Shown here: piece by piece, positions 1 to 64,000 of the stretch
Numbering within the stretch: the stretch's first letter is position 1
How the letters are laid out: each line of letters begins with the position of its first letter
From: an uncultured Eubacteriales bacterium
GTDB taxonomy: Bacteria > Bacillota > Clostridia > Oscillospirales > Acutalibacteraceae
Length of the DNA: 64,000 bases
NCBI GenBank assembly: GCA_900315285.1
Contig: OMYO01000006.1
Coordinates: 1-64,000, forward strand
Direction: 5' to 3'
Notes under the pieces: model-generated
Told to the model about the DNA's origin: nothing
Database searches by the model: none
The model's input: the letters and a program-made list of their open reading frames with translations, nothing else
Program-made: the position numbers and the translations under genes

Positions 1-1
1 T

Positions 2-130
2 GAAATGAATAGTTTGCCAAGGAAGCAGCTTAACTACAGCACACCAGAGGAACTATTCGAGGAATTTTTAAACCAAATATATCAATCCGACCCAAAGATA
101 AAACTTAATTCGTATCAGTGTTCAAGTTGA
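2..130 (+). pseudogene. C-terminal remnant of an IS30-family transposase (runs off the left edge)
   Basis: The frame starting at base 2 is open to a TGA at 128-130. It encodes the typical end of an IS30 transposase, with NSLPRKQLNYSTPEELFEEF matching the family pattern of N..PRK.L.Y.TP.E.F. The rest lies outside the window, so it may be the end of an intact gene or a fragment. It differs clearly from the IS30 copy at 12.7 kb and is therefore another family member. The bases just after the stop (about 125-142) resemble an IS30 right end (GTTGAACTTGCAATTT compared with GTTGCACTTACATTG in the other copy), after which IS3 sequence begins. Confidence 0.7.
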
Positions 131-900
131 ACTTGCAATTTACCAAGAAAAGTATAATTGAAGAACGAAATAAAGAAATCACCCAGGAAATACAAACTAT
201 CTATCGGAAGAACTACGGCAGATATGGCGTAAGACGGGTATATGAAGAACTGCACAGTAAAGGCTATAACGTCAATCACAAACGCGTCCAGAGAATTATG
301 CATGAGGAAGGCTTGTTCGGGAAACGGCCAAAAGCAAAGTATCATTCTTACAAAGGAACAGTTGGTGAAACCGCAGAAAACATTATTAACGGAGATTTCA
401 CTGCAGATGCTCCACTTAAGAAATGGACAACAGATGTTTCTCAATTTAGCTTTTCCTGGGGAAAATGTTATTTGTCACCAATTCTGGATATGGCTACAAA
501 CGAAATAATTGCTTATGACCTTTCGCTGCATCCAAACTTGGAACAAGTTAAGCGAATGCTCAATCAAGCCTTTCAGAAATTCCCCAACGTATCCGGGTTA
601 ATACTTCATTCCGATCAGGGGTGGCAGTACCAACACAAATACTATAGAAGTAAACTGAAAGAGTTTGGTGTCATTCAATCAATGTCCCGAAAGGGAAATT
701 GCTATGACAATTGCATCATGGAAACATTCTTCGGCAGAATGAAGACAGAAATGTATTACGGAAGCCAGAAAGGATATAAGTCCTTTGAAGACTTTACGAA
801 AGCAGTAGATGAATATATTTATTACTACAACAATGAAAGGATTCAAAAGAAAACAAAATGGATGCCCCCTGTAAAATACAGGGAAGCATCCATGAATTAA
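118..900 (+). pseudogene. IS3-family (IS150-like) transposase OrfB, 5'-truncated
   Basis: The 260-residue frame holds the complete rve-type integrase core. The DDE residues are in TTDVSQFSF, ILHSDQGWQYQ and NCIMETFFGRMK, and it has the usual YYNNERIQKK tail. The HTH_21 part (YGRYGVRRVYEELHSKGYNV) is present. Full OrfB proteins normally have about 30 further N-terminal residues and are made by frameshifting from an upstream orfA, and both are missing here. The apparent GTG start at 118 lies inside the IS30 tail, so the element was probably cut by an IS30 insertion. Transposition by this copy alone is unlikely. Confidence 0.8.
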
Positions 901-938
901 GCCGCTTCAAAATCAATGTGTCCAGTTTATTGGGTACA
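131..938 (+). mobile_element. Truncated IS3-family insertion sequence with its right end retained
   Basis: Downstream of the OrfB stop at 900, the segment ending in CCAGTTTATTGGGTACA (922-938) has the look of an IS3/IS150-type right terminal repeat, which usually ends ...ACA. The left end and orfA are missing, being replaced by IS30 sequence. The exact right boundary is inferred from the terminal motif only; no target duplication can be checked. Confidence 0.55.
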
Positions 939-962
939 TATCAGAGTGCAGTCCCTTTTTAT

Positions 963-996
963 ATTACAAATAGTACAAAACATGTACTTATGTAAT
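963..996. promoter_or_regulatory. Imperfect dyad upstream of the cas operon
   Basis: ATTACAAATAGTAC (963-976) and GTACTTATGTAAT (984-996) are inverted copies with one unpaired base, separated by 7 bp. The dyad lies about 90 bp before cas3 in the only stretch (939-1086) that can hold the cas promoter. A TATTAT at 1035-1040 could be a -10 box, but I see no good -35. A repressor or activator site is plausible, and no regulator gene is adjacent. Confidence 0.35.
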
Positions 997-1086
997 TTAA
1001 AATTTTATGAGTATGTCCCATTATTAGGAAGACTTATTATACGATATCTGGTAGAATTGTCGTAGATTATTTCGATTGGAGAAAAT

Positions 1087-3858
1087 ATGGAAAATTTTAG
1101 CAGAGCATGCTTTTCTTTATGGGCAAAAAAAGAAGAAAAAGAGAGCCAGTTTTATTGGCTCCCATTACCGGTACATTTGGAAGATACTATGCATGTCTCC
1201 AAATGGCTTTGGATGAATTGGCTCAGTGAGAGCCAAAGAGAATTCTGCATTCGCTCAATCAGCGTACCGAATGCAGATGTTGCATCCAATCTCGCAGCTT
1301 TTCTCGGTGCTGTTCATGACATTGGAAAAGCAACCCCTGCCTTTCAAATTCAGAAAGGATACCAAAATTCTCCAGATTTGGATGGTTCTCTGCTGGAAAA
1401 ACTGGAACGGGCAGGCTTTCGAGGTATCTCTTCTTTTTCTCTTACTAACCGTGAGAAAACACATCACTCCATCGCGGGAGAATTTCTGCTGAAACAAGCA
1501 GGTGTGAAAAATGACATTAGTTCCATTGTCGGAGGCCATCATGGCAAGCCGATTGACAATGCTTCTGACATAGATGATCAGTCTGCATATATGGCGAACT
1601 ATTATCAGAGCGAAGACATCAGCACAGATATCTTTCATAAGTGGGAGCAGGTTCAGAGTGAAATTCTTCATTGGGCACTGAAAAAAACCGGGTTTGACAG
1701 TGTGGAAAATCTTCCTGAGCTCTCTCTGCCGGCTCAGGTCATTTATTCCGGATTATTAATTATGGCGGACTGGATTTCCAGCAATACCGATTATTTTCCA
1801 CTGCTTTCAATTGACGCATCTTCTATTTCTGAAAGTTTTTCTCGTTATCAAACTGGGGTCACTAAGTGGGGAAAGAATCTGCCGCTGCAAATACAAAGCT
1901 ATCCATCGGAAGATGTTTTATTCCAAACACGGTTCGGCTTCCAGCCGCGAGATTTTCAGCGAACGGTCTGCCATACGGTCAGTCAAATAAAAAAACCGGG
2001 CATTATGATTCTGGAAGCTCCTATGGGACTCGGGAAAACAGAGGCGGCTCTTGCAGCTGCAGAGGAAGTTGCAGCAAAAACAGGCAGCAGCGGACTGTTT
2101 TTTGGGCTTCCAACGCAGGCGACTTCGAATGGGATGTTTGGAAGAGTTAAGGAATGGCTGGAAAATCTTGCCGAAGAATATGGAATGAAACAGTCTTTGC
2201 AATTATGCCATGGGAAAGCGGCATTGAATAAAGAACTGAATCAGCTAAAAAAATCAACGCAGGACGTAAATATTGATGATGTATCCAATGGAAGCGTCTA
2301 TGTAAATGAATGGTTCTCAGGAAGGAAAAAGACTTCTCTGGATGATTGTGTAGTTGGAACAGTAGATGGTTTTCTGCTGACTGCACTGAAACAGAAACAT
2401 CTTGCGCTAAGGCATCTGGGATTCAGCAAAAAAGTTGTAATTATAGACGAAGTACATGCTTATGACACTTATATGCAGCAATACCTGGACGAGGCAATCC
2501 GATGGATGGGTGCCTATCAAACCCCTGTCATACTAGTATCGGCAACTTTGCCTCAGGAAAGGAGAAAGGCTCTAATTTCTGCATATTTAAAGGGAATGGG
2601 CGCAAAGCGGAATGAAATAAAGTTTCCAGATGCTCTATCTGGAAATAGTTATCCGTTAATTAGTTATTCGGACGGCAAAGAGGTGAAGGGACAGGTATCT
2701 TTTCAGCCAACGAAGAATAAAGTCATTTCGGTTGTGAAAATTAACGAAGAGGTTTTGCTGGAGAAGGTGGAAGAATGTCTGGAAGATGGCGGTGTTGCAG
2801 GAATTATTGTGAATACCGTTCGAAAGGCACAACACCTCGGAAAAATCTTCAAAGAACATTTTGGAGCAGAAATGACAGAGGTCCTGCATTCTGCGTATAT
2901 TGCGACAGATCGTGTTGAAAAAGAAAAAAATCTTATCAGCATGATTGGCAAACATGGGAACAGACCGGAGAAAAAAATCATCATTGGAACACAGGTTATG
3001 GAGCAGTCACTCGACATTGATTTTGACGTATTATTTACCGATCTCTGTCCAATAGATTTGCTGCTGCAGAGAATCGGAAGAATGCATCGACATGAGATAG
3101 AACGACCTGAAAAGCTAAAGGAACCATCTGTATATGTCATGGGAACCAGTGACCAGTTAGATCTTGAAAAAGGGTCGGTGCGGGTCTATGGAGAATACAT
3201 TTTAATTCGAACACAATATTTTCTTCCAGATAAAATACGAATCCCTTCTGACATTCCGGTTCTAATCAACGATGTATATGGAGACAAAGAGCCCGCATAT
3301 CAGGGAGAACTGCTAAATATCTATCAGAACAGCCGAAGTCAGATGGAAATCCAAAAGAAAAGCAAGGCCGATAAAGCATATACCTATCGAATAGAGAATC
3401 CTCGTAGTGCCATTCGGCCAGATAGAGAAAAGTATAATCTGATTGGCTGGCTGAAGTTCCCAGATGAATCGTTGAGTGATGAAATGGCATCTGCACAGGT
3501 CAGAGATATCCAGGAAACCATTGAGATTGTTGCTGTAAAAAAAATCGACAGTGGTTATGGGACTTTTCATGGAAATAAAGATATCTCTGGTGAGATTGAG
3601 GATGTCAGGATTGCAAAAGAGCTGGCCAAGCAGACTATCCGACTTCCCCATTTTGTGACAATGAAAGTGGGGGTTACAAAAACAATTGATTTTCTGGAGA
3701 AATACAATTTAAAATATTTGGCCATTTGGCAGGAACAACCATGGCTAAAAGGCGCTCTTGGAATTATTTTTGATGAAAACGGGAGCTTTGATTTATGTGG
3801 TGTCCATTTGAAATACGACATGGAGTTTGGACTGCGTGAGGTGAAAGATAATGGGTAA
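1087..3858 (+). CDS. cas3: CRISPR-associated helicase/nuclease Cas3 (type I-E)
   Basis: This 923-residue protein has an N-terminal HD nuclease domain followed by a superfamily 2 helicase. HD-domain signatures are AVHDIGKATPAF (H77, D78), THHSIAGEFL and GGHHGKP. The helicase has Walker A APMGLGKTEA near residue 312, the DEVH box at 454-457, SATLP (motif III), and QRIGRMHRH (motif VI). Cas3 is recruited by target-bound Cascade and unwinds and degrades the non-target strand from 3' to 5'. The ATG follows TTGGAGAAAAT. It is the first gene of the cas operon and overlaps cse1 by 8 bp. All key residues appear intact, so interference activity is plausible. Confidence 0.96.
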   Translation: MENFSRACFSLWAKKEEKESQFYWLPLPVHLEDTMHVSKWLWMNWLSESQREFCIRSISVPNADVASNLAAFLGAVHDIGKATPAFQIQKGYQNSPDLDGSLLEKLERAGFRGISSFSLTNREKTHHSIAGEFLLKQAGVKNDISSIVGGHHGKPIDNASDIDDQSAYMANYYQSEDISTDIFHKWEQVQSEILHWALKKTGFDSVENLPELSLPAQVIYSGLLIMADWISSNTDYFPLLSIDASSISESFSRYQTGVTKWGKNLPLQIQSYPSEDVLFQTRFGFQPRDFQRTVCHTVSQIKKPGIMILEAPMGLGKTEAALAAAEEVAAKTGSSGLFFGLPTQATSNGMFGRVKEWLENLAEEYGMKQSLQLCHGKAALNKELNQLKKSTQDVNIDDVSNGSVYVNEWFSGRKKTSLDDCVVGTVDGFLLTALKQKHLALRHLGFSKKVVIIDEVHAYDTYMQQYLDEAIRWMGAYQTPVILVSATLPQERRKALISAYLKGMGAKRNEIKFPDALSGNSYPLISYSDGKEVKGQVSFQPTKNKVISVVKINEEVLLEKVEECLEDGGVAGIIVNTVRKAQHLGKIFKEHFGAEMTEVLHSAYIATDRVEKEKNLISMIGKHGNRPEKKIIIGTQVMEQSLDIDFDVLFTDLCPIDLLLQRIGRMHRHEIERPEKLKEPSVYVMGTSDQLDLEKGSVRVYGEYILIRTQYFLPDKIRIPSDIPVLINDVYGDKEPAYQGELLNIYQNSRSQMEIQKKSKADKAYTYRIENPRSAIRPDREKYNLIGWLKFPDESLSDEMASAQVRDIQETIEIVAVKKIDSGYGTFHGNKDISGEIEDVRIAKELAKQTIRLPHFVTMKVGVTKTIDFLEKYNLKYLAIWQEQPWLKGALGIIFDENGSFDLCGVHLKYDMEFGLREVKDNG

Positions 3859-5602
3859 ATTTAATTTACTGGACGAACCGTGGATTTCCGTTCTTATAAA
3901 AGAGAGCGGAATGAAAAAAGAAGTATCTATGTTGGAATTTTTTCATAATGCGGACAGTTACCAGTCCTTTGCCGGAGAAATGGAAACGCAGAATTTCGCT
4001 GTAATGAGATTCCTTCTGGCCGTGGTACAAACTGTTTTTTCTCGGTTTGATTATCAGGGGAATGTGCTGCCTGGAATCCTTCTCGATGAAAGATGGTGTC
4101 AGACTGATCCAATTGATTCCGATGATATGGATGCTGTAGATGATTATTCGGATGCTGCTGAAGAATGCTGGGACCAGCTTTATTCTTCAGGAAAATTCCC
4201 GGACATTATCTTCGACTATCTGGAAAAGTGGAGAGACCGTTTTTATTTGTTTGATGAGGAACATCCATTTTTTCAGGTGAATGAAAAAGAAATGGCTGAG
4301 ATTATGGCGAACATTCCAAATAAGAGTCAGCCAACCACTATTTATGGAAAAAATTTAAATCGGACTATTTCAGAAAGTGAGAATAAGATTGCCTTGTTCT
4401 CTCCGATTGCAGCAATCGGAAATGCCAAGAGAAGTAAAAAAGACATTATGACAGCGGCAGAACTTGCTAGATGGCTCCTGACATTTCATGGATATGCAGG
4501 GCTTGCAGACAAAGTTTCACTGGTCAATAAAGAACAGAAGCCATCAAAAGGATGGCTGTTTGATCTCGGAGGACTGTATCTGCGTGGAAACACTGTATTT
4601 GAGACAATCATGATGAATTATATGCCGGTGCTACCTATTGAATTTGAACAATTTACCGGAAGAATTCAGAAACCCTGCTGGGAGTCAGATGGGAGTACAG
4701 TCATTCACCGAATTTGTTCCAACCGTAATATTGATAATCTTGCAGAATTATATACAAATTGGAGCAGAGCTGTATATATTAATCCTAAATCAGATCTGAC
4801 AGTACCAGTAAAAATAAATGTTGTAAAGATTCCAGAGATAGATCATTCAGAAAACTCGATTGAACCGATGACCATTTGGCGAAAAAACAAAACGGGACCA
4901 AATAAGAATCATTTTTCACTGAAAAAACATGAAGCGGAACAATCTTTGTGGAGATCGTTTGGAATTATTACGATTCGAAATTCAATTAATAAAGAGAATA
5001 AACAGCCGGGAATCATGGAACAATATCCAAGGCTGCAAAGAACAGCGGGAAGCAGATGGACGGACCTGGTTGGCGTTAGTATGAAGGATGATGGGAATGC
5101 AACATCATGGCTTCCGACAGATGAAATCACAGACAGTTTTCAGATAAATGACTTGCTAATTACAGATTCGAATCCGGATAGTTGGGTAATTCGAATTAAC
5201 GATGCAGTGGAATCTACCAAAGATGTTGTTTCAAATATTTTTAAACGTTATCTCAGAGGAATCTGTGAAATTAGAAATTTGAAAGTATCGAATCCAATGG
5301 ATCCAATTGCAGCCGGTTTTCTTTCAAGAGAAACTGCACAATTATACGCGATTATTGATCCGGAATTTAAAGAATGGCTTTCCTCAATTCGCCCAGATGA
5401 TTCGAAAGAAAAAGCCATAAAATCATGGTATCTCCAATTAAAAGATATTGTCCTGAAAAGAGGAAAAGAGTTATTTGAAAACAGTACTGCCAGAGATTTG
5501 ACTGGGGTCGAAACGGAAAGAGGAATTGAAAACATTGCAACAATATACTGGCAATTTGTAAATAATGTAAATCATGCACTTGGAAAGGGTGGAGATTCTT
5601 GA
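3851..5602 (+). CDS. casA: Cascade large subunit Cse1/Cas8e
   Basis: The 583-residue protein opens with GKFNLLDEPWISV, the hallmark N-terminus of Cse1 (CasA). In the type I-E Cascade complex it reads the PAM and recruits Cas3. It is somewhat longer than the E. coli protein (about 500 residues), which is within family range. The start overlaps the cas3 stop (ATGGGTAA) and the end overlaps cse2 by 4 bp (TTGA), so translation is probably coupled. The PAM-reading residues cannot be assigned by eye. Confidence 0.94.
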   Translation: MGKFNLLDEPWISVLIKESGMKKEVSMLEFFHNADSYQSFAGEMETQNFAVMRFLLAVVQTVFSRFDYQGNVLPGILLDERWCQTDPIDSDDMDAVDDYSDAAEECWDQLYSSGKFPDIIFDYLEKWRDRFYLFDEEHPFFQVNEKEMAEIMANIPNKSQPTTIYGKNLNRTISESENKIALFSPIAAIGNAKRSKKDIMTAAELARWLLTFHGYAGLADKVSLVNKEQKPSKGWLFDLGGLYLRGNTVFETIMMNYMPVLPIEFEQFTGRIQKPCWESDGSTVIHRICSNRNIDNLAELYTNWSRAVYINPKSDLTVPVKINVVKIPEIDHSENSIEPMTIWRKNKTGPNKNHFSLKKHEAEQSLWRSFGIITIRNSINKENKQPGIMEQYPRLQRTAGSRWTDLVGVSMKDDGNATSWLPTDEITDSFQINDLLITDSNPDSWVIRINDAVESTKDVVSNIFKRYLRGICEIRNLKVSNPMDPIAAGFLSRETAQLYAIIDPEFKEWLSSIRPDDSKEKAIKSWYLQLKDIVLKRGKELFENSTARDLTGVETERGIENIATIYWQFVNNVNHALGKGGDS

Positions 5603-6219
5603 ATAATGCAGCAAATAAATCGACTATTGATGGAACAATGAGGTCAATATTGAGTTTTTTTAACAGTCCGCAAGAACAAAAAAATCTTGCTGGAGATTTA
5701 GCAGCATTGCGAAATTCAATAGGAAAAGGTGAGGAAGCCGCTGAGGTTTGGCCAATTCTGTTCCCGCATATTCCTTCGGAATTTTTGGGAAATGGTGCAC
5801 TATCTTATGAAGAAAAAGCACTGTTAGTTTCATTACAGATTTATGCAATTGGACAGCAAGGTTCCAAAAAAATAATGAACGATAATAGTTCTAATATTGG
5901 AAGTTCACTGCGTGCTATTAGAAATGAGAATTCGACCGCTATGGACAGACGCTTCAATACGATGCTCACAGCTTCAACCTTTGAAGAGTTTGTATATTAC
6001 TTAAGACAGATATGCAGACTTGGAAAGTCGAAAGCTCAATTTTCTGTGAATTTTCCTGCTCTTGCGAAGGATTTATATTGGTACCAAAATGGCAGTGCAA
6101 AAAGGATTTGCTTGGAATGGGCACGAGAATACTATCGGCCCAAAATAAAAAATAGTAGTAATGAAACGGAAGCATCCGTAACCAAAGAAGAAAGTATTTC
6201 TAAGGAGGAAATAAAATGA
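5599..6219 (+). CDS. casB: Cascade small subunit Cse2/Cas11
   Basis: The 206-residue protein is mostly helical. It has the Cse2 patterns RRFNTMLTASTFEEFVYYLR and QFSVNFPALAKDLYWYQ, followed by a charged tail rich in Glu, Ser and Lys. Two Cse2 copies normally line the belly of Cascade and stabilise the crRNA and the R-loop. The chosen start is TTG at 5599, with GGTGGAG four bases upstream and overlapping the cse1 stop; the next in-frame ATG (5638) would remove 13 residues and lacks a good site. The end overlaps cas7 by ATGA. Confidence 0.92.
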   Translation: MNNAANKSTIDGTMRSILSFFNSPQEQKNLAGDLAALRNSIGKGEEAAEVWPILFPHIPSEFLGNGALSYEEKALLVSLQIYAIGQQGSKKIMNDNSSNIGSSLRAIRNENSTAMDRRFNTMLTASTFEEFVYYLRQICRLGKSKAQFSVNFPALAKDLYWYQNGSAKRICLEWAREYYRPKIKNSSNETEASVTKEESISKEEIK

Positions 6220-7283
6220 CAGAAAATCGCTTTTACCTTGACGTTCATGCAATTCAGACCCTTCCGCCATCCAATGTAAACAGAGATGATACAGGGAGTC
6301 CTAAAACAGCAGTTTATGGTGGAGTGAGACGTGCGAGAGTAAGTTCACAGTCATGGAAAAGGGCAATGAGGCAATATTTCCTTGACGAATCTGCAGAAGA
6401 TCTGGGCATTAGAAGTACAAATGTAATAAAGTATGTAGCAGATAGAATTATTGCTATTGATTCTTCTATTACAGAAGAAAAAGCGATGGAATTAGCTGAA
6501 AAAATTTTTCATGATGCAGGAATAAAAACGAAAGATCAAAAAACAAAAGCATTTTTTTTCCTGGGAAGACAGCAGGCTGACCTTTTAGCAGAAGCAGCCA
6601 TTAAGGGCGAGACCGATAAAAAATTATTAAAACAGATTTTTAATGATAATCCGGCAGTCGATATTGCTCTCTTTGGAAGAATGGTTGCAGATGATCCTTC
6701 GTTAAATGAAGATGCCTCATCACAGGTAGCACATGCAATTTCAACACATGAGGTACAAACGGAATTTGATTTCTATACCGCAGTTGACGATTTAGCTCCG
6801 GAAGATAATGCGGGAGCAGGCATGCTAGGAACAATTGAGTACAACTCGTCAACGTTATATCGTTATGCAAACGTAGCTGTACACGAATTGACGAGACAAT
6901 TGGGAAACGTAAAGCAGGCAATTGATACTTCCAAACTGTTCATTCAGGCTTTTGCAAATTCCATGCCCACTGGTAAATCCAATACGTTTGCGAATCAGAC
7001 ACTTCCACATTTGTTGATGATTAACATTCGGCAGGACAGACCAGTGAATTTGGTAACGGCATATGAAAAGCCTGTCAATTCACGTAAAGGCAATGTAGTG
7101 CCATCTATCAACCTGCTGTTTCAGGAAGCAAAACGTACGGAAAAATTTGTTCAACCGCCGATTAAAACATTCTATGTCGTAAATGAAGAGGAAGGCATTG
7201 TAAAACCGGAGTGGGCAACAGAAGAAAGCACGATGGCAGACTTATTAAATGATTTTGAAAAGACGGCAGAAGATCTTTTATAA
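6216..7283 (+). CDS. casC: Cascade backbone subunit Cas7e (Cse4/CasC)
   Basis: The 355-residue protein has the Cas7e signatures FYLDVHAIQTLPPSNVNRDD near the start, GGVRRARVSSQSWKRAMR at about residues 36-53, and SMPTGKSNTFANQTLPHLL. Six copies normally form the crRNA-binding helical backbone of Cascade. It is preceded by a strong AAGGAGG site, and its ATG overlaps the cse2 stop, so it is probably the most highly translated cas gene, in line with the 6:1 stoichiometry known for the complex. Length matches the family. Confidence 0.95.
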   Translation: MTENRFYLDVHAIQTLPPSNVNRDDTGSPKTAVYGGVRRARVSSQSWKRAMRQYFLDESAEDLGIRSTNVIKYVADRIIAIDSSITEEKAMELAEKIFHDAGIKTKDQKTKAFFFLGRQQADLLAEAAIKGETDKKLLKQIFNDNPAVDIALFGRMVADDPSLNEDASSQVAHAISTHEVQTEFDFYTAVDDLAPEDNAGAGMLGTIEYNSSTLYRYANVAVHELTRQLGNVKQAIDTSKLFIQAFANSMPTGKSNTFANQTLPHLLMINIRQDRPVNLVTAYEKPVNSRKGNVVPSINLLFQEAKRTEKFVQPPIKTFYVVNEEEGIVKPEWATEESTMADLLNDFEKTAEDLL

Positions 7284-7289
7284 AGGCAG

Positions 7290-8006
7290 GTGGTCAATTT
7301 GAAAACTGTTTTATTGAAGTTTTCAGGTCCATTGCAGTCTTGGGGAACCAATTCACATTTTGAAACACGTCATACAGATACGCATCCATCTAAAAGCGGT
7401 GTAATTGGAATGATTGCAGCCGGATTAGGGTATCAGCGTGAAGATGATAAAAAAATAAATAGATTAAACAGTATGAACTTTGCAGTTCGCATTGATCAAA
7501 CTGGAACTATACTGAGAGATTATCATACGGCACATAAATATAAAGAGAGTGGAAATATAGACAGAACCTATGTAACCAATCGATATTATTTACAGGATGC
7601 CGTTTTTGTTGTTGCTCTTAGCAGTGAAGATGTGGGGCTGATAAATGACATCATATCTGCAGTGAAAAAGCCATATTTTCCAATCTATTTGGGCCGCAGA
7701 TCATTGCCGCCAACAGCAGATCTCTACCTGGGAACTGTTGATACAGATGCAATTTCAGCATTAAAAGATTACCCCTGGCAGGCTTCGGAGTGGTATCAGA
7801 AAACTGGTAATAAGCGTCTGCAAATTTTTGCAGACGCATCGTTAATCGAAAGCGGAAGTAATCGTATCCGAAATGATGAACCTCTTTCTTTTTCTCAAAA
7901 GAAAGGCAGAAAATTTAGTCCAAGGAGAGAAACAAGCATTTTTATAAATGCAGTTGTTTCAAGAGACCTGGAAGAACACGATGCTTTTGGGGCAATAAGG
8001 GAGTAA
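7290..8006 (+). CDS. casD: Cascade subunit Cas5e (CasD)
   Basis: The 238-residue protein has the Cas5e N-terminus (VLLKFSGPLQSWGTNSHF) and the loop KSGVIGMIAAGLGYQRED. Cas5e caps the 5' handle of the crRNA and contacts Cse1 and Cas7. The start is uncertain: GTG at 7290 gives MVNLKTV, but the best ribosome site (AGGTGG, 7288-7293) is spaced correctly for TTG at 7299, giving MKTVLLKF, which is closer to the family N-terminus. The coordinates given use the longer form. Confidence 0.93.
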   Translation: MVNLKTVLLKFSGPLQSWGTNSHFETRHTDTHPSKSGVIGMIAAGLGYQREDDKKINRLNSMNFAVRIDQTGTILRDYHTAHKYKESGNIDRTYVTNRYYLQDAVFVVALSSEDVGLINDIISAVKKPYFPIYLGRRSLPPTADLYLGTVDTDAISALKDYPWQASEWYQKTGNKRLQIFADASLIESGSNRIRNDEPLSFSQKKGRKFSPRRETSIFINAVVSRDLEEHDAFGAIRE

Positions 8007-8010
8007 TGAT

Positions 8011-9594
<1,584 letters not shown>

Positions 9595-9595
<1 letters not shown>

Positions 9596-10509
9596 TGCCT
9601 TTTACAGTAATTGTTTTAAAAAAAGTACCCAATTCTCTTCGTGGAGATCTCACAAGATGGATGCAGGAAATTGCAACAGGTGTATATATTGGCAGCTTTA
9701 ATTCCAGAGTAAGGAATTATCTATGGAACCGTGTTACAGACACGGTTGGGCAAGGTGAAGCAAGCATTTGTTTTTCATGTAGGAATGAAATTGGATATTC
9801 ATTTTGTACATTTAATACAGAACGGCAAGTAATTGATTACGATGGGATACCTCTAGTTTTGATACCTGCAGAAGATACAAGTGAAAATGATATGAATCTG
9901 AAATCACCAGGCTTCAGTAATGCAAGCAAATTACATCAAGCTGCTCGAAGAAAGAGGGCTGCGCCGCCAGATTCTAAAAATAAGATAAAAGATGAAACGC
10001 CGGAACCTCATGATCAAACGGAGTTGGTTTTTCTCGATATAGAGACTACGGGACTGGACATTGAAAAGGATCAAATTATTGAAATTGGAGCTGTAAAAGT
10101 TTCAAATGGAGAAGAATTTGAATTTCACAGATTGATTGAGGCTGGCATTCATATACCAGAAGTGGTGTATAAACTTACCGGTATTTCTGACGAGATGCTT
10201 AAAGGCAAAACGAAATTGGAAGAAGGTATTCGAGACTTTTTTACTTTTATTCAAGGTGCAACTTTAGTAGGATACAATATTTCATTTGATATAAAATTTA
10301 TTAATAGAGAACTGCAGAAATATTCATTAGAACCTATACACAATCAAACAATGGACTTAATGCTAGCAGCAAAAAGGAAAAATAGTTTCCAAACGAATTA
10401 CAAGTTTGAAACCACTTTAAAAGAGTATGGGATTAATGAAATCGTTTGTCATAGAGCTCTGAAAGATGCGAGGTTAATGTATGTGCTTTACTCAAAAATG
10501 AATTTGTGA
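9595..10509 (+). CDS. cas2: Cas2 fused to a DnaQ-like DEDDh 3'-5' exonuclease
   Basis: This 304-residue fusion has a Cas2e domain (about 1-95, MPFTVIVLKKVPNSLRGDLT with EIATGVYIG), a polar linker (about 100-140, rich in Lys, Ser and Pro), and a DEDDh exonuclease (143-304). The exonuclease residues are all visible: D148 and E150 in FLDIETTG, D232 in GYNISFDIKF, and H286 with D291 in CHRALKDA. Such fusions are known in some type I-E systems, where the DnaQ part trims prespacer 3' ends to the right length and removes the PAM at the right time. It overlaps cas1 by one base and is directly followed by the leader. Confidence 0.95.
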
Positions 10510-10596
10510 TACCAATACAAATGTTACAGTTTTGAAAAGTGAATAAAAACAGGATCGAGCAGGTAAAAAATAGCGTAGTTATTGGGATCTTTTACT
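10510..10596 (+). promoter_or_regulatory. CRISPR leader
   Basis: The 87 bases between the cas2 stop and the first repeat are AT-rich and gene-free. They contain TTGAAAAGTGAATAAAAACAGG-like runs and end in TTTACT at the first repeat. New spacers should be added at this side. I cannot identify a confident promoter for the array here; a TAAAAA at 10564-10569 lacks a matching -35 box. Confidence 0.75.
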
Positions 10597-12698
10597 GTTG
10601 TCCCCGCGTGAGCGGGGGTGATCCTTCCCGCTTCAGCAGACGCGGTAAAGCTTTTCGGTTGTCCCCGCGTGAGCGGGGGTGATCCTCATCGCCTGACGGT
10701 CTGCCGGAGCAAGGTCAGGTTGTCCCCGCGTGAGCGGGGGTGATCCCATCCCAACTTTTGTCATACTCCGCATCAACTAGTTGTCCCCGCGTGAGCGGGG
10801 GTGATCCTGACAATAGAAGTTGACGATGGTAAAGAGACCGGTTGTCCCCGCGTGAGCGGGGGTGATCCCTGCGTTCTGCGGCTTTCCCACTTTAACCGTA
10901 AGTTGTCCCCGCGTGAGCGGGGGTGATCCTAGACGGCAGTAAGAAAGGCATGGACGCCGCACGTTGTCCCCGCGTGAGCGGGGGTGATCCTTTAATGGTG
11001 AGTATCAAAGCGAGGAAACGTACGTTGTCCCCGCGTGAGCGGGGGTGATCCTAAGACGGGCAAAGTCGATATTGTCAAGAATATGTTGTCCCCGCGTGAG
11101 CGGGGGTGATCCCGTACTGATTTTCGGACCGCCTGTTGTGATAGTGTTGTCCCCGCGTGAGCGGGGGTGATCCTTTGCTGTCTAGGTCGTAGCCGCTGGA
11201 GTAGTCGTTGTCCCCGCGTGAGCGGGGGTGATCCTGTACGACTATGTTATTTATCCGCATGACTGCAGTTGTCCCCGCGTGAGCGGGGGTGATCCTGCAG
11301 TGCAAACATGTGATATAGTTAAACTCAGGTTGTCCCCGCGTGAGCGGGGGTGATCCCGACACAGACAACATCGCCATGGAAATGGACATGTTGTCCCCGC
11401 GTGAGCGGGGGTGATCCCTTCGCAAACAGCTTCAGAATGTCGGATTCGTTGTTGTCCCCGCGTGAGCGGGGGTGATCCTGATTTCCTCGCACCCGACTTT
11501 GTCAAGCATCTGTTGTCCCCGCGTGAGCGGGGGTGATCCTCCGACGCCGCGCGGTTGGAGCCCTGAAAAACAGTTGTCCCCGCGTGAGCGGGGGTGATCC
11601 CATGGATATAACCGCAGTAAAGGCGGCAAAAGCGTTGTCCCCGCGTGAGCGGGGGTGATCCCCGCCTACACCCAATGCAGTAATATCAGCCTTAGTTGTC
11701 CCCGCGTGAGCGGGGGTGATCCTCGGCAAGCGCATTTTCGTCAACCTCTCCGGTTGTTGTCCCCGCGTGAGCGGGGGTGATCCCATGTGATATAGTTAAA
11801 CTCAGGAAGAACAGACGTTGTCCCCGCGTGAGCGGGGGTGATCCTTCAGTGGTCATCATGGGCCGACTTACAGCGGAGTTGTCCCCGCGTGAGCGGGGGT
11901 GATCCTACGAACCATCACCCTTTTTTATGCCGAGTGTAGTTGTCCCCGCGTGAGCGGGGGTGATCCCAGACTGGCTCAAGTCCGGCAACTATCACGGGAG
12001 TTGTCCCCGCGTGAGCGGGGGTGATCCCTGTGATCGGATGCCCGTCTACCATCTGCGTGAGTTGTCCCCGCGTGAGCGGGGGTGATCCCGTGATGCGGTA
12101 GAAGAGCGCGAAAAAGCTCTTGTTGTCCCCGCGTGAGCGGGGGTGATCCTGCACTTTTCCGTAGTCTACACGGCCCCCAAACGTTGTCCCCGCGTGAGCG
12201 GGGGTGATCCTCAATCTGTAAGCCTCCACGCAATCCCGTCCGTGTTGTCCCCGCGTGAGCGGGGGTGATCCTGGAAGAAATGCAAGACAAATACGGTTCA
12301 CTCGGTTGTCCCCGCGTGAGCGGGGGTGATCCTGCCGCACTTCATCGGCGGTTTATCAAAGTCAAGTTGTCCCCGCGTGAGCGGGGGTGATCCCTGCCGC
12401 TTGACGTTTGGCAAGATGAGGACGGAGTTGTCCCCGCGTGAGCGGGGGTGATCCTGAAGACAGTGAGAGGGAGATAATCCCAAGGGCGTTGTCCCCGCGT
12501 GAGCGGGGGTGATCCTGGGTGGCTGGAAGAACAATGCCTACCATGAGCGTTGTCCCCGCGTGAGCGGGGGTGATCCCAAGAACATCCTGGCCATGCGTCC
12601 CAGGGTTCCGTTGTCCCCGCGTGAGCGGGGGTGATCCCAAGATCGACACAATCAAGGTCAACGGCACTGCGTTGTCCCCGCGTGAGCGGGGGTGATCC
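10597..12698 (+). CRISPR. Type I-E CRISPR array: 35 repeats, 34 spacers
   Basis: The 28-nt repeat begins GTTGTCCCCGCG and ends GCGGGGGTGATCC, with a CCCCGC/GCGGGG hairpin and GTGA loop. Repeat starts fall every 61 bases from 10597 to 12671 without exception, so every spacer is 33 nt. All repeats I read are identical, including the last one. Every spacer begins with T (20) or C (14), which means position 29 of the unit is a constrained pyrimidine. Spacers 12 (11296-11328) and 20 (11784-11816) share 22 nt. Cas6e cleavage at the stem base would leave an 8-nt handle of GUGAUCC plus that pyrimidine. Small frames read across the array (repeating ITPAHAGTT, DHPRSRGDN, GSPPLTRGQ) are artefacts. Confidence 0.99.
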
Positions 12699-12723
12699 CA
12701 ACCACCTTTTTGCATCGCGAATT

Positions 12724-13800
12724 TTCAAGTCAAGTGCAACACTTTCGAATAGAAGACTTCATAAGGTGTCCGGTACCCCAGACATTTGCGGGGCCGCATG
12801 TTTAATTCGTCTATGACTTTCTGCAGGTACTCCTCAGAAATATCTGTGAGATCTTTTCCTTTTGGAAAGTATTCCCGGAGTAGTCCATTTGTGTTTTCAT
12901 TGGTCCCTCGCTCCCATGGATGGCGCGGCAACGGGAAATAAAACTGCACTCCGCCAAGAGCTTCCGTCACTTCTTTATGTCTGGCAAATTCTTTCCCACG
13001 GTCCGGTGTAATGCTCTCTAATGGCATTCCCTGCATAACTCGTATCATTACATCATTGACTGACGTAGCTTCTTTCTTGGCGGCTTTTCCTGTAATCAGG
13101 AAACGACTTTTCCGGTCTACCATGGTGACAAAACAAGCTCTGCCGGTTTTACCTGCCACGGTATCTCCCTCCCAGTCTCCTAAACGAGATCTGTCAGCTG
13201 CTTCCTGTGGTCGCTCACGGAGTTCACGACTGATGAAAATTTGACCGCGGCGTTCTGAAATGCCTTTCCTTCTGCGCTTTTTCGCATGGTGCCTTAGCTT
13301 ATGATTTGCTGTTTTTGTTCCATGCAGCAGTTTGGATTTATTAAATAAGCCGGCATAAATTGCCCGGTAAATTGTGACATAGCTAATGGAAAATTTCGAA
13401 TGCTCCAGCTTGAGCCTTTCAGAAATTTCATCTGGAGACCACTGGTGATTTAGAAATTTATCTTCTACACATGAAAATAATTCAGGGTTATCCAGGAGCT
13501 TGTGACGTTGGCAATTTTCTCTTCTGGCATGATATTGTTCCTGAGCTTTCGAGGGAAGATATTCACCGTCTATACTGTTTCGATGAATCTCTCGAGAGAT
13601 GGTTGATTTATTACGATTCAGTTCTTTGGCAATTTTAGAAATAGAATAGTCCAAAGTAAGAAACTTCAGTATTAAATCGCGTTCATTTGGTGTAAGATGC
13701 TTGTAGTGACACATAGTATTTCCCTTTCAATGAGGTCTTTAGCAAACACCATTGTACAGGAAAGCTATGTGTCATTTCTATGTGTTGCACTTACATTGTA
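12724..13800 (-). mobile_element. Intact IS30-family insertion sequence beside the CRISPR array
   Basis: Imperfect terminal inverted repeats are TTCAAGTCAAGTGCAAC (12724-12740) and, inverted, TACAATGTAAGTGCAAC (13784-13800), with 13 of 17 matches. AATT is present on both sides (12720-12723 and 13801-13804), flanked by GCG on the left and CGC on the right. Removing the element and one AATT restores the perfect palindrome GCGAATTCGC, and IS30 elements are known to favour palindromic targets. The exact boundary could shift by a few bases because the repeats continue symmetrically into the flank. It begins 25 bp after the last CRISPR repeat. Confidence 0.85.
12725..13714 (-). CDS. IS30-family transposase
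   Basis: The 329-residue protein has an N-terminal helix-turn-helix (KHLTPNERDLILKFL, ISKIAKELNRNKSTISREI) and a DDE catalytic core. The D, D, E residues sit in GDWEGDTVAGK, ITPDRGKEFARH and ERGTNENTNGLLREYFPKG. Its end (NMRPRKCLGYRTPYEVF) is typical. The stop codon lies inside the terminal repeat, as is usual for compact IS elements. The gene appears complete and probably active; it reads towards the CRISPR array. Confidence 0.96.
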   Translation of the reverse strand: MCHYKHLTPNERDLILKFLTLDYSISKIAKELNRNKSTISREIHRNSIDGEYLPSKAQEQYHARRENCQRHKLLDNPELFSCVEDKFLNHQWSPDEISERLKLEHSKFSISYVTIYRAIYAGLFNKSKLLHGTKTANHKLRHHAKKRRRKGISERRGQIFISRELRERPQEAADRSRLGDWEGDTVAGKTGRACFVTMVDRKSRFLITGKAAKKEATSVNDVMIRVMQGMPLESITPDRGKEFARHKEVTEALGGVQFYFPLPRHPWERGTNENTNGLLREYFPKGKDLTDISEEYLQKVIDELNMRPRKCLGYRTPYEVFYSKVLHLT

Positions 13801-13980
13801 AATTCGCCGTGCTAATAAGTCGAGCAAGAGGCGAAATGAGACTCTTAAGCATGAGCATCTTATTTGCGTTCCATCTTTGAAATCTTTTTTTGCTTTTTCG
13901 GATACTATTTGAACCTTATTGCTTTTGTTTTCCTCAGAAAAGATAGAAGGAGAGTTAAGTAAGCATAGAAAGGAATTACG

Positions 13981-14697
13981 ATGCCTAAGAAAAAGAGGAA
14001 TAAAACTCCGGCTGAACCGATTGAAGAACAAAGCAAGAAGCCAACTTCTGAAAGTAAGCCGCAGTCAAACAAACCTATGACTGAATCCATTCAGGAGACA
14101 ACTCCGAATAAGAAAAAAACCACTTCCAAGAGAAAGTGGTACTGGATTGTAATTGTCATTCTGGTAATTATTCTTGCAGCTGTTATAGCGTTTGGTATTG
14201 TAGATAATCAGAAAAGTGCTAATGAAAATCGTAGTAGTAATCAGGTGCGTACAACTAGCACCACTGTTCCCACTACAACGGAGCTGCAGATGGCAAAAGC
14301 GGGTTCCGGTGCTCTGTCCAAAGCAGATTTTAGTTTTGGCGGCAGAACGGTGAATGGATATCAGAACTTCATCGACCTCTGTGAGAAAGAAGGCGGGTCG
14401 CATAGCTACTATTTCAGTGATGCGGGTACCTACTGTAAAAACGCCAACCGCGGAGTAGATATAGGTGATGATGTTTTAGACGATCATAATAGTGTAAAAG
14501 ATGCATTTGGAGAACCAGACGTTGAAAGTGAAATAGAAGATGAAGCAATGCCTGATTGGTCGAACGATCCCCAGTGTAGAGGTTTCCACTATATTTACTC
14601 TTTTTCCTATCATGGACATACGTATAAAAAAATCATTTTTGTCGTAGTGGGTGCCGCATGGGCAGGAGTTTCCGGAATTGAATACGTTGTTGAATGA
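13981..14697 (+). CDS. Membrane-anchored protein of unknown function with an NRG..GD..FG motif
   Basis: The 238-residue protein has a charged, Pro/Lys/Ser-rich cytoplasmic N-terminus (1-50), one transmembrane helix (about 54-74, WIVIVILVIILAAVIAFGIV) and a Ser/Thr-rich linker. It ends in an external domain with CKNANRGVDIGDD and VKDAFGEPDVES. This resembles the small fold in many secreted Firmicutes proteins that carry a RGI.IGD...V...YG signature (SmpA/BLIP-like). The ATG follows AAAGGAATTACG. The next gene encodes a second protein with the same motif. Function is unknown. The gene is AT-rich like the cas region. Confidence 0.7.
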   Translation: MPKKKRNKTPAEPIEEQSKKPTSESKPQSNKPMTESIQETTPNKKKTTSKRKWYWIVIVILVIILAAVIAFGIVDNQKSANENRSSNQVRTTSTTVPTTTELQMAKAGSGALSKADFSFGGRTVNGYQNFIDLCEKEGGSHSYYFSDAGTYCKNANRGVDIGDDVLDDHNSVKDAFGEPDVESEIEDEAMPDWSNDPQCRGFHYIYSFSYHGHTYKKIIFVVVGAAWAGVSGIEYVVE

Positions 14698-14741
14698 AAG
14701 TTATAAAAGCTATTAGTAATACTTCAAAGGAGATAACTATT

Positions 14742-15530
14742 ATGAAAAAGATAATGTCCGTCATTCTAAGTTTGACGATGCTTCTGTCCGCTTTTTCTGT
14801 TTCTGCTATTCCAGCATTAGCGGCAGAAACAAATCAGCCTGCAAAATTGGGTTACCACGATTTCGATTCTAATGGTGTATTAAATTTTGGGACTGAACCT
14901 GTTTATGAAGAAGTTTCAAAAGATGAATATGATGCTGGAAAAATCGAAAGTGTCAATGGATATGAAACCTATTTTGAAGGGTATAAGGACATAAATGATA
15001 AAACCCATTACTATAAATTGACAGAAATTAAAGAATTTACAAATTGGGTTGATGAAAGAAAAGCTTGTTATGATTATTGCTCTAAAGAATATGGGGTAGG
15101 AGAGGGTTCAACTGATTCTTGGTTTGATTTTGGACTAGAAAAATACAATATTATGAGTGGCAGATTTTCCTATAATCTTATAGAAGCTTGTCCTACTGTA
15201 AATAGAGGTATAGCTTATGGTGATTCGGATAAACAAGTAATCAACGTATTCGGTAGCGGGAAGAAAAAAACGAAAGATTTTGTATTCCCCGGAGTTGAGC
15301 ATCAAGGTGTTGAAAATCTAACAACATATGAATTAGACTATAAATATACAGGTATGAAAAAGAATGTGAAAAATTATAGAGATGAGCTTGAACCAAACAG
15401 TTTCGCAGATTATCAAATTCATACTTTGATTTTTCATAAAACTTTTTCTTTCAATAAACTTGGAAAACTAATTCATATCAAATGGTGGGTTGAATATACT
15501 TGTAATAACCACAAAACTTATTATTGGTAA
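14742..15530 (+). CDS. Secreted protein of unknown function, related motif to the previous gene
   Basis: The 262-residue protein starts at ATG 14742, which follows AAAGGAGATAACTAT. A longer frame starting at 14694 has no ribosome site and would bury the signal peptide. Residues 1-27 form a clear signal peptide (MKKIMSVILSLTMLLSAFSV, then ALAAE). The mature part is rich in Tyr, Asp and Lys and contains NRGIAYGDSDKQVINVFGSG, matching the motif of the gene just upstream. The pair, 44 bp apart, is probably co-transcribed and ends at the terminator at 15586. No enzymatic motif is visible. Confidence 0.72.
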   Translation: MKKIMSVILSLTMLLSAFSVSAIPALAAETNQPAKLGYHDFDSNGVLNFGTEPVYEEVSKDEYDAGKIESVNGYETYFEGYKDINDKTHYYKLTEIKEFTNWVDERKACYDYCSKEYGVGEGSTDSWFDFGLEKYNIMSGRFSYNLIEACPTVNRGIAYGDSDKQVINVFGSGKKKTKDFVFPGVEHQGVENLTTYELDYKYTGMKKNVKNYRDELEPNSFADYQIHTLIFHKTFSFNKLGKLIHIKWWVEYTCNNHKTYYW

Positions 15531-15585
15531 TAAAAAAGCAATATAAAAGAAGTATGACTTGTAAACTAATTTGTCCGATAATAGA

Positions 15586-15609
15586 CCGCCCAATATGGGC
15601 GGCTTTTTT
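15586..15609 (+). terminator. Rho-independent terminator after the secreted-protein pair
   Basis: CCGCCCAATATGGGCGG forms a 7-bp GC-rich stem with a short loop (15586-15602), followed by C and six T residues. It lies 56 bp after the stop of the preceding gene. Confidence 0.85.
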
Positions 15610-15720
15610 GCTTGCGGTGACAGTGATTTAGAGCAGAAGAGAGGGAAAGAAGTAGCCCAAAGAGCGAGCATTTTAAATTCACTTTCCATATTTGTTCCAC
15701 GTTTCACCGATTTAGGCACA

Positions 15721-15751
15721 AAAAGACCCCGCAGGTGACGTACCTACGGGG
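15721..15751 (-). terminator. Terminator of the tRNA-Pro gene
   Basis: On the minus strand, CCCCGTAGGT and ACCTGCGGGG form a near-perfect stem immediately downstream of the tRNA, followed by TCTTTT. It is placed to end the short tRNA transcript. Confidence 0.75.
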
Positions 15752-15759
15752 CTTTCCAT

Positions 15760-15836
<77 letters not shown>

Positions 15837-15842
15837 GGATGT

Positions 15843-15890
15843 CTGTTTTTCGCGAAAAACAGTATAGCAAAGGAAAACAGGCGTTGTCAA
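15843..15890 (-). promoter_or_regulatory. tRNA-Pro promoter with a palindrome at the start site
   Basis: Read on the minus strand, TTGACA (15885-15890) and TATACT (15861-15866) are separated by 18 bp, close to the housekeeping consensus. A perfect 20-bp palindrome (CTGTTTTTCG/CGAAAAACAG, 15843-15862) begins at the edge of the -10 box and covers the expected start point. Whether it is an operator, a transcript-end hairpin or a chance A/T palindrome is not clear. Confidence 0.7.
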
Positions 15891-15980
15891 TAAGCGCAAG
15901 TGTTTCACTTTAAAATGGAGGACTTCTTTAGTATAATGTTTATCAAAGTAATTTTGGAGATAATGATTGGGGAAGATTAG

Positions 15981-17465
15981 ATGGAAAGAAGCAGCGGCAT
16001 CCTCATGCCAATATTTTCACTGCCCTCAAAGTACGGCATCGGTACTCTGGGAAAAGAGGCCTATCATTTTGCCGACTTTCTGGAGAAGTCCCGCCAGAAA
16101 TACTGGCAGGTGCTCCCGCTCGGGCCGACGGGTTACGGCAACAGCCCCTATGCCTCGTTCTCGTCCTTTGCGGGCAACGCCTATCTCATTGATCTGGATC
16201 TCCTCATTGAGGACGGCCTCCTGGAGCGGGACTATGTGGAGTCCTTTGACTGGGGAGACGACCCGGAGACCATTGACTACGGAAAAATAGAGAAAAATCG
16301 CCGGGAAGTTCTCAGGAAGGCATTTGAAAATGGCTTCCAGAGAGACCGCTCCGAAGTGGATGCCTTCGTGGCCGACAACTTCTGGGCAGAGGACTATGCC
16401 ATGTTCCGCGCCCTGCGGGACCATTTCGACGAGAGCCTGTGGATAAACTGGGAGGAGCCCATAATGCTTCGCCGCCCCGAGGCGGTGGAGCAGTACAAGC
16501 GGCTGCTCCGAACGGAGATCGACTACTATCTCTATATTCAATTTCTGTTCTCGAAGCAGTGGAATGCATTCCGGGACTATGTCCACTCCTGCGGCATCAA
16601 GATCATTGGCGATCTACCCATCTATGTCCCCATGGACTCCGCCGACACCTGGCGGGAGCCCCAGTTCTTCCAGCTGGACCGGGAGAATATTCCGACCTGT
16701 GTGGCCGGTGTTCCGCCCGACTATTTTGCAAAGGACGGCCAGCTGTGGGGCAACCCGCTCTACGACTGGGACGCCATGCAGCGGGACGGCTATGGCTGGT
16801 GGATCCGCCGCGTAGAGGGTGCCTCGAAAAAGTATGATGTCATCCGGATAGACCACTTCCGCGCATTCGAGAGCTACTGGGCTGTTCCCTACGGTGAGAC
16901 CACTGCCAAGAACGGCCAGTGGAGAAAAGGACCGGGCATGGATCTGGTCAAGGTTCTCCGGGACTGGTTCTATAATCTGGACTTCATTGCAGAGGATCTC
17001 GGAGATTTGACACCGGACGTGCATCGCCTGGTGGAGGATTCCGGATTCCCGGGCATGAATGTTCTGGAATTTGCGTTCTCACCGGACGCCTCCTCCAAAT
17101 ATCTGCCCCATTACAACAGCGAAAACTCCGTCTGTTACGTGGGGACCCACGACAACGATACGGCCCGGGGCTGGCTCGAGGACGAAGAGGTGGATGCGGC
17201 CAACAAACTTTTCGCTTCCAAGTATCTCGGCCTGAATGATCAGGAGGATCGGAGCGTTGGCATGATTCGCGGCGGAATGGTATCTCCCGCATGGCTTTTT
17301 GTTGCCCAAATGCAGGACTGGCTCGGCCTTGGAAGCGAAGCGCGCATGAATATTCCGGGCACGGCCACGGGAAATTGGCGCTGGCGCATGCTCCCCGGCA
17401 AGGACTCCGAGGCTCTGGCCAAGGAAATTGCCGAGTATACCCGCATGTTCGGTCGCGACAGATAA
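15981..17465 (+). CDS. malQ: 4-alpha-glucanotransferase (amylomaltase, GH77)
   Basis: The 494-residue enzyme transfers 1,4-glucan segments between maltodextrins and is used in glycogen or maltose turnover. It starts with SSGILMPIFSLPSKYGIGTL, the typical GH77 opening. The catalytic residues are visible: nucleophile D291 in VIRIDHFRAF, acid/base E338 in FIAEDLGDL, and D391 in VGTHDNDTARGW. Length is normal. It stands alone, preceded by the divergent tRNA and followed 91 bp later by ppdK, which has its own promoter. A TATAAT at 15932-15937 may be its -10 box. Confidence 0.96.
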   Translation: MERSSGILMPIFSLPSKYGIGTLGKEAYHFADFLEKSRQKYWQVLPLGPTGYGNSPYASFSSFAGNAYLIDLDLLIEDGLLERDYVESFDWGDDPETIDYGKIEKNRREVLRKAFENGFQRDRSEVDAFVADNFWAEDYAMFRALRDHFDESLWINWEEPIMLRRPEAVEQYKRLLRTEIDYYLYIQFLFSKQWNAFRDYVHSCGIKIIGDLPIYVPMDSADTWREPQFFQLDRENIPTCVAGVPPDYFAKDGQLWGNPLYDWDAMQRDGYGWWIRRVEGASKKYDVIRIDHFRAFESYWAVPYGETTAKNGQWRKGPGMDLVKVLRDWFYNLDFIAEDLGDLTPDVHRLVEDSGFPGMNVLEFAFSPDASSKYLPHYNSENSVCYVGTHDNDTARGWLEDEEVDAANKLFASKYLGLNDQEDRSVGMIRGGMVSPAWLFVAQMQDWLGLGSEARMNIPGTATGNWRWRMLPGKDSEALAKEIAEYTRMFGRDR

Positions 17466-17478
17466 ATAACAAAACACA

Positions 17479-17507
17479 TTGCGGTAACAATTCCGTTGTG
17501 TTAAAAT
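17479..17507 (+). promoter_or_regulatory. Promoter of ppdK
   Basis: TTGCGG (17479-17484) and TAAAAT (17502-17507) are spaced by 17 bp, 50 bp before the ppdK ATG, which has GCGGAGGTAAAAGCTTT in front of it. Confidence 0.65.
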
Positions 17508-17556
17508 ACACCAGTAATATAAGAAATACCTTATTATTAGCGGAGGTAAAAGCTTT

Positions 17557-20205
17557 ATGGCAAAGAAGTATGTTTATCTTTTCAAAGAGGGTAACGCAAA
17601 CATGCGTGAGCTCCTCGGCGGTAAGGGTGCAAACCTCGCAGAAATGACCAACCTTGGTCTTCCTGTACCGAGAGGTTTCACAATTACCACTGAGGCCTGC
17701 ACCAAGTACTATGATGACGGCCGCAAGATCAGCGACGACATTCTCGCTGAAATCTCCGAGTACGTCACCAAGCTCGAGGAGCAGACCGGCAAGAAGTTTG
17801 GCGACACGAAGAATCCTCTTCTCGTATCCGTCCGTTCCGGTGCCCGCGCATCCATGCCCGGCATGATGGACACCATCCTCAACCTCGGTCTCAACGAGGA
17901 AGTCGTTGACGCCATCATTGAGAAGACCGGCAATGAGAGATGGGCTCGTGACTGCTACAGACGTTTCATCCAGATGTACTCCGACGTCGCCATGGGCGTC
18001 AACAAGAGCTACTTCGAGAGACTCATTGATGAAATGAAAGCTAAACGCGGCGTCACTCAGGACGTTGAGCTCACCGCAGACGACCTCAAGGAACTCGCTG
18101 AGCAGTTCAAGGACGTCTACAAGAAGGAAAAGGGCGAGGACTTCCCCACCGACCCGAAGGAGCAGCTCATCGGCGCCATCAAGGCCGTGTTCGCATCCTG
18201 GGACAACCCGCGTGCCAATGTTTACCGCCGCGACAATGATATCCCGTATTCCTGGGGTACCGCAGTCAACGTTCAGGAAATGGTATTCGGTAACTGGTCC
18301 GACAACTCCGGTTCCGGCGTTGCTTTCACCCGTGACCCGTCCACCGGTGAGAACGCATTCTATGCTGAGGTTCTCATGAACGCACAGGGCGAGGACGTCG
18401 TATCCGGTGCCCGCACCCCCATGAAGATCGAGGAAATCAAGAAGACCCTCCCGAACATCTACGAGGAGCTCCTTGAAATTGCCCATAAACTCGAAGATCA
18501 TTACTGCGACATGCAGGACATGGAGTTCACCATCGAGGATGGCAAGCTCTTCATGCTCCAGTGCCGTAACGGTAAGCGTACTGCCCGCGCTGCCATCAAG
18601 ATCGCTGTTGACCTTGTCAACGAGGGCAAGACCACCAAGGAGAAAGCGCTCCTTGCCATCGACCCGAGAAACCTCGACACCCTTCTCCACGGTTCCTTCG
18701 ACCCGAAGGCCCTGAAGGCTGCAGAGGCTGACGGCAAACTCATCGGCCAGGGTCTCCCGGCTGCTCCGGGTGCCGCTTCCGGTAAGATCGTCTTCACCGC
18801 TGAGGAGTCCAAAGAGTGGGCTGCCAAGGGTGAGAAGGTCGTTCTTGTTCGCCGCGAGACCTCCCCGGAGGACATCGAGGGCATGAAGTCCGCACAAGGC
18901 ATCCTGACCGCCCGCGGCGGTATGACCTCCCACGCTGCCGTTGTTGCCCGTGGTATGGGTTCCTGCTGCGTAGCCGGTTGCTCCGAAATCGTCATGGACG
19001 AGGACAACAAGACCTTCCAGCTCGGTGGTCACACCTATCATGAGGGAGACGTCATCTCCTTCGACGGTAACACCGGTAAAATCTACGACGGTGCTCTTCC
19101 CATCAAGGAAGGCTCCATCGAGGATAAAGACTTCGCCACCATCATGGAGTGGGCTGATGAGGCTCGCGCCCTTGAGGTAAGAACGAATGCAGATACCCCG
19201 ACTGACGCCCAGACCGCTGTTCAGCTCGGCGCTGAGGGAATCGGCCTTTGCCGTACCGAGCACATGTTCTTCGCCGGCGACCGTATCGACGCTTTCCGCG
19301 AGATGATTTGCTCCGACACCGTTGAGGAGCGCGTTGAGGCTCTAGACAAGATTGAGCCCATGCAGCAGGGCGACTTCGAGGCTCTGTTCACCGCTCTCGA
19401 GGGCAAGCCGGTCACCATCCGTTTCCTGGATCCGCCTCTCCATGAGTTCGTTCCCACCGAGGAAGAGGACATCAAGAAGCTGGCTGACGCCAAGGGCAAG
19501 ACCGTTGAGCAGATCAAGGCTATCATCGACAGCCTCCACGAGTTCAACCCGATGATGGGTCACCGTGGCTGCCGTCTCACCGTAACCTATCCGGAAATTG
19601 CCGTCATGCAGACTAAGGCAGTTATCCGTGCTGCCATCAACGTCAACAAGGCTCATCCGGACTGGAATGTTGTTCCGGAGATCATGATCCCGCTGGTCGG
19701 CGAGGACAAAGAGCTCAAGTATGTCAAGAAGACTGTCGTTGCCACTGCAGATCAGGAGATTGCAGACGCTGGTGTTGAGCTTACCTACAAGGTCGGCACC
19801 ATGATTGAGATCCCGCGTGCCGCTCTCACTGCAGATGAGATCGCCAAGGACGCTGACTTCTTCTGCTTCGGTACCAACGACCTCACCCAGATGACCTTCG
19901 GCTTCTCCCGTGACGACGCCGGTAAGTTCCTCGGCTCTTACTATGATGCCAAGATCTACGAGTCCGACCCGTTCAGCAGACTGGATCAGACTGGCGTAGG
20001 CAAACTCATGAAGATGGCCCTCGAGCTTGGCAAGCCGGTCAACCCGAACCTCCACTGCGGAATCTGCGGTGAGCACGGCGGTGACCCGACTTCCGTCGAG
20101 TTCTGCCATGAGATCGGCCTTGACTATGTCTCCTGCTCCCCGTACCGTGTTCCGATTGCCCGCCTTGCAGCTGCACAGGCTAACCTGAAGAACCCGAGAA
20201 AGTAA
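17557..20205 (+). CDS. ppdK: Pyruvate, phosphate dikinase
   Basis: The 882-residue enzyme interconverts pyruvate, ATP and Pi with phosphoenolpyruvate, AMP and PPi. Anaerobes use it in PPi-linked glycolysis or gluconeogenesis. It has an N-terminal ATP-grasp domain (GGKGANLAEMTNLGLPVPRG; SVRSGARASMPGMMDTILNL), the phospho-carrier His at H459 in GGMTSHAAVVARGMG, and a C-terminal PEP-binding barrel with LCRTEHMFF and NPNLHCGICGEHGGDP. Codon use is strongly biased, as in a highly expressed gene. It has its own promoter and terminator, so it is monocistronic. Confidence 0.98.
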   Translation: MAKKYVYLFKEGNANMRELLGGKGANLAEMTNLGLPVPRGFTITTEACTKYYDDGRKISDDILAEISEYVTKLEEQTGKKFGDTKNPLLVSVRSGARASMPGMMDTILNLGLNEEVVDAIIEKTGNERWARDCYRRFIQMYSDVAMGVNKSYFERLIDEMKAKRGVTQDVELTADDLKELAEQFKDVYKKEKGEDFPTDPKEQLIGAIKAVFASWDNPRANVYRRDNDIPYSWGTAVNVQEMVFGNWSDNSGSGVAFTRDPSTGENAFYAEVLMNAQGEDVVSGARTPMKIEEIKKTLPNIYEELLEIAHKLEDHYCDMQDMEFTIEDGKLFMLQCRNGKRTARAAIKIAVDLVNEGKTTKEKALLAIDPRNLDTLLHGSFDPKALKAAEADGKLIGQGLPAAPGAASGKIVFTAEESKEWAAKGEKVVLVRRETSPEDIEGMKSAQGILTARGGMTSHAAVVARGMGSCCVAGCSEIVMDEDNKTFQLGGHTYHEGDVISFDGNTGKIYDGALPIKEGSIEDKDFATIMEWADEARALEVRTNADTPTDAQTAVQLGAEGIGLCRTEHMFFAGDRIDAFREMICSDTVEERVEALDKIEPMQQGDFEALFTALEGKPVTIRFLDPPLHEFVPTEEEDIKKLADAKGKTVEQIKAIIDSLHEFNPMMGHRGCRLTVTYPEIAVMQTKAVIRAAINVNKAHPDWNVVPEIMIPLVGEDKELKYVKKTVVATADQEIADAGVELTYKVGTMIEIPRAALTADEIAKDADFFCFGTNDLTQMTFGFSRDDAGKFLGSYYDAKIYESDPFSRLDQTGVGKLMKMALELGKPVNPNLHCGICGEHGGDPTSVEFCHEIGLDYVSCSPYRVPIARLAAAQANLKNPRK

Positions 20206-20228
20206 GAGCAAGGCTCTAATAATAATAT

Positions 20229-20263
20229 CGGCAGTACAGTGAACCGCTGTGCTGCCGTTTTTT
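20229..20263 (+). terminator. Terminator of ppdK
   Basis: CGGCAGTACAG (20229-20239) pairs with CTGTGCTGCCG (20247-20257) and is followed by six T residues. Confidence 0.92.
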
Positions 20264-20563
20264 GTTGCGCCGGTGTCAAAAATCTTGCCTTCCACCGAAA
20301 AAGGCCGAAATTTTTTTAACAAGACATCGGAAAATTTTAAAAATTGTGCATAAACCTCACATTTTCCACGAAATGTTTATATGAATTCTGCGATTTGGCA
20401 TGTCCAGAATCAGAAGAATTGTGTTATAATCTTGTTGGATTTATGGGTAGATGTGTGGAAGTCTATACTTTCGCACAATTTGGTGTACAGTAAATTTAGC
20501 TGTCAGGCCTGTTATCCAAAGGCCTGACGGCCTTTTTGATGCTATGTTATGGGAGGATAAATT
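20264..20563 (+). other. Gene-free stretch with promoter, hairpins and a terminator ahead of the next gene
   Basis: The region between the ppdK terminator and the gene at 20564 holds no coding frame. Bases 20280-20400 are AT-rich with no structure I can name. From 20422 a strong extended -10 box (TGTTATAAT) starts a probable transcript described in the next entry. The ribosome site GGGAGG precedes the next ATG by 9 bp. Confidence 0.6.
20422..20537 (+). ncRNA. Candidate leader attenuator or small RNA
   Basis: An extended -10 box (TG-T-TATAAT, 20422-20430) predicts a start near 20437. The transcript would form a 10-bp hairpin (GTGTGGAAGT, 20453-20462, with ACTTTCGCAC, 20467-20476, loop CTAT). 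It then has a terminator-like hairpin (GTCAGGCC, 20502-20509, with GGCCTGAC, 20521-20528) followed by GGCCTTTTT. The T run ends 26 bp before the next ATG, so the element is either an attenuating leader for the 20564 gene or a roughly 100-nt independent RNA. I recognise no known riboswitch class in it. Confidence 0.5.
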
Positions 20564-20986
20564 ATGGTAACGCAACTGAAGAACGTTCTTGTTGTGGATG
20601 GTACCGGCTGGTTCCCCTACTGGGGCGACATTCTCATTGAGGATGATACCATTAAAGATATCATCAGCGGTGAAAACATCATTATCCGGGAAGAAAAGAA
20701 TTTTGACCGTACTGTCAACTTCAAGAGAGGCGAGAAACCCGGCGCATATGCTTTTGTCGCCGTAGGAGATGGCCCGTTCACCAAAGCTGACTACGAGAAA
20801 CTAGTGGACGACATCATGAAGGATATGGGCACCGGTATGAAGCTTGAAAAAGCTTATCGCAAGCAGACTGGTTATGGCCTTGGACAGCGCGAGTATATGG
20901 TAGCCGGAATGAAGGCCAACCTTATTGTACTGGACAAGGAGACTAAAAAGATCGCCATGTCCTTTGCCGACGGAAAAGAACTTTAA
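20564..20986 (+). CDS. Amidohydrolase-like composite (beta-sandwich) domain protein without a catalytic barrel
   Basis: The 140-residue protein begins LKNVLVVDGTGWFPYWGDIL, like the start of D-aminoacylase and dihydroorotase-type amidohydrolases, and ends with MVAGMKANLIVLDKETKK, like their final strand (GxxADLVVFD). The roughly 300-residue TIM barrel that should lie between, with its HxH metal site, is replaced by about 60 residues with no metal motif. Catalysis is therefore unlikely. The ribosome site region is almost the same as that of the next gene (TTATGGGAGGA...TTATGG), and the two are 61 bp apart, so they are probably co-expressed. Function is unknown. Confidence 0.7.
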   Translation: MVTQLKNVLVVDGTGWFPYWGDILIEDDTIKDIISGENIIIREEKNFDRTVNFKRGEKPGAYAFVAVGDGPFTKADYEKLVDDIMKDMGTGMKLEKAYRKQTGYGLGQREYMVAGMKANLIVLDKETKKIAMSFADGKEL

Positions 20987-21047
20987 TTTTCAAAATTGAC
21001 CGTCTATTGATTGCCATTGTTTTCATATGTTATGGGAGGAAAATATT

Positions 21048-23885
21048 ATGGCGGAAGAGAAAAAAAAGAAAAAGTATAGTTATACGAATTCGGAGGCTGT
21101 CTCCGGCCGTCTCAATGACTACGGCACTGACAACCCCCAGAAAGATATCCTGAAAATGGCCAAAATGGTCACCGACCAGATGCTGGTCCCCATCGACGGC
21201 CATCAGCCCGACTACTTCGGCATTGCATCGGTAACGACACCGGAAATGGCGCGCATCGCCACAAAGATGAAACTCCGTAAGCCGAAGACTCTTGATGAAA
21301 TTGCCAAGCGCACCGGAGCCACCACTCCTGACGAGAAGCTTCACCTGGAAGATGTCCTCGAGGAAATGTGCTACATCGGTATTTGCGAGTTCAACCGTGA
21401 GAACCCTGACGGAAAGAAACGCTACGAAATCAAGACCTTCGTTCCCGGCATGGCTGAAATGCTCAATGAGCATGCCGAGTGGTATGAGGACCATCCGGAA
21501 ATTGCCGAGTGGTTTGACCTCTCCACTTACCTTCCCTTCAAGGGCTTCGGTCCCATGGGCCTGACCCAGATGATTCCGGACGGCGGTGCCGGTACCGGAA
21601 TGCACGTCATCCCTGTTGAGAAGGCCATTGAGCATGAGAACCGCTCCGTAGACAGAGACCATCTCTCCTACTGGATCGACAAGTATGATAAATTCTCCGT
21701 AGGTCCTTGCACCTGCCGTCAGGAGCGCCATGAGCGCGGCGAGGGTTATACGGATGACCCGAACCACTGGTGCATCGGTGTCGGTGACTTCGCTGACTAC
21801 TGCGTACAGACCAAGAAGCCCGGCCACTACATTGACAAAGAGGAAGTTTACCGCATCCTTGACGAGGCAGAGAAGCTTGGTTATGTCCATCAGGTAACCA
21901 ACATCGACGGTGAGAACAAAATCTTCGCCATCTGCAACTGCCAGCCCAGAGTATGTAATGGTATCCGTACCTCCCAGCTGTTCAACACACCGAGCATGTC
22001 CGCATCTGCTTATCGTGCCCATGTTGACCCGAACAACTGCGTTGCCTGCGGCCGCTGCGTAGAGTATTGCCCGGTCGGCGCTGTCCGTCTTGGCCAAAAG
22101 CTCAAACTCAAAGATGGCTCTGAGCAGAAATATAACTTCATGGACGACCCGGCAGAGCACATCTGGCTCAAGTCCAGATGGGATCCGGACTATCGTGACC
22201 ATGAGCGTGAGGAGACCTGGGAGTCCGGTACCGCACCTTGTAAGTCTGCTTGCCCGGCTCACATTGCCATCCAGGGCTATCTGCAGATGGCCAAAGAAGG
22301 CCGTTATGACGAGGCCCTTGCCCTCATCAAGAGAGAGAACCCGTTCCCGGCTGTCTGCGGCCGTGTCTGCAACCGCAAGTGCGAGGAAGCCTGCACCCGT
22401 GGAACCATCGACGAGGCCGTCTCCATCGACGAAGTCAAGAAGTTTATTGCACAGCGTGATCTCTTTGAGGAGACCCGTTATGTACCGAACGTAGAAATCC
22501 AGTCCAACCAGCTGGAGCAGTGGGACGAGAAAGTTGCCATCATTGGTGCCGGCCCTGCTGGTCTTGCCTGCGCCAACTATCTTGCCATCCTCGGCTACAA
22601 GCCCACCGTTTTCGAGAAAAACGAGGAGCCCGGCGGAATGATGGTCTATGGCATTCCTTCCTACAAACTTCAGAAGGATGTCGTTGCAGCTGAAATCGAC
22701 GTTATCCGTCAGCTCGGTGTTGAGATCAAGACCGGCGTTGAGGTCGGTAAGGACGTCACCATCCAGGAGCTCCGTGACCAGGGCTACAAGGCATTCTACC
22801 TTGCTATTGGTCTTCAGGGTTCCCGCAAGGCTGGTGTAGACGGCGAGGATGCCGAGGGCATCATCTCCGCCATCGACCATCTTGCAAAAGTTCATGGCGA
22901 GAAGGACTATACGGTTCCGAAGAAAGTCGTCGTTATCGGCGGCGGTAACGTAGCCGTTGACTCCGCCCGTACAGCAGCCCGTCTTGGCGGTGAGGAAGTC
23001 TCCATGTACTGCCTCGAGTCCGCTGAGGAAATGCCTGCATCCGACGAAGAGGTCGAGGAGACCCTCGCTGAAAACATCAGCATCAACAACGGCTGGGGCC
23101 CGAAGGAGTTCCTGAAGGACGAAGACGGCAACGTCAAAGCTGTTGTCTTCAAGAAGTGCACCGCTGTCCGTGACGAGAACGGCCGCTTCAACCCGCAGTA
23201 TGATGAGGATGACACCGTTACCGTTGAGTGTGACTATGTCATTGAGTCCATCGGTCAGTGCATTGACTGGGGCGGCCTCATCGACGGCCAGAACATTGAA
23301 TTTGTTCACGGCAACTATCCGAAGGCTGACAAGTTCACCTATCAGACTGCTACCGAGGACATCTTTGTCGGCGGTGACCTGTATCATGGCCCGTCCTTCG
23401 TTATCAACGCCATTGGCGAGGGTCACGAGGCTGCCGAGTCCATCCACCGCTTCGTCCGTCCGAACTGCGACTCCCTTACTCTGGGCCGTGTTCACAGACA
23501 TTTCTTCGAGTTCGACAAGAACAACATCTCCGTTGAGTCCTATGACAACTCCAAGAGACAGAAACCGGCTCTCGTATCCAACGTTGACACCGCTAAGACC
23601 TTTGAGGAGTACAAGCAGTGCCTTACGGAGGATCAGGTCAAGATCGAGACCGCTCGCTGCCTGAGCTGCGGTGCTTCCGTCGTCGACGAGACCCGCTGCA
23701 TCGGCTGCGGCCAGTGCACCACGAAGTGCGAATTTGACGCCATCCATCTCTTCCGTACCCATCCGCACGGCGCAGATATGTACCGCGCAGAGGATCGTAT
23801 GGTTCAGATTGCCAAGTACATGCCGAAGAGAATTGGCAAGATCATTGCCCGTCCCTTCAAAGAGGCATTCAAGGGCAACAAATAA
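21048..23885 (+). CDS. Large FAD/NAD(P)- and Fe-S-dependent oxidoreductase (GltD/NfnL-like core)
   Basis: This 945-residue soluble enzyme starts at ATG 21048 (site GGGAGGAAAATATT; the frame runs on upstream without a site). In order it has a helical N-terminal part with a winged-helix-like stretch (about 40-125), a Cys-rich region (GPCTCRQERHE, CIGVGDFADYC, CNCQPRVC), and a 4Fe-4S motif CVACGRCVEYCPVGA near 332. The GltD-type Fe-S domain follows (CKSACPAHIAIQGYL, CGRVCNRKCEEAC), then FAD-binding VAIIGAGPAGLACA at about 496 and NAD(P)-binding VVVIGGGNVAVDSA near 627. A ferredoxin motif near 880 (CIGCGQCTTKCEFDA) closes it. Electron transfer between pyridine nucleotide and another partner is likely; the substrate is not known. 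Confidence 0.88.
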   Translation: MAEEKKKKKYSYTNSEAVSGRLNDYGTDNPQKDILKMAKMVTDQMLVPIDGHQPDYFGIASVTTPEMARIATKMKLRKPKTLDEIAKRTGATTPDEKLHLEDVLEEMCYIGICEFNRENPDGKKRYEIKTFVPGMAEMLNEHAEWYEDHPEIAEWFDLSTYLPFKGFGPMGLTQMIPDGGAGTGMHVIPVEKAIEHENRSVDRDHLSYWIDKYDKFSVGPCTCRQERHERGEGYTDDPNHWCIGVGDFADYCVQTKKPGHYIDKEEVYRILDEAEKLGYVHQVTNIDGENKIFAICNCQPRVCNGIRTSQLFNTPSMSASAYRAHVDPNNCVACGRCVEYCPVGAVRLGQKLKLKDGSEQKYNFMDDPAEHIWLKSRWDPDYRDHEREETWESGTAPCKSACPAHIAIQGYLQMAKEGRYDEALALIKRENPFPAVCGRVCNRKCEEACTRGTIDEAVSIDEVKKFIAQRDLFEETRYVPNVEIQSNQLEQWDEKVAIIGAGPAGLACANYLAILGYKPTVFEKNEEPGGMMVYGIPSYKLQKDVVAAEIDVIRQLGVEIKTGVEVGKDVTIQELRDQGYKAFYLAIGLQGSRKAGVDGEDAEGIISAIDHLAKVHGEKDYTVPKKVVVIGGGNVAVDSARTAARLGGEEVSMYCLESAEEMPASDEEVEETLAENISINNGWGPKEFLKDEDGNVKAVVFKKCTAVRDENGRFNPQYDEDDTVTVECDYVIESIGQCIDWGGLIDGQNIEFVHGNYPKADKFTYQTATEDIFVGGDLYHGPSFVINAIGEGHEAAESIHRFVRPNCDSLTLGRVHRHFFEFDKNNISVESYDNSKRQKPALVSNVDTAKTFEEYKQCLTEDQVKIETARCLSCGASVVDETRCIGCGQCTTKCEFDAIHLFRTHPHGADMYRAEDRMVQIAKYMPKRIGKIIARPFKEAFKGNK

Positions 23886-23901
23886 GTCTTAGATTGCCGA
23901 A

Positions 23902-23934
23902 TTCCCCCGCCGGCTCTCGGTGGGGGAATTTTTT
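23902..23934 (+). terminator. Terminator of the oxidoreductase gene
   Basis: TTCCCCC and GGGGGAA flank a GC-rich loop (23902-23928) and run into a stretch of T residues. Confidence 0.85.
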
Positions 23935-23967
23935 CCGGAGGGAAATGTCAGGTTAGACCAATATCGT

Positions 23968-23996
23968 TTGTCAACTTGAGTAGGTTACATTAATAT
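23968..23996 (+). promoter_or_regulatory. Promoter of hypA
   Basis: TTGTCA (23968-23973) and TAATAT (23991-23996) are spaced by 17 bp, 46 bp before the hypA ATG. Confidence 0.6.
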
Positions 23997-24042
23997 GGTA
24001 CTATTCAAATAACGACAATGCACAGAACAGGGGAGACCTACA

Positions 24043-24387
24043 ATGCACGAACTGGGAATCGTATTCTATATTATCCGCGACGTGGAAGATGTCGTCGAAA
24101 AAAATGAGGTTACAGAGGTAAAGTCTGTGACGCTGCAGCTTGGCGAGGTCTCCGGCGTTATACCCAGCTACCTGCTGGATGTCTGGAAATGGGCTGTTCA
24201 GAAGCATGAATGCATGAAAGACGCAGAGCTCAAAATTGAGACCATTCCCGCCGTCACCTACTGCAAGAACTGCGGTGGAAAATATGAGACGGTGAAATAT
24301 GCGAAGGTATGTCCCTATTGCGACTCCGAGGACACCTATCTTCTGACGGGTGACCAGATCAATGTCAAAGAGATAGAGGCATATTAA
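24043..24387 (+). CDS. hypA: HypA-family nickel metallochaperone / hydrogenase maturation factor
   Basis: The 114-residue protein has the N-terminal MHELG nickel-binding motif of HypA and a zinc site made from CKNCGG and CPYC. HypA delivers nickel to [NiFe] hydrogenase or urease precursors. It is monocistronic here, with its own promoter and terminator, and no hydrogenase or other hyp gene is in the window. The probable metal importer at 30.4 kb may be related in function. The identification rests on the motifs and length, which fit the family well. Confidence 0.9.
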   Translation: MHELGIVFYIIRDVEDVVEKNEVTEVKSVTLQLGEVSGVIPSYLLDVWKWAVQKHECMKDAELKIETIPAVTYCKNCGGKYETVKYAKVCPYCDSEDTYLLTGDQINVKEIEAY

Positions 24388-24403
24388 ACAGAGAGAAAAG
24401 CTA

Positions 24404-24435
24404 AGACCCGGAACCATAACGGTCCCGGGTCTTTC
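24404..24435. terminator. Bidirectional terminator between hypA and cysK
   Basis: AGACCCGG and CCGGGTCT (24404-24432) form a stem extended by ACC/GGT, followed by a T-rich run on the plus strand and preceded by an A-rich run that gives T residues on the minus strand. It serves the convergent genes hypA and cysK. Confidence 0.8.
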
Positions 24436-24472
24436 TATTAATTATTCTTGGAGGAGGATTAAGCTGTAGAAA

Positions 24473-25405
24473 TTATTCAGAGAACAGAGCGGTGGAGAGG
24501 TAACGGTCTCCGGTATCCGGCAGAAGGACGACAATGTTTTTGCCCTTGTTCTCCGGACGCTTTGCGAGTTCAGCGCCAGCCCAGAGAGCGGCACCAGAGG
24601 AGATACCGATAAGGATTCCCTCGTCCTTGACGAACTCACGGCCCGTCTCAAAGGCGGCCTCGTTCTCGACCGGAATGATCTCATCATAGATGTCGGTATT
24701 CAGGGTGTCCGGTACGAAACCAGCGCCAATACCCTGGATCTTATGGGCACCGGAAATTCCTTTGGAGAGAACCGGGGATGTTGCCGGCTCTACGGCGACA
24801 ATCTTGACATCCGGATTCTTGCTCTTGAGATACTCACCGACACCAGTCAGGGTTCCGCCAGTGCCAACACCGGCAACGAAGAAGTCGACCTTTCCATCGG
24901 TGTCTTCCCAGATCTCAGGGCCAGTTGTCTCACGGTGAGCCTTGGGGTTGTTGGGGTTGGTGAACTGTCCCGGAATGAAGGAATTCGGAATCTGCTCTGC
25001 GAGCTCATTTGCCTTGGCAATGGCACCTTTCATTCCCTTGGCGCCCTCGGTGAGAACGAGTTCAGCACCATAGGCTGCCATGAGTTTGCGGCGCTCAATG
25101 GACATGGTCTCGGGCATGGTGATGATGATCTTATAGCCTTTGGCGGCAGCGACAGCGGAGAGACCGATGCCGGTGTTGCCGGAGGTGGGCTCAATGATGG
25201 TGGCACCGGGTTTGAGCTCACCGCTGGCCTCAGCGTCCTCTATCATTTCTTTGGCGATTCGGTCCTTGACAGAACCAGCCGGATTGAAGTACTCGAGCTT
25301 GACGAGAATATTGCCGTCGAGCTTATTGTTCTCTTTGAAGCTGTGGGCGTTCAAAAGAGGGGTCTTGCCGACGAGGTCGAGTACGGAATCATATACTTTT
25401 GCCAT
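24473..25405 (-). CDS. cysK: Cysteine synthase A (O-acetylserine sulfhydrylase)
   Basis: The 310-residue PLP enzyme makes cysteine from O-acetylserine and sulfide. The PLP lysine is K47 in [14 protein letters not shown]. The substrate loop PTSGNTGIG and the phosphate-binding loop [10 protein letters not shown] are intact, and length is typical. It is transcribed from a consensus promoter overlapped by a dyad that also occurs near the promoter of the neighbouring Rrf2 regulator, so sulfur- or Fe-S-dependent control is likely. Sulfide would come from the sulfate-reduction operon at 57-64 kb. Confidence 0.97.
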
Positions 25406-25450
25406 GATAAAACACTCCTTGTTATTTGAAATGGAACGAAATACATTTTT

Positions 25451-25496
25451 CCTACTTGTTTAATAGGATAATAGGCTTTATTTCCTAGGATGTCAA
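25451..25496 (-). promoter_or_regulatory. cysK promoter with overlapping candidate Rrf2 operator
   Basis: On the minus strand, TTGACA (25491-25496) and TATTAT (25468-25473) are 17 bp apart. The dyad CCTATTAAACAAGTAGG (25451-25467) directly follows the -10 box and covers the start point, a classic repressor position. Confidence 0.75.
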
Positions 25497-25526
25497 TAGG
25501 GAAAGCGGAAATTTATTCAGAATAAA

Positions 25527-25961
25527 TTAAATAACGTAGAAATTGCCGGTCAATTCCTGATTGTGGTCCACGAGATCCTGGAGCGTAATGCCGTCAACAT
25601 AATCTTTAATGACTTTGTCGTAGCCTTTCCAGAAGTCCAGAGTGGAACAGGTGGCGGAGCGCTCACAGCCGAGCGGCTCTTCACGGAGACACGCAATAGG
25701 GGCAAGAGTACCCTCCGCTGCGCGAAGAATGTCCCCCGCTGTAATATCCTTAGGGTCTTTGGCAAGGCGGTATCCGCCATTATTGCCGCGGAGACTGTGG
25801 AGAAAACCGGCGCGGTTCAGCAGGGCAATGACCTGCTCGAGATATTTGACGGAGATTCCCTCGCGCTTGGAGATTTCTTTCAATGTGATATACTCGCCGC
25901 GGGAGTAGGTTGCCAGGTCGATCATTACGCGGAGTGCGTAGCGTCCTTTTGTGGAGATCAA
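25527..25961 (-). CDS. Rrf2-family transcriptional regulator (IscR/CymR-like)
   Basis: The 144-residue protein has a winged helix (MISTKGRYALRVMIDLA, KEISKREGISVKYLEQVI, LRGNNGGYRLA) and three cysteines, C91, C99 and C105, in ACLREEPLGCERSATC. These lie almost where the [2Fe-2S] ligands of IscR are. It could therefore sense Fe-S status, or act as a cysteine-pathway repressor in the manner of CymR. It is upstream of cysK on the same strand, but each gene has its own promoter. A related dyad in both promoters suggests that it controls itself and cysK. Confidence 0.9.
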   Translation of the reverse strand: MISTKGRYALRVMIDLATYSRGEYITLKEISKREGISVKYLEQVIALLNRAGFLHSLRGNNGGYRLAKDPKDITAGDILRAAEGTLAPIACLREEPLGCERSATCSTLDFWKGYDKVIKDYVDGITLQDLVDHNQELTGNFYVI

Positions 25962-26004
25962 TGGGACTGCTCCTTTCTGTATGGAATAAAATTACTTTAA
26001 GATA

Positions 26005-26058
26005 ATTCTATATAGGAAAAGTAGGGAAGTCAATGACTTTTTCTAGTATTTCAGTAGG
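26005..26058 (-). promoter_or_regulatory. Rrf2-gene promoter with upstream dyad
   Basis: On the minus strand, TTGACT (26028-26033) and TAGAAT (26005-26010) are 17 bp apart. Eight bp upstream of the -35 box lies CCTACTGAAATACTAGA (26042-26058), which matches the cysK dyad at 11 of 17 positions, including the outer half-site CCTANT. It sits between this promoter and the divergent ileS promoter. Confidence 0.65.
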
Positions 26059-26081
26059 AAAATGTGACAGAAAAGAATTAT

Positions 26082-26110
26082 TTGACGAAAGTTTCCTCTT
26101 GTGATACTAT
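26082..26110 (+). promoter_or_regulatory. ileS promoter
   Basis: TTGACG (26082-26087) and TACTAT (26105-26110) are spaced by 17 bp, directly upstream of the T-box leader. Confidence 0.75.
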
Positions 26111-26116
26111 CAACGG

Positions 26117-26375
26117 GAATAAAATATCATTACCTTTAAAGACACAGACGGAGACAGTAAGTTCGAAACGGAACAGCAGGAGCGAATCGGGGACGGTGCG
26201 AGCCCGAAGGCAGGTTCCACGGACTGAATATCACTCCCGAGTCGCGGGCTGAAACTTCTCAGTAGGCCTCGCCGGACCCGCCGTTATCCGGGGCGCATAT
26301 GTCAGTATGAGTTTTTCAGGTGGTACAACGAAACGTAAAGCTTCGCCCTGTGAACACAGGGCGGAGCTTTTTGGA
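26117..26375 (+). promoter_or_regulatory. T-box leader (tRNA-Ile responsive) of ileS
   Basis: The roughly 260-nt untranslated leader contains the T-box itself (AGGTGGTACAACG, 26318-26330; the usual form is AGGGTGGNACCGCG). It also has a candidate specifier ATC at 26230-26232 in GAATATCAC, matching isoleucine, and an intrinsic terminator formed by 26338-26352 with 26355-26370 followed by TTTTT. Uncharged tRNA-Ile would pair with the T-box and favour the antiterminator. Conservation of stem I is only partly traceable by eye. Confidence 0.9.
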
Positions 26376-26396
26376 TTTCTGTGAGGAGGAAGTCGC

Positions 26397-29300
26397 TTGT
26401 ATAAGAAAGTTCCAACCGACATGAACTTTGTCGCCCGAGAGGACGAGGTCTCAAAGTTCTGGAAAGAGAATAAGATCTTCCAGAAGACCGAGGAGAAAAA
26501 GGGTCCGTCCTATGTCTTCTATGACGGCCCGCCCACGGCAAATGGCAAGCCGCATATCGGCCACGTGGAGACCCGTGTCATCAAGGACATGATCCCGCGC
26601 TATCACACCATGAAAGGTGCCAACAGCCCGAGAAAGGCCGGATGGGACACCCATGGCTTGCCGGTGGAAATTGAGGTCGAGAAAAAGCTTGGTCTTGACG
26701 GCAAAGATCAAATTGAGAACTACGGTGTAGAGCCGTTTATCAAGCAGTGCAAAGAGTCCGTCTGGAAATATAAAGGCATGTGGGAGCAGTTCTCCGACTG
26801 TGTCGGTTTCTGGGCAGATATGGATCACCCGTATGTCACCTATGAGAATGACTATATTGAGTCGGAGTGGTGGGCCCTTAAGCAGATCTACGACAAGGGG
26901 CTCATGTATAAAGGCTTTAAGGTCGTTCCCTACTGCCCGCGCTGCGGAACACCGCTCTCCTCCCACGAGGTCGCTCAGGGCTATAAGACCGTAAAGGAGC
27001 GTTCCGCTGTTGTCCGCTTTAAATGCGTTGGAGAAGATGCCTACTTTCTCGCATGGACCACGACGCCCTGGACACTCCCGTCCAACGTTGCTCTCTGCGT
27101 AAACCCGGATGAGACCTATGCCAAGGTAAAGTGCATTGACGGTTATACCTATTACATGGCAGAGGCGCTGCTCGACACGGTCCTTGGACCGCTCGCCGAG
27201 GAGGGCCAGAAGGCCTATGAAGTCCTGGAGACCATGAAGGGCCAGGACCTTGAGTACCGTGAATATGAGCCGCTCTATGACTGCTCCGTTCCGGTTGTCG
27301 AGAAACAGCATAAGAAAGCCTATTTCGTCGAGGTCGACGACTATGTCACCATGACCGACGGTACCGGTATTGTCCATGAGGCACCGGCTTTCGGTGAAGA
27401 CGACGCAAGAGTCGGCCGCAAGTATGATATGCCCTTTGTCCAGATGGTCAACGAGAAGGGTGAAATGAAGCCGGAGACTCCGTTCGGCGGCATGTTTGTC
27501 AAGGATGCCGACCCAGAGGTCCTGAAGGATCTCGACAAGCGCGGCCTCCTGTTTGACGCCCCCAAGTTCGAGCACGACTACCCGTTCTGCTGGCGCTGCG
27601 ACACCCCGCTTCTCTACTATGCCCGGGAGTCCTGGTTCATCAAGATGACCGACGTCAAAGATGACCTTATCCGCAACAACAACACCATCAACTGGGTTCC
27701 GAAAAGCATCGGTGCCGGACGGTTTGGCTCCTGGCTGGAAAATGTCCAGGACTGGGGCCTGTCCCGGAACCGCTACTGGGGTACTCCGCTCAACATCTGG
27801 GAGTGCCCGGACTGCGGCGAGCGCCACTCCATCGGTTCCATTGAGGAACTGAAGTCCATGTCGGATGACTGCCCGGACGAAATCGAACTGCATCGCCCAT
27901 ACATTGACAACGTCCACATCAAGTGCCCGAAATGCGGCGGCAAGATGCAGCGTGTCCCGGAGGTCATCGACTGCTGGTTTGACTCCGGCTCCATGCCGTT
28001 TGCCCAGCACCACTATCCGTTTGAGAATCAGGACAAATTTGAGCAGCAGTTCCCGGCGGACTTCATCTCCGAGGCGGTGGATCAGACCCGCGGCTGGTTC
28101 TACTCCCTGCTCGCCATCTCCACGCTTCTGTTCAATAAGGCGCCGTTCAAGAATGTCGTCGTTCTCGGTCTCGTCCTCGACGGGGACGGCCAGAAGATGT
28201 CCAAGTCCAAGGGCAACGCCGTCGACCCCATGGAGGCCCTGCGCAAACACGGCGCCGACGCCATCCGCTGGTACTTCTACACGAACTCCGCTCCGTGGCT
28301 CCCGAACCGCTTCTATGACAAGGCCGTTGTCGAGGGTCAGCGGAAGTTCCTGAGCACCCTCTGGAATACCTATGCATTCTATGTCCTCTATGCGGACATC
28401 GACGAATTTGATGCCACAAAGTATACCATTGAGTACGACAAGCTCTCCGTCATGGACAAATGGTGTCTCTCCAAGATGAACTCCATGGTGAAGGGCGTCG
28501 ACGAGAATCTCGCGGCGTATAAGATCCCGGAGGCTGCGGCCTATCTGCAGGAATTTGTGGATGACCTCTCCAACTGGTATGTCCGCCGCTGCCGTTCCCG
28601 CTATTGGGCACAGGGCCTGTCCCAGGACAAGATCAACGCCTACATGACGCTGTATACGGCACTTGTCACAGTGGCCAAGGCCGCTGCTCCTATGATTCCG
28701 TTCATGACCGAGGAAATCTACCAGAACCTGGTTCGCTCTCTGGACAAGGATGCCCCGGAGTCCATCCATCTCTGTGACTTCCCGACGGTGAACGACGCCT
28801 GGGTCGACAAAGAGCTCGAGGACAACATGGACGAGGTGCTGAATATCGTCACCCTCGGCCGTGCCTGCAGAAACGGCGCCAACATCAAGAACCGCCAGCC
28901 CCTCGGCCGCATGATCATCAAGGCCGACCACGACCTGGACACCTATTTCACCGACATCATTCGCGATGAACTCAACATCAAGGCCGTCGAATTTGCCGAC
29001 GAGGACAGCAGTCTTCTCGACTACACCTTCAAGCCGCAGCTGAAGGTCGTTGGCCCGAAATATGGAAAACAGGTTGGAATGATCCGCCAGGCACTCGGCT
29101 CCATTGAAAACGGAATTGCCGCCAAGGAGGAGCTCGACTCCACCGGTTCTCTTAAGGTCACGCTCAAGGACGGCACCGAACTTGCCATGACGGCAGATGA
29201 ACTCCTCATTGATGCGAAGCAGCAGGAGGGTCTGTATGCCCTGTCCGACAAGGGTGTCACCGTTGCCATCGACACGACTCTCACCGAGGAACTCCTGCAG

Positions 29301-29549
29301 GAGGGCTTTGAGCGCGAGGTCATCAGCAAGATCCAGACCATGCGCAAGGACTCTGAACTGGAGATCACGGACCATATCAAGGTATACTTCGCAGGCAGCG
29401 AGAAACTCCAGAGCATCATCGAGAAGAACCCGGATGCACTGAAGACCGCCGTCCTTGCAGACGAACTGCACTTTGATACCATGGCCGGCAAGACTGCAGA
29501 CTGGAACATCAACGGCGAGAAGACCACCATTGGTATTGAGAAAGCATAA
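26397..29549 (+). CDS. ileS: Isoleucyl-tRNA synthetase
   Basis: The 1050-residue class I synthetase has the HIGH signature as PHIGHVETRV, the KMSKS loop in QKMSKSKGN, and zinc-type cysteine pairs (CPRCG, CPDCGE, CPKCGG). The opening DGPPTANGKPHIGH and AGWDTHGLPVEIEVEKKLG is that of the longer, eukaryote-like IleS2 type. This type is known for low sensitivity to mupirocin, so natural tolerance may be inferred but not shown. The start is TTG 26397, six bases after GAGGAGGA; the family N-terminus (YKKVPTDMNFVAREDEV) supports it. Expression is controlled by the T-box. Confidence 0.97.
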   Translation: MYKKVPTDMNFVAREDEVSKFWKENKIFQKTEEKKGPSYVFYDGPPTANGKPHIGHVETRVIKDMIPRYHTMKGANSPRKAGWDTHGLPVEIEVEKKLGLDGKDQIENYGVEPFIKQCKESVWKYKGMWEQFSDCVGFWADMDHPYVTYENDYIESEWWALKQIYDKGLMYKGFKVVPYCPRCGTPLSSHEVAQGYKTVKERSAVVRFKCVGEDAYFLAWTTTPWTLPSNVALCVNPDETYAKVKCIDGYTYYMAEALLDTVLGPLAEEGQKAYEVLETMKGQDLEYREYEPLYDCSVPVVEKQHKKAYFVEVDDYVTMTDGTGIVHEAPAFGEDDARVGRKYDMPFVQMVNEKGEMKPETPFGGMFVKDADPEVLKDLDKRGLLFDAPKFEHDYPFCWRCDTPLLYYARESWFIKMTDVKDDLIRNNNTINWVPKSIGAGRFGSWLENVQDWGLSRNRYWGTPLNIWECPDCGERHSIGSIEELKSMSDDCPDEIELHRPYIDNVHIKCPKCGGKMQRVPEVIDCWFDSGSMPFAQHHYPFENQDKFEQQFPADFISEAVDQTRGWFYSLLAISTLLFNKAPFKNVVVLGLVLDGDGQKMSKSKGNAVDPMEALRKHGADAIRWYFYTNSAPWLPNRFYDKAVVEGQRKFLSTLWNTYAFYVLYADIDEFDATKYTIEYDKLSVMDKWCLSKMNSMVKGVDENLAAYKIPEAAAYLQEFVDDLSNWYVRRCRSRYWAQGLSQDKINAYMTLYTALVTVAKAAAPMIPFMTEEIYQNLVRSLDKDAPESIHLCDFPTVNDAWVDKELEDNMDEVLNIVTLGRACRNGANIKNRQPLGRMIIKADHDLDTYFTDIIRDELNIKAVEFADEDSSLLDYTFKPQLKVVGPKYGKQVGMIRQALGSIENGIAAKEELDSTGSLKVTLKDGTELAMTADELLIDAKQQEGLYALSDKGVTVAIDTTLTEELLQEGFEREVISKIQTMRKDSELEITDHIKVYFAGSEKLQSIIEKNPDALKTAVLADELHFDTMAGKTADWNINGEKTTIGIEKA

Positions 29550-29577
29550 ATAAGTATCCCCCCGGGAGGCTTGTTCC

Positions 29578-29631
29578 GCCCCTTTCGCTATGCTATTTTC
29601 AATTTTAGATAGCTGGCGAAAGGGGCTTTTT
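29578..29631 (+). terminator. ileS terminator that overlaps the next gene's ribosome site
   Basis: GCCCCTTTCGC (29578-29588) pairs with GCGAAAGGGGC (29616-29626), with an inner CTAT/ATAG extension, followed by TTTTT. The right arm contains AAAGGGG, the only Shine-Dalgarno candidate for the methyltransferase ATG at 29634, so the folded hairpin would both end ileS transcription and hide that site. Confidence 0.8.
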
Positions 29632-29633
29632 CT

Positions 29634-30356
29634 ATGGACAGACTACTACAGGATATCCGGAAATACTGGGGACGGCGTGCGCCCTCTTTTTCCGACAATA
29701 TCAATCAGGAGGACCCGGACCGCTGGATGGATGTCATTGAACAGGAAATCCCTGTATCGGAGAACTGTCGGGTTCTGGACATTGGAACGGGACCCGGTTT
29801 CTTTGCGGTGGCTCTCGCAAAACGTGGGTATGATGTCACTGCTGTAGACCTCACCCCGGAGATGCTGGAACAGGCGAAAAAAAATGCCGGTCCACTGGCG
29901 GAAAAAATCCATTTTCTGCCCATGGATGCGGAACATCTGGACTTCCCGGACAATTCCTTTGACGTCCTGGTCACTCGAAATCTGACCTGGAATCTGGAAC
30001 ATCCGGACCAGGCCTATGCGGAATGGTTTCGAGTCATGCGGCCAGGCGGAACCCTGCTGAATTTTGATGCCAATTGGTACCGCTACCTCTATCAAGATGA
30101 CCATCATGCGGCAGAACATATTGAGAAGGCCAATCTTCGGGTGTATGATGATTCTGAGACAATGGAAAATATTGCAAGAAAACTCTGTCTCAGTAAGATC
30201 GACCGGCCTCTCTTTGATCTGGCCCTTCTCGACAAAATCGGCTTTTCCCGGGTGACGGCGGACAAAAACATCTGGAAAAAGGTTTGGAGTGAGGAACAGA
30301 AGCGGGAGAACCGGTTTACGCCGTGTTTTATGATCAAGGCCTGTAAAGAGGCCTGA
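29634..30356 (+). CDS. Class I SAM-dependent methyltransferase
   Basis: The 240-residue protein has the Rossmann methyltransferase motif I VLDIGTGPGFFAVALAKRGY, motif II VTAVDLTPEMLEQA, and NSFDVLVTRNLTWNLEHPD after it. The substrate is unknown. It is the first gene of a tight operon with an Opp/Nik-type ABC importer (12 bp gap to the first permease) and a ZIP transporter. This context suggests that it modifies a metal chelator or takes part in metal uptake in some other way. That is inference only; generic methyltransferases of this type act on many small molecules. Confidence 0.85.
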   Translation: MDRLLQDIRKYWGRRAPSFSDNINQEDPDRWMDVIEQEIPVSENCRVLDIGTGPGFFAVALAKRGYDVTAVDLTPEMLEQAKKNAGPLAEKIHFLPMDAEHLDFPDNSFDVLVTRNLTWNLEHPDQAYAEWFRVMRPGGTLLNFDANWYRYLYQDDHHAAEHIEKANLRVYDDSETMENIARKLCLSKIDRPLFDLALLDKIGFSRVTADKNIWKKVWSEEQKRENRFTPCFMIKACKEA

Positions 30357-30368
30357 ACCGGAGCTTCT

Positions 30369-31349
30369 ATGAAAAAAAGAACGAAGATCTTATTGGGGAA
30401 CCTGCTGTCGGATGTACTGCAGGTTCTCCTCGTTTTATTGGGAATCACACTGATTTCGTTTTTGCTCCTCTATCTCTCGCCGGGCAATCCGGCGGAGATC
30501 TGGCTCGTGGGCAAGGACGGCAATGCCGGTATGATTTCTGAGGAGACACTGCATCGCCAGGAAGAGGCAATGGGTCTGAATGGCTCCTTCCTTTCACAGT
30601 ATGGGCACTGGCTTGGTAGCGCTTTTCAGGGCGACCTCGGCGTCTCGTTCTCCAACCATCAGCCCGTGACGCAAATTCTTGCGGAGAGAATGCGTCCGAC
30701 CCTCTTACTCACCTCGATTTCTCTGCTGCTGACAATTTTGATCTCCGTACCGCTTGGCATCCTATGTGCGGTGAAGAAGGGGAAATGGGTGGATCATTTT
30801 ATGCGAGCCCTTTCATTCCTCGGAATTTCCATTCCCTCCTTTGTACTCGGTGTCCTGTTTCTCTGGCTGTTCTGCGTCAAATTGCACCTGCTTCCGGTTT
30901 TGGCCAGCAATACGGCGAGAGGGCTTATTCTCCCCATCATCATTTTGACGCTGCAGAGCTCGGCAAAAATGACGCAGCAGGTCCGATCCATCGTTCTGAG
31001 TGAAATCCAAAAGCCCTATGTGGACGGGGCACGGATGCGGGGTGTCAGTGAACAGGATATTCTATACCGCCATGTCCTCCGCAACAGTGCCGCCCCCATT
31101 CTCACTAATATCAGTATTTATGCAGGGGCGCTTCTGGGCGGTTCTGTTGTCATTGAGACGATTTTTTCCGTCAATGGCTTCGGCAGAATGGCTGTCCAGG
31201 CGGTGGGATCGCTGGATTACAATCTGGTTCTGGGCTTCGTCCTCTGGTGTGCTCTGGTCTATTTTACGGTCAATCTGTTGGCAGATCTTCTGGCTCTGCT
31301 CATTGATCCGCGAATCCGATATGAGAGAAGAGGAGGTGAGACCCGGTGA
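30369..31349 (+). CDS. ABC transporter permease (DppB/NikB type)
   Basis: The 326-residue integral membrane protein has six predicted helices. It has the N-terminal features of the family (LLLYLSPGNPAEI near 40) and the cytoplasmic EAA-type loop (MRGVSEQDILYRHVLRNSAAPIL), which contacts the ATPases. It pairs with the next gene as the heterodimeric channel of a peptide/nickel-class importer. The start overlaps nothing, but the 3' end overlaps the next gene by 4 bp. Substrate class is inferred from the binding protein in the same operon. Confidence 0.92.
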   Translation: MKKRTKILLGNLLSDVLQVLLVLLGITLISFLLLYLSPGNPAEIWLVGKDGNAGMISEETLHRQEEAMGLNGSFLSQYGHWLGSAFQGDLGVSFSNHQPVTQILAERMRPTLLLTSISLLLTILISVPLGILCAVKKGKWVDHFMRALSFLGISIPSFVLGVLFLWLFCVKLHLLPVLASNTARGLILPIIILTLQSSAKMTQQVRSIVLSEIQKPYVDGARMRGVSEQDILYRHVLRNSAAPILTNISIYAGALLGGSVVIETIFSVNGFGRMAVQAVGSLDYNLVLGFVLWCALVYFTVNLLADLLALLIDPRIRYERRGGETR

Positions 31350-32155
31350 AAAATATTTGGAAAGAACGCTCGTTTCGCATCCTCTCGATTCTAGTTCTGT
31401 TGCTTATCCTAGTTGCCCTACTGGCACCACTACTTGCCCCCCATGACCCCAATGTTCCGGATCTTCTGGCGGCAGAGCAGGGGCCGTCGGAGACCTACCC
31501 ATTGGGAACTGACACACTGGGCCGATGCATGCTCTCCCGCGTCCTGTACGGGGCAAGGGTCTCCATCTTTTCAAGTCTACTGATTACCGCCATCGTCTTT
31601 GTCGCCGGCGTATTTCTCGGCACGTTATCCGGGTATTGCGGCGGCTGGGTCGATGCCATTTTGAATAAGATAACCACAGTCGTTCAGGCCTTTCCTCGGA
31701 TGATCCTTGCCATTGCCATCGTCGGCCTGATGGGCGTTGGCATCCAAAATGCCATCCTCGCCATCTGCCTTGTGGAGTGGACGGAATATGCCCGAATGGC
31801 ACGCAGTTTCACACTATCGGAGAAGCAGAGGACCTATGTGCAGGCTGCAAAGGTCTGCGGGGAGTCCGGCCTGCATATCTTGACACGCCGGATCATTCCG
31901 AATATCCTGCCGCCGCTCATTGTGAATGCCAGTCTGGGCATCTCGGCGGTTATTGCGGAAATTGCAGGGCTCTCGTACCTCGGCATCGGTGTCAAGGAGC
32001 CCATGGCGGAGTGGGGTGCCATGATGAACGCCGGCAGAGCCTATTTGCAGACCGACGTCCGACTCATTCTGATCCCCGGTCTCGCCATTTTCATCACGTC
32101 GTCGCTGTTCAACCTGTTTGGGGAGAAACTGCGCGATTCACTGGTCAAAGAGTAA
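31346..32155 (+). CDS. ABC transporter permease (DppC/NikC type)
   Basis: The 269-residue membrane protein has the DppC/NikC pattern HDPNVPDLLAAEQGPSETYP, followed by LGTDTLGRCMLSRVLYGARV, and an EAA loop (AAKVCGESGLHILTRRIIPNI). It uses a GTG start at 31346 overlapping the preceding stop, with AGAGGAGGTGA upstream. It forms the second half of the importer channel. The binding-protein gene follows after 12 bp. Confidence 0.92.
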   Translation: MKNIWKERSFRILSILVLLLILVALLAPLLAPHDPNVPDLLAAEQGPSETYPLGTDTLGRCMLSRVLYGARVSIFSSLLITAIVFVAGVFLGTLSGYCGGWVDAILNKITTVVQAFPRMILAIAIVGLMGVGIQNAILAICLVEWTEYARMARSFTLSEKQRTYVQAAKVCGESGLHILTRRIIPNILPPLIVNASLGISAVIAEIAGLSYLGIGVKEPMAEWGAMMNAGRAYLQTDVRLILIPGLAIFITSSLFNLFGEKLRDSLVKE

Positions 32156-32167
32156 AAGGAGCTGTCT

Positions 32168-33691
32168 ATGAAAAAAAGAATCGGCAGTCTCCTGCTGTGC
32201 TTGTTGATGCTCGTCACGATTCTCTCTGGCTGTGGTGTCGGGAAAGGGTCATCTGACGACGAAGCGGTTATCGCTGACACTCAATGTCCCAACACGCTGG
32301 ATCTTGCCCAGAGCTGGGACAGCTGGTTTACGAGTCGCTGGGGAATTACAGAGACTCTTTATAAGCTGGATAATAATCTGAATCCACAGCCTTGGCTTGC
32401 TGTCAGCTGCGAGAACAAGGATCCCAACACCTGGGTCATCACACTCCGGGACAATGTCAAGTTTCAGAACGGAAAATCTCTCACAGCAGAGGCCGTACGC
32501 CGCTGTTGGCTTCGGACGGAAAAAATAAATCCCCGCTTCTCCGAGCTCATGGAAATAAAAGATATGGAGGCCAATGGGAGAACTCTCACAATCCATACCG
32601 AAAAACCAGTCCCTGCTATGAAGAACCAGCTCTCGGATCCTCTGACCGGTGTAGTGGATATCTCCTCCGGACGGAATCTTGCCACTCACCCGGTGGGAAC
32701 CGGCCCGTACATCGCCCAAGAGTATGAGCCCAATGTCCAGGCTACCGTGAAGCGCTACGATGGATACTGGCGCGGAAGGCCCTATTTCAAGAAGGTGACC
32801 ATTGATATCCTGCCAGACACCAACACAATGGTTCTTGCCCAGCAGAATGGGGAAATTGACCTCTCTATGTATGTTCCTTCTTCGAATCTGTCACTGTTTC
32901 AGGACAAGAAGAAATACATTATTGATAAGGCGGCAGGATCCCGCGCAGAGATCCTCTATTTCAACTTCATGACGACGGCGCTGCAGGAGCCTGCAATACG
33001 TAGGGCTCTTAGCATGTGTATTGATAAAAAGAACTATGCAAAAATCATCAATAAGGACGGATCTGCTCCCGCGGAGGCGCTTTACCCGGAATCGGTCTAT
33101 TATGGAAAGGTTCATGGCTATCCGTTTCAGATGAGGGCAGCTGCCCGGGAGCTGGATCGGGCTGGCATTGTGGACAGGGACGGGGATGGTATACGGGAGT
33201 GCCGGGGAAAGCCGGTGTCCCTGCGGCTCATCACCTACAATACCCGACCGGAGTTGCCCAATTTTGCCAATGAGATAGCGGCATCTGCCAAGAAGCTTGG
33301 TCTGAAGATCGGGGTGGAGGTCTATGACGATGTCTCAAAACAGGAGTCGGAGGGCGATTTTGATCTGCTTCTCATGAGCTTTACGATGACCCCCACCGGA
33401 GATCCGCAGTACTTTGCGGATATGGTATTCCGCACAGGCGGGAGCAGCAACTTTGGAAAGTACAGCAGTCATAAGGTGGATGCCCTGGTGGAGGAACTCG
33501 ACACAGAGTTCTCCCCGGAGCGTCGGAAAGAACTGACCACACAGATTCAGCGTGAGGTCCTTGCCGATGCCGCCTTTGTTGTCATCGGCCACTCAAACTT
33601 TATCTGTGTGCGGAAAGCGGATATCCAGGGATTTTTCATAAACCCCTCGGAGTATTATGTACTGGACGGGAATATCAGGAGAGGAAGATAA
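32168..33691 (+). CDS. Substrate-binding lipoprotein, SBP family 5 (nickel/metallophore-like)
   Basis: The 507-residue protein has a lipoprotein signal (hydrophobic stretch then LSGCG, lipidated Cys near residue 22). It has a family 5 binding fold: TLDLAQSWDSWFTSRWGITE near the start, ENKDPNTWVITLRDNVKFQN, and HPVGTGPYIAQEY. The WDSWFTSRWGITETLYK segment resembles NikA/CntA-type nickel-chelate binding proteins more than oligopeptide ones, which is a judgement by eye. It delivers substrate to the permeases encoded just upstream. Its stop overlaps the next start by one base. Confidence 0.88.
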   Translation: MKKRIGSLLLCLLMLVTILSGCGVGKGSSDDEAVIADTQCPNTLDLAQSWDSWFTSRWGITETLYKLDNNLNPQPWLAVSCENKDPNTWVITLRDNVKFQNGKSLTAEAVRRCWLRTEKINPRFSELMEIKDMEANGRTLTIHTEKPVPAMKNQLSDPLTGVVDISSGRNLATHPVGTGPYIAQEYEPNVQATVKRYDGYWRGRPYFKKVTIDILPDTNTMVLAQQNGEIDLSMYVPSSNLSLFQDKKKYIIDKAAGSRAEILYFNFMTTALQEPAIRRALSMCIDKKNYAKIINKDGSAPAEALYPESVYYGKVHGYPFQMRAAARELDRAGIVDRDGDGIRECRGKPVSLRLITYNTRPELPNFANEIAASAKKLGLKIGVEVYDDVSKQESEGDFDLLLMSFTMTPTGDPQYFADMVFRTGGSSNFGKYSSHKVDALVEELDTEFSPERRKELTTQIQREVLADAAFVVIGHSNFICVRKADIQGFFINPSEYYVLDGNIRRGR

Positions 33692-34476
33692 TGGAATTGC
33701 TGACTGTAAAAGATCTCTCAGTGTCCTATGGGGACAAGCGGATTGTGGATCATGTCTCATTTAATCTTCCTGACTCCCAAATTCTGGGCATTGTCGGTGA
33801 GAGCGGCTGCGGAAAGACGACCCTCCTCCGGGCGGTTATGGCAGCAGGCGGGAAGAGTGCCTCTCTGCAGGGCTCCGTCCTCTTTCAGGGCTCCGAACTT
33901 GTAGGTATTTCCGAGAAACAGATGAGGAGTCTTCGCGGCAAGGAGATTGCCATGATCCCGCAGAATGCATTTCTTGCCATGGATCCTACCCGCAAGGTGC
34001 TCTCTCTATTTCAGGAGACCATACGTGTCCACAATCACAATGCAAAAAAAGCGGAGGTAAAAGAACAGGCGGCGGAGCTTCTGAGCAGATTGCATCTGGA
34101 GGAACCGGATCGAATTCTCACCTCTTACCCCTTTGAACTCTCCGGAGGAATGTGCCAGCGCGTTATGATAGCGGTCGCCATGATCAACCGCCCAAAGCTT
34201 CTGCTGGCGGATGAGCCGACCAGTGCTCTCGACGTGACGTCACAAAAGCAGGTGCTGCAGGAATTGCATAGTTTGAACCGCGACCTCGGAGTGGCAATCC
34301 TGCTGGTCTCCCATGATCTCGGTGTCATAGCCCACATGGCAGATCGGGTCGCCGTCATGAAAAATGGTATTTTCGTAGAACAGGGAACCAGAGAGGAGGT
34401 CCTTCGGAGTCCGAAGGATCCATTTACCCAGAGGCTGATTGCGGCAGTTCCCAAGCTGCCGGAGAAGGAGGCGTGA
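33691..34476 (+). CDS. ABC transporter ATP-binding protein (DppD/NikD type)
   Basis: The 261-residue ATPase has Walker A GESGCGKTTLL, Q-loop IPQNAFLAMDP, signature LSGGMCQRV, Walker B LLLADEPTSALD and the H-loop VSHD. It is one half of the asymmetric ATPase pair powering the importer. Its start codon overlaps the binding-protein stop by one base. The C-terminal Cys cluster that oligopeptide members often have for an Fe-S cluster is not seen. Confidence 0.93.
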   Translation: MELLTVKDLSVSYGDKRIVDHVSFNLPDSQILGIVGESGCGKTTLLRAVMAAGGKSASLQGSVLFQGSELVGISEKQMRSLRGKEIAMIPQNAFLAMDPTRKVLSLFQETIRVHNHNAKKAEVKEQAAELLSRLHLEEPDRILTSYPFELSGGMCQRVMIAVAMINRPKLLLADEPTSALDVTSQKQVLQELHSLNRDLGVAILLVSHDLGVIAHMADRVAVMKNGIFVEQGTREEVLRSPKDPFTQRLIAAVPKLPEKEA

Positions 34477-34477
34477 C

Positions 34478-35233
34478 ATGGCTCTGCTGGAAGTGAAAGA
34501 TCTCACGAAGACATTCCAGAAGCAAGGGAACCGGATTACCGCAGTGGACCATGTGACCCTGGAAATGGCGGAGGGGGAGTGCCTCGGCCTGATCGGCGAA
34601 AGTGGCTGCGGGAAATCCACAACGGCTGCCCTCATTGCCCGCCTTCTCAAGGAGGATTCGGGTACGATTCGTCTCTGTGGCCGGGAACTGACTGGTACCC
34701 GCTCGCTTCGCCGGGCCGGCAGCGGCCTTCAGATGATCTTTCAAAATGCCCAGGACTCCTTTGACCCAAAAGACGATGTGCTGCATGGTGTCATGCAGGG
34801 TGCTGCCTCCTATAAGATGTATAATAAAAAGGAACTGCGGACAGAGGGTGAGAAGGCACTTCGTTATGTGGGACTTCGGGAAGAACTCTGGGTCAGAAAG
34901 TGCCGCGAGCTCTCTGGCGGGGAGGCACAGCGCGCTGCAATAGCCCGCGCCATCCTCTGTCATCCTAAACTTCTGATCTGCGACGAGGTGACGAGTGCCC
35001 TTGATGTCCTGGTCCGCGAAGAGATTCTGCAGCTTCTTCTGCGTTTGAAGAGAGAAGGGGAAATGGGAATCCTTTTTATAACCCATGACCTCCCTCTGGC
35101 TGCCCGAATCTGTGATCGTATTGCGGTCATGGAACGCGGCACTATTGTGGAGACCGGCCCGGCGGATCAGGTTCTCACGAACCCATCTGCAGCAGAGACA
35201 AAACGACTAATTGAGGCGATTCTTACTCTATGA
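34478..35233 (+). CDS. ABC transporter ATP-binding protein (DppF/NikE type)
   Basis: The 251-residue ATPase starts at ATG 34478, one base after the previous stop, with GGAGAAGGAGG just upstream; a longer open frame has no support. It has Walker A GESGCGKSTTA, the Q-loop MIFQNAQDSFDPK, signature LSGGEAQRAAIARA, Walker B LLICDEVTSALD and the H-loop ITHD. It completes the importer. The stop overlaps the ZIP gene start by ATGA. Confidence 0.93.
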   Translation: MALLEVKDLTKTFQKQGNRITAVDHVTLEMAEGECLGLIGESGCGKSTTAALIARLLKEDSGTIRLCGRELTGTRSLRRAGSGLQMIFQNAQDSFDPKDDVLHGVMQGAASYKMYNKKELRTEGEKALRYVGLREELWVRKCRELSGGEAQRAAIARAILCHPKLLICDEVTSALDVLVREEILQLLLRLKREGEMGILFITHDLPLAARICDRIAVMERGTIVETGPADQVLTNPSAAETKRLIEAILTL

Positions 35234-36000
35234 TCTACGCACTGCTCATCCCATTCCTCGGAACGGTACTCGGCTCCGCATGTGTCTTCTTCATGCGCGG
35301 AAAACTCAATGAAAAGGTGGAGCGGGCCCTGAATGGCTTTGCCGCCGGTGTCATGGTTGCGGCCTCTATTTGGAGCCTGCTGCAGCCTGCCATTGAGGAG
35401 GAATCGGATCGGGGGCGATTTGCTTTTCTTCCCGCCTTTATCGGCTTCTGGCTCGGAATACTCTTTCTCCTACTGCTGGACCACATCATTCCACACTTGC
35501 ACCAGTTCACAGATGAGGCAGAGGGCCCAAAGAGTAAGCTCCAGCGGTCGACCATGATGGTTCTTGCCGTCACGATGCATAACTTGCCAGAGGGAATGGC
35601 CGTCGGCGTCGTCTTTGCCGGTGCTCTCTCCGGGAACTCCCACATTTCAACGGCGGCAGCTATGTCTCTGGCCGTCGGCATTGCCATTCAGAACTTCCCG
35701 GAGGGCGCCATCATCTCGATGCCGCTCCATGCGGAGGGGAAAAGTAAGGGAAAGGCATTCATGGACGGTGCGCTGTCCGGTGCAGTGGAGCCGGTTGGTG
35801 CACTCCTCACCATCCTGCTGGCGGAGGCTATACTGCCTGCCATGCCCTATCTATTGAGCTTTGCGGCAGGCGCCATGATGTATGTGGTCGTTGAGGAGCT
35901 CATTCCCGAGATGTCCTCGGGCAAACATTCCAATGTGGCGACAATCGTATTTACGATAGGCTTCACGCTGATGATGGCGCTGGATGTTGCACTAGGGTGA
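35230..36000 (+). CDS. ZIP-family metal transporter
   Basis: The 256-residue membrane protein has about eight helices. The two conserved ZIP metal-site helices are HNLPEGMAVGVVFAG and QNFPEGAIISMPLHAEG. A His-containing cytoplasmic loop (DHIIPHLHQFTDEAEG) is between helices 3 and 4. Bacterial ZIPs import zinc or other divalent metals. Its start overlaps the ATPase stop by 4 bp, so it belongs to the operon and supports a metal-uptake role for the whole unit. Confidence 0.9.
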   Translation: MIYALLIPFLGTVLGSACVFFMRGKLNEKVERALNGFAAGVMVAASIWSLLQPAIEEESDRGRFAFLPAFIGFWLGILFLLLLDHIIPHLHQFTDEAEGPKSKLQRSTMMVLAVTMHNLPEGMAVGVVFAGALSGNSHISTAAAMSLAVGIAIQNFPEGAIISMPLHAEGKSKGKAFMDGALSGAVEPVGALLTILLAEAILPAMPYLLSFAAGAMMYVVVEELIPEMSSGKHSNVATIVFTIGFTLMMALDVALG

Positions 36001-36271
36001 ATGCTGACGGAAAAGAAGAATTTATTCTCTTCAACATGGATTCTGTGTGAGTTTCGCCCAAGTTATCCCGCAGAGCCAAAAAAGGAGAAAAAGGTGGTAA
36101 AAGGCCACCCTATTCCGCCGAATTTATATTACAAAATTCTATATTATGTAATATATTTTCTCGTTTCAACCAAGAAACTGCTTAGCAAAGGCCGAAAATT
36201 AAACTGAATAGAGTTGAAAATTACCCACTCTTTTCCAATAATGAGGTGTAGGTAGGTATAAATAGAGCTTA

Positions 36272-36288
36272 ATACCCCTAGGGGGTAT
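36272..36288. promoter_or_regulatory. CsoR/RcnR-family-like operator dyad
   Basis: ATACCCCTAGGGGGTAT has inverted ATACCCC/GGGGTAT arms of the kind bound by CsoR-family metal or persulfide sensors in Bacillota (for example the site ahead of copZA). No CsoR gene or target gene is adjacent; it lies about 30 bp downstream of a promoter-like pair. Confidence 0.45.
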
Positions 36289-36314
36289 CTGTGCTTGGAA
36301 CGGGACAGAACGAA

Positions 36315-36348
36315 AGGGGCTGTATCACTTCCCAGTGATACAGCCCCT
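36315..36348. terminator. Strong hairpin, probably the terminator of the DUF368 gene
   Basis: AGGGGCTGTATCAC (36315-36328) and GTGATACAGCCCCT (36335-36348) pair perfectly around a 6-base loop, 17 bp after the minus-strand DUF368 stop. T residues following it on the minus strand are few (TTTCGTT), so its strength is uncertain; it could act in both directions. Confidence 0.7.
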
Positions 36349-36364
36349 CAATTATTGTGAAATT

Positions 36365-37297
36365 TTATTTGTCTCCCAGCTTATAGGCGCCGAGGAATGC
36401 GAGTACCGCAAGAACCACACCGACGATGTACTCCACAACGGAGGTACCGCCAAGGATGGTGCCAATGCTGGTCCAGTGCATGTCGACCATGAAGAAGTTC
36501 TGCAGAATGATGAGGATGGCAGAACCGATAACGAAACCGATAATGCCCCAATAGGTGTTGGTCTCATACTTCTCCAGAAGGACTTTGATGAGCTTGGAGA
36601 TGAAGAAGATGCCGAGCAGGATGCCGACAGCCCAGATGACAAGGACAGCAGCGTCATGCCCCTTGTCCGCACCAGCAGTGGTAAGGCCCTTGACGCAGTT
36701 CATGACCGGATAATAATAACCGACCGTCATGAGGAATGCGGAGCCGGAGACACCGGGGATAACCATGGTGGCCGCGGCGACGGCACCGAGGATGAGCCAG
36801 AGGATGACTTTGCCGAATGTGATGTGGGAGACGTCTGCACTGCCCTGATGCTGGAACAGGAACAGAAGTCCAATGGTGATGGCAAAAGTGATAAGGCAGA
36901 TGATGATGCCAGAAGGACGGGTCTTCTCTGTCTTGACCTTTTTGAACAGCATGGGGAGTCCGCCAATGACCGCACCGAAGAACAGCATGATGGTGGCGAA
37001 CAGGAAGTTGTCCAGACAGTAGGTAATGGCATGGCTTCCGCCGAGGAAGGCGAGGATGACGCCGATGATCAGCGGCAGCAGGAAGAAGATGCTCTTACCG
37101 AATTTCTTAAAGAGATTGCTGATGGAGTTGATGAGTTTCTCATAGACCCCAAGGATGAGGGCGAGGGTGCCGCCGGAGACGCCGGGGATGACGTTGGCGA
37201 GACCCATGATGAAACCGTCAACAATATAGATGATGAACTCCAGCCATTTGGGCCGTTTTTTCGGCTCCTTGGCGGGAACTGTAGTGTCCTGGCTCAT
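36365..37297 (-). CDS. DUF368 membrane protein (PopT-type polyprenyl-phosphate transporter)
   Basis: The 310-residue protein has about nine membrane helices and the family signature DGFIMGLANVIPGVSGGTLALILG near residue 28, with a second internal copy VAAATMVIPGVSGSAFLM, showing the inverted-repeat design. DUF368 proteins have recently been linked to recycling of undecaprenyl phosphate across the membrane for cell-wall synthesis (the PopT family); the role here is by family only. An extended -10 box (TGGTATAAT on the minus strand, 37333-37341) lies 36 bp before the ATG. It is probably transcribed separately from folD. Confidence 0.88.
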   Translation of the reverse strand: MSQDTTVPAKEPKKRPKWLEFIIYIVDGFIMGLANVIPGVSGGTLALILGVYEKLINSISNLFKKFGKSIFFLLPLIIGVILAFLGGSHAITYCLDNFLFATIMLFFGAVIGGLPMLFKKVKTEKTRPSGIIICLITFAITIGLLFLFQHQGSADVSHITFGKVILWLILGAVAAATMVIPGVSGSAFLMTVGYYYPVMNCVKGLTTAGADKGHDAAVLVIWAVGILLGIFFISKLIKVLLEKYETNTYWGIIGFVIGSAILIILQNFFMVDMHWTSIGTILGGTSVVEYIVGVVLAVLAFLGAYKLGDK

Positions 37298-37370
37298 GGG
37301 AGAACCTTCCTTTCTTTTATTGTTGCAAGGAAATTATACCACAGGATGATGAGAATAGAATGAGAGCGCC

Positions 37371-38222
37371 TTATTTAATTAATCCGTGCTGGGCCTTGGC
37401 GGCAATGAGGACATTCCGGGCGAGGAGGGCCGATGTGACCTTGCCGAGGCCCGGCACTGGGGTTATGGCACCAGCGACGTCGTAGACCGCAGGCTCGCAG
37501 CACCCTGAGGTCTTGCCATCCTTGCGAATAACGGAGCAGTCAATGACCGTGGTTCCCGGGGCGATCCACTCCGCCTTCACCGCATTGACTTTTGGAATTG
37601 CAACCACCAGGATATCTGCGTTCTTCGTGAACTTCTCCATATCCTTAGTGTGACTGCTGCAGACGGATACCGTGGCGTGGCGATTTACGAGCATCATTGA
37701 GACCGGCTTGCCAATGACGTTGGAGCGGTTGATAACGGTGACGTTCTGCCCATCCAGAGGAATCTTATAATAGTCGAGAACTTCCATGACCGCCTGAGCA
37801 GTGCAGGGGGTCAGCGCAGTCGGATCCCCGAGGACGGTTTTTCCCATATTGACATCCGTTGAGGAGTCGACGTCCTTTCGCGGGTCAATGGTCTCAGTGA
37901 TGGCCACTTGCTCGTCGATGCTGTCCAGCGGGCGGAACGGCAGGATGCCGTTGACCGCCGGGTCGCAGTTCAGCTCTACCATTTTGGCAATATAGCTCTC
38001 CTGAGAGGCGTCGGCCGGGAGCGCAGCCACTTCCACATCAATGCCCACGGCGGTCAGCGCGGCGGTGGCGCCGCGCTCGTACGCGAGGTCGGGCCCCTTT
38101 TCGCCGACACGGAGGATGGCGAGCTTCGGGACAATGCCCTGCGCCCGCAGTTCCTCAGTCTCTCGGCGGCAGCGCTCCTTGACGGCCTCCGCCACCGGCT
38201 TGCAATCCAAAAGTTTAGACAT
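37371..38222 (-). CDS. folD: Bifunctional methylenetetrahydrofolate dehydrogenase / methenyltetrahydrofolate cyclohydrolase
   Basis: The 283-residue enzyme links 5,10-methylene-THF and 10-formyl-THF. It has the FolD motif near the catalytic Lys (ATAALTAVGIDVEVAALPAD region), NGILPFRPLD, TPCTAQAVMEVLDYY, VINRSNVIGKPVSMMLVNRHATV in the NAD(P) site, and a C-terminal PVPGLGKVTSALLARN. The usual PLP/PGG sequence is modified (GILPFRP, PVPGLG), an acceptable family variant. It follows fchA by 15 bp on the same strand, so the two C1-folate genes form an operon. Confidence 0.94.
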   Translation of the reverse strand: MSKLLDCKPVAEAVKERCRRETEELRAQGIVPKLAILRVGEKGPDLAYERGATAALTAVGIDVEVAALPADASQESYIAKMVELNCDPAVNGILPFRPLDSIDEQVAITETIDPRKDVDSSTDVNMGKTVLGDPTALTPCTAQAVMEVLDYYKIPLDGQNVTVINRSNVIGKPVSMMLVNRHATVSVCSSHTKDMEKFTKNADILVVAIPKVNAVKAEWIAPGTTVIDCSVIRKDGKTSGCCEPAVYDVAGAITPVPGLGKVTSALLARNVLIAAKAQHGLIK

Positions 38223-38237
38223 GATAACGCCCCTTTC

Positions 38238-38870
38238 TCAGCTCAGATGGTCTTCCACGGAAGCATAGATGCGGTCTGCCAGCGCCTCGCCCTCCTCAAG
38301 AAGGGGAAGCAGCTCATTTCGGACTGACTCCACATAATCCGGGTCGTGGATGGATTTCAGGTTGATGATGACGTTGAGCCATGCCATCTGCATGGAGGAT
38401 TTCAGGCAGAGTGCACCGCAGCCAACGTCAGACAGAGCAATGCGGGAGCCTTTCTCAAGCAGTTCCTCTTGCAGCTTCAGGGCTTTATAGGCAATCTTTA
38501 TGATATCAATGGGGGCGGCGACCGCGGTGCGGAGCGCCTCCTGCATTTTCTTCTCTTTCACGGCCTTTTCTTCGTCCGTGCCCGCGGGGAGACCGTAGCA
38601 GCGGGAGAGGGGAAGGAAGTTCTCCGCGTCCCGGTTGATCTGCTGCATGAGCTCGTCCTGCAGCGCGCGGGATTCTTTGAGGATTCGCTGAATGTCCTCC
38701 TCATATTCGGCATATTTTTTCTTGCCCGTGGTGAGGGCGGCCACCATGCCGGCCAGGGCGGAGCCGAGGCTCCCCACGAGGGCGGCAACACTTCCGCCGC
38801 CGGGGACCGGGGCCTTTGAGTTCAGTTCGTCCGTGAATTTTTCACAGGACCAGGATGGAATGGATTCCAT
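38238..38870 (-). CDS. fchA: Methenyl-THF cyclohydrolase / formimino-THF cyclodeaminase family protein
   Basis: The 210-residue helical protein belongs to the FTCD_C family. It has FTDELNSKAPVPGGGSVAAL near the start and the aligned ALAGMVAALTTGKKKY and ALSDVGCGALCLKSSMQMAW motifs. Members of this family act as methenyltetrahydrofolate cyclohydrolase (FchA) in purine fermenters and acetogens, or as cyclodeaminase in histidine breakdown. The neighbouring folD and nearby fhs favour the folate C1 route. It is the first gene of the minus-strand pair. Confidence 0.88.
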   Translation of the reverse strand: MESIPSWSCEKFTDELNSKAPVPGGGSVAALVGSLGSALAGMVAALTTGKKKYAEYEEDIQRILKESRALQDELMQQINRDAENFLPLSRCYGLPAGTDEEKAVKEKKMQEALRTAVAAPIDIIKIAYKALKLQEELLEKGSRIALSDVGCGALCLKSSMQMAWLNVIINLKSIHDPDYVESVRNELLPLLEEGEALADRIYASVEDHLS

Positions 38871-38961
38871 GTTTTTTCCTCCTTGGGATGGGAATTGACA
38901 GGTCTTTGGGGACTCTGGTAAAGTTTATTTAGATTTTACAGAAAATATAGGAGATATCGAA

Positions 38962-39717
38962 ATGAACATCACTTGGGATGCGGATCTCTACGAGAAAAAA
39001 TTTGACTATATCCGCCGCTACGGCGCCGACCTCGTCGAGCTCCTCGACGCCCCCGCCGGCAGTGCGGTCCTTGACCTGGGCTGCGGAAACGGTGCACTCA
39101 CAGAGGTACTGCGGGAGCGGGGCTACCGGGTCATGGGCCTGGACTCCTCGCCGGAACTTCTGGCAGCGGCCCAGAAGAACCATGAGGATATCCGTTTCTT
39201 ACGGGGCGATGCACGGGACTTCGTCCTCGACGATACCGTCGACGCCGTCTTTTCCAATGCGGTCTTCCACTGGATAGACCGGGAGGACCAGGACAAAATG
39301 CTGAACAGTGTATTCCAGGCGTTAAAACCCGGCGGACAGTTCGTGTTTGAATTTGGCGGCCACGGAAATAATGCCTTGATCCATGCTGCGCTGGAAAAGG
39401 AATTCCGTCAGTTCGGCTATGAGTACCATATCCCGTTTTACTTCCCGACCATTGGGGAATATGCTGGTAGGCTGGAACGCGCCGGGTTCAAGGTGACTTA
39501 CGCCATCCTGTTTCCGAGGCCCACAGAGCTGTTCTCCGACAGCGGCATGGCAGATTGGATCCGCATGTTCGTGAAGACGCCGTTTCTCGGCGTGACGCCG
39601 GAGGACCGGGAGGGAATCATAGAGGGGGCCGTGGAACGGCTCCGCTACCCGCTGGAACAGGACGGCACGTGGTATGCCGACTATGTCCGGCTCCGTATGA
39701 AGGCGGTAAAAGAATAA
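38962..39717 (+). CDS. Class I SAM-dependent methyltransferase (trans-aconitate methyltransferase-like)
   Basis: The 251-residue enzyme has motif I VLDLGCGNGALTEVL, YRVMGLDSSPELLAAA, and the post-motif DAVFSNAVFHWIDREDQD seen in trans-aconitate 2-methyltransferase-like proteins, with GGQFVFEFGGHGN after it. The true substrate is unknown. The ATG follows TAGGAGATATCGAA. It is transcribed alone between the convergent fhs and the divergent fchA, and ends at a strong terminator. Confidence 0.85.
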   Translation: MNITWDADLYEKKFDYIRRYGADLVELLDAPAGSAVLDLGCGNGALTEVLRERGYRVMGLDSSPELLAAAQKNHEDIRFLRGDARDFVLDDTVDAVFSNAVFHWIDREDQDKMLNSVFQALKPGGQFVFEFGGHGNNALIHAALEKEFRQFGYEYHIPFYFPTIGEYAGRLERAGFKVTYAILFPRPTELFSDSGMADWIRMFVKTPFLGVTPEDREGIIEGAVERLRYPLEQDGTWYADYVRLRMKAVKE

Positions 39718-39719
39718 GA

Positions 39720-39770
39720 AAAAGGTGTGTTGGAAACCCGCAAGGTTTTGCAGCACACCTTTTTTATTTT
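39720..39770. terminator. Bidirectional terminator between the methyltransferase and fhs
   Basis: AAAGGTGTG (from 39721) pairs with CACACCTTT (from 39754), followed by a T-rich run on the plus strand. Inside is a second small stem (AAACC/GGTTT). On the minus strand A-rich flanks become T residues, so it can also end fhs. Confidence 0.85.
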
Positions 39771-41449
39771 TAGAAGAGACCGGTGATGACTCCGTTCTCG
39801 TCACAGTCAATGCGTTCTGCGGCGGGCCGTTTCGGAAGGCCCGGCATCTTCAGGATGTTTCCGGTCAAAGCTACCAGGAAACCAGCACCTGCGCTGACTG
39901 TCATGTGGCGGACGGTAATGCGGAACCCGGACGGGCGTCCGAGCAGTGCCGGGTCGTCAGAGAGCGAGTACTGGGTCTTGGCCATGCAGATGGGAAGCTT
40001 GTCAAAGCCATTGGCCTCAAACGAGGCAATGTCCTTTAGAGCCTGCGGTGTATAGTCGACGCCGTCTGCTCCATAGACCTTGGTGGCAATGGCGTTGATT
40101 TTTTCCTTTATGGGACTCTCAGCGTCATAGGCGAACTGGAATTGATTGTCGCCGTTCTCGCAGAGGTCGATGACCTCTTTGGCGAGCTCAATGCCGCCGT
40201 CTCCGCCGTGCTCCCATACCTCGGACAGGCATACATTGACGCCGAGTTCTTTGCACTTCCGAGTGACGAGCTCCACTTCTGCGTCGGTGTCATTGACAAA
40301 CTTGTTGATGGCAACAACACACGGGAGGCCATAGACCTGCGTGATGTTCTCGACATGCTTCAGCAGGTTTGGCAGGCCTTTTTCCAGAGCTTCCAGATTT
40401 TCCTCGCCAAGCTCGGTCTTTGGAACGCCGCCGTTGTATTTCAGGGCCTTGATGGTGGCAACGATGACAACGGCATCCGGACGCAGGCCGGCGTAGCGGC
40501 ACTTGATGTCGAGGAACTTCTCCGCACCGAGGTCGGCACCGAAGCCCGCCTCTGTGACGACATAGTCGCCGAGGTGCATTGCCATTTTTGTGGCCATAAC
40601 GGAGTTGCAGCCGTGGGCAATGTTGGCAAACGGGCCTCCGTGGACAAAGGCCGGGGTTCCCTCGAGGGTCTGGACGAGATTGGGCTTCAGAGCGTCCTTG
40701 AGCAGTGCGGTCATGGCGCCTTCGGCCTTAAGGTCGTGGGCGGTGACAGGCTTGCCCTCATAGTTGTAGGCAACGACAGTGCGTGCCAGGCGATCTTTTA
40801 AGTCCTTCAGGTCCGTGGCAAGACAGAGGGTGGCCATGATTTCCGAGGCGACGGTGATATCAAAGCCGTCCTCTCTGGGAACGCCCTGCATGCGGCCACC
40901 GAGGCCGTCCACAATGTTGCGGAGCTGCCGGTCGTTCATGTCGACACAGCGTCTCCAGGTAATATTCTTTACGTCAATGCCGAGCTCATTTCCCTGCTGG
41001 ATATGGTTGTCCAGCATGGCTGCCAGCAGGTTGTTGGCTGCGCCAATGGCGTGCATGTCGCCTGTAAAGTGGAGGTTGATGTCCTCCATGGGAATGACCT
41101 GGGCATATCCGCCGCCGGCGGCACCGCCCTTCAGACCGAAGACCGGTCCGAGGGATGGCTCCCGAAGTGCAATGACGGTGTTTTTCCCGAGTTTACGGAG
41201 TGCGTCACCGACGCCCACCGTGGTGGTGGTCTTTCCCTCACCGGCCGGGGTGGGGTTGATGGCGGTGACAAGAATCAGTTTGGCCGGATCGCCCTTTTTC
41301 GGCTCGTTCAGCAGAGAGTAGTCGACCTTGGCCTTGTATTTTCCATAGTAGTCAAACTGGTCCTCGGTGAGCCCGATGGATGACGCAATTTGTCCAATTG
41401 GCTGTGGTGTGGCTTCCTGTGCGATCTCAATATCACTTTTATAACCCAT
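39770..41449 (-). CDS. fhs: Formate-tetrahydrofolate ligase
   Basis: The 559-residue enzyme makes 10-formyl-THF from formate, THF and ATP. The P-loop is [13 protein letters not shown] at about 67-79, with [40 protein letters not shown] and a C-terminal [16 protein letters not shown]. Start: ATG 41449 ([13 protein letters not shown]) fits the family and has AAAGGTG 9 bases upstream; the frame extends to a GTG at 41461, which seems less likely. Together with fchA and folD it gives the folate half of a C1 pathway; whether a Wood-Ljungdahl route exists cannot be told from this window. Confidence 0.97.
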
Positions 41450-41497
41450 GATCGTCAACACCTTTCCAAGATTATTTCATATTCCCTTCATTTCCAC

Positions 41498-41551
41498 ATT
41501 TTACACTAAGATTCCGGGCCATTGCAACCGCGTCGGCGAATGCTGTATAAT
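41498..41551. promoter_or_regulatory. Divergent promoters sharing one palindromic -35 box (fhs and the prfA operon)
   Basis: The hexamer TTGCAA at 41522-41527 is its own reverse complement. Eighteen bp to the right is TATAAT (41546-41551), serving DUF951-prfA on the plus strand. Eighteen bp to the left is ATTTTA (41498-41503), which is TAAAAT on the minus strand and serves fhs. Both halves look like good housekeeping promoters using the same -35 bases. Confidence 0.6.
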
Positions 41552-41613
41552 GCTGTATATTTATTACATTTAAAAGAAAATGAATCAATCTGCGGGAAAA
41601 GGGGGGAACTGTC

Positions 41614-41814
41614 TTGGATCTCGCTCTTGGCGATGTAGTTACCATGAAGAAAAAACACCCTTGCGGCAGCGCACAGTTTACCGTGACACGTGTGGGAATG
41701 GACATAAAGCTCCGCTGTGAGAAGTGCGGGCGGGAGGTCATGCTTCCGCGCAAGAAGGCTGAGCGGGCCATTCGGGCAGTGAATCGCCCCCAGGAAGGGA
41801 AATCCGATGTTTGA
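41614..41814 (+). CDS. DUF951 family small protein
   Basis: The 66-residue protein matches DUF951. It has the opening [20 protein letters not shown], a central [20 protein letters not shown] with a CxxC that may hold zinc, and a short basic tail. The family is common in Bacillota and often next to translation or ribosome-linked genes; its function is not established. The start is TTG 41614 with AAGGGGGGAAC upstream. The end overlaps prfA by 8 bp, so translation is coupled to release factor 1. Confidence 0.88.
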
Positions 41815-42886
41815 GAAACTGCCGGCCGTAGAGGACCGGTTTGAAAAGATACAGAAAATGCTTTCGGACCCGGAGGTCACCTCGGACATTGGGGAATATA
41901 CCAAGCTCATGAAGGAGCTCAGCTCGCTGACCCCGGTCGTGGAGAAATATCGCCAGTGGGTCAAGGCAGAGGATGATGGGCGGCAGGCAAAAGCACTGCT
42001 CGAAGAGGGCGGTCAAGACCCGGAACTCAAGGAACTGGCCTCGGAGGAACTGGAGGAGGCCCGGCAGAATGCACTGCAGTTTGCCGAGGAGCTGAAAGTC
42101 CTGTTGCTCCCCAAGGATCCCAACGACGACCGAAATGTCATTCTGGAGATCCGAGCCGGCACCGGGGGAGAAGAGGCGGCACTTTTTGCGGGCACGCTGT
42201 TCCGCATGTACAGCATGTATGCTGAGAACAAGGGGTTCCATATCGACGTCCTGAATGAGAATGCCACGGAGCTCGGGGGCTTTAAGGAGATCTCGGTGGA
42301 GATCACCGGCCAGGGTGCCTACTCCCGTTTTAAGTTTGAGAGCGGCGTCCATCGCGTCCAGCGGGTTCCGGAGACCGAGTCCCAGGGCCGCATCCAGACG
42401 TCCACTGCCACTGTGGCGGTATTGCCGGAGGCCGAAGATGTGGACGTGGACCTCGACATGAACGACATTCAAATTGACACGTTCCGCTCCAGCGGGGCCG
42501 GCGGACAGCACATAAACAAGACGAGTTCTGCCATTCGAGTCACGCACATTCCCACCGGAATGGTGGTGGAGTGCCAGGACGAGCGGAGCCAGCACAAGAA
42601 CAAGGATCGCGCCCTGAAAATTCTCCGCTCCCGCCTTCTCGAGAAGGAGCAGGAGAAACAGCACGAGGAAATTGCCGGACAGCGCCGGGCAATGGTCGGC
42701 ACCGGAGACCGCTCCGAGCGCATTCGCACCTATAATTTCCCCCAGGGCCGCGTATCAGACCATCGCATTGGGCTCACGCTCTATAAGATCGAGTCTATTG
42801 TGAACGGCGACCTGGATGAAATCATCGACGCACTCATTACCGCCGACACAACCGAGAAATTAAAAGAAGCAGGAGATACCGAATGA
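41807..42886 (+). CDS. prfA: Peptide chain release factor 1
   Basis: The 359-residue protein ends translation at UAA and UAG. The catalytic GGQ lies at about 232-234 in [20 protein letters not shown]. The stop-codon-reading PXT-type motif region is [20 protein letters not shown]. It follows DUF951 and overlaps the tsaC start by 4 bp. The N-terminal helical domain and length are typical. PrmC (hemK), which usually follows prfA and methylates the GGQ Gln, is not here; tsaC comes directly after. Confidence 0.97.
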
Positions 42887-43899
42887 AGACCCGCATGCTC
42901 TCTCCGGGCGACGCAGAAGTGGCCGGGGAGATCCTTCGGAGGGGCGGCCTTGTTGCCATCCCCACAGAGACTGTCTACGGTCTCGCGGCCAATGCCTTGA
43001 ACGGCGAGGCCGTCGCCAATATCTTTAAAGCAAAGGGGCGTCCCATGGACAACCCCCTTATTGTACATATTACAGAGTTAGAGCAGCTGGAGGATCAGGA
43101 CCTTGTGGCCTATGTCCCCTCGGCGGTATATGACCTGGCGGAGGCCTACTGGCCGGGACCGCTGACCATCATCATGGAGAAAGGCTCTGCCATTCCGGAT
43201 GAGGTCTCAGCAGGTCTGGACACCGTGGCCATCCGTATGCCTTCCCATCCGGTGGCACGCTCCATTATCAAGGCGGCCGGCGTGCCGCTGGCTGCCCCTT
43301 CCGCCAATACATCCGGCCTCCCGAGCCCGACGACGGCGGCCCACGTGGCAGAGGACATGGATGGCAAGATAGACGCCATTGTCGACGGTGGCCCGTGTTC
43401 TGTGGGCGTCGAGTCCACCGTCGTGACACTTTGTACTGAGACGCCGCGCATCCTCCGCCCAGGCGGAGTCACTCCAGAAATGCTGGAGGAAGTTCTCGGG
43501 GACGTGGATATTGACCAAGCTGTCCTCGGAAAGCTCAAAGAGGGGGAACGGGCTGCCTCTCCCGGAATGAAGTACAAACACTATTCCCCCAAGGCAGAGG
43601 TCTACATTGTCCGCGGTTCCCTTTCGCAGTTTGCGGAATTTGTCAACGCCAAGGACCCCGAGACCACCTGTGCTCTGGTCTTCGACGGCGAGGAGGAGAG
43701 TATTCGCTGCAAGACGCTCCCCTTCGGCGCGGAGGGCGACGAGTCCGCCCAGGCCAACCGCCTGTTCTATGATCTCCGGACCTGTGACGACTTGGGAATA
43801 AAGAATATCTATGTCCGCTGTCCGTCCTCGGAGGGCGTCGGCCTTGCCGTCATGAATCGGCTGCTCCGCGCTGCGGAATACCGGTTTATTGATCTCTGA
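42883..43899 (+). CDS. tsaC: L-threonylcarbamoyladenylate synthase (Sua5/YwlC type)
   Basis: The 338-residue enzyme makes threonylcarbamoyl-AMP for the t6A37 modification of ANN-decoding tRNAs. It has the YrdC domain (1-205) with the motif [50 protein letters not shown] and [14 protein letters not shown]. It also has the extra C-terminal Sua5 domain (about 230-338), typical of the long form. It sits between prfA and coaE with short overlaps, as in other Bacillota operons where prfA and ywlC are close. Confidence 0.95.
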
Positions 43900-43909
43900 G
43901 GTGGCGCCC

Positions 43910-44548
43910 ATGAAAAACGGCAGTATCATAGGACTGACTGGGCAGACCGGCGCCGGAAAGACCACGGTGGCCAGGCTGTTTTCTGAGTACGGATACCCGG
44001 TGGTCGACGCGGATAAAACCGCACGTATGGTCACAGAAAAGGGCTCCCCGGTGCTGGAAACGCTTGCGGAGACCTTTGGCAGGGAAATCCTGTTCCCAGA
44101 TGGGACACTAAATCGCCCGGAACTTGCCAAGCGGGCCTTTGCAGACAGGACACATACGGAGGCGCTGGACCGAATTACCCATCCGGCCATTGTGGCCCTC
44201 ATGCGCAAACAGGCACAGGAAGCCTTCGCAAGCGGTGCAGAGGCGGTCGTCTTTGACGCGTCGCAGCTCTTTGAGTCGGGCCTGGAAAGGGAATGCGCCG
44301 CTGTTGTGTCGGTCGTTGCCCCGGAGACGCTGAGAAGACAGCGTATCATGGAGCGGGACGGAATATCCCGCGAGGCTGCAGACGCCCGCATGGGTGCCCA
44401 GCACGACCAGACATTTTTCCGGGAACACTCGGACTTCCTGGTGGAAAATGCGGGCAGCCCGGAGGAACTCCGAGAGGCGGTGCAGGAGACTGTGCGGCAA
44501 CTGAGACAAAAACTTGTGACAGGGGGCGACAAACTTGAGCAGCAATAA
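43910..44548 (+). CDS. coaE: Dephospho-CoA kinase
   Basis: The 212-residue kinase catalyses the last step of coenzyme A synthesis. The P-loop is GLTGQTGAGKTTVARLF, and the following YPVVDADKTARMVT holds the conserved D.D. ITHPAIVALMRKQ and the lid region RQRIMERDGISREAADARM also fit. ATG 43910 is chosen because GAGGTGG lies five bases upstream; a TTG at 43889 would extend it by seven residues into the tsaC gene. The end overlaps the next gene by 14 bp. Confidence 0.94.
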   Translation: MKNGSIIGLTGQTGAGKTTVARLFSEYGYPVVDADKTARMVTEKGSPVLETLAETFGREILFPDGTLNRPELAKRAFADRTHTEALDRITHPAIVALMRKQAQEAFASGAEAVVFDASQLFESGLERECAAVVSVVAPETLRRQRIMERDGISREAADARMGAQHDQTFFREHSDFLVENAGSPEELREAVQETVRQLRQKLVTGGDKLEQQ

Positions 44549-45125
44549 GCGCCGCCGAAAGAAGGTCACCCCTGGACGGATCCTGTTGAAGATGATAGCC
44601 ATCGTATTGGTCTTTGTCCTCGTGGTGGCTTTCGGCGGAAGAGCCATTCTGAATTGGCGGTATCCGCTGAAATACACCGACATTGTGGAGAAGTATTCCA
44701 CGCGCTACGATGTGGATGAGAACCTCATCTATGCGGTCATCAAGACCGAGAGCGGCTTCGACAACTATGCGGTCTCCGAGGTGGGTGCCCGCGGTCTCAT
44801 GCAGATGACCGAGGAGACATTTGACTGGATCCGCACGAAGATAGGGGGCACCGAGACATTTGATGACCTGTATCAACCGGAAGTCTCCATCCATTACGGG
44901 ACATATTTGCTCAACTACTTGCTCGACGAGTTTGACGGGGACGTGGACACGGCCATGTCGGCCTATCACGCTGGCAGCGCCAGTGTGCGGTCGTGGCTGA
45001 AGAATCCGGCCAACTCGGAGGACGGGCGTCGTCTGAACCATATCCCAAAGGCGGACACCGAGCACTATGTAAACAAGATAAATCGCGCCATCGGCATCTA
45101 TGAGCGCCGGACGGCAGCGGAATGA
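44535..45125 (+). CDS. Membrane-anchored lytic transglycosylase (SLT domain)
   Basis: The 196-residue protein has a basic N-terminus, one membrane anchor (about 18-40) and an SLT domain with the motif YAVIKTESGFDNYAVSEVGA (catalytic Glu in TESG), ARGLMQMTEETFDW and MSAYHAGSASVRSWL. It cleaves peptidoglycan glycan strands outside the membrane. The start is TTG 44535, after a weak AGGGGGCGAC site, overlapping coaE by 14 bp. It is shorter than E. coli Slt70 but of normal size for Bacillota members (YjbJ/SleB-neighbour type). Confidence 0.9.
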   Translation: MSSNKRRRKKVTPGRILLKMIAIVLVFVLVVAFGGRAILNWRYPLKYTDIVEKYSTRYDVDENLIYAVIKTESGFDNYAVSEVGARGLMQMTEETFDWIRTKIGGTETFDDLYQPEVSIHYGTYLLNYLLDEFDGDVDTAMSAYHAGSASVRSWLKNPANSEDGRRLNHIPKADTEHYVNKINRAIGIYERRTAAE

Positions 45126-45140
45126 TAAGGAGGTACCACA

Positions 45141-46550
45141 ATGGAACCAGAGAATAAGAGCGAGGCAAAGGCCCTCAAGGAGAAGCTCTTTTTAAAGCGG
45201 GAGCACATGGCGAAAGTCGGGGGCGATGAACTCGTTGACCGTGCCGCCAGCTTTGCCGACGGATATATGTCGTTTATGTCCAACTACAAGACAGAGCGGG
45301 AAATCACCACATTCTTTAAGGAGCAGGCGGAAGCTGCCGGCTATACGGAATTCGACAAGTCGAAGACCTATAAGGCCGGAGACCGAGTATACCGGGTAAA
45401 TCGCGGAAAGGATATCATGCTCTGCGTCTTCGGTAAGAAATCTGCCGCAGAGGGCGTGAAGATTGCCGCCTCCCACATCGACAGCCCCCGGTTTGACTTA
45501 AAGCCCAACCCGCTCTATGAGTCCGAGGAGCTGGCGCTGTTCAAGACCCACTACTATGGCGGAATCAAGAAATATCAGTGGACCACCGTGCCCATGTCGC
45601 TCCATGGTGTCATCATCAAAGAGGACGGCACTAAAGTCACCGTTCGTATCGGCGAGGATGAGGGCAATCCACAGTTCGTCATCACCGACCTCCTTCCCCA
45701 TCTCGGCAGGGAACAGATGAAACGGGACTCCGCACAGGTCGTACGCGGCGAGGAGTGCAATATCCTCGTGGGCAGCATGCCGTTTAAGGACGACCAGGAG
45801 TCGGAGCTTGTGAAGCTCAACATCCTGAAGATCCTCAACGAGAAGTATGGCATTGTGGAGAAGGATTTCCAGACGGCTGAACTCGAAGTGGTGCCGGCGT
45901 ACAAGGCGGTGGACATTGGGCTTGACCGCAGCATGATTGGCGCCTATGGCCATGACGACAAGGTCTGCGCTTATCCGGCTGCTATCTCCAACTTCGATGT
46001 CAAGGATCCGGAATACACCTGCGTCACCGTTCTCACCGACAAAGAGGAAATTGGCTCAGACGGTAACACCGGCCTCCACTCCTCCTACTTCAAATATTTC
46101 ATTGAGGATCTGGCGGAGAATGCCGGTGCCGAGGGACGTGACGTCCTGACCCGCAGCAAGTGCCTGAGTGCCGACGTCACAGCGGCCTTTGACCCCACAT
46201 TCCCGGATGTCATGGATAAGTACAACTGCACCTACCTCAACAAGGGCGTCGGCGTGTGCAAATACACCGGTGCAGGCGGAAAGTACGATACCTCGGATTG
46301 CTCCGCCGAGTTCTTCGGCGAAGTGCGCCGCATCCTGGATGAGAAGAATGTCATCTGGCAGACGGGCGAACTTGGAAAAGTCGACGCCGGCGGCGGCGGG
46401 ACCGTTGCCAAGTATGTGGCAGAGCTCAATGTGGATGTTATCGACATCGGTGTCCCGGTTCTCTCCATGCATGCTCCGTTTGAGGTGGTCTCCAAGCTGG
46501 ACCTGTACAGCGCCTATCAGGCGTTTTATGAGTTCTTCATGGCAGACTAA
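45141..46550 (+). CDS. M18 family aminopeptidase
   Basis: The 469-residue cytosolic metallopeptidase has the M18 metal-binding motifs: ASHIDSPRFDLKPN, ITDLLPHLGR, LTDKEEIGSDGNTGLHSSY (catalytic EE), and VPVLSMHAPFEVVSKLD. M18 enzymes remove N-terminal acidic or other residues and form dodecamers. AAGGAGGTACCACA precedes the ATG; it follows the transglycosylase by 15 bp and is probably the last gene of the prfA operon. Confidence 0.94.
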   Translation: MEPENKSEAKALKEKLFLKREHMAKVGGDELVDRAASFADGYMSFMSNYKTEREITTFFKEQAEAAGYTEFDKSKTYKAGDRVYRVNRGKDIMLCVFGKKSAAEGVKIAASHIDSPRFDLKPNPLYESEELALFKTHYYGGIKKYQWTTVPMSLHGVIIKEDGTKVTVRIGEDEGNPQFVITDLLPHLGREQMKRDSAQVVRGEECNILVGSMPFKDDQESELVKLNILKILNEKYGIVEKDFQTAELEVVPAYKAVDIGLDRSMIGAYGHDDKVCAYPAAISNFDVKDPEYTCVTVLTDKEEIGSDGNTGLHSSYFKYFIEDLAENAGAEGRDVLTRSKCLSADVTAAFDPTFPDVMDKYNCTYLNKGVGVCKYTGAGGKYDTSDCSAEFFGEVRRILDEKNVIWQTGELGKVDAGGGGTVAKYVAELNVDVIDIGVPVLSMHAPFEVVSKLDLYSAYQAFYEFFMAD

Positions 46551-46635
46551 CGAGGAATCAGCAAAACGCGCTTGTGGACGCTCTCAGAGCTCCTCAGGCG
46601 CGTTATTCCTTTAAGATTGATTTAAGGAAAAGCAA

Positions 46636-46663
46636 AGAGCTCAGACCGTTTGGTCTGAGCTCT
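46636..46663. terminator. Terminator hairpin between the M18 peptidase and the lysozyme-like gene
   Basis: AGAGCTCAGACC (46636-46647) and GGTCTGAGCTCT (46652-46663) pair perfectly around GTTT. On the minus strand it is followed by TTGCTTTTCCTT, on the plus strand by CTGTTT. The convergent genes can both use it. A further stem AACGCGC/GCGCGTT lies just upstream (46564-46606). Confidence 0.75.
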
Positions 46664-46723
46664 CTGTTTATGCCTAGTTATTTGTTTGCCTCAAAAATGT
46701 TTTTTGTCTTTACGGATGATCGA

Positions 46724-47254
46724 TTAGTCGTTGGTCTGGTAGTGGGGCCAGAAGTTGTTCTGGGCAATGCCACCGCGCTGATGGGAACGACTGTTGCGGT
46801 TTGCGGGTCTCTCAAAGTCATAGCAGAAATTGTAGCCTGCATTGTAGGAGCCCTTTTTACTGTTGGATGTCTTTTCAAGATCCTTGAGAACGCTGGGATA
46901 GCTGTTCTCAAGCTCGTACTCAAGGTAATGGAGCTGGCCGTTGAGACTGTGCCAGTCATAACCGTTGCGGTTGCAGTAGTTCTTGAGTTTGTTGAGACGG
47001 GAACCGCTCCACTGGCAGAGGCCATAGGAGGAATGGTTGCCGTTATAGATGTTGGCGTTGAGATTGCTCTCAGCCTTCATGTTGGCAAGTACCCCGCAGG
47101 CGGCAGCATCACAGAGACCCATATCTTCGGTGAGATACTCGTGGATGGTGCGCTCGTTGCTGGAATTGGACTGTGCGACGGATGTTACAGAAACTGCGGC
47201 TGTCAACATACAGACTGTAAGAACTGCGGCCAGTATGCGGATAAGCTTTTTCAA
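46724..47254 (-). CDS. Secreted protein with phage-tail-lysozyme-like domain
   Basis: The 176-residue protein starts at TTG 47254 (GAGGAGTAATTATT upstream); longer frames begin inside the 5' region without a site. Residues 1-30 are a signal peptide (KKLIRILAAVLTVCMLTAAV). The rest, with HEYLTEDMGLCDAAACGVLA, NMKAESNLNANIYNG, SSYGLCQWSGSRLNKLKNYC and GQLHYLEYELENSYPSV, matches the phage tail lysozyme domain (a small peptidoglycan-cleaving module), with the likely catalytic Glu in KAESN. It is a stand-alone cell-wall hydrolase candidate with its own promoter. Confidence 0.82.
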   Translation of the reverse strand: MKKLIRILAAVLTVCMLTAAVSVTSVAQSNSSNERTIHEYLTEDMGLCDAAACGVLANMKAESNLNANIYNGNHSSYGLCQWSGSRLNKLKNYCNRNGYDWHSLNGQLHYLEYELENSYPSVLKDLEKTSNSKKGSYNAGYNFCYDFERPANRNSRSHQRGGIAQNNFWPHYQTND

Positions 47255-47754
47255 AATAATTACTCCTCTGTTTTCGTTTCTTGATGTTTCTTTGATCGGC
47301 AGTAGAAATTGCCTGATCTGAGGTCTGTTACTTGTTAAGTTCAATAACTCTTACGCGGCATGCTTAGCATTATAGCCTAAAAAATTCGGATTTGTTAGTG
47401 AAAAATACCAATCAGAGGAAATTTCGGTCACTTTAACGATATCCCGGGACGGATTTTACAGACTTTTGGCACATCACACAAAGAAATTTTTATCAAAAAT
47501 ATTGTTATGATAAAAAATGACAAAAGTTACAAAAAGTACAGTCTGTTCGTTACGTTTTGTTAACTTTAGGAAAAAACACGGCAAAAATACCCGGAAATTG
47601 ACCGAAAAAAGAAGAAAAAACCGGGCGCAGAGGAGGTCTGCGCCCGGAAAAAAGATTACGTTTTGTTACCGTTGCCGTGGGATGTTTATTGTCACCCCCG
47701 AAACGGAGGAAAAAATCAGGAAATTTGCCCTGAAAAGGCCGGAGGAAAAACCGG
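47255..47754. other. 500-bp intergenic region: promoter, leader hairpin and terminator
   Basis: On the minus strand a -10 box TATAAT (47370-47375) gives the lysozyme-like gene a leader of about 110 nt, with a hairpin (GATCGGCA...TGCCTGATC, 47294-47318). From 47400 to 47610 the DNA is AT-rich and gene-free. TTACGTTTTGTTA occurs twice (47550-47562 and 47656-47668). A minus-strand terminator is described separately. A plus-strand frame at 47517-47849 crosses the terminator and is not a gene. Confidence 0.55.
47610..47650 (-). terminator. Terminator of the minus-strand secreted-protein operon
   Basis: CCGGGCGCAGA (47621-47631) pairs with TCTGCGCCCGG (47637-47647); on the minus strand it is followed by TTTTTTC. 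It lies about 100 bp after the stop at 47755. Confidence 0.88.
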
Positions 47755-48591
47755 TCATATCCGCTGCCAGGTCACCGAAAAATTGGTCACTTTGCCGTTG
47801 GAGCCTGTCTTTTGCACGCCGGTCATGTAGCCGTGGGAGTTGTAGGTGAAAGTGAGCTTTGCCTGAGAGAGGACCTTGCCTGTCGACGGATCCTTGATAG
47901 TGGTGGAGACGCTGGAAAGCTTTCCACCCTGATTCCCTTTATAATATGTATAAGAGTCCGTATGGAGATATCCTTTTTCCGTGGTGTACTCATTTCGGAG
48001 AAGTCTCTCTGCGCTGTCAAAGGCAAGTTTGGACCGGCCCCAGTATTTATAGAGCTCAAAGCGGAAGGAGTCCAGGGTCTCCTCCTGATATCCGTAGTAG
48101 TACTTCGAACAGTCTCCGCCCATATAGCGGGAGCGGTCGTCCAGGATGACAGAGGTGAGACGGCCACGGGAATCATATCTGTAATGGCTGTCCACGCCGG
48201 AGGAGCTGCAGCTCTCCACCTGGTTTTTCCCATTCCGTGAGAAACTCCGAGTCCCATTGGAGAGAATAATATTCTGCACTTTTCCGGTACGGACGGCAGT
48301 TGACATAGCCCAGAGGACATCCGTCCACCCGTTTGAAAGGAGCGCAATATTCTGGCGGTTCGTGTTCTGTTGGACAGCAAAGGGGTAGCGGTAGAGCCCG
48401 CCAAGATTTCCCGTTCCTACAAGAGTGAGTTTGTTTTCACCCTTACGATAGGAGAAAGAGCAGGAGGCGGTGTCCCCTTTGATCTCTTTCGGAATATAGA
48501 TTGTACCGTTCTGCTTTGGTGCAGCCGCAGAGACAGTTAGTGGAAGAACCAAAAGGAGAAGGGAAAGGACAATGGACAGGAGTTTTCGCAA
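47755..48591 (-). CDS. Secreted protein of unknown function with YD-repeat-like strands
   Basis: The 278-residue protein starts at TTG 48591 (AAAGGAGGCAATATC upstream) and has a signal peptide (RKLLSIVLSLLLLVLPLTVS, AAA). The mature part is beta-rich with repeated short Y/D/G-rich strands (SHYRYDSRGRLTSVILDD, SAERLLRNEYTTEKGYLHTD, KLTFTYNSHGYMTGVQKTG), similar in style to YD/RHS repeats, but too short for a shell. No catalytic motif is seen. It follows the 48609-49427 gene by 17 bp, so they share a transcript. Confidence 0.72.
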   Translation of the reverse strand: MRKLLSIVLSLLLLVLPLTVSAAAPKQNGTIYIPKEIKGDTASCSFSYRKGENKLTLVGTGNLGGLYRYPFAVQQNTNRQNIALLSNGWTDVLWAMSTAVRTGKVQNIILSNGTRSFSRNGKNQVESCSSSGVDSHYRYDSRGRLTSVILDDRSRYMGGDCSKYYYGYQEETLDSFRFELYKYWGRSKLAFDSAERLLRNEYTTEKGYLHTDSYTYYKGNQGGKLSSVSTTIKDPSTGKVLSQAKLTFTYNSHGYMTGVQKTGSNGKVTNFSVTWQRI

Positions 48592-48608
48592 GATATTGCC
48601 TCCTTTTA

Positions 48609-49427
48609 TTATTGTATAAGGGAGAGAACATAGGAGACCGCCGTCAGCGTCTCATGCATGTAGAGCTCAGCAATGGCAGTGTCATCAACGTGCTCCGTAT
48701 TGGACAGTGCTGTTATGACAGAGTCCAATGCAGTGACAAGCGAAGATGACTCCAAAGGATAGAGGTCTTTGACCTGACGATAGAGTCTCTCCACATTTTT
48801 ACCGTCGACTGGTACCGCTTCTGCCTTCTCAATGGCATAGCAAAATGCCTGCTCCAGCATATTGCGGGAACGGCTCAGGGCGCTCTCGAAGTTTCCCTGC
48901 TCTATGTCATTTTCCGCGTGGACATAAAAGTCCTTGACAGTGTCAGTGGAAATTGTATTTAGAACAGTCTTTTTTGCGGTCGTTCCGGGCCCTGTCAGGA
49001 AGAACCGGCCATTCTGGCACTGGAGTTCCACATTTTGCAGGGACAGAGCGAAGTTGATTTGCCGCTCTATCTCCGTGAGAAGAGTCTCATAGGCCTCCTC
49101 CATGTTGTCTTCGGACACATATTCCAGCACGTGGCGGAACTGTTCCTTGGAGAGTAGGAAATTGAGGAGGTCCTCGGACTGCTCATTTAAAATGCAGTGC
49201 GCAATGACGTCGCTGAGCATGGCCCTCCGGTCGGGGAGAGCAGAGGGAAAGCGGACCGGGTAACCAAATTTTTCCGAGAGTGCAGCGAGGTCTTTTCCCG
49301 TCAGATAGGGCATTTGAATGGGCACATTGACGGATGTGGCAATTTTGATAATGCCAAACCCGGTGTCGCCGTCCAGAATGTCCAGCAGTTTCCGGCTGCG
49401 GAGGCTGTTATAAATTTCATTATCCAT
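48609..49427 (-). CDS. Protein of unknown function with a possible Abi_C-like C-terminal domain
   Basis: The 272-residue soluble protein starts at ATG 49427 after AGGGAGC. Its C-terminal third (ESALSRSRNMLEQAFCYAIE, then GKNVERLYRQVKDLYPLESS, ALDSVITALSN and a final helix) follows the helical pattern of the abortive-infection C-terminal domain: RS.LE......I, L...K.....L, then a helix ending near the C-terminus. The usual RNK.G.AHG element is not conserved, so the assignment is weak. The N-terminal two thirds are unrecognised. It heads a two-gene operon with the secreted protein at 47755. Confidence 0.55.
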   Translation of the reverse strand: MDNEIYNSLRSRKLLDILDGDTGFGIIKIATSVNVPIQMPYLTGKDLAALSEKFGYPVRFPSALPDRRAMLSDVIAHCILNEQSEDLLNFLLSKEQFRHVLEYVSEDNMEEAYETLLTEIERQINFALSLQNVELQCQNGRFFLTGPGTTAKKTVLNTISTDTVKDFYVHAENDIEQGNFESALSRSRNMLEQAFCYAIEKAEAVPVDGKNVERLYRQVKDLYPLESSSLVTALDSVITALSNTEHVDDTAIAELYMHETLTAVSYVLSLIQ

Positions 49428-49550
49428 CGTTTTGCTCCCTAAATGTACCTTATTTTAAACTAACCTCATTATACGGTACGAAAATGCTTCAAACAAGTGC
49501 TTTCCAGTTGTATATTATGACGATATAATGATGTCAAAGGAGGGACTGTC

Positions 49551-50351
49551 ATGCTTGAAAAAAATACCCAGAGCCTGCTGCGGGAAATCACCTCTCTGCG
49601 CACGCGTATTCAGGAACTGATTGCGGTTCGGGACGAACTGAAATTCCGCACCTGTGAAAATCTGGAAGACGAGTACCAGAAGAAGCTCGGCAGTCTCGAA
49701 TACCGGGCGTTTCTCTCCCGGTACCGCACGCTGCGCATCCAGCATGAAATCGACCTCATCCGGAAACAGATGACAGAAGAGGGCTATGTTTTTCTGCCTG
49801 CCATCCAGAGCAAACTGGACGAGGAATTCCGCTCCAGTATTTCCCAGTGCCGCGGACGAAAACAGCGCATCCTGCTGGCAGAGCGGCACGAGAAGATGAA
49901 TCGCCTCATGGGAACCAATGAGGAAAACCTCGCGGCACTTTACCGTGAGGTGTGTGAGAAAATCCACCCGGACTTGAATCCCTACGGCAACAGCCCGGAG
50001 CCGGAGCTTTTTTTTCAAGCTGTGGAGGCCTATCGGGACGGCTGTGAATATAAACTGAGCCAAATCGCTACCCTGCTGGAAGAGGTGCCACCTCTGCCGT
50101 ACCCGTTTGAGTACGCCAGCATCCAGCTCATTTCGGACGCTTATCATGAGCGCGTCATGGAACTCATCCAGAGCATTGCCGACATCCAGAACTCGTATCC
50201 CTACAATGTCCAGGACGTTTTGGATGATCAGCTGTCTCTGTTTCACATGCAGCAGCGGCTCTACAATGAGACCGAGAGCTGGGATCGGGCATATGAGGCC
50301 TATGAGAAGGAGCGCATGGAGCTCCTCACCGGGAAATCAGAAGACCAGTAA
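49551..50351 (+). CDS. Coiled-coil protein with an HPD (J-domain-like) motif
   Basis: The 266-residue soluble protein is mainly helical. Residues 1-120 are charged heptad-like helices (RTRIQELIAVRDELKF). Then ALYREVCEKIHPDLNPYG is followed by ELFFQAVEAYRDGCEYKL. The second and third helices of a J domain, with H139-P140-D141 between them, fit this pattern (helix-HPDxNP-x-FxxxxEAYxxL). The C-terminal helices (150-266) are unrecognised. It may be a DnaK partner or a degenerate J-like fold. It has its own ribosome site (AAGGAGGGACTGTC) and a terminator right after. Confidence 0.7.
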   Translation: MLEKNTQSLLREITSLRTRIQELIAVRDELKFRTCENLEDEYQKKLGSLEYRAFLSRYRTLRIQHEIDLIRKQMTEEGYVFLPAIQSKLDEEFRSSISQCRGRKQRILLAERHEKMNRLMGTNEENLAALYREVCEKIHPDLNPYGNSPEPELFFQAVEAYRDGCEYKLSQIATLLEEVPPLPYPFEYASIQLISDAYHERVMELIQSIADIQNSYPYNVQDVLDDQLSLFHMQQRLYNETESWDRAYEAYEKERMELLTGKSEDQ

Positions 50352-50354
50352 AAA

Positions 50355-50391
50355 TGACCGCCGGGCAGCTGGAAGCCGTCCGGCGGTCTTT
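50355..50391. terminator. Terminator between the HPD protein and yfcE
   Basis: GACCGCCGG (50355-50363) pairs with CCGGCGGTC (50379-50387), followed by TTTTG. The flanks also allow action on the minus strand, where the convergent phosphodiesterase gene ends at 50398. Confidence 0.85.
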
Positions 50392-50397
50392 TGTTAT

Positions 50398-50943
50398 TTA
50401 TATGGTATAGGTGTGATAGACCGTTCCATCCAGATCCTTCCACTGGAACGTCCCGTTTTCCAGCGTCATGTAGCTGTGCGGGCTGTTTTCCTTGGGAATG
50501 GAGACCGAACCGGGATTCAAGTACAACAGACCTTCTCCAAAGGGCTCCCAAGCAGGCACATGGGTGTGGCCATGGAGCAGGATGTCCCCATGCTGCAGGG
50601 GTGGCGGGGTCTGCATATTGTAGTTGTGTCCATGGGTCAGATAGATGGTCGTTTCCCCGGATGTCAGGATTCCATAGTCCGCCAGAATGGGGAAGTTTAG
50701 GACCATCTGGTCCACCTCGGTGTCACAGTTGCCGCGGACACAGAGAATGCGGTCACAGAGCGGATTCAGCATGGAGATGACCTGCTTGGGAGCATATTCT
50801 TCCGGGAGGTCATTCCGGGGCCCGTGGTAGAGGATGTCCCCCAGCAGAACCAGCTTGTCGGCCTGTTCCCGCTCCAGTGCCTCAAGCATTTTGCGGCAGT
50901 AATAGGCAGAACCGTGGATGTCGGATGCTATCATAAATTTCAT
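50398..50943 (-). CDS. yfcE: YfcE-family metallophosphoesterase
   Basis: The 181-residue protein has the complete dimetal phosphoesterase set: SDIHGS, LLGDILYHGPRN, VRGNCD, LTHGHNY, and LHGHTHVP, ending with LNPGSVSIP. Family members hydrolyse phosphodiesters in vitro; the physiological substrate is not known. Length is typical. It is the second gene after the lipase on the minus strand (23-bp gap), so it is probably co-transcribed with it. Confidence 0.93.
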   Translation of the reverse strand: MKFMIASDIHGSAYYCRKMLEALEREQADKLVLLGDILYHGPRNDLPEEYAPKQVISMLNPLCDRILCVRGNCDTEVDQMVLNFPILADYGILTSGETTIYLTHGHNYNMQTPPPLQHGDILLHGHTHVPAWEPFGEGLLYLNPGSVSIPKENSPHSYMTLENGTFQWKDLDGTVYHTYTI

Positions 50944-50966
50944 GGGCGATTCGCTTCTTTTCCCGA

Positions 50967-52157
50967 TTACCCCGGGAGTTTTTCCAGGAACTCCATGAGG
51001 TTATCGTAGTATTCGAAAAACGGTCCCTTTTTCATGTCCATGCCCATATAGGAGACATGGCTGAGCCGTTCAACGGGCATATTATACCATTTGCCCGGCT
51101 CCAGCTCTACACCTTCTGCGTAGTCTGCCTGCGGCTCGTTATAAGGAGCCTTAGCACATTCGGTGTTAACAAAGCCATCCTGGGAGTCCCAGGCGGGGCG
51201 GGAGTAGCCGTAGCGCTGCAAAGTGGTGTTGTGATAAGAACCGGTGATGAGACCGACGACTTTAGCGAGGATGCTGGCGTCACGGTTCATGACTTCAATG
51301 TCACAGGACGTGGAATGGGAGTTCCCGGAGGGATGGGCAAAATAGTAGATATCCGGGGCACAGTGGATGCTCTGGTTCATGTCGTACATGCCCTCGATTT
51401 GCATTTCAAAGCCGACGGAGTCCCGGACGTTCTCATCGAACCGCTGAATGTTTTTCCAGCGGGCAAATGGGGAGCGAATTTTTGTCTTTTCCCGGGCTGC
51501 AGGGTCGTCGTTGACGCCCCACTGATCCATATGGAAGTCAATGAGTTTGTCGGCAAATATTGAGTTGCCAAACATGGTATTGACGCCAAGATACAGGTCG
51601 TTGATGGCCAGGACGCCACGCTCTCTTAAAAACGAGGTGAGAGTGGTGCCGTTGTTGACTCCGGCAAGAGTGGTGACGGAGCGAATGCAGTGGTGTCCTC
51701 CCTTATACAGTTCCGACAGTTCCTCTGCGGGAGTGCCCTCAATTTCCTCTTGGCATCCATTTGTGAGGAGCTCTGCAAGTACGCGGACTGTGGGGGCGCC
51801 GAAGGAGTGGCCAATGAGGTCGATTTTTTCATGGGCCCCGGGCTGACCAAGATCCGGGATGAGTCCGGGGTAGGTCCTGCCAAAGCGCTTATGGCCATAT
51901 TTCTCACTGTGGACTTTGCCGTAGTCCACGGTTCCGCCGACGATCTGGTAATAGGTGTCGACGGCGCGGTCCCAGGCGCTGTTGACCGGTCCCACCGAGG
52001 GGGCGTAGACCTCGTAGCCCTTTTCCCGGAGGTGGGTCATGGCGTCTGTGTTTTTTCCGAGCCAGCCCCAGTATGGGACATACTTGTAGATGCCATCCTG
52101 CTCTCCAAAGCCCATGAAGCCATGGACGAAGACGGCGGCGCAGGTCGATTTTTTCAT
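50967..52157 (-). CDS. Alpha/beta-hydrolase lipase (staphylococcal/Bacillus I.5-I.6-like)
   Basis: The 396-residue protein has the oxyanion strand AAVFVHGFMGFGEQDGI, the nucleophile elbow LIGHSFGAPT, the aspartate in WDSQDGFVN and the final His in ERLSHVSYMGMD. The long insert and TLAGVNNGTTL resemble the large bacterial triacylglycerol lipases. There is no signal peptide, so it may act in the cytosol or be exported some other way. ATG 52157 is used, seven bases after AAAAGGAG; the frame starts two codons earlier, too close to the site. Confidence 0.88.
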   Translation of the reverse strand: MKKSTCAAVFVHGFMGFGEQDGIYKYVPYWGWLGKNTDAMTHLREKGYEVYAPSVGPVNSAWDRAVDTYYQIVGGTVDYGKVHSEKYGHKRFGRTYPGLIPDLGQPGAHEKIDLIGHSFGAPTVRVLAELLTNGCQEEIEGTPAEELSELYKGGHHCIRSVTTLAGVNNGTTLTSFLRERGVLAINDLYLGVNTMFGNSIFADKLIDFHMDQWGVNDDPAAREKTKIRSPFARWKNIQRFDENVRDSVGFEMQIEGMYDMNQSIHCAPDIYYFAHPSGNSHSTSCDIEVMNRDASILAKVVGLITGSYHNTTLQRYGYSRPAWDSQDGFVNTECAKAPYNEPQADYAEGVELEPGKWYNMPVERLSHVSYMGMDMKKGPFFEYYDNLMEFLEKLPG

Positions 52158-52193
52158 ACACATTCTCCTTTTCTATAAATTTTTCTCAAAATA

Positions 52194-52222
52194 ATTATAG
52201 AATATCTTATAATACTGAGCAA
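52194..52222 (-). promoter_or_regulatory. Lipase promoter
   Basis: On the minus strand, TTGCTC (52217-52222) and TATAAT (52194-52199) are 17 bp apart, located after the TetR terminator and 37 bp before the lipase start. Confidence 0.65.
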
Positions 52223-52247
52223 TATGTTAGAAAAAATAGAAGAAAAA

Positions 52248-52272
52248 GCGACCAGCCAAAAGGGCTGGTCGC
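52248..52272 (-). terminator. Terminator of the TetR gene
   Basis: GCGACCAGCC (52248-52257) pairs with GGCTGGTCGC (52263-52272); on the minus strand it is followed by TTTTTCTTC. It lies 20 bp after the TetR stop. Confidence 0.9.
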
Positions 52273-52291
52273 AGCAAATACTTGGAATTTC

Positions 52292-52873
52292 TCAACTTAT
52301 GGGCTCATAACGGTCAAGAAACTGGTTGGCAATGGCAAGATTCACCTTTGCGAGACGGTCTGCAAAGACAGCGGGATCCTCCGCATAGCCGCTTGTTATC
52401 CACTCCCGGATAAGAGCATAGGAGCCGCCGGACATGTAACGGAAGAGGAATTGATAGTCCTCTGCGGTCACGCCATGGCTTGTCCAAAATGAAGTGGTAT
52501 ATTCGGAACAGGCATTGAAAATAAGTTGCACAAAATGGTCGTCGAATTTCTGCATGATGACGATTTCAGAGATGTCACGGTGCTGATAGATAAATTCACA
52601 GACCTGCCGCAGCATGGTATAGTAGTCTTGACGGGAGAATGGCTCCATGACCTGCTCAATGAGCTCATCACAGAAACGCTGCTCAATTTCCTCCATGAGG
52701 CTGGCAGGAGAGCTGTAATGGCTGTAAAATGTGTTGCGGTTAATGCCTGCCGTTTTACAGAGTTCGGTGACGGTGATCTGGTCAATGGACTTCCGGCGAA
52801 GAATTTTTGTCAGGGCATCCTTTAGGACCTGTTTCGTGTGGCGTACACGCAAATCAACTTTTTCCGTGTTCAT
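52292..52873 (-). CDS. TetR/AcrR-family transcriptional regulator
   Basis: The 193-residue protein has the TetR helix-turn-helix at about 28-60 (SIDQITVTELCKTAGINRNT, FYSHYSSPASLMEEIEQRF) and a C-terminal ligand-binding/dimer domain of the TetR_C_8-like type. The effector is unknown. It lies directly upstream of the lipase and divergent to the small PepSY-like gene, either of which might be its target. It ends with its own terminator. Confidence 0.9.
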   Translation of the reverse strand: MNTEKVDLRVRHTKQVLKDALTKILRRKSIDQITVTELCKTAGINRNTFYSHYSSPASLMEEIEQRFCDELIEQVMEPFSRQDYYTMLRQVCEFIYQHRDISEIVIMQKFDDHFVQLIFNACSEYTTSFWTSHGVTAEDYQFLFRYMSGGSYALIREWITSGYAEDPAVFADRLAKVNLAIANQFLDRYEPIS

Positions 52874-52951
52874 ACTCTTATCTCCATTTTCTCAAAATAC
52901 ACCCAGCCTTATTATCTAACAGTTCAAAATGTTTTGCAAGGAGGTATAACC

Positions 52952-53326
52952 ATGGCCAAAAAAAGCAAAAAGAGCTCCATCGCCCTTGTGGTCATTGTGA
53001 TAATTGCGGCCGTGCTAGCGGCTATTCTCATTCCCCTGTATAGCAGGCAACAGCGGGGGACAAGGGAACCGACAGCCTCCCTTACCTCCATGACGAGTAC
53101 AGAGAGTTCCTCGAGGACCCGGCCTGTCATTCCCAACGCAGCCGTCAGCGGCTCCAAGGCCCCGGAACTCGCCAAGCAGAGCCATCCCGACTACGATTTT
53201 GAGCTGGAGAGCGCCGAGCAGGATCCGGACGGAAAGAGCTACTATATCCTGGAGGGCGTGGACAGCCACGGAAATGTGCTGGACGTCAAAGTGGATGCGC
53301 AGACCGGCGAGGTCATTGCGGAGTAG
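52952..53326 (+). CDS. Small membrane-anchored protein with a PepSY-like C-terminus
   Basis: The 124-residue protein starts at ATG 52952 after AAGGAGGTATAACC; the longer frame begins before the site. One membrane helix (about 9-29, IALVVIVIIAAVLAAILIPL) follows a Lys-rich start. A Ser/Thr/Arg-rich linker then leads to a domain YDFELESAEQDPDGKSYYIL, with VLDVKVDAQTGEVIAE at the end, like a single PepSY repeat (a small fold often seen in inhibitors or binding modules). It is outward-facing in prediction. Target unknown. Confidence 0.75.
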   Translation: MAKKSKKSSIALVVIVIIAAVLAAILIPLYSRQQRGTREPTASLTSMTSTESSSRTRPVIPNAAVSGSKAPELAKQSHPDYDFELESAEQDPDGKSYYILEGVDSHGNVLDVKVDAQTGEVIAE

Positions 53327-53339
53327 TGAAATAGAAAAG

Positions 53340-53371
53340 CCGCTGTAGACATAACCTTATGTCTGCAGCGG
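53340..53371. terminator. Bidirectional terminator between the PepSY-like gene and typA
   Basis: A 15-bp stem (53340-53354 with 53357-53371, one G-U pair) with a two-base loop has a T-rich run after it on both strands. It lies 20 bp from the typA stop. Confidence 0.85.
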
Positions 53372-53390
53372 TTTACTTTATTGCAAAAAA

Positions 53391-55220
53391 TTATTTTTTC
53401 TTCTTCTTAGAAGCCATCTTCATGCGCTGTTCCTTGGAGAGGATGCGCTTACGGAGACGAAGGGACTCCGGAGTGATCTCCAGGAGCTCATCATCTGCAA
53501 TGAACTCCATGCACTGCTCGAGAGAGAGCTGCTCCGGAGGTACGAGACGAAGAGCGTCGTCGGAGCCGGAGGCACGGGTGTTGGTGAGATGTTTGGTCTT
53601 GCAGACGTTGACAACGATGTCGTCGGAGCGGGTGGACTCGCCGACGATCATGCCCTCATAGACCTCAACGCCGGGGCCGACAAACAGGACACCGCGGTCC
53701 TGAACATTGAACAGTCCGTAGGCGGAGGTGACACCCTGCTCATAGGAGACGAGGGAGCCGCGCTCGCGGGTCTCAATATCTCCTTTATAGGGCTCATAGC
53801 CGGCAAAGGTTTGGTTCATAATGCCGTTTCCGTTAGTGTCGGTCATGAACTCGGAGCGGTAACCGATGAGTCCGCGGGACGGGACGTTGAACTCCAGGTG
53901 GGTGGCAGCGCCGGGGTTGGCCTGCATGTCGCGAAGCTCGGCTTTGCGGGAGCCAAGTTTCTGGATGACGGCGCCGACATACTCCTCGGGTACCTCAACG
54001 ACCAAATCCTCCATGGGCTCGAGAAGCTTGCCATTTTCGTCCTTCTTGAAGATAACTTCCGGGCGGGAGACGGCAAACTCATAGCCCTCACGGCGCATAG
54101 TCTCAATGAGGATGGAGAGATGGAGCTCACCGCGGCCGGAGACCTTGAAGGTGTCCGTCGTGTCGGTCTCTTCCACGCGCATGGAGACGTTGGTCTCCAC
54201 TTCCTTGAACAGGCGGTCACGGATATTTCGGGAGGTGACATATTTGCCCTCCTGACCGGCAAATGGGCTGTCGTTGACGATCCAGTTCATGGAGATGGTG
54301 GGCTCGTCGATCTTGATAAACTGGAGGGGCTGAACGTCCTCCGGGTCACAGAGGGTCTCGCCGATGTTTACGTCGGTGATGCCGGCGGCGCAGATGATCT
54401 CACCGGCTGCAGCCGAGGAGACCTCGACTTTCCGCAGACCGTTGAAGATGTAGAGTTTGGAGATCTTGACCTTTTCCTCCGAGCCGTCGCGGCGGCAGAG
54501 GACATACTGGGTGCCGGGCTTGACGACGCCGCGCTCAATGCGGCCAATTCCCAGACGACCAACATAGTCGTCGTAGTCCAGAGAGGAGAACAGCACCTGT
54601 GTGTCGCCGTCCATGTCACCGGTGGGAGCTGGGATCTCATTGATGATAGACTCGAAGATGGGGGTCATGTCTCCGGAGCGGTCATTGCTGTCGTAGGAGG
54701 CATAGCCGTCGCGGGCAGAGGCAAAGACGACCGGGAACTCGATCTGGTCCTCGTCGGCGCCCAGCTCGATGAAGAGGTCGATGACCTCGTCGACGACCTC
54801 GGCCGGACGTGCACCAGGGCGGTCAATCTTGTTGATGACGACGACGACCTTCTTGCGGAGCGCCAGTGCCTTTTTCAGAACGAAACGGGTCTGCGGCATG
54901 CAGCCCTCAAAGGCATCCACAAGGAGAAGAACACCGTCGACCATGAGCATGATCCGCTCGACCTCGCCGCCGAAGTCGGCATGGCCGGGGGTGTCGATGA
55001 TGTTGATTTTTGTACCTTTATACATGACGGACGTGTTCTTGGACAGGATGGTGATTCCGCGCTCCTTCTCGAGGGCGTTGGAGTCCATGACACGCTCGTC
55101 CACCTGCTCATTGGTGCGGAAGGTACCGCTCTGCTTGAGCAGCGCATCTACCAGCGTCGTTTTACCGTGGTCAACATGGGCGATCATGGCGACGTTGCGA
55201 ATGTCATCTCTAGTTTTCAA
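53391..55220 (-). CDS. typA: Translational GTPase TypA/BipA
   Basis: The 609-residue ribosome-binding GTPase has the G1 motif [24 protein letters not shown] (G2), [16 protein letters not shown] (G3), [10 protein letters not shown] (G4), EF-Tu domain II, EF-G-like domains III and V, and the BipA-specific C-terminal domain ending in a Lys-rich tail ([10 protein letters not shown]). It helps 50S assembly and stress adaptation. Its gene has its own promoter and terminator. Confidence 0.97.
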
Positions 55221-55281
55221 GACGTTACACCTTCCAAAAAGCTAAATTACCAAAAAATACTGAATCGCGTATACGAACGAG

Positions 55282-55310
55282 ATTTTATCACCGTGTCCAC
55301 GACAATGCAA
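55282..55310 (-). promoter_or_regulatory. typA promoter
   Basis: On the minus strand, TTGCAT (55305-55310) and TAAAAT (55282-55287) are 17 bp apart, about 60 bp before the typA ATG. The divergent gene at 55358 may use TATGAT at 55337-55342. Confidence 0.65.
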
Positions 55311-55357
55311 GAAATTTTCAGACTTTTAATAAAAGGTATGATAGAATAGAAAGACAA

Positions 55358-56659
55358 ATGTTACGAAAGGAGCGGATTTTCCTGTCAGACGAGAGAGAGA
55401 ACGGGCTCCAGGAGGAGCTCGAGGATATCCGTGATAAGTTCCAGGCCGGCATCGACGAGATGATGGCGGCCCATCCGGACAAGGATTGGAACGACTTTGT
55501 AAAGGAGGCAGCCATGGAACAGGAGAACCAGACCCCGGCAGCAGCTGGGGAGCAGGAGTCACAGAAGTTCACGTGGTGGTCATTTTTCATCCCGGCCATT
55601 GCGCTGATCTTCCTGGCCTTTGCCATCATATTCCTTGTAAACGGCTGGAGTTTGTTTTCAAACACCGCGGTGGCGCAGAAACGTGCCATTGAGAACCGGC
55701 CTGTGTCGGCCCTTGCCAAGTATGAGGCCATGAACCAGGGCATTGACGAGTCCTCTTTCCAGCAGGACTACGGCTGGAAATACCTGAAGAATCAGGTCAA
55801 GCTCTATGACAAGCTGGGCCTCACGCAGATGGAACAGATGGGTTCCTTCCTGGAAACCCACTATACCGACAAGGCGCTGAAAAGCTGCTGGAACCATTAT
55901 GCCAAGAATCGCAAGGCGGAGTACGATCAGTACAACACCGCCATCTACGCATTCCAGGACGCCATGCAGGAGAGCAGCAGTTATAAGGGGCTTGTAAGCA
56001 CCTTTGATAAAGAGATCGCCGGGAAAAATATCAACCCGTCCTATGTCAACTTCTTCCATTACTATGCGGCGCTCATGACCGGACAGAAACCGGCGGAGCA
56101 GCATAAGAGCATTGAGGGAATCAAGGACAAGAAGCTCCGCTACCCCATTGAGGCGGAATATTGCCTGAACTCCAAGGACTGGGACGGCGCGGTCCGCTAC
56201 TCCAACAAAATTCTCCGCAGCAACAAGGAGAACACCTACGCCTACGTCTATAAATCCTTCGGCCAGAGAATGCAGAAGGATCTCGCCGGAGCCCGGGAGA
56301 CGGCAGAAACCGGTCTGGCGGTGGACTCCCACAACGGCCCTCTGTACTATCAGCTCTCCGTTCTGGAACTCCTGAAGGGCAACTATGCCAAGGCGGGAGA
56401 ATATGCTTACACCTCTGCCACCTACAGTCTCACCGACCAGGCCGTCAGCCTCAACGCCATGATCTATGGCCTGCGCGCCAATGCCTACAAGAAGGCGGGC
56501 AATGAGAAAGCTTATGAGAAGATGATGAGCGGGTACAACAGCATGCTTGCCCTCCTGAAACAGGGCGATGCAGCTCCTTCCCCCGACGTGGCAAAGGTCA
56601 TCTCCGGGCAGAAGACCGTGGCAGATGTATTTCTGAAAGGGACCGGTGACCTGGCATGA
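55358..56659 (+). CDS. Membrane protein with TPR-like repeats, unknown function
   Basis: The protein is up to 433 residues. After a charged N-terminus (QEELEDIRDKFQAGIDEMM) there is one membrane helix (about 72-95, FFIPAIALIFLAFAIIFLV). The external or cytoplasmic C-terminal part has helical pairs like TPR repeats (AEYCLNSKDWDGAVRYSNKI, LQLSVLELLKGNYAKAGEYA-type). The start is unclear: the ribosome site AAAGGAG lies inside the frame after ATG 55358, so a CTG at 55382 may be the real start. It overlaps the next gene by 4 bp; the two may act together. Confidence 0.75.
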   Translation: MLRKERIFLSDERENGLQEELEDIRDKFQAGIDEMMAAHPDKDWNDFVKEAAMEQENQTPAAAGEQESQKFTWWSFFIPAIALIFLAFAIIFLVNGWSLFSNTAVAQKRAIENRPVSALAKYEAMNQGIDESSFQQDYGWKYLKNQVKLYDKLGLTQMEQMGSFLETHYTDKALKSCWNHYAKNRKAEYDQYNTAIYAFQDAMQESSSYKGLVSTFDKEIAGKNINPSYVNFFHYYAALMTGQKPAEQHKSIEGIKDKKLRYPIEAEYCLNSKDWDGAVRYSNKILRSNKENTYAYVYKSFGQRMQKDLAGARETAETGLAVDSHNGPLYYQLSVLELLKGNYAKAGEYAYTSATYSLTDQAVSLNAMIYGLRANAYKKAGNEKAYEKMMSGYNSMLALLKQGDAAPSPDVAKVISGQKTVADVFLKGTGDLA

Positions 56660-57198
56660 AGACACTCTATAAGATTATTAAATATATCACATTCCCGGGA
56701 GCACTCCTGAAGGGCTTCCTGGAGCAGCTGTTCTGCCGCATCTATCATATTCCGGTCACAAACAGTGAGTATATGCAGGACAATGAGCTCTGCGGCCACG
56801 TGGAGCACGACCTTGCCGGCAAGAAGGGAAGTTTCGGCATTGCATGGTTCCCGCACATCATCATGGTGCTGCTCGGCCTGTTCATTGCGCTGCCGGGCGG
56901 AATCAACTTCTTCTACATTGGAACGTTTGATGTCCTGTCCCTCATCCTCTTCTATGTGGGCGTCTCCTTCCTGACGAATGCATTTCCGCTTGAAGATGAT
57001 GTCCTCAATATGTGGGACCACCTCTACGGCAAAGACTCCGACGCCAAAATGGTATCCAAGATTTTCCTGGCCATTCCGGCCGCGGTACTCTACGCCGGCT
57101 CCTATCTTGAGAAGTACGGCCTCACCATTCTCACGGGGTTCCTTTGCGGCTGGGGTTTCCCATACCTTGTCGCCCTGTTCTTCCCATCCGGGCTTTAA
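56656..57198 (+). CDS. Multi-spanning membrane protein, unknown function
   Basis: The 180-residue protein has about four membrane helices (IIMVLLGLFIALPGGINFFY, VLSLILFYVGVSFLTNAF, MVSKIFLAIPAAVLYAGSYL, LTILTGFLCGWGFPYLVALF). The N-terminal part has a conserved-looking GHVEHDLAGKKGSFGIAWFP. I do not recognise the family; a degenerate M50-like (DUF3267) fold was considered but no HExxH is present. Its ATG overlaps the stop of the TPR-like gene, indicating a functional pair. A terminator follows. Confidence 0.72.
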   Translation: MKTLYKIIKYITFPGALLKGFLEQLFCRIYHIPVTNSEYMQDNELCGHVEHDLAGKKGSFGIAWFPHIIMVLLGLFIALPGGINFFYIGTFDVLSLILFYVGVSFLTNAFPLEDDVLNMWDHLYGKDSDAKMVSKIFLAIPAAVLYAGSYLEKYGLTILTGFLCGWGFPYLVALFFPSGL

Positions 57199-57218
57199 TT
57201 TATTGAGCAAAAAAAACA

Positions 57219-57268
57219 GCGGGTGCGCTGTCCGACCATCTCCGGTCCGGCAGCGCACCCGTTTTCTA
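57219..57268. terminator. Bidirectional terminator between the membrane-protein pair and tusA
   Basis: CGGGTGCGCTG (57220-57230) pairs with CAGCGCACCCG (57251-57261), with an inner CCGACC/GGTCCGG stem, followed by TTTTCT on the plus strand and preceded by an A run that is T-rich on the minus strand. Confidence 0.9.
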
Positions 57269-57275
57269 ATTTCAA

Positions 57276-57521
57276 TTATTCTCCGACTTTTTCCACATAG
57301 AGGGTATAGGTCTCATCCCCGTTGTCCTGAAGCTTCAGGATCTTGTGTCCGTCGTCCTTTACGGAGCGGGGCACATTCTGTACGGGCTCGCCGTCATTCA
57401 TGCGGATGGCGAGGACCTGGCCCTCGTCCAGTTCCTCCAGTTTTACCTTGGCGGTGACAAAGGTCATGGGGCAGACCTGGTCGGTGATGTCGAGTTCGGC
57501 ATCGGAGTGGATTTCACTCAT
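57276..57521 (-). CDS. tusA: TusA-family sulfur carrier protein
   Basis: The 81-residue protein has the conserved Cys-Pro of TusA in LDITDQVCPMTFVTAKVKLE (Cys at 17) and the typical alpha-beta sandwich. TusA proteins carry persulfide sulfur on this Cys. Its position as the last gene of the sulfate-reduction operon, overlapping the sulfite reductase gene by 4 bp, suggests that it accepts or hands on sulfur from that pathway and not a role only in tRNA thiolation. Confidence 0.92.
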   Translation of the reverse strand: MSEIHSDAELDITDQVCPMTFVTAKVKLEELDEGQVLAIRMNDGEPVQNVPRSVKDDGHKILKLQDNGDETYTLYVEKVGE

Positions 57522-58378
57522 TTGGCATAGGCCTCCTTAATAATCTCGTTGAACTTCTCCCGGCCGTAACGCTCAATGCTCACATTTAGCCGGTCACCCG
57601 GCTCGCCGTGTTCGGAGAAGAAGTCGATCGTGGCGTCACAGATGCGGATGAGCTGGTCGTGGTCCTCCACGAAGGGCACAATGGATTCGCCAAAATGGAA
57701 GTGGTTTCCGAAGGTGCCGCCGAAGGTCAGCAGGTAGCCCGGATGCTCTTCATAGGCTGCAGTGGGGCAGGCCTTGGCGCAGCGCCCACAGTAGGTGCAC
57801 TTCTCCTGGTCGACTGTGATGGTCCCATCTTTCAATGTAATGGCATTGTCCCGGCAGGCTTTGACGCATACCCCGCAGGCGATGCAGTTCTCCGGAATCC
57901 ACTCGACGCGCTCCGCGCCCTTGATACCGAGGTCGTTCTCCTCCGTCTTCAGGCAGTTGTTACGGCAGCCGGTGATTCCAAACTTAAACTTACCCGGAAG
58001 TTCCTGAGCAAAGTAGCGCTTGTCGATTTCCTGAGCAAGGGCATAGGTGTCAATGCATGCGCTGGGACATGTGGCACTTCCCTGGCAGGCCGTCGTGGTG
58101 CGGACACGGGGGCCGCAGACGCTGGGGCTGACCCCGCCGGCGGCAAGATCTGCCTTTATTGCGTCAATATCTGCGGCGTCCATCCACGGAATCTCCAGAC
58201 TCTGGCGGGAGGTGAAGTGGACATAGCCCTTGCCGTATTTCTCCGCCACCTCGCTGACGGTCCTCATCTGCTCGGAGGTGAAGTGGCCGCCCACGACATG
58301 GATTCGGAGTGCAAATTTATTCTTCTGTTTCTGGCGCATCCAGCCGCCTTTTTTCAGTTCTGCGTAGTTGATGCTCAT
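57518..58378 (-). CDS. Siroheme sulfite reductase-like protein with inserted ferredoxin domain
   Basis: The 286-residue protein has the siroheme/4Fe-4S binding motifs C-x5-C (ACQGSATCPSAC) and C-x3-C (ITGCRNNCLKTEEND). Between the halves of the core, two ferredoxin clusters are inserted: CIACGVCVKACRDNA and CTYCGRCAKACPTAA. This is the compact, single-gene design of the anaerobic Dsr-like (alSir/Dsr-LP) family, much smaller than CysI. It would reduce sulfite to sulfide with electrons from ferredoxin-like donors. It follows cysN and overlaps tusA by 4 bp. Confidence 0.88.
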   Translation of the reverse strand: MSINYAELKKGGWMRQKQKNKFALRIHVVGGHFTSEQMRTVSEVAEKYGKGYVHFTSRQSLEIPWMDAADIDAIKADLAAGGVSPSVCGPRVRTTTACQGSATCPSACIDTYALAQEIDKRYFAQELPGKFKFGITGCRNNCLKTEENDLGIKGAERVEWIPENCIACGVCVKACRDNAITLKDGTITVDQEKCTYCGRCAKACPTAAYEEHPGYLLTFGGTFGNHFHFGESIVPFVEDHDQLIRICDATIDFFSEHGEPGDRLNVSIERYGREKFNEIIKEAYAK

Positions 58379-58397
58379 TGGGTTCCCTCTCTAGTCA

Positions 58398-60038
58398 TCA
58401 GATGTTGTCCCGGTCCACGGAGGTGCCGGTGTCATATTGGGAGTCGCGGAACAGCCGGCGGGCAGTGCCTGTAGCGCTGTCTCCATCGACCTTTGCGACA
58501 ATTTCGTAATTCCCATTATCCGATATGATATCCGGCAATTCAACCCCATCTTTCTGGAAAAGCAGCACGAGGATACCTGCAGCGAGAAGGTTTTTCAAGA
58601 TGGCGGCAATCGGCTCACCCGGTTCCGGAACATAGAGATAGGTGTGACGGCCCTGAAGAAGGAGCGCCTTTTCCACGTCCCCGACAAAATCTTTTGTAAA
58701 TCCTTCGGTTTCCCGGAAAACGGCGGTGAGAGCAGACTGTCCTTTCGAGGCGGCACGCAGTTCTGGTGTGACACATCCCTCGGTGGAGATCTTGCCACCA
58801 ATCTCAGCATGGGTGACGACACCGCAGGCGGAGGTCTGGAACGAGATCCGGTCAATCAAGATCAGCTCGCCCAGAGTCCGGTGGAGGCGAAATTCATCGG
58901 CGACGACCCGGTCCGTCAGGGCAATCTTGACGACGGCGAGCTCATTTTTGGTGAGTTCGCTGGCATCCCGATGTTCGCCGGTGTTTACATCAATTTTATA
59001 GAGAATGCTGGACACCAGCCCCGGAATCATTTTCGTGCCGAGCTTGACGAAAAAGTTCTTACCGATGGAGAGCGTCGTGTCGTCCATCCAGAGGATGGTG
59101 GCCGTCAGAGAGTCGGCGGTGCGAAGTCCTGCGTCCCGTGTGAGAACGCTGCCCCGGGAGGTGTCAATTTCGCGGTCCAGCGTGATGGTGACCGGCTGTC
59201 CTTTTTCTGCGCGATTCACCGTTTTATCTCCCACAAGGATCTCCTTCACATGGGCTTTCTCCTCGCTGGGAAGATTGGTGATCTCGTCGCCAACAGTGAC
59301 AGTTCCAGATTCGATTTGGCCCTGAAAGCCGCGGAATGTGTGGTTTGGCCGGCAGACGCGCTGTACCGGAAGGTAGAAGCCCTTTTCCTCGTAGCCGTCA
59401 TCGACATCGACGGTCTCCAGAAAATCAAGAAGTACATCGCCCGTGTACCAGGACATCTTCTCCGAACGCACGGTGACGTTGTCGCCCTCTGTGGCAGAGA
59501 CAGGGATGATGGTGACCGAGGGGAGATGGAGTTCTTTTGACAGCTCATTTATCTGGGCGGAGATTTCCTGGAATCGCGCTTCCCTGTAGTCCACAAGATC
59601 CATCTTGTTCACGGCGAAGACGAAATGGCGAATTCCCATGAGGGCGCAGATTCTGGCGTGGCGCCGGGTCTGGACCAGGACACCCTGCTCCGCGTCTACG
59701 AGGATGACGGCGAGCTCAGCAAAGGAGGCGCCGACAGCCATGTTGCGTGTGTACTCCTCGTGGCCAGGGGTGTCGGCCACAATGAAACTGCGGCGGTCCG
59801 TGGTGAAGTAGCGGTAGGCCACATCAATGGTGATGCCCTGTTCGCGCTCTTCGGTGAGACCGTCAAGCAACAGGGAGTAGTCGATGGCGCCGCCGCGGCT
59901 GCCGACCTTGGAGTCCAGCTTCAGGGCTTTCTCCTGGTCCGCATAGAGCAGCTTGGCGTCGTAGAGGATGTGGCCAATGAGCGTGGATTTGCCGTCGTCC
60001 ACACTGCCGCAGGTGATAAATTTCAGAAGATCGTCCAT
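58398..60038 (-). CDS. cysN: Sulfate adenylyltransferase GTPase subunit with a decayed APS-kinase-like tail
   Basis: The 546-residue protein has the EF-Tu-like GTPase domain (G1 GSVDDGKSTLIGHI at 11-24, DTPGHEEYTRNMA, NKMDLVDY) and two beta-barrel domains to about residue 425. It drives APS formation by CysD through GTP hydrolysis. The last 119 residues (428-546) resemble APS kinase (KGQSALTAVFRE, then EKALLLQGRHTYLY and LAAGILVLLFQ), but the P-loop GLSGSGKST is replaced by QSALTAV and the DGDN motif is lost. It is therefore probably an inactive CysC relic. Overlaps cysD by one base. Confidence 0.93.
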   Translation of the reverse strand: MDDLLKFITCGSVDDGKSTLIGHILYDAKLLYADQEKALKLDSKVGSRGGAIDYSLLLDGLTEEREQGITIDVAYRYFTTDRRSFIVADTPGHEEYTRNMAVGASFAELAVILVDAEQGVLVQTRRHARICALMGIRHFVFAVNKMDLVDYREARFQEISAQINELSKELHLPSVTIIPVSATEGDNVTVRSEKMSWYTGDVLLDFLETVDVDDGYEEKGFYLPVQRVCRPNHTFRGFQGQIESGTVTVGDEITNLPSEEKAHVKEILVGDKTVNRAEKGQPVTITLDREIDTSRGSVLTRDAGLRTADSLTATILWMDDTTLSIGKNFFVKLGTKMIPGLVSSILYKIDVNTGEHRDASELTKNELAVVKIALTDRVVADEFRLHRTLGELILIDRISFQTSACGVVTHAEIGGKISTEGCVTPELRAASKGQSALTAVFRETEGFTKDFVGDVEKALLLQGRHTYLYVPEPGEPIAAILKNLLAAGILVLLFQKDGVELPDIISDNGNYEIVAKVDGDSATGTARRLFRDSQYDTGTSVDRDNI

Positions 60039-60940
60039 TAAAAATATCCCTCTTTCTTACGTCTCTCCATGCTGCCCTCGCCGCCGTCCTTGTCGATGAC
60101 GCGGGACGTCCGCTCCGACTCGACGGCGCTCAGGGTCTCGTCGATGATCTCGTCCAGCGTCTCGGCGTCGGACTCAAATCCGCCGGTCAGCGGGTAACAT
60201 CCCAGGGTGCGGAAGCGGATCTTTTTGTGCATGATCTCCTCGCCGGGCTTAAGCCGCATGCGGTCATCGTCCACCATGATCAGGTTGCCATCCCGCTCGA
60301 CACAGGGGCGGACAGCGGCAAAATACAGTGGAACAATGTCAATGTTCTCGCGTTTGATGTACTGCCAGATGTCTTTTTCTGTCCAGTTGGAGATGGGGAA
60401 GACGCGGATGCTCTCGCCCTTGTGGATCTGGGTGTTGTAAAGCTTCCACATCTCCGGGCGCTGATTTTTCGGATCCCAGGCCTGGGCCTCGTTGCGGAAG
60501 GAGAAGATTCTCTCCTTTGCACGGGACTTCTCCTCGTCCCGCCGACCACCGCCGAAGGCGGCGTCAAAGCCGTACTTGGCGAGGGCCTGTTTCAGGGCCT
60601 GGGTCTTCATGATATCGGTGTAGGAGGAGCCGTTGTCAAAGGGGTTGATCCCCTGCCGAACGCCCTCCTCGTTGGTATAGTGCAGCATTGTAATGCCATA
60701 TTTCTCCGCGGTCCTGTCCCGGAACTCGATCATCTCCCGGAATTTCCAGGTGGTGTCAATATGCAGGAACGGAAACGGCGGCTTCTCCGGATAAAAGGCC
60801 TTGAGGGCCAGGTGGAGCATGACCGAGCTGTCCTTTCCGATGGAATAGAGCATGACCGGATTTTCGCACTCGGCGGCCACTTCGCGGAAGATATAGATGG
60901 CCTCCGCCTCCAGCTCGTCGAGGTGCGTAAGATCACTCAT
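60038..60940 (-). CDS. cysD: Sulfate adenylyltransferase subunit 2
   Basis: The 300-residue ATP-PPi-type enzyme forms APS from sulfate and ATP, coupled to CysN. The PP-loop is [40 protein letters not shown] and [20 protein letters not shown] are the expected CysD signatures, with [15 protein letters not shown]. Length is typical. The gene lies between aprB (18-bp gap) and cysN (overlap of one base). Confidence 0.96.
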
Positions 60941-60958
60941 GGAAGTTCCTCCTTTTAT

Positions 60959-61273
60959 TTAATACTGATTGGACTCGCTCCGGTCGATGGAGATGGTCTC
61001 CTCCGTCCCATCCGGGAGCGTGACGGTCCAGTTCAGGTAATGGCTTGTGGATTCTGCACGGAGCGTGGCGCCGGCCCCGCCGACATCGGCTCCGAGAAAA
61101 TAGCGGATGGCCTGGACGCTGCATACCTTGATACAGGATGTGCAGCCCCAGCAGTCCTGGACCCTGGGGATCTCCGCCAGCCCCCGGCTGTCCTTATGGA
61201 TCAGGTTTCCCGGACAGCTCTCCATGCACCGGCCGCAGCCGATACATAGGTCCTTATTGATCTGTATGCTCAT
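60959..61273 (-). CDS. aprB: Adenylylsulfate reductase beta subunit (AprB-like ferredoxin)
   Basis: The 104-residue protein has two 4Fe-4S motifs: CIGCGRCMESCPGNL (about 10-24) and CWGCTSCIKVCSVQA (about 42-56). It then has a short beta tail (TSHYLNWTVTLPDGTEETIS). It is the electron-entry subunit for AprA. It is much shorter than dissimilatory AprB (about 150 residues), missing the long C-terminal arm that wraps around AprA. It overlaps aprA by 20 bp. Context and motif order support the assignment. Confidence 0.88.
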   Translation of the reverse strand: MSIQINKDLCIGCGRCMESCPGNLIHKDSRGLAEIPRVQDCWGCTSCIKVCSVQAIRYFLGADVGGAGATLRAESTSHYLNWTVTLPDGTEETISIDRSESNQY

Positions 61274-62918
61274 GGAGTTTCACCAGGTCTCGGTAGATGA
61301 TATGGATTTCCCCGTCCTTAAGAACGGAGTTTACGTAACATTCATAGGCCGGATCTTTTTCCGGATAATCGGCGTTCTCTGCAAAGCAGTGCCAGCGTGT
61401 CTCCTTCCTCGCCCGGAGATGCGCAATAAGCACCCGGCAGACCACCAGGCGTTCCCGCAGTTCATAGATGCGAAGCAGGTCATCCATGGAACCCGCTGAC
61501 AGAAGGGGCAGGGACTGCTGCAGAGCGGCTATCTTCCGGTCGGCGACTGTGAGCCTCGCCTCGTTGTAGCGGTAGTCCGTCCGGATTCCCCCGGCATACT
61601 TGTCCATGGTCTTCTGCATGGCCTCCTCGAGCTGGTCCACGGTAAGGGGAATGTTCTTTTTCTGGAGGTAGGATTCCATTTCCTGGAAGAGAACGGCGCC
61701 ATCGGGGAGGGCGATTGACTTGGCGTTGTCCAGATACTGTTCCATGGCTTTTGCGGCGATTTTGCCCTCGGCCAGTGCGCCGGTGACATACTTCTGCGGA
61801 GCACCGCCCGCTGCATCGCCCGCCGCGAAGAGACCCGGGAGTGTGGTGGAGCGGTCGTCGCCGACCCAGAAGCCGCTGCCGGTGTGACCGCCGACAATGT
61901 AGGGCTCGGTGCCCTCAACTTCCACATTCTCCTCAGCAGGGCCGGCGCCTCTCTCCATCCATTTCAGCGTCTGGGCAGGCGCCATGTTCAGATAGGCACG
62001 GTAGAGGCTGTCTGCCTGCTGGTCTGTTATCCCCTTGGTGCGCAGGTAACAGGGACCTCGACCTTGACGGTTCTCCTCGACGGTGCCATAGACCCGCTCG
62101 GAAGTAGTGAGACCATAGCGGGTCTCATAAACTTCTCCTAAGGCATTGACCTGCTTAGCGCCGACGCCCTGTGCCAGCGTGCCAGTGGGTGCGATGGTGT
62201 CTTTGCAGCGGAGGGCAATGAAGCGCATCTCGAAGGAGGTCATCTCTGCCCCGGCGCGAATGCCCATGCTGTACCCTGACCCGGTGTTGAAGGGGCAGTA
62301 CCACATCTTGTGGCGGGAAAATCCCGGATTATTTGGGCGATACAGCCCTGCTGCGCCCCCAGTTGCTATGAGAACCGCGCGGGCATGGATCCGGTAGAAC
62401 ACCGGCTCCCGAACCGAGAACCCCACGGCGCCGACTACAGTACCGTTGGAAACAAGAAGGTCGGTGATATTCACATGGTTCAGCACACTTACGTTGGAGC
62501 GGGAGGCCGCAGCACCGGCGAGCAACGGCTTGATATTTTCCCCGTTGATCTTGATGTTGCGCCATCCGCGGCTCACGTAACGGCCTTCTTTATCCTTCAG
62601 GATGACGAGCCCGAGATCCTCTAGATCCTTCGTCACAAGGTTGAGCTCCTCAGACATGGAGAGCAGGAGATCTTCCCGGACAATGCCATCCGCATCTTTC
62701 TTGGCGTACTCGACATAGTCCATGGGGGTGTGGCCCTCGGTGATATAGGCGTTAAGCGCATTGACGCCAGCGGCGAGACATCCGCTCCGCTCTATGTTGG
62801 CCTTTTCGGCAATCAGCACGGAGAGGTCGGGGCGGTCTCCCAGGCGGTAGGCGGCATAGCATCCGGCCGTTCCGCCGCCGATGATCAGGACATCGGTGGA
62901 AAGCTCTTTTATCGTCAT
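61254..62918 (-). CDS. aprA: Adenylylsulfate reductase alpha subunit (AprA)
   Basis: The 554-residue flavoprotein has the FAD site STDVLIIGGGTAGCYAAYRL and the catalytic region with NIERSGCLAAGVNALNAYI, WYCPFNTGSGYSMGIRAGAE and GGHTGSGFWVGDD, followed by LFAAGDAAGGAPQKYVTGAL. These match AprA, which reduces APS to sulfite and AMP. It is about 100 residues shorter than dissimilatory AprA. The operon also has cysDN and no qmoABC or full dsrAB, so it is probably an assimilatory version. It lies 9 bp after cysA. Confidence 0.92.
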   Translation of the reverse strand: MTIKELSTDVLIIGGGTAGCYAAYRLGDRPDLSVLIAEKANIERSGCLAAGVNALNAYITEGHTPMDYVEYAKKDADGIVREDLLLSMSEELNLVTKDLEDLGLVILKDKEGRYVSRGWRNIKINGENIKPLLAGAAASRSNVSVLNHVNITDLLVSNGTVVGAVGFSVREPVFYRIHARAVLIATGGAAGLYRPNNPGFSRHKMWYCPFNTGSGYSMGIRAGAEMTSFEMRFIALRCKDTIAPTGTLAQGVGAKQVNALGEVYETRYGLTTSERVYGTVEENRQGRGPCYLRTKGITDQQADSLYRAYLNMAPAQTLKWMERGAGPAEENVEVEGTEPYIVGGHTGSGFWVGDDRSTTLPGLFAAGDAAGGAPQKYVTGALAEGKIAAKAMEQYLDNAKSIALPDGAVLFQEMESYLQKKNIPLTVDQLEEAMQKTMDKYAGGIRTDYRYNEARLTVADRKIAALQQSLPLLSAGSMDDLLRIYELRERLVVCRVLIAHLRARKETRWHCFAENADYPEKDPAYECYVNSVLKDGEIHIIYRDLVKLHEHTDQ

Positions 62919-62927
62919 GGCTCCTCC

Positions 62928-63980
62928 TTAAATGACCAGTGGGTCCTCACGCATGGAGAGGTTTTCCAAGGGGATGACTTCATTTCCACGGGTGACAAAC
63001 AGCTTGCTGATGAACAGCTTGACGGTCTCGCCGCGCAGTGCCTGCGGTTCAAACAGGCTGCGGCTGCCGATCAGGAGGTTCTCTCCCACGCGGATGTGCA
63101 GCTCGATGTTGTCCCCGCGGAAAAATGTCTGTTCCACGGTGCCCTCCACGGCGGAGTGGGCATATTTCTGCTTTTCGTCCTCCCGGGTCACTTTGATGAA
63201 TTCCGGCCGCACATAGGCGTGGTCGTAATCGTCGATGCGGTCAAAGGTGTCGAAGTCCTCGTAATGAAGAACCTCCGATGTGCTGCCAAAAAATTTCGCC
63301 GTAAAGGCGGTCTTCGGATTTTGGTAGACCTCGAGCGGGGTGCCAATTTGCTCAATGCGCCCGTTGTTTGTGACAATGAGCTTGTCGGCCACCTCAATGG
63401 CCTCATCCTGGTCGTGGGTCACGAAAATGCTGGTTATGCCGAGCTTTGTGATGGTCTCTTTCAGCCAGGTCCGCAGCTCAGAACGAACTTTGGCGTCGAT
63501 AGCCGCAAAGGGCTCATCTAGCAGCAGCAGCTCTGGGCTCGGTGCGATGGCGCGGGCAAAGGCGATCCTCTGCCGCTGTCCGCCGGAGAGCTGGCTCGGG
63601 TACCGCTTTTCCAGGCCGGAGAGCCCCACGAGATCCAGCGTCTCCATGACCCTGGATCGGATATATTTTTTGTCCTTTTTCTGGACCTTCAGCCCGAAGG
63701 CCACATTGTCAAAGACCGTCATGTAGCGGAACAGGGCATAGTTTTGGAAGACGAAGCCTATGCCGCGCTGACTGGCGGGCACGTCGTTGACCCGTTTCCC
63801 GCCGATGATGATGTCTCCGGAGTCCGGCTGCTCGAGGCCGGCAATCATCCGAAGAATCGTGGTCTTTCCGCTTCCACTGGGACCGAGGAGAGCGGTGAGG
63901 CTTCCCTGGGGCACTTCGAAGGAGATATCCTTTGATGCCTGAAAACTCCCATAGGACTTATTAATGTTGACAAGCTTCAT
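62928..63980 (-). CDS. cysA: Sulfate/thiosulfate ABC importer ATP-binding protein
   Basis: The 350-residue ATPase has Walker A GPSGSGKTTILRM, the Q-loop VFQNYALFRYMTVFDNV, signature LSGGQRQRIAFARA, Walker B LLLLDEPFAAID and the H-loop VTHDQDEA, followed by a TOBE-type C-terminal domain (about 240-350). The FRYMTVFDNVAFGLKV wording and the sulfur-gene neighbours identify it as CysA. Its permeases and binding protein would lie upstream, past the right edge. It heads the part of the operon visible here. Confidence 0.92.
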   Translation of the reverse strand: MKLVNINKSYGSFQASKDISFEVPQGSLTALLGPSGSGKTTILRMIAGLEQPDSGDIIIGGKRVNDVPASQRGIGFVFQNYALFRYMTVFDNVAFGLKVQKKDKKYIRSRVMETLDLVGLSGLEKRYPSQLSGGQRQRIAFARAIAPSPELLLLDEPFAAIDAKVRSELRTWLKETITKLGITSIFVTHDQDEAIEVADKLIVTNNGRIEQIGTPLEVYQNPKTAFTAKFFGSTSEVLHYEDFDTFDRIDDYDHAYVRPEFIKVTREDEKQKYAHSAVEGTVEQTFFRGDNIELHIRVGENLLIGSRSLFEPQALRGETVKLFISKLFVTRGNEVIPLENLSMREDPLVI

Positions 63981-64000
63981 AGGGACTCCTTCCCTCCCTT

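Follow-up and report, generated by a model that had tools for sequence, protein, structure and literature searches.

Pyrimidine-starting spacers point to a 5'-AAY PAM in a type I-E CRISPR array of an uncultured Acutalibacteraceae bacterium

Restriction of the first spacer base in a type I-E array was reported in 2012 for Gardnerella vaginalis, in which C or T starts 97.5% of the spacers and AAC and AAT PAMs were derived; the authors raised over the 28th and 29th bases the question that arises here, namely whether the base belongs to the repeat or to the spacer (PMC3559282). That system resembles the present one in its 28-nt repeat, its 33–34-nt spacers and its AA PAM (PMC3559282), but G. vaginalis belongs to the Actinomycetota, and its protospacers are chromosomal whereas those found here are viral. 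The pattern is thus already published and less new than was implied by the first-pass annotation of this DNA. AAY (Y, pyrimidine) was given for both G. vaginalis and Lactobacillus casei in a 2014 survey (PMC4246573). The L. casei system (type I-E, Ldbu1), also from the Bacillota, has AAY immediately upstream of its protospacers (PMC3496567), although the motif was derived there from protospacers and not from the first spacer base.

Three further systems served for comparison. CRISPR4 of Streptococcus thermophilus DGCC7710 (St-Cascade) likewise combines a 28-nt repeat, ending in GGGGGTGATCC, with 33-nt spacers; an AA PAM was assigned in silico and a 32-bp R-loop was described with an AAN PAM, but no demand for a pyrimidine is stated in the sources compared, though one may stand in the first adaptation and interference papers on this system (Sinkunas 2013; Drabavicius 2018). 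In Escherichia coli type I-E, the last repeat base derives from the third PAM base, as is proposed below for the present array (PMC3338789), but the PAM is AAG, the base is nearly always G and Cas2 is unfused. The closest solved relative, for both Cas1 and the full-length Cas2-DnaQ protein, is the Megasphaera NM10-related Cas1-Cas2/DEDDh trimmer-integrase (PDB 8FY9-8FYD), which protects a TT (AA) PAM directly outside a 33-nt core and has PAM-pocket residues that are conserved here (PMC10284694). Unlike the arrays described below, it was selective in vitro for TT only, with no preference reported at the neighbouring base (PMC10284694).

The type I-E locus and its array

The window is the whole stretch of DNA analysed, 64,000 nt of contig OMYO01000006.1. 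Its cas genes, all on the + strand, were identified with NCBIfam models at curated cut-offs, and the eight genes of a type I-E set were found in the order cas3-cse1-cse2-cas7-cas5-cas6e-cas1-cas2. Scores above cut-off were obtained for cas3 (HD nuclease-helicase; 1087-3858; TIGR01587 and TIGR01596), cse1/cas8e (3851-5602; TIGR02547), cse2/cas11 (5599-6219; TIGR02548), cas7e (6216-7283; TIGR01869), cas5e (7290-8006; TIGR01868) and cas6e (8011-8643; TIGR01907). These are followed by cas1e (8660-9595; TIGR03638, also above cut-off), whose product has its best PDB match in 8fy9_B (E 2e-142), and by a cas2-DnaQ (DEDDh exonuclease) fusion of 304 aa (9595-10509). The fusion carries Cas2e (TIGR01873, above cut-off, residues 5-87) and a DnaQ-type exonuclease domain (dnaQ TIGR00573, residues 142-302) within one open frame, as in the Cas2-DnaQ subgroup, and is matched best, over its full length, by the Cas2-DEDDh chain 8fy9_A. 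DIETTG and HRALKDA motifs were found by reading, and the protein is a predicted exonuclease. In the Megasphaera Cas1, His29 serves in duplex measuring and Tyr126, Gly148 and Tyr171 bind TT (PMC10284694); the equivalents H25, Y122, G144 and Y167 are conserved in the present Cas1.

A putative leader of 87 nt (10510-10596, + strand), assigned from its position alone, separates cas2-dnaQ from the first repeat. The old end of the array is adjoined, 5 nt past the last repeat, by an element of IS30 type (12704-13820) whose terminal inverted repeats are 39 nt long, so the array may be truncated there. An IS3-type transposase gene precedes cas3 (118-900), and the system is thus flanked by insertion sequences.

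The array (10597-12698, + strand) consists of 35 exact copies of the 28-nt repeat GTTGTCCCCGCGTGAGCGGGGGTGATCC and 34 spacers, each of 33 nt, at a fixed period of 61 nt. The 28 + 33 nt layout and the CCCCGC...GCGGGG stem visible in the repeat are those of type I-E. No further copy of GTTGTCCCCGCGTGAGCGGGGGTGATCC was found in the same genome at up to 3 mismatches, and in 300 sampled genomes of the family the repeat was absent from all but this genome.

The first base of the spacers (base 1) was T in 20 and C in 14 of the 34, with A and G in none; the recount reproduced the figures of the first-pass annotation exactly. A pyrimidine start to nearly all spacers is the pattern of type I-E systems with an AAY PAM. 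The constant G at the 29th base that marks an E. coli-like AAG PAM was not found, the position holding T or C and never G. Base 12699, after the terminal repeat, is likewise C, but the IS30-type element begins just beyond it, at 12704. A scan of the other spacer positions showed no restriction, the next most skewed having 9 or 20 pyrimidines among 34. The chance of 34 pyrimidines in 34 was 8e-12 if pyrimidines are taken at their frequency over the rest of the spacer (0.47), and 1e-15 at the AAN composition of the matched phage contig described below, on which a pyrimidine follows AA with a frequency of 0.36.

The order of T and C from spacer to spacer is random (18 runs, P = 0.64/0.50), which ties base 1 to the individual spacer, as opposed to a variant inherited with the repeat. 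Three other sources of the pattern, namely drift of the repeat, base composition and chance, were considered and rejected on the runs and probability calculations. The same data bear on the reading in which base 29 is a polymorphic (T/C) position of a 29-nt repeat and is copied at integration from the repeat next to it. The equivalent base of E. coli is indeed written as part of a 29-nt repeat (PMC10011333), but the random alternation of T and C speaks against a copied base, as does the invariance of the remaining 28 repeat bases; together with the agreement between base 1 and the protospacers (next section), these leave the polymorphism reading barely credible.

Protospacers and their flanks

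IMG/VR was searched for exact matches to the 22-nt stretch common to spacers 12 and 20, and a single contig of 6.7 kb (L018) was returned. It holds perfect (33/33) protospacers for spacers 12, 16, 17, 20, 21 and 22, all of which lie on the + strand of the window. With flanks written as the two bases upstream of base 1, a slash and base 1 itself, the protospacers of spacers 12 (11296-11328), 21 (11845-11877) and 22 (11906-11938) have AA/T, those of spacers 17 (11601-11633) and 20 (11784-11816) have AA/C, and that of spacer 16 (11540-11572) has GA/T. The protospacer of spacer 16 (L018 3705, - strand) is the sole perfect one without AA, and in it the pyrimidine is kept despite the deviating first PAM base. 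Spacer 12, which overlaps spacer 20 by 22 nt, contains the flank of the spacer 20 protospacer (...GCAAA/CATGTG), and AA/C is therefore visible inside the array itself.

AA thus precedes five of the six perfect protospacers, all of them on L018, and a pyrimidine stands at base 1 in all six; the probability of AA in at least five of six is 1.6e-5 at the AA frequency of this contig. The pyrimidine pattern of the array is accordingly present in the targets, with AA adjoining it. Base 1 agrees with the protospacer in each perfect case, whether it is T or C, which is not expected of a base copied from a neighbouring repeat. The first-pass annotation had proposed that base 1 is donated by the PAM and that the PAM is of an AAY type, and had named purines at this position of the flanks as the outcome that would speak against it. 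With AA/Y in five perfect protospacers and GA/T in one, on one contig, and with no purine at the base-1 position, the proposal is borne out.

Six of the eleven consecutive spacers in positions 11296-11938 of the window come from phage L018, from both of its strands, and two of them overlap by 22 nt. The matching spacers are confined to array positions 12-22 (P = 0.004 for such tight clustering), as would result if spacers were taken up from one phage repeatedly or through priming; it looks like a burst of primed adaptation. L018 encodes SSB, DUF1492 and RusA-like proteins (the last assigned by reading) and a partial lipase, consistent with a phage replication region. One of its proteins, of 508 aa (89-1615), has an intein-like insert (Intein_splicing, E 3e-7, under the Pfam cut-off), and the insert apparently lies within an ERF/recombinase-like host protein. 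A protein-based search for relatives of L018 found only L018 itself.

No exact match was found for the other 28 spacers, and no protospacer, a diverged match of spacer 34 aside. Spacer 34 (12638-12670, + strand) has a diverged homologue with 7 mismatches in a genome of the same family (L175), with an AA/C flank. Exact IMG/VR searches with the cores of spacers 23, 26, 28, 32 and 34 gave no match, and when the whole array was compared by BLAST with annotated phages and plasmids, the only results were repeat-type matches to arrays elsewhere and weak matches of the kind due to chance. Spacer 26 (12150-12182) encodes FGGRVDYGKVH, which is a motif found in lipase-like proteins (Lip_C), and resembles the lipase genes of genus members and of L018 with 4-7 mismatches and without AA; these matches are distant homologues and are uninformative on the PAM. 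Lipase genes of the Lip_C kind are found on L018 (6082-6687) and as a host chromosomal copy (window 50967-52163). The host copy differs from spacer 26 by 11 mismatches and lacks an AA flank, and the target of spacer 26 may be a phage-carried lipase.

First-base spectra in related arrays

GTDB representative genomes were scanned for TCCCCGCNNNNGCGGGGGTGATCC, which gave 80 loci, 45 of them with usable arrays. Spacers were 33 nt long nearly everywhere among the 45 arrays. In Bacillota, a pyrimidine started 537 of 573 33-nt spacers, and in three Lactobacillales genomes whose repeats nearly match that of S. thermophilus CRISPR4, base 1 was T or C in all 33 spacers read. With fused or unfused Cas2 assigned per genome and not by adjacency to each array, genomes with fused Cas2-DnaQ had 92.6% pyrimidine starts (472 spacers). 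Genomes with unfused Cas2 had the same layout and mixed spectra: Micromonospora and Pseudoclavibacter had C and some G, Streptomyces had G alone, and a termite-gut Clostridiales bin had pyrimidines alone. The first-base spectrum varies from lineage to lineage, with pyrimidines in Bacillota and either C/G or G alone in many Actinomycetota, a modest result beyond that for the array itself.

Array repeats of the same class, about 25 in number, were also found in a GenBank scaffold from human faeces labelled 'Bacteriophage sp.' (L206; MT835722.1 3281-20668), with first bases C16 T8 A1. The scaffold may be a bacterial fragment under a wrong label, or the array may be carried by a phage.

Flanks of matches were read for two of the other arrays. 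An independent Cas2-DnaQ array of Lacticaseibacillus (L083) matched the Lactobacillus/Lacticaseibacillus phages R9.1, Lc-Nu, phiAT3, ATCC8014 and P7.1 with AA/Y and phage Bromius with AG/G, and a match of a Streptomyces array (L070) had AA/G. From these flanks AA is common, and the third base varies by lineage.

The survey bears on the role of the fusion. In the first-pass annotation it was suggested that Cas2-DnaQ may set the trimming point; on that reading, the fusion is why a variable base is left. The DEDDh domain does trim Megasphaera prespacers to length (PMC10284694), and every fusion-bearing genome among the arrays examined has a pyrimidine-biased array. The same 28/33 layout and a selective first base are found, however, in genomes with unfused Cas2 (L020, L021, L058, L067, L070 and others), two of which (L058 and L067) are pyrimidine-only save for one off-length spacer, and E. 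coli, with its unfused Cas2, also retains one PAM base. Since unfused type I-E systems share the register, the fusion is unsupported as a requirement, and control of the trimming point by it is judged highly unlikely as the explanation.

Spacers of 34 nt bear on the integration step. They start with A in 8 of 30 cases, against 14 of 914 for 33-nt spacers (P = 9e-8), and the extra A usually precedes the normal first base of the lineage, as expected if one A of the PAM was left untrimmed. The complement of base 1 is, by the geometry of the Megasphaera complex, the 3' terminal nucleotide of the trimmed PAM-side strand (PMC10284694), and the restriction could on that ground reflect the chemistry of integration, with a purine (opposite Y) needed at the attacking PAM-side 3' end, and not PAM recognition. 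A-starting 34-nt spacers have T at that end, however, and were integrated nonetheless, and their second base mostly follows the usual spectrum of the lineage; both points come from a small sample. Integration chemistry is considered a rather improbable source of the pattern.

Acquisition of a third PAM base

The simplest account joins the PAM-derived repeat base of E. coli (PMC3338789) with the TT protection of the Megasphaera complex (PMC10284694). Prespacers with 5'-AAY (5'-RTT on the PAM strand; R, purine) would be selected by Cas1, AA would be removed before integration, and the third PAM base would stay in the insert of 33 nt, as the base adjoining the 28-nt repeat. The initial T or C of each spacer would then be a base from its own target. 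With Y in place of G the third PAM base is variable and hence visible in the array. The choice of AAY prespacers by Cas1, with AA trimmed and the third PAM base kept as base 1, is given a probability of about 0.93; that Cas1 makes the choice of Y, during adaptation, is what we infer. The account is weakened by the confinement of the six perfect matches to one viral contig, with GA in place of AA at one match, and by in vitro work on the Megasphaera enzyme, which reports a need for TT (AA) only and no demand at the adjacent base (PMC10284694).

The bias might instead arise after acquisition, if any AAN site were acquired and spacers whose crRNAs target AAY survived through interference or priming. 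Interference and acquisition motifs of type I-E systems can differ (PMC6546366), and both steps shape array contents. Against this, 34 pyrimidines in 34 spacers, and a matching pattern in many arrays that are unrelated, could be explained in this way only by very strong counter-selection of every AAR spacer, and Cascade of S. thermophilus, where the repeat ends identically, has been called PAM-promiscuous. Selection on acquired spacers is therefore regarded as unlikely.

A variable crRNA handle would follow from the sequence provided that Cas6e cuts at its usual place. Cas6e of S. thermophilus cleaves after repeat position 21 (PMC3890593); a cut at the same position here would give a handle of GUGAUCC+Y, whose eighth position would be U or C depending on the spacer, and the predicted 5' handles are GUGAUCCU and GUGAUCCC. 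Self could be told from target by CC in the repeat against AA at the target, and the third base would not be needed.

The account may extend to other arrays whose 28-nt repeats end in GTGATCC. In these, base 1 would record the third PAM base, and each lineage of Cas1-Cas2 would have its own spectrum (Y in Bacillota and in part of the Actinomycetota, C/G in other lineages, G alone in Streptomyces) independently of DnaQ; the odds on this generalisation are put at even. In the aligned PAM pocket region, no single Cas1 residue cleanly tracked the first-base spectrum. The strict G of Streptomyces accompanies a divergent Cas1 lineage, and a G-rich array (L039) has a Cas1 similar to those of the pyrimidine type. 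If the generalisation is true, the acquisition PAM could be read from the array alone and the Cas1 determinant mapped by comparison. The comparison of first-base spectra between lineages goes somewhat beyond the published texts consulted, as does the contrast between TT-only selectivity in vitro and the apparent demand for RTT in arrays.

The finding supplies a practical PAM (AAY) for an uncharacterised system of type I-E whose near relative, the Megasphaera trimmer-integrase, has a solved structure, and the PAMs of such systems would be readable straight from their arrays. The solved Cas1-Cas2/DEDDh complex has been described as reading TT only, yet the arrays of its relatives appear to demand a purine beside TT.
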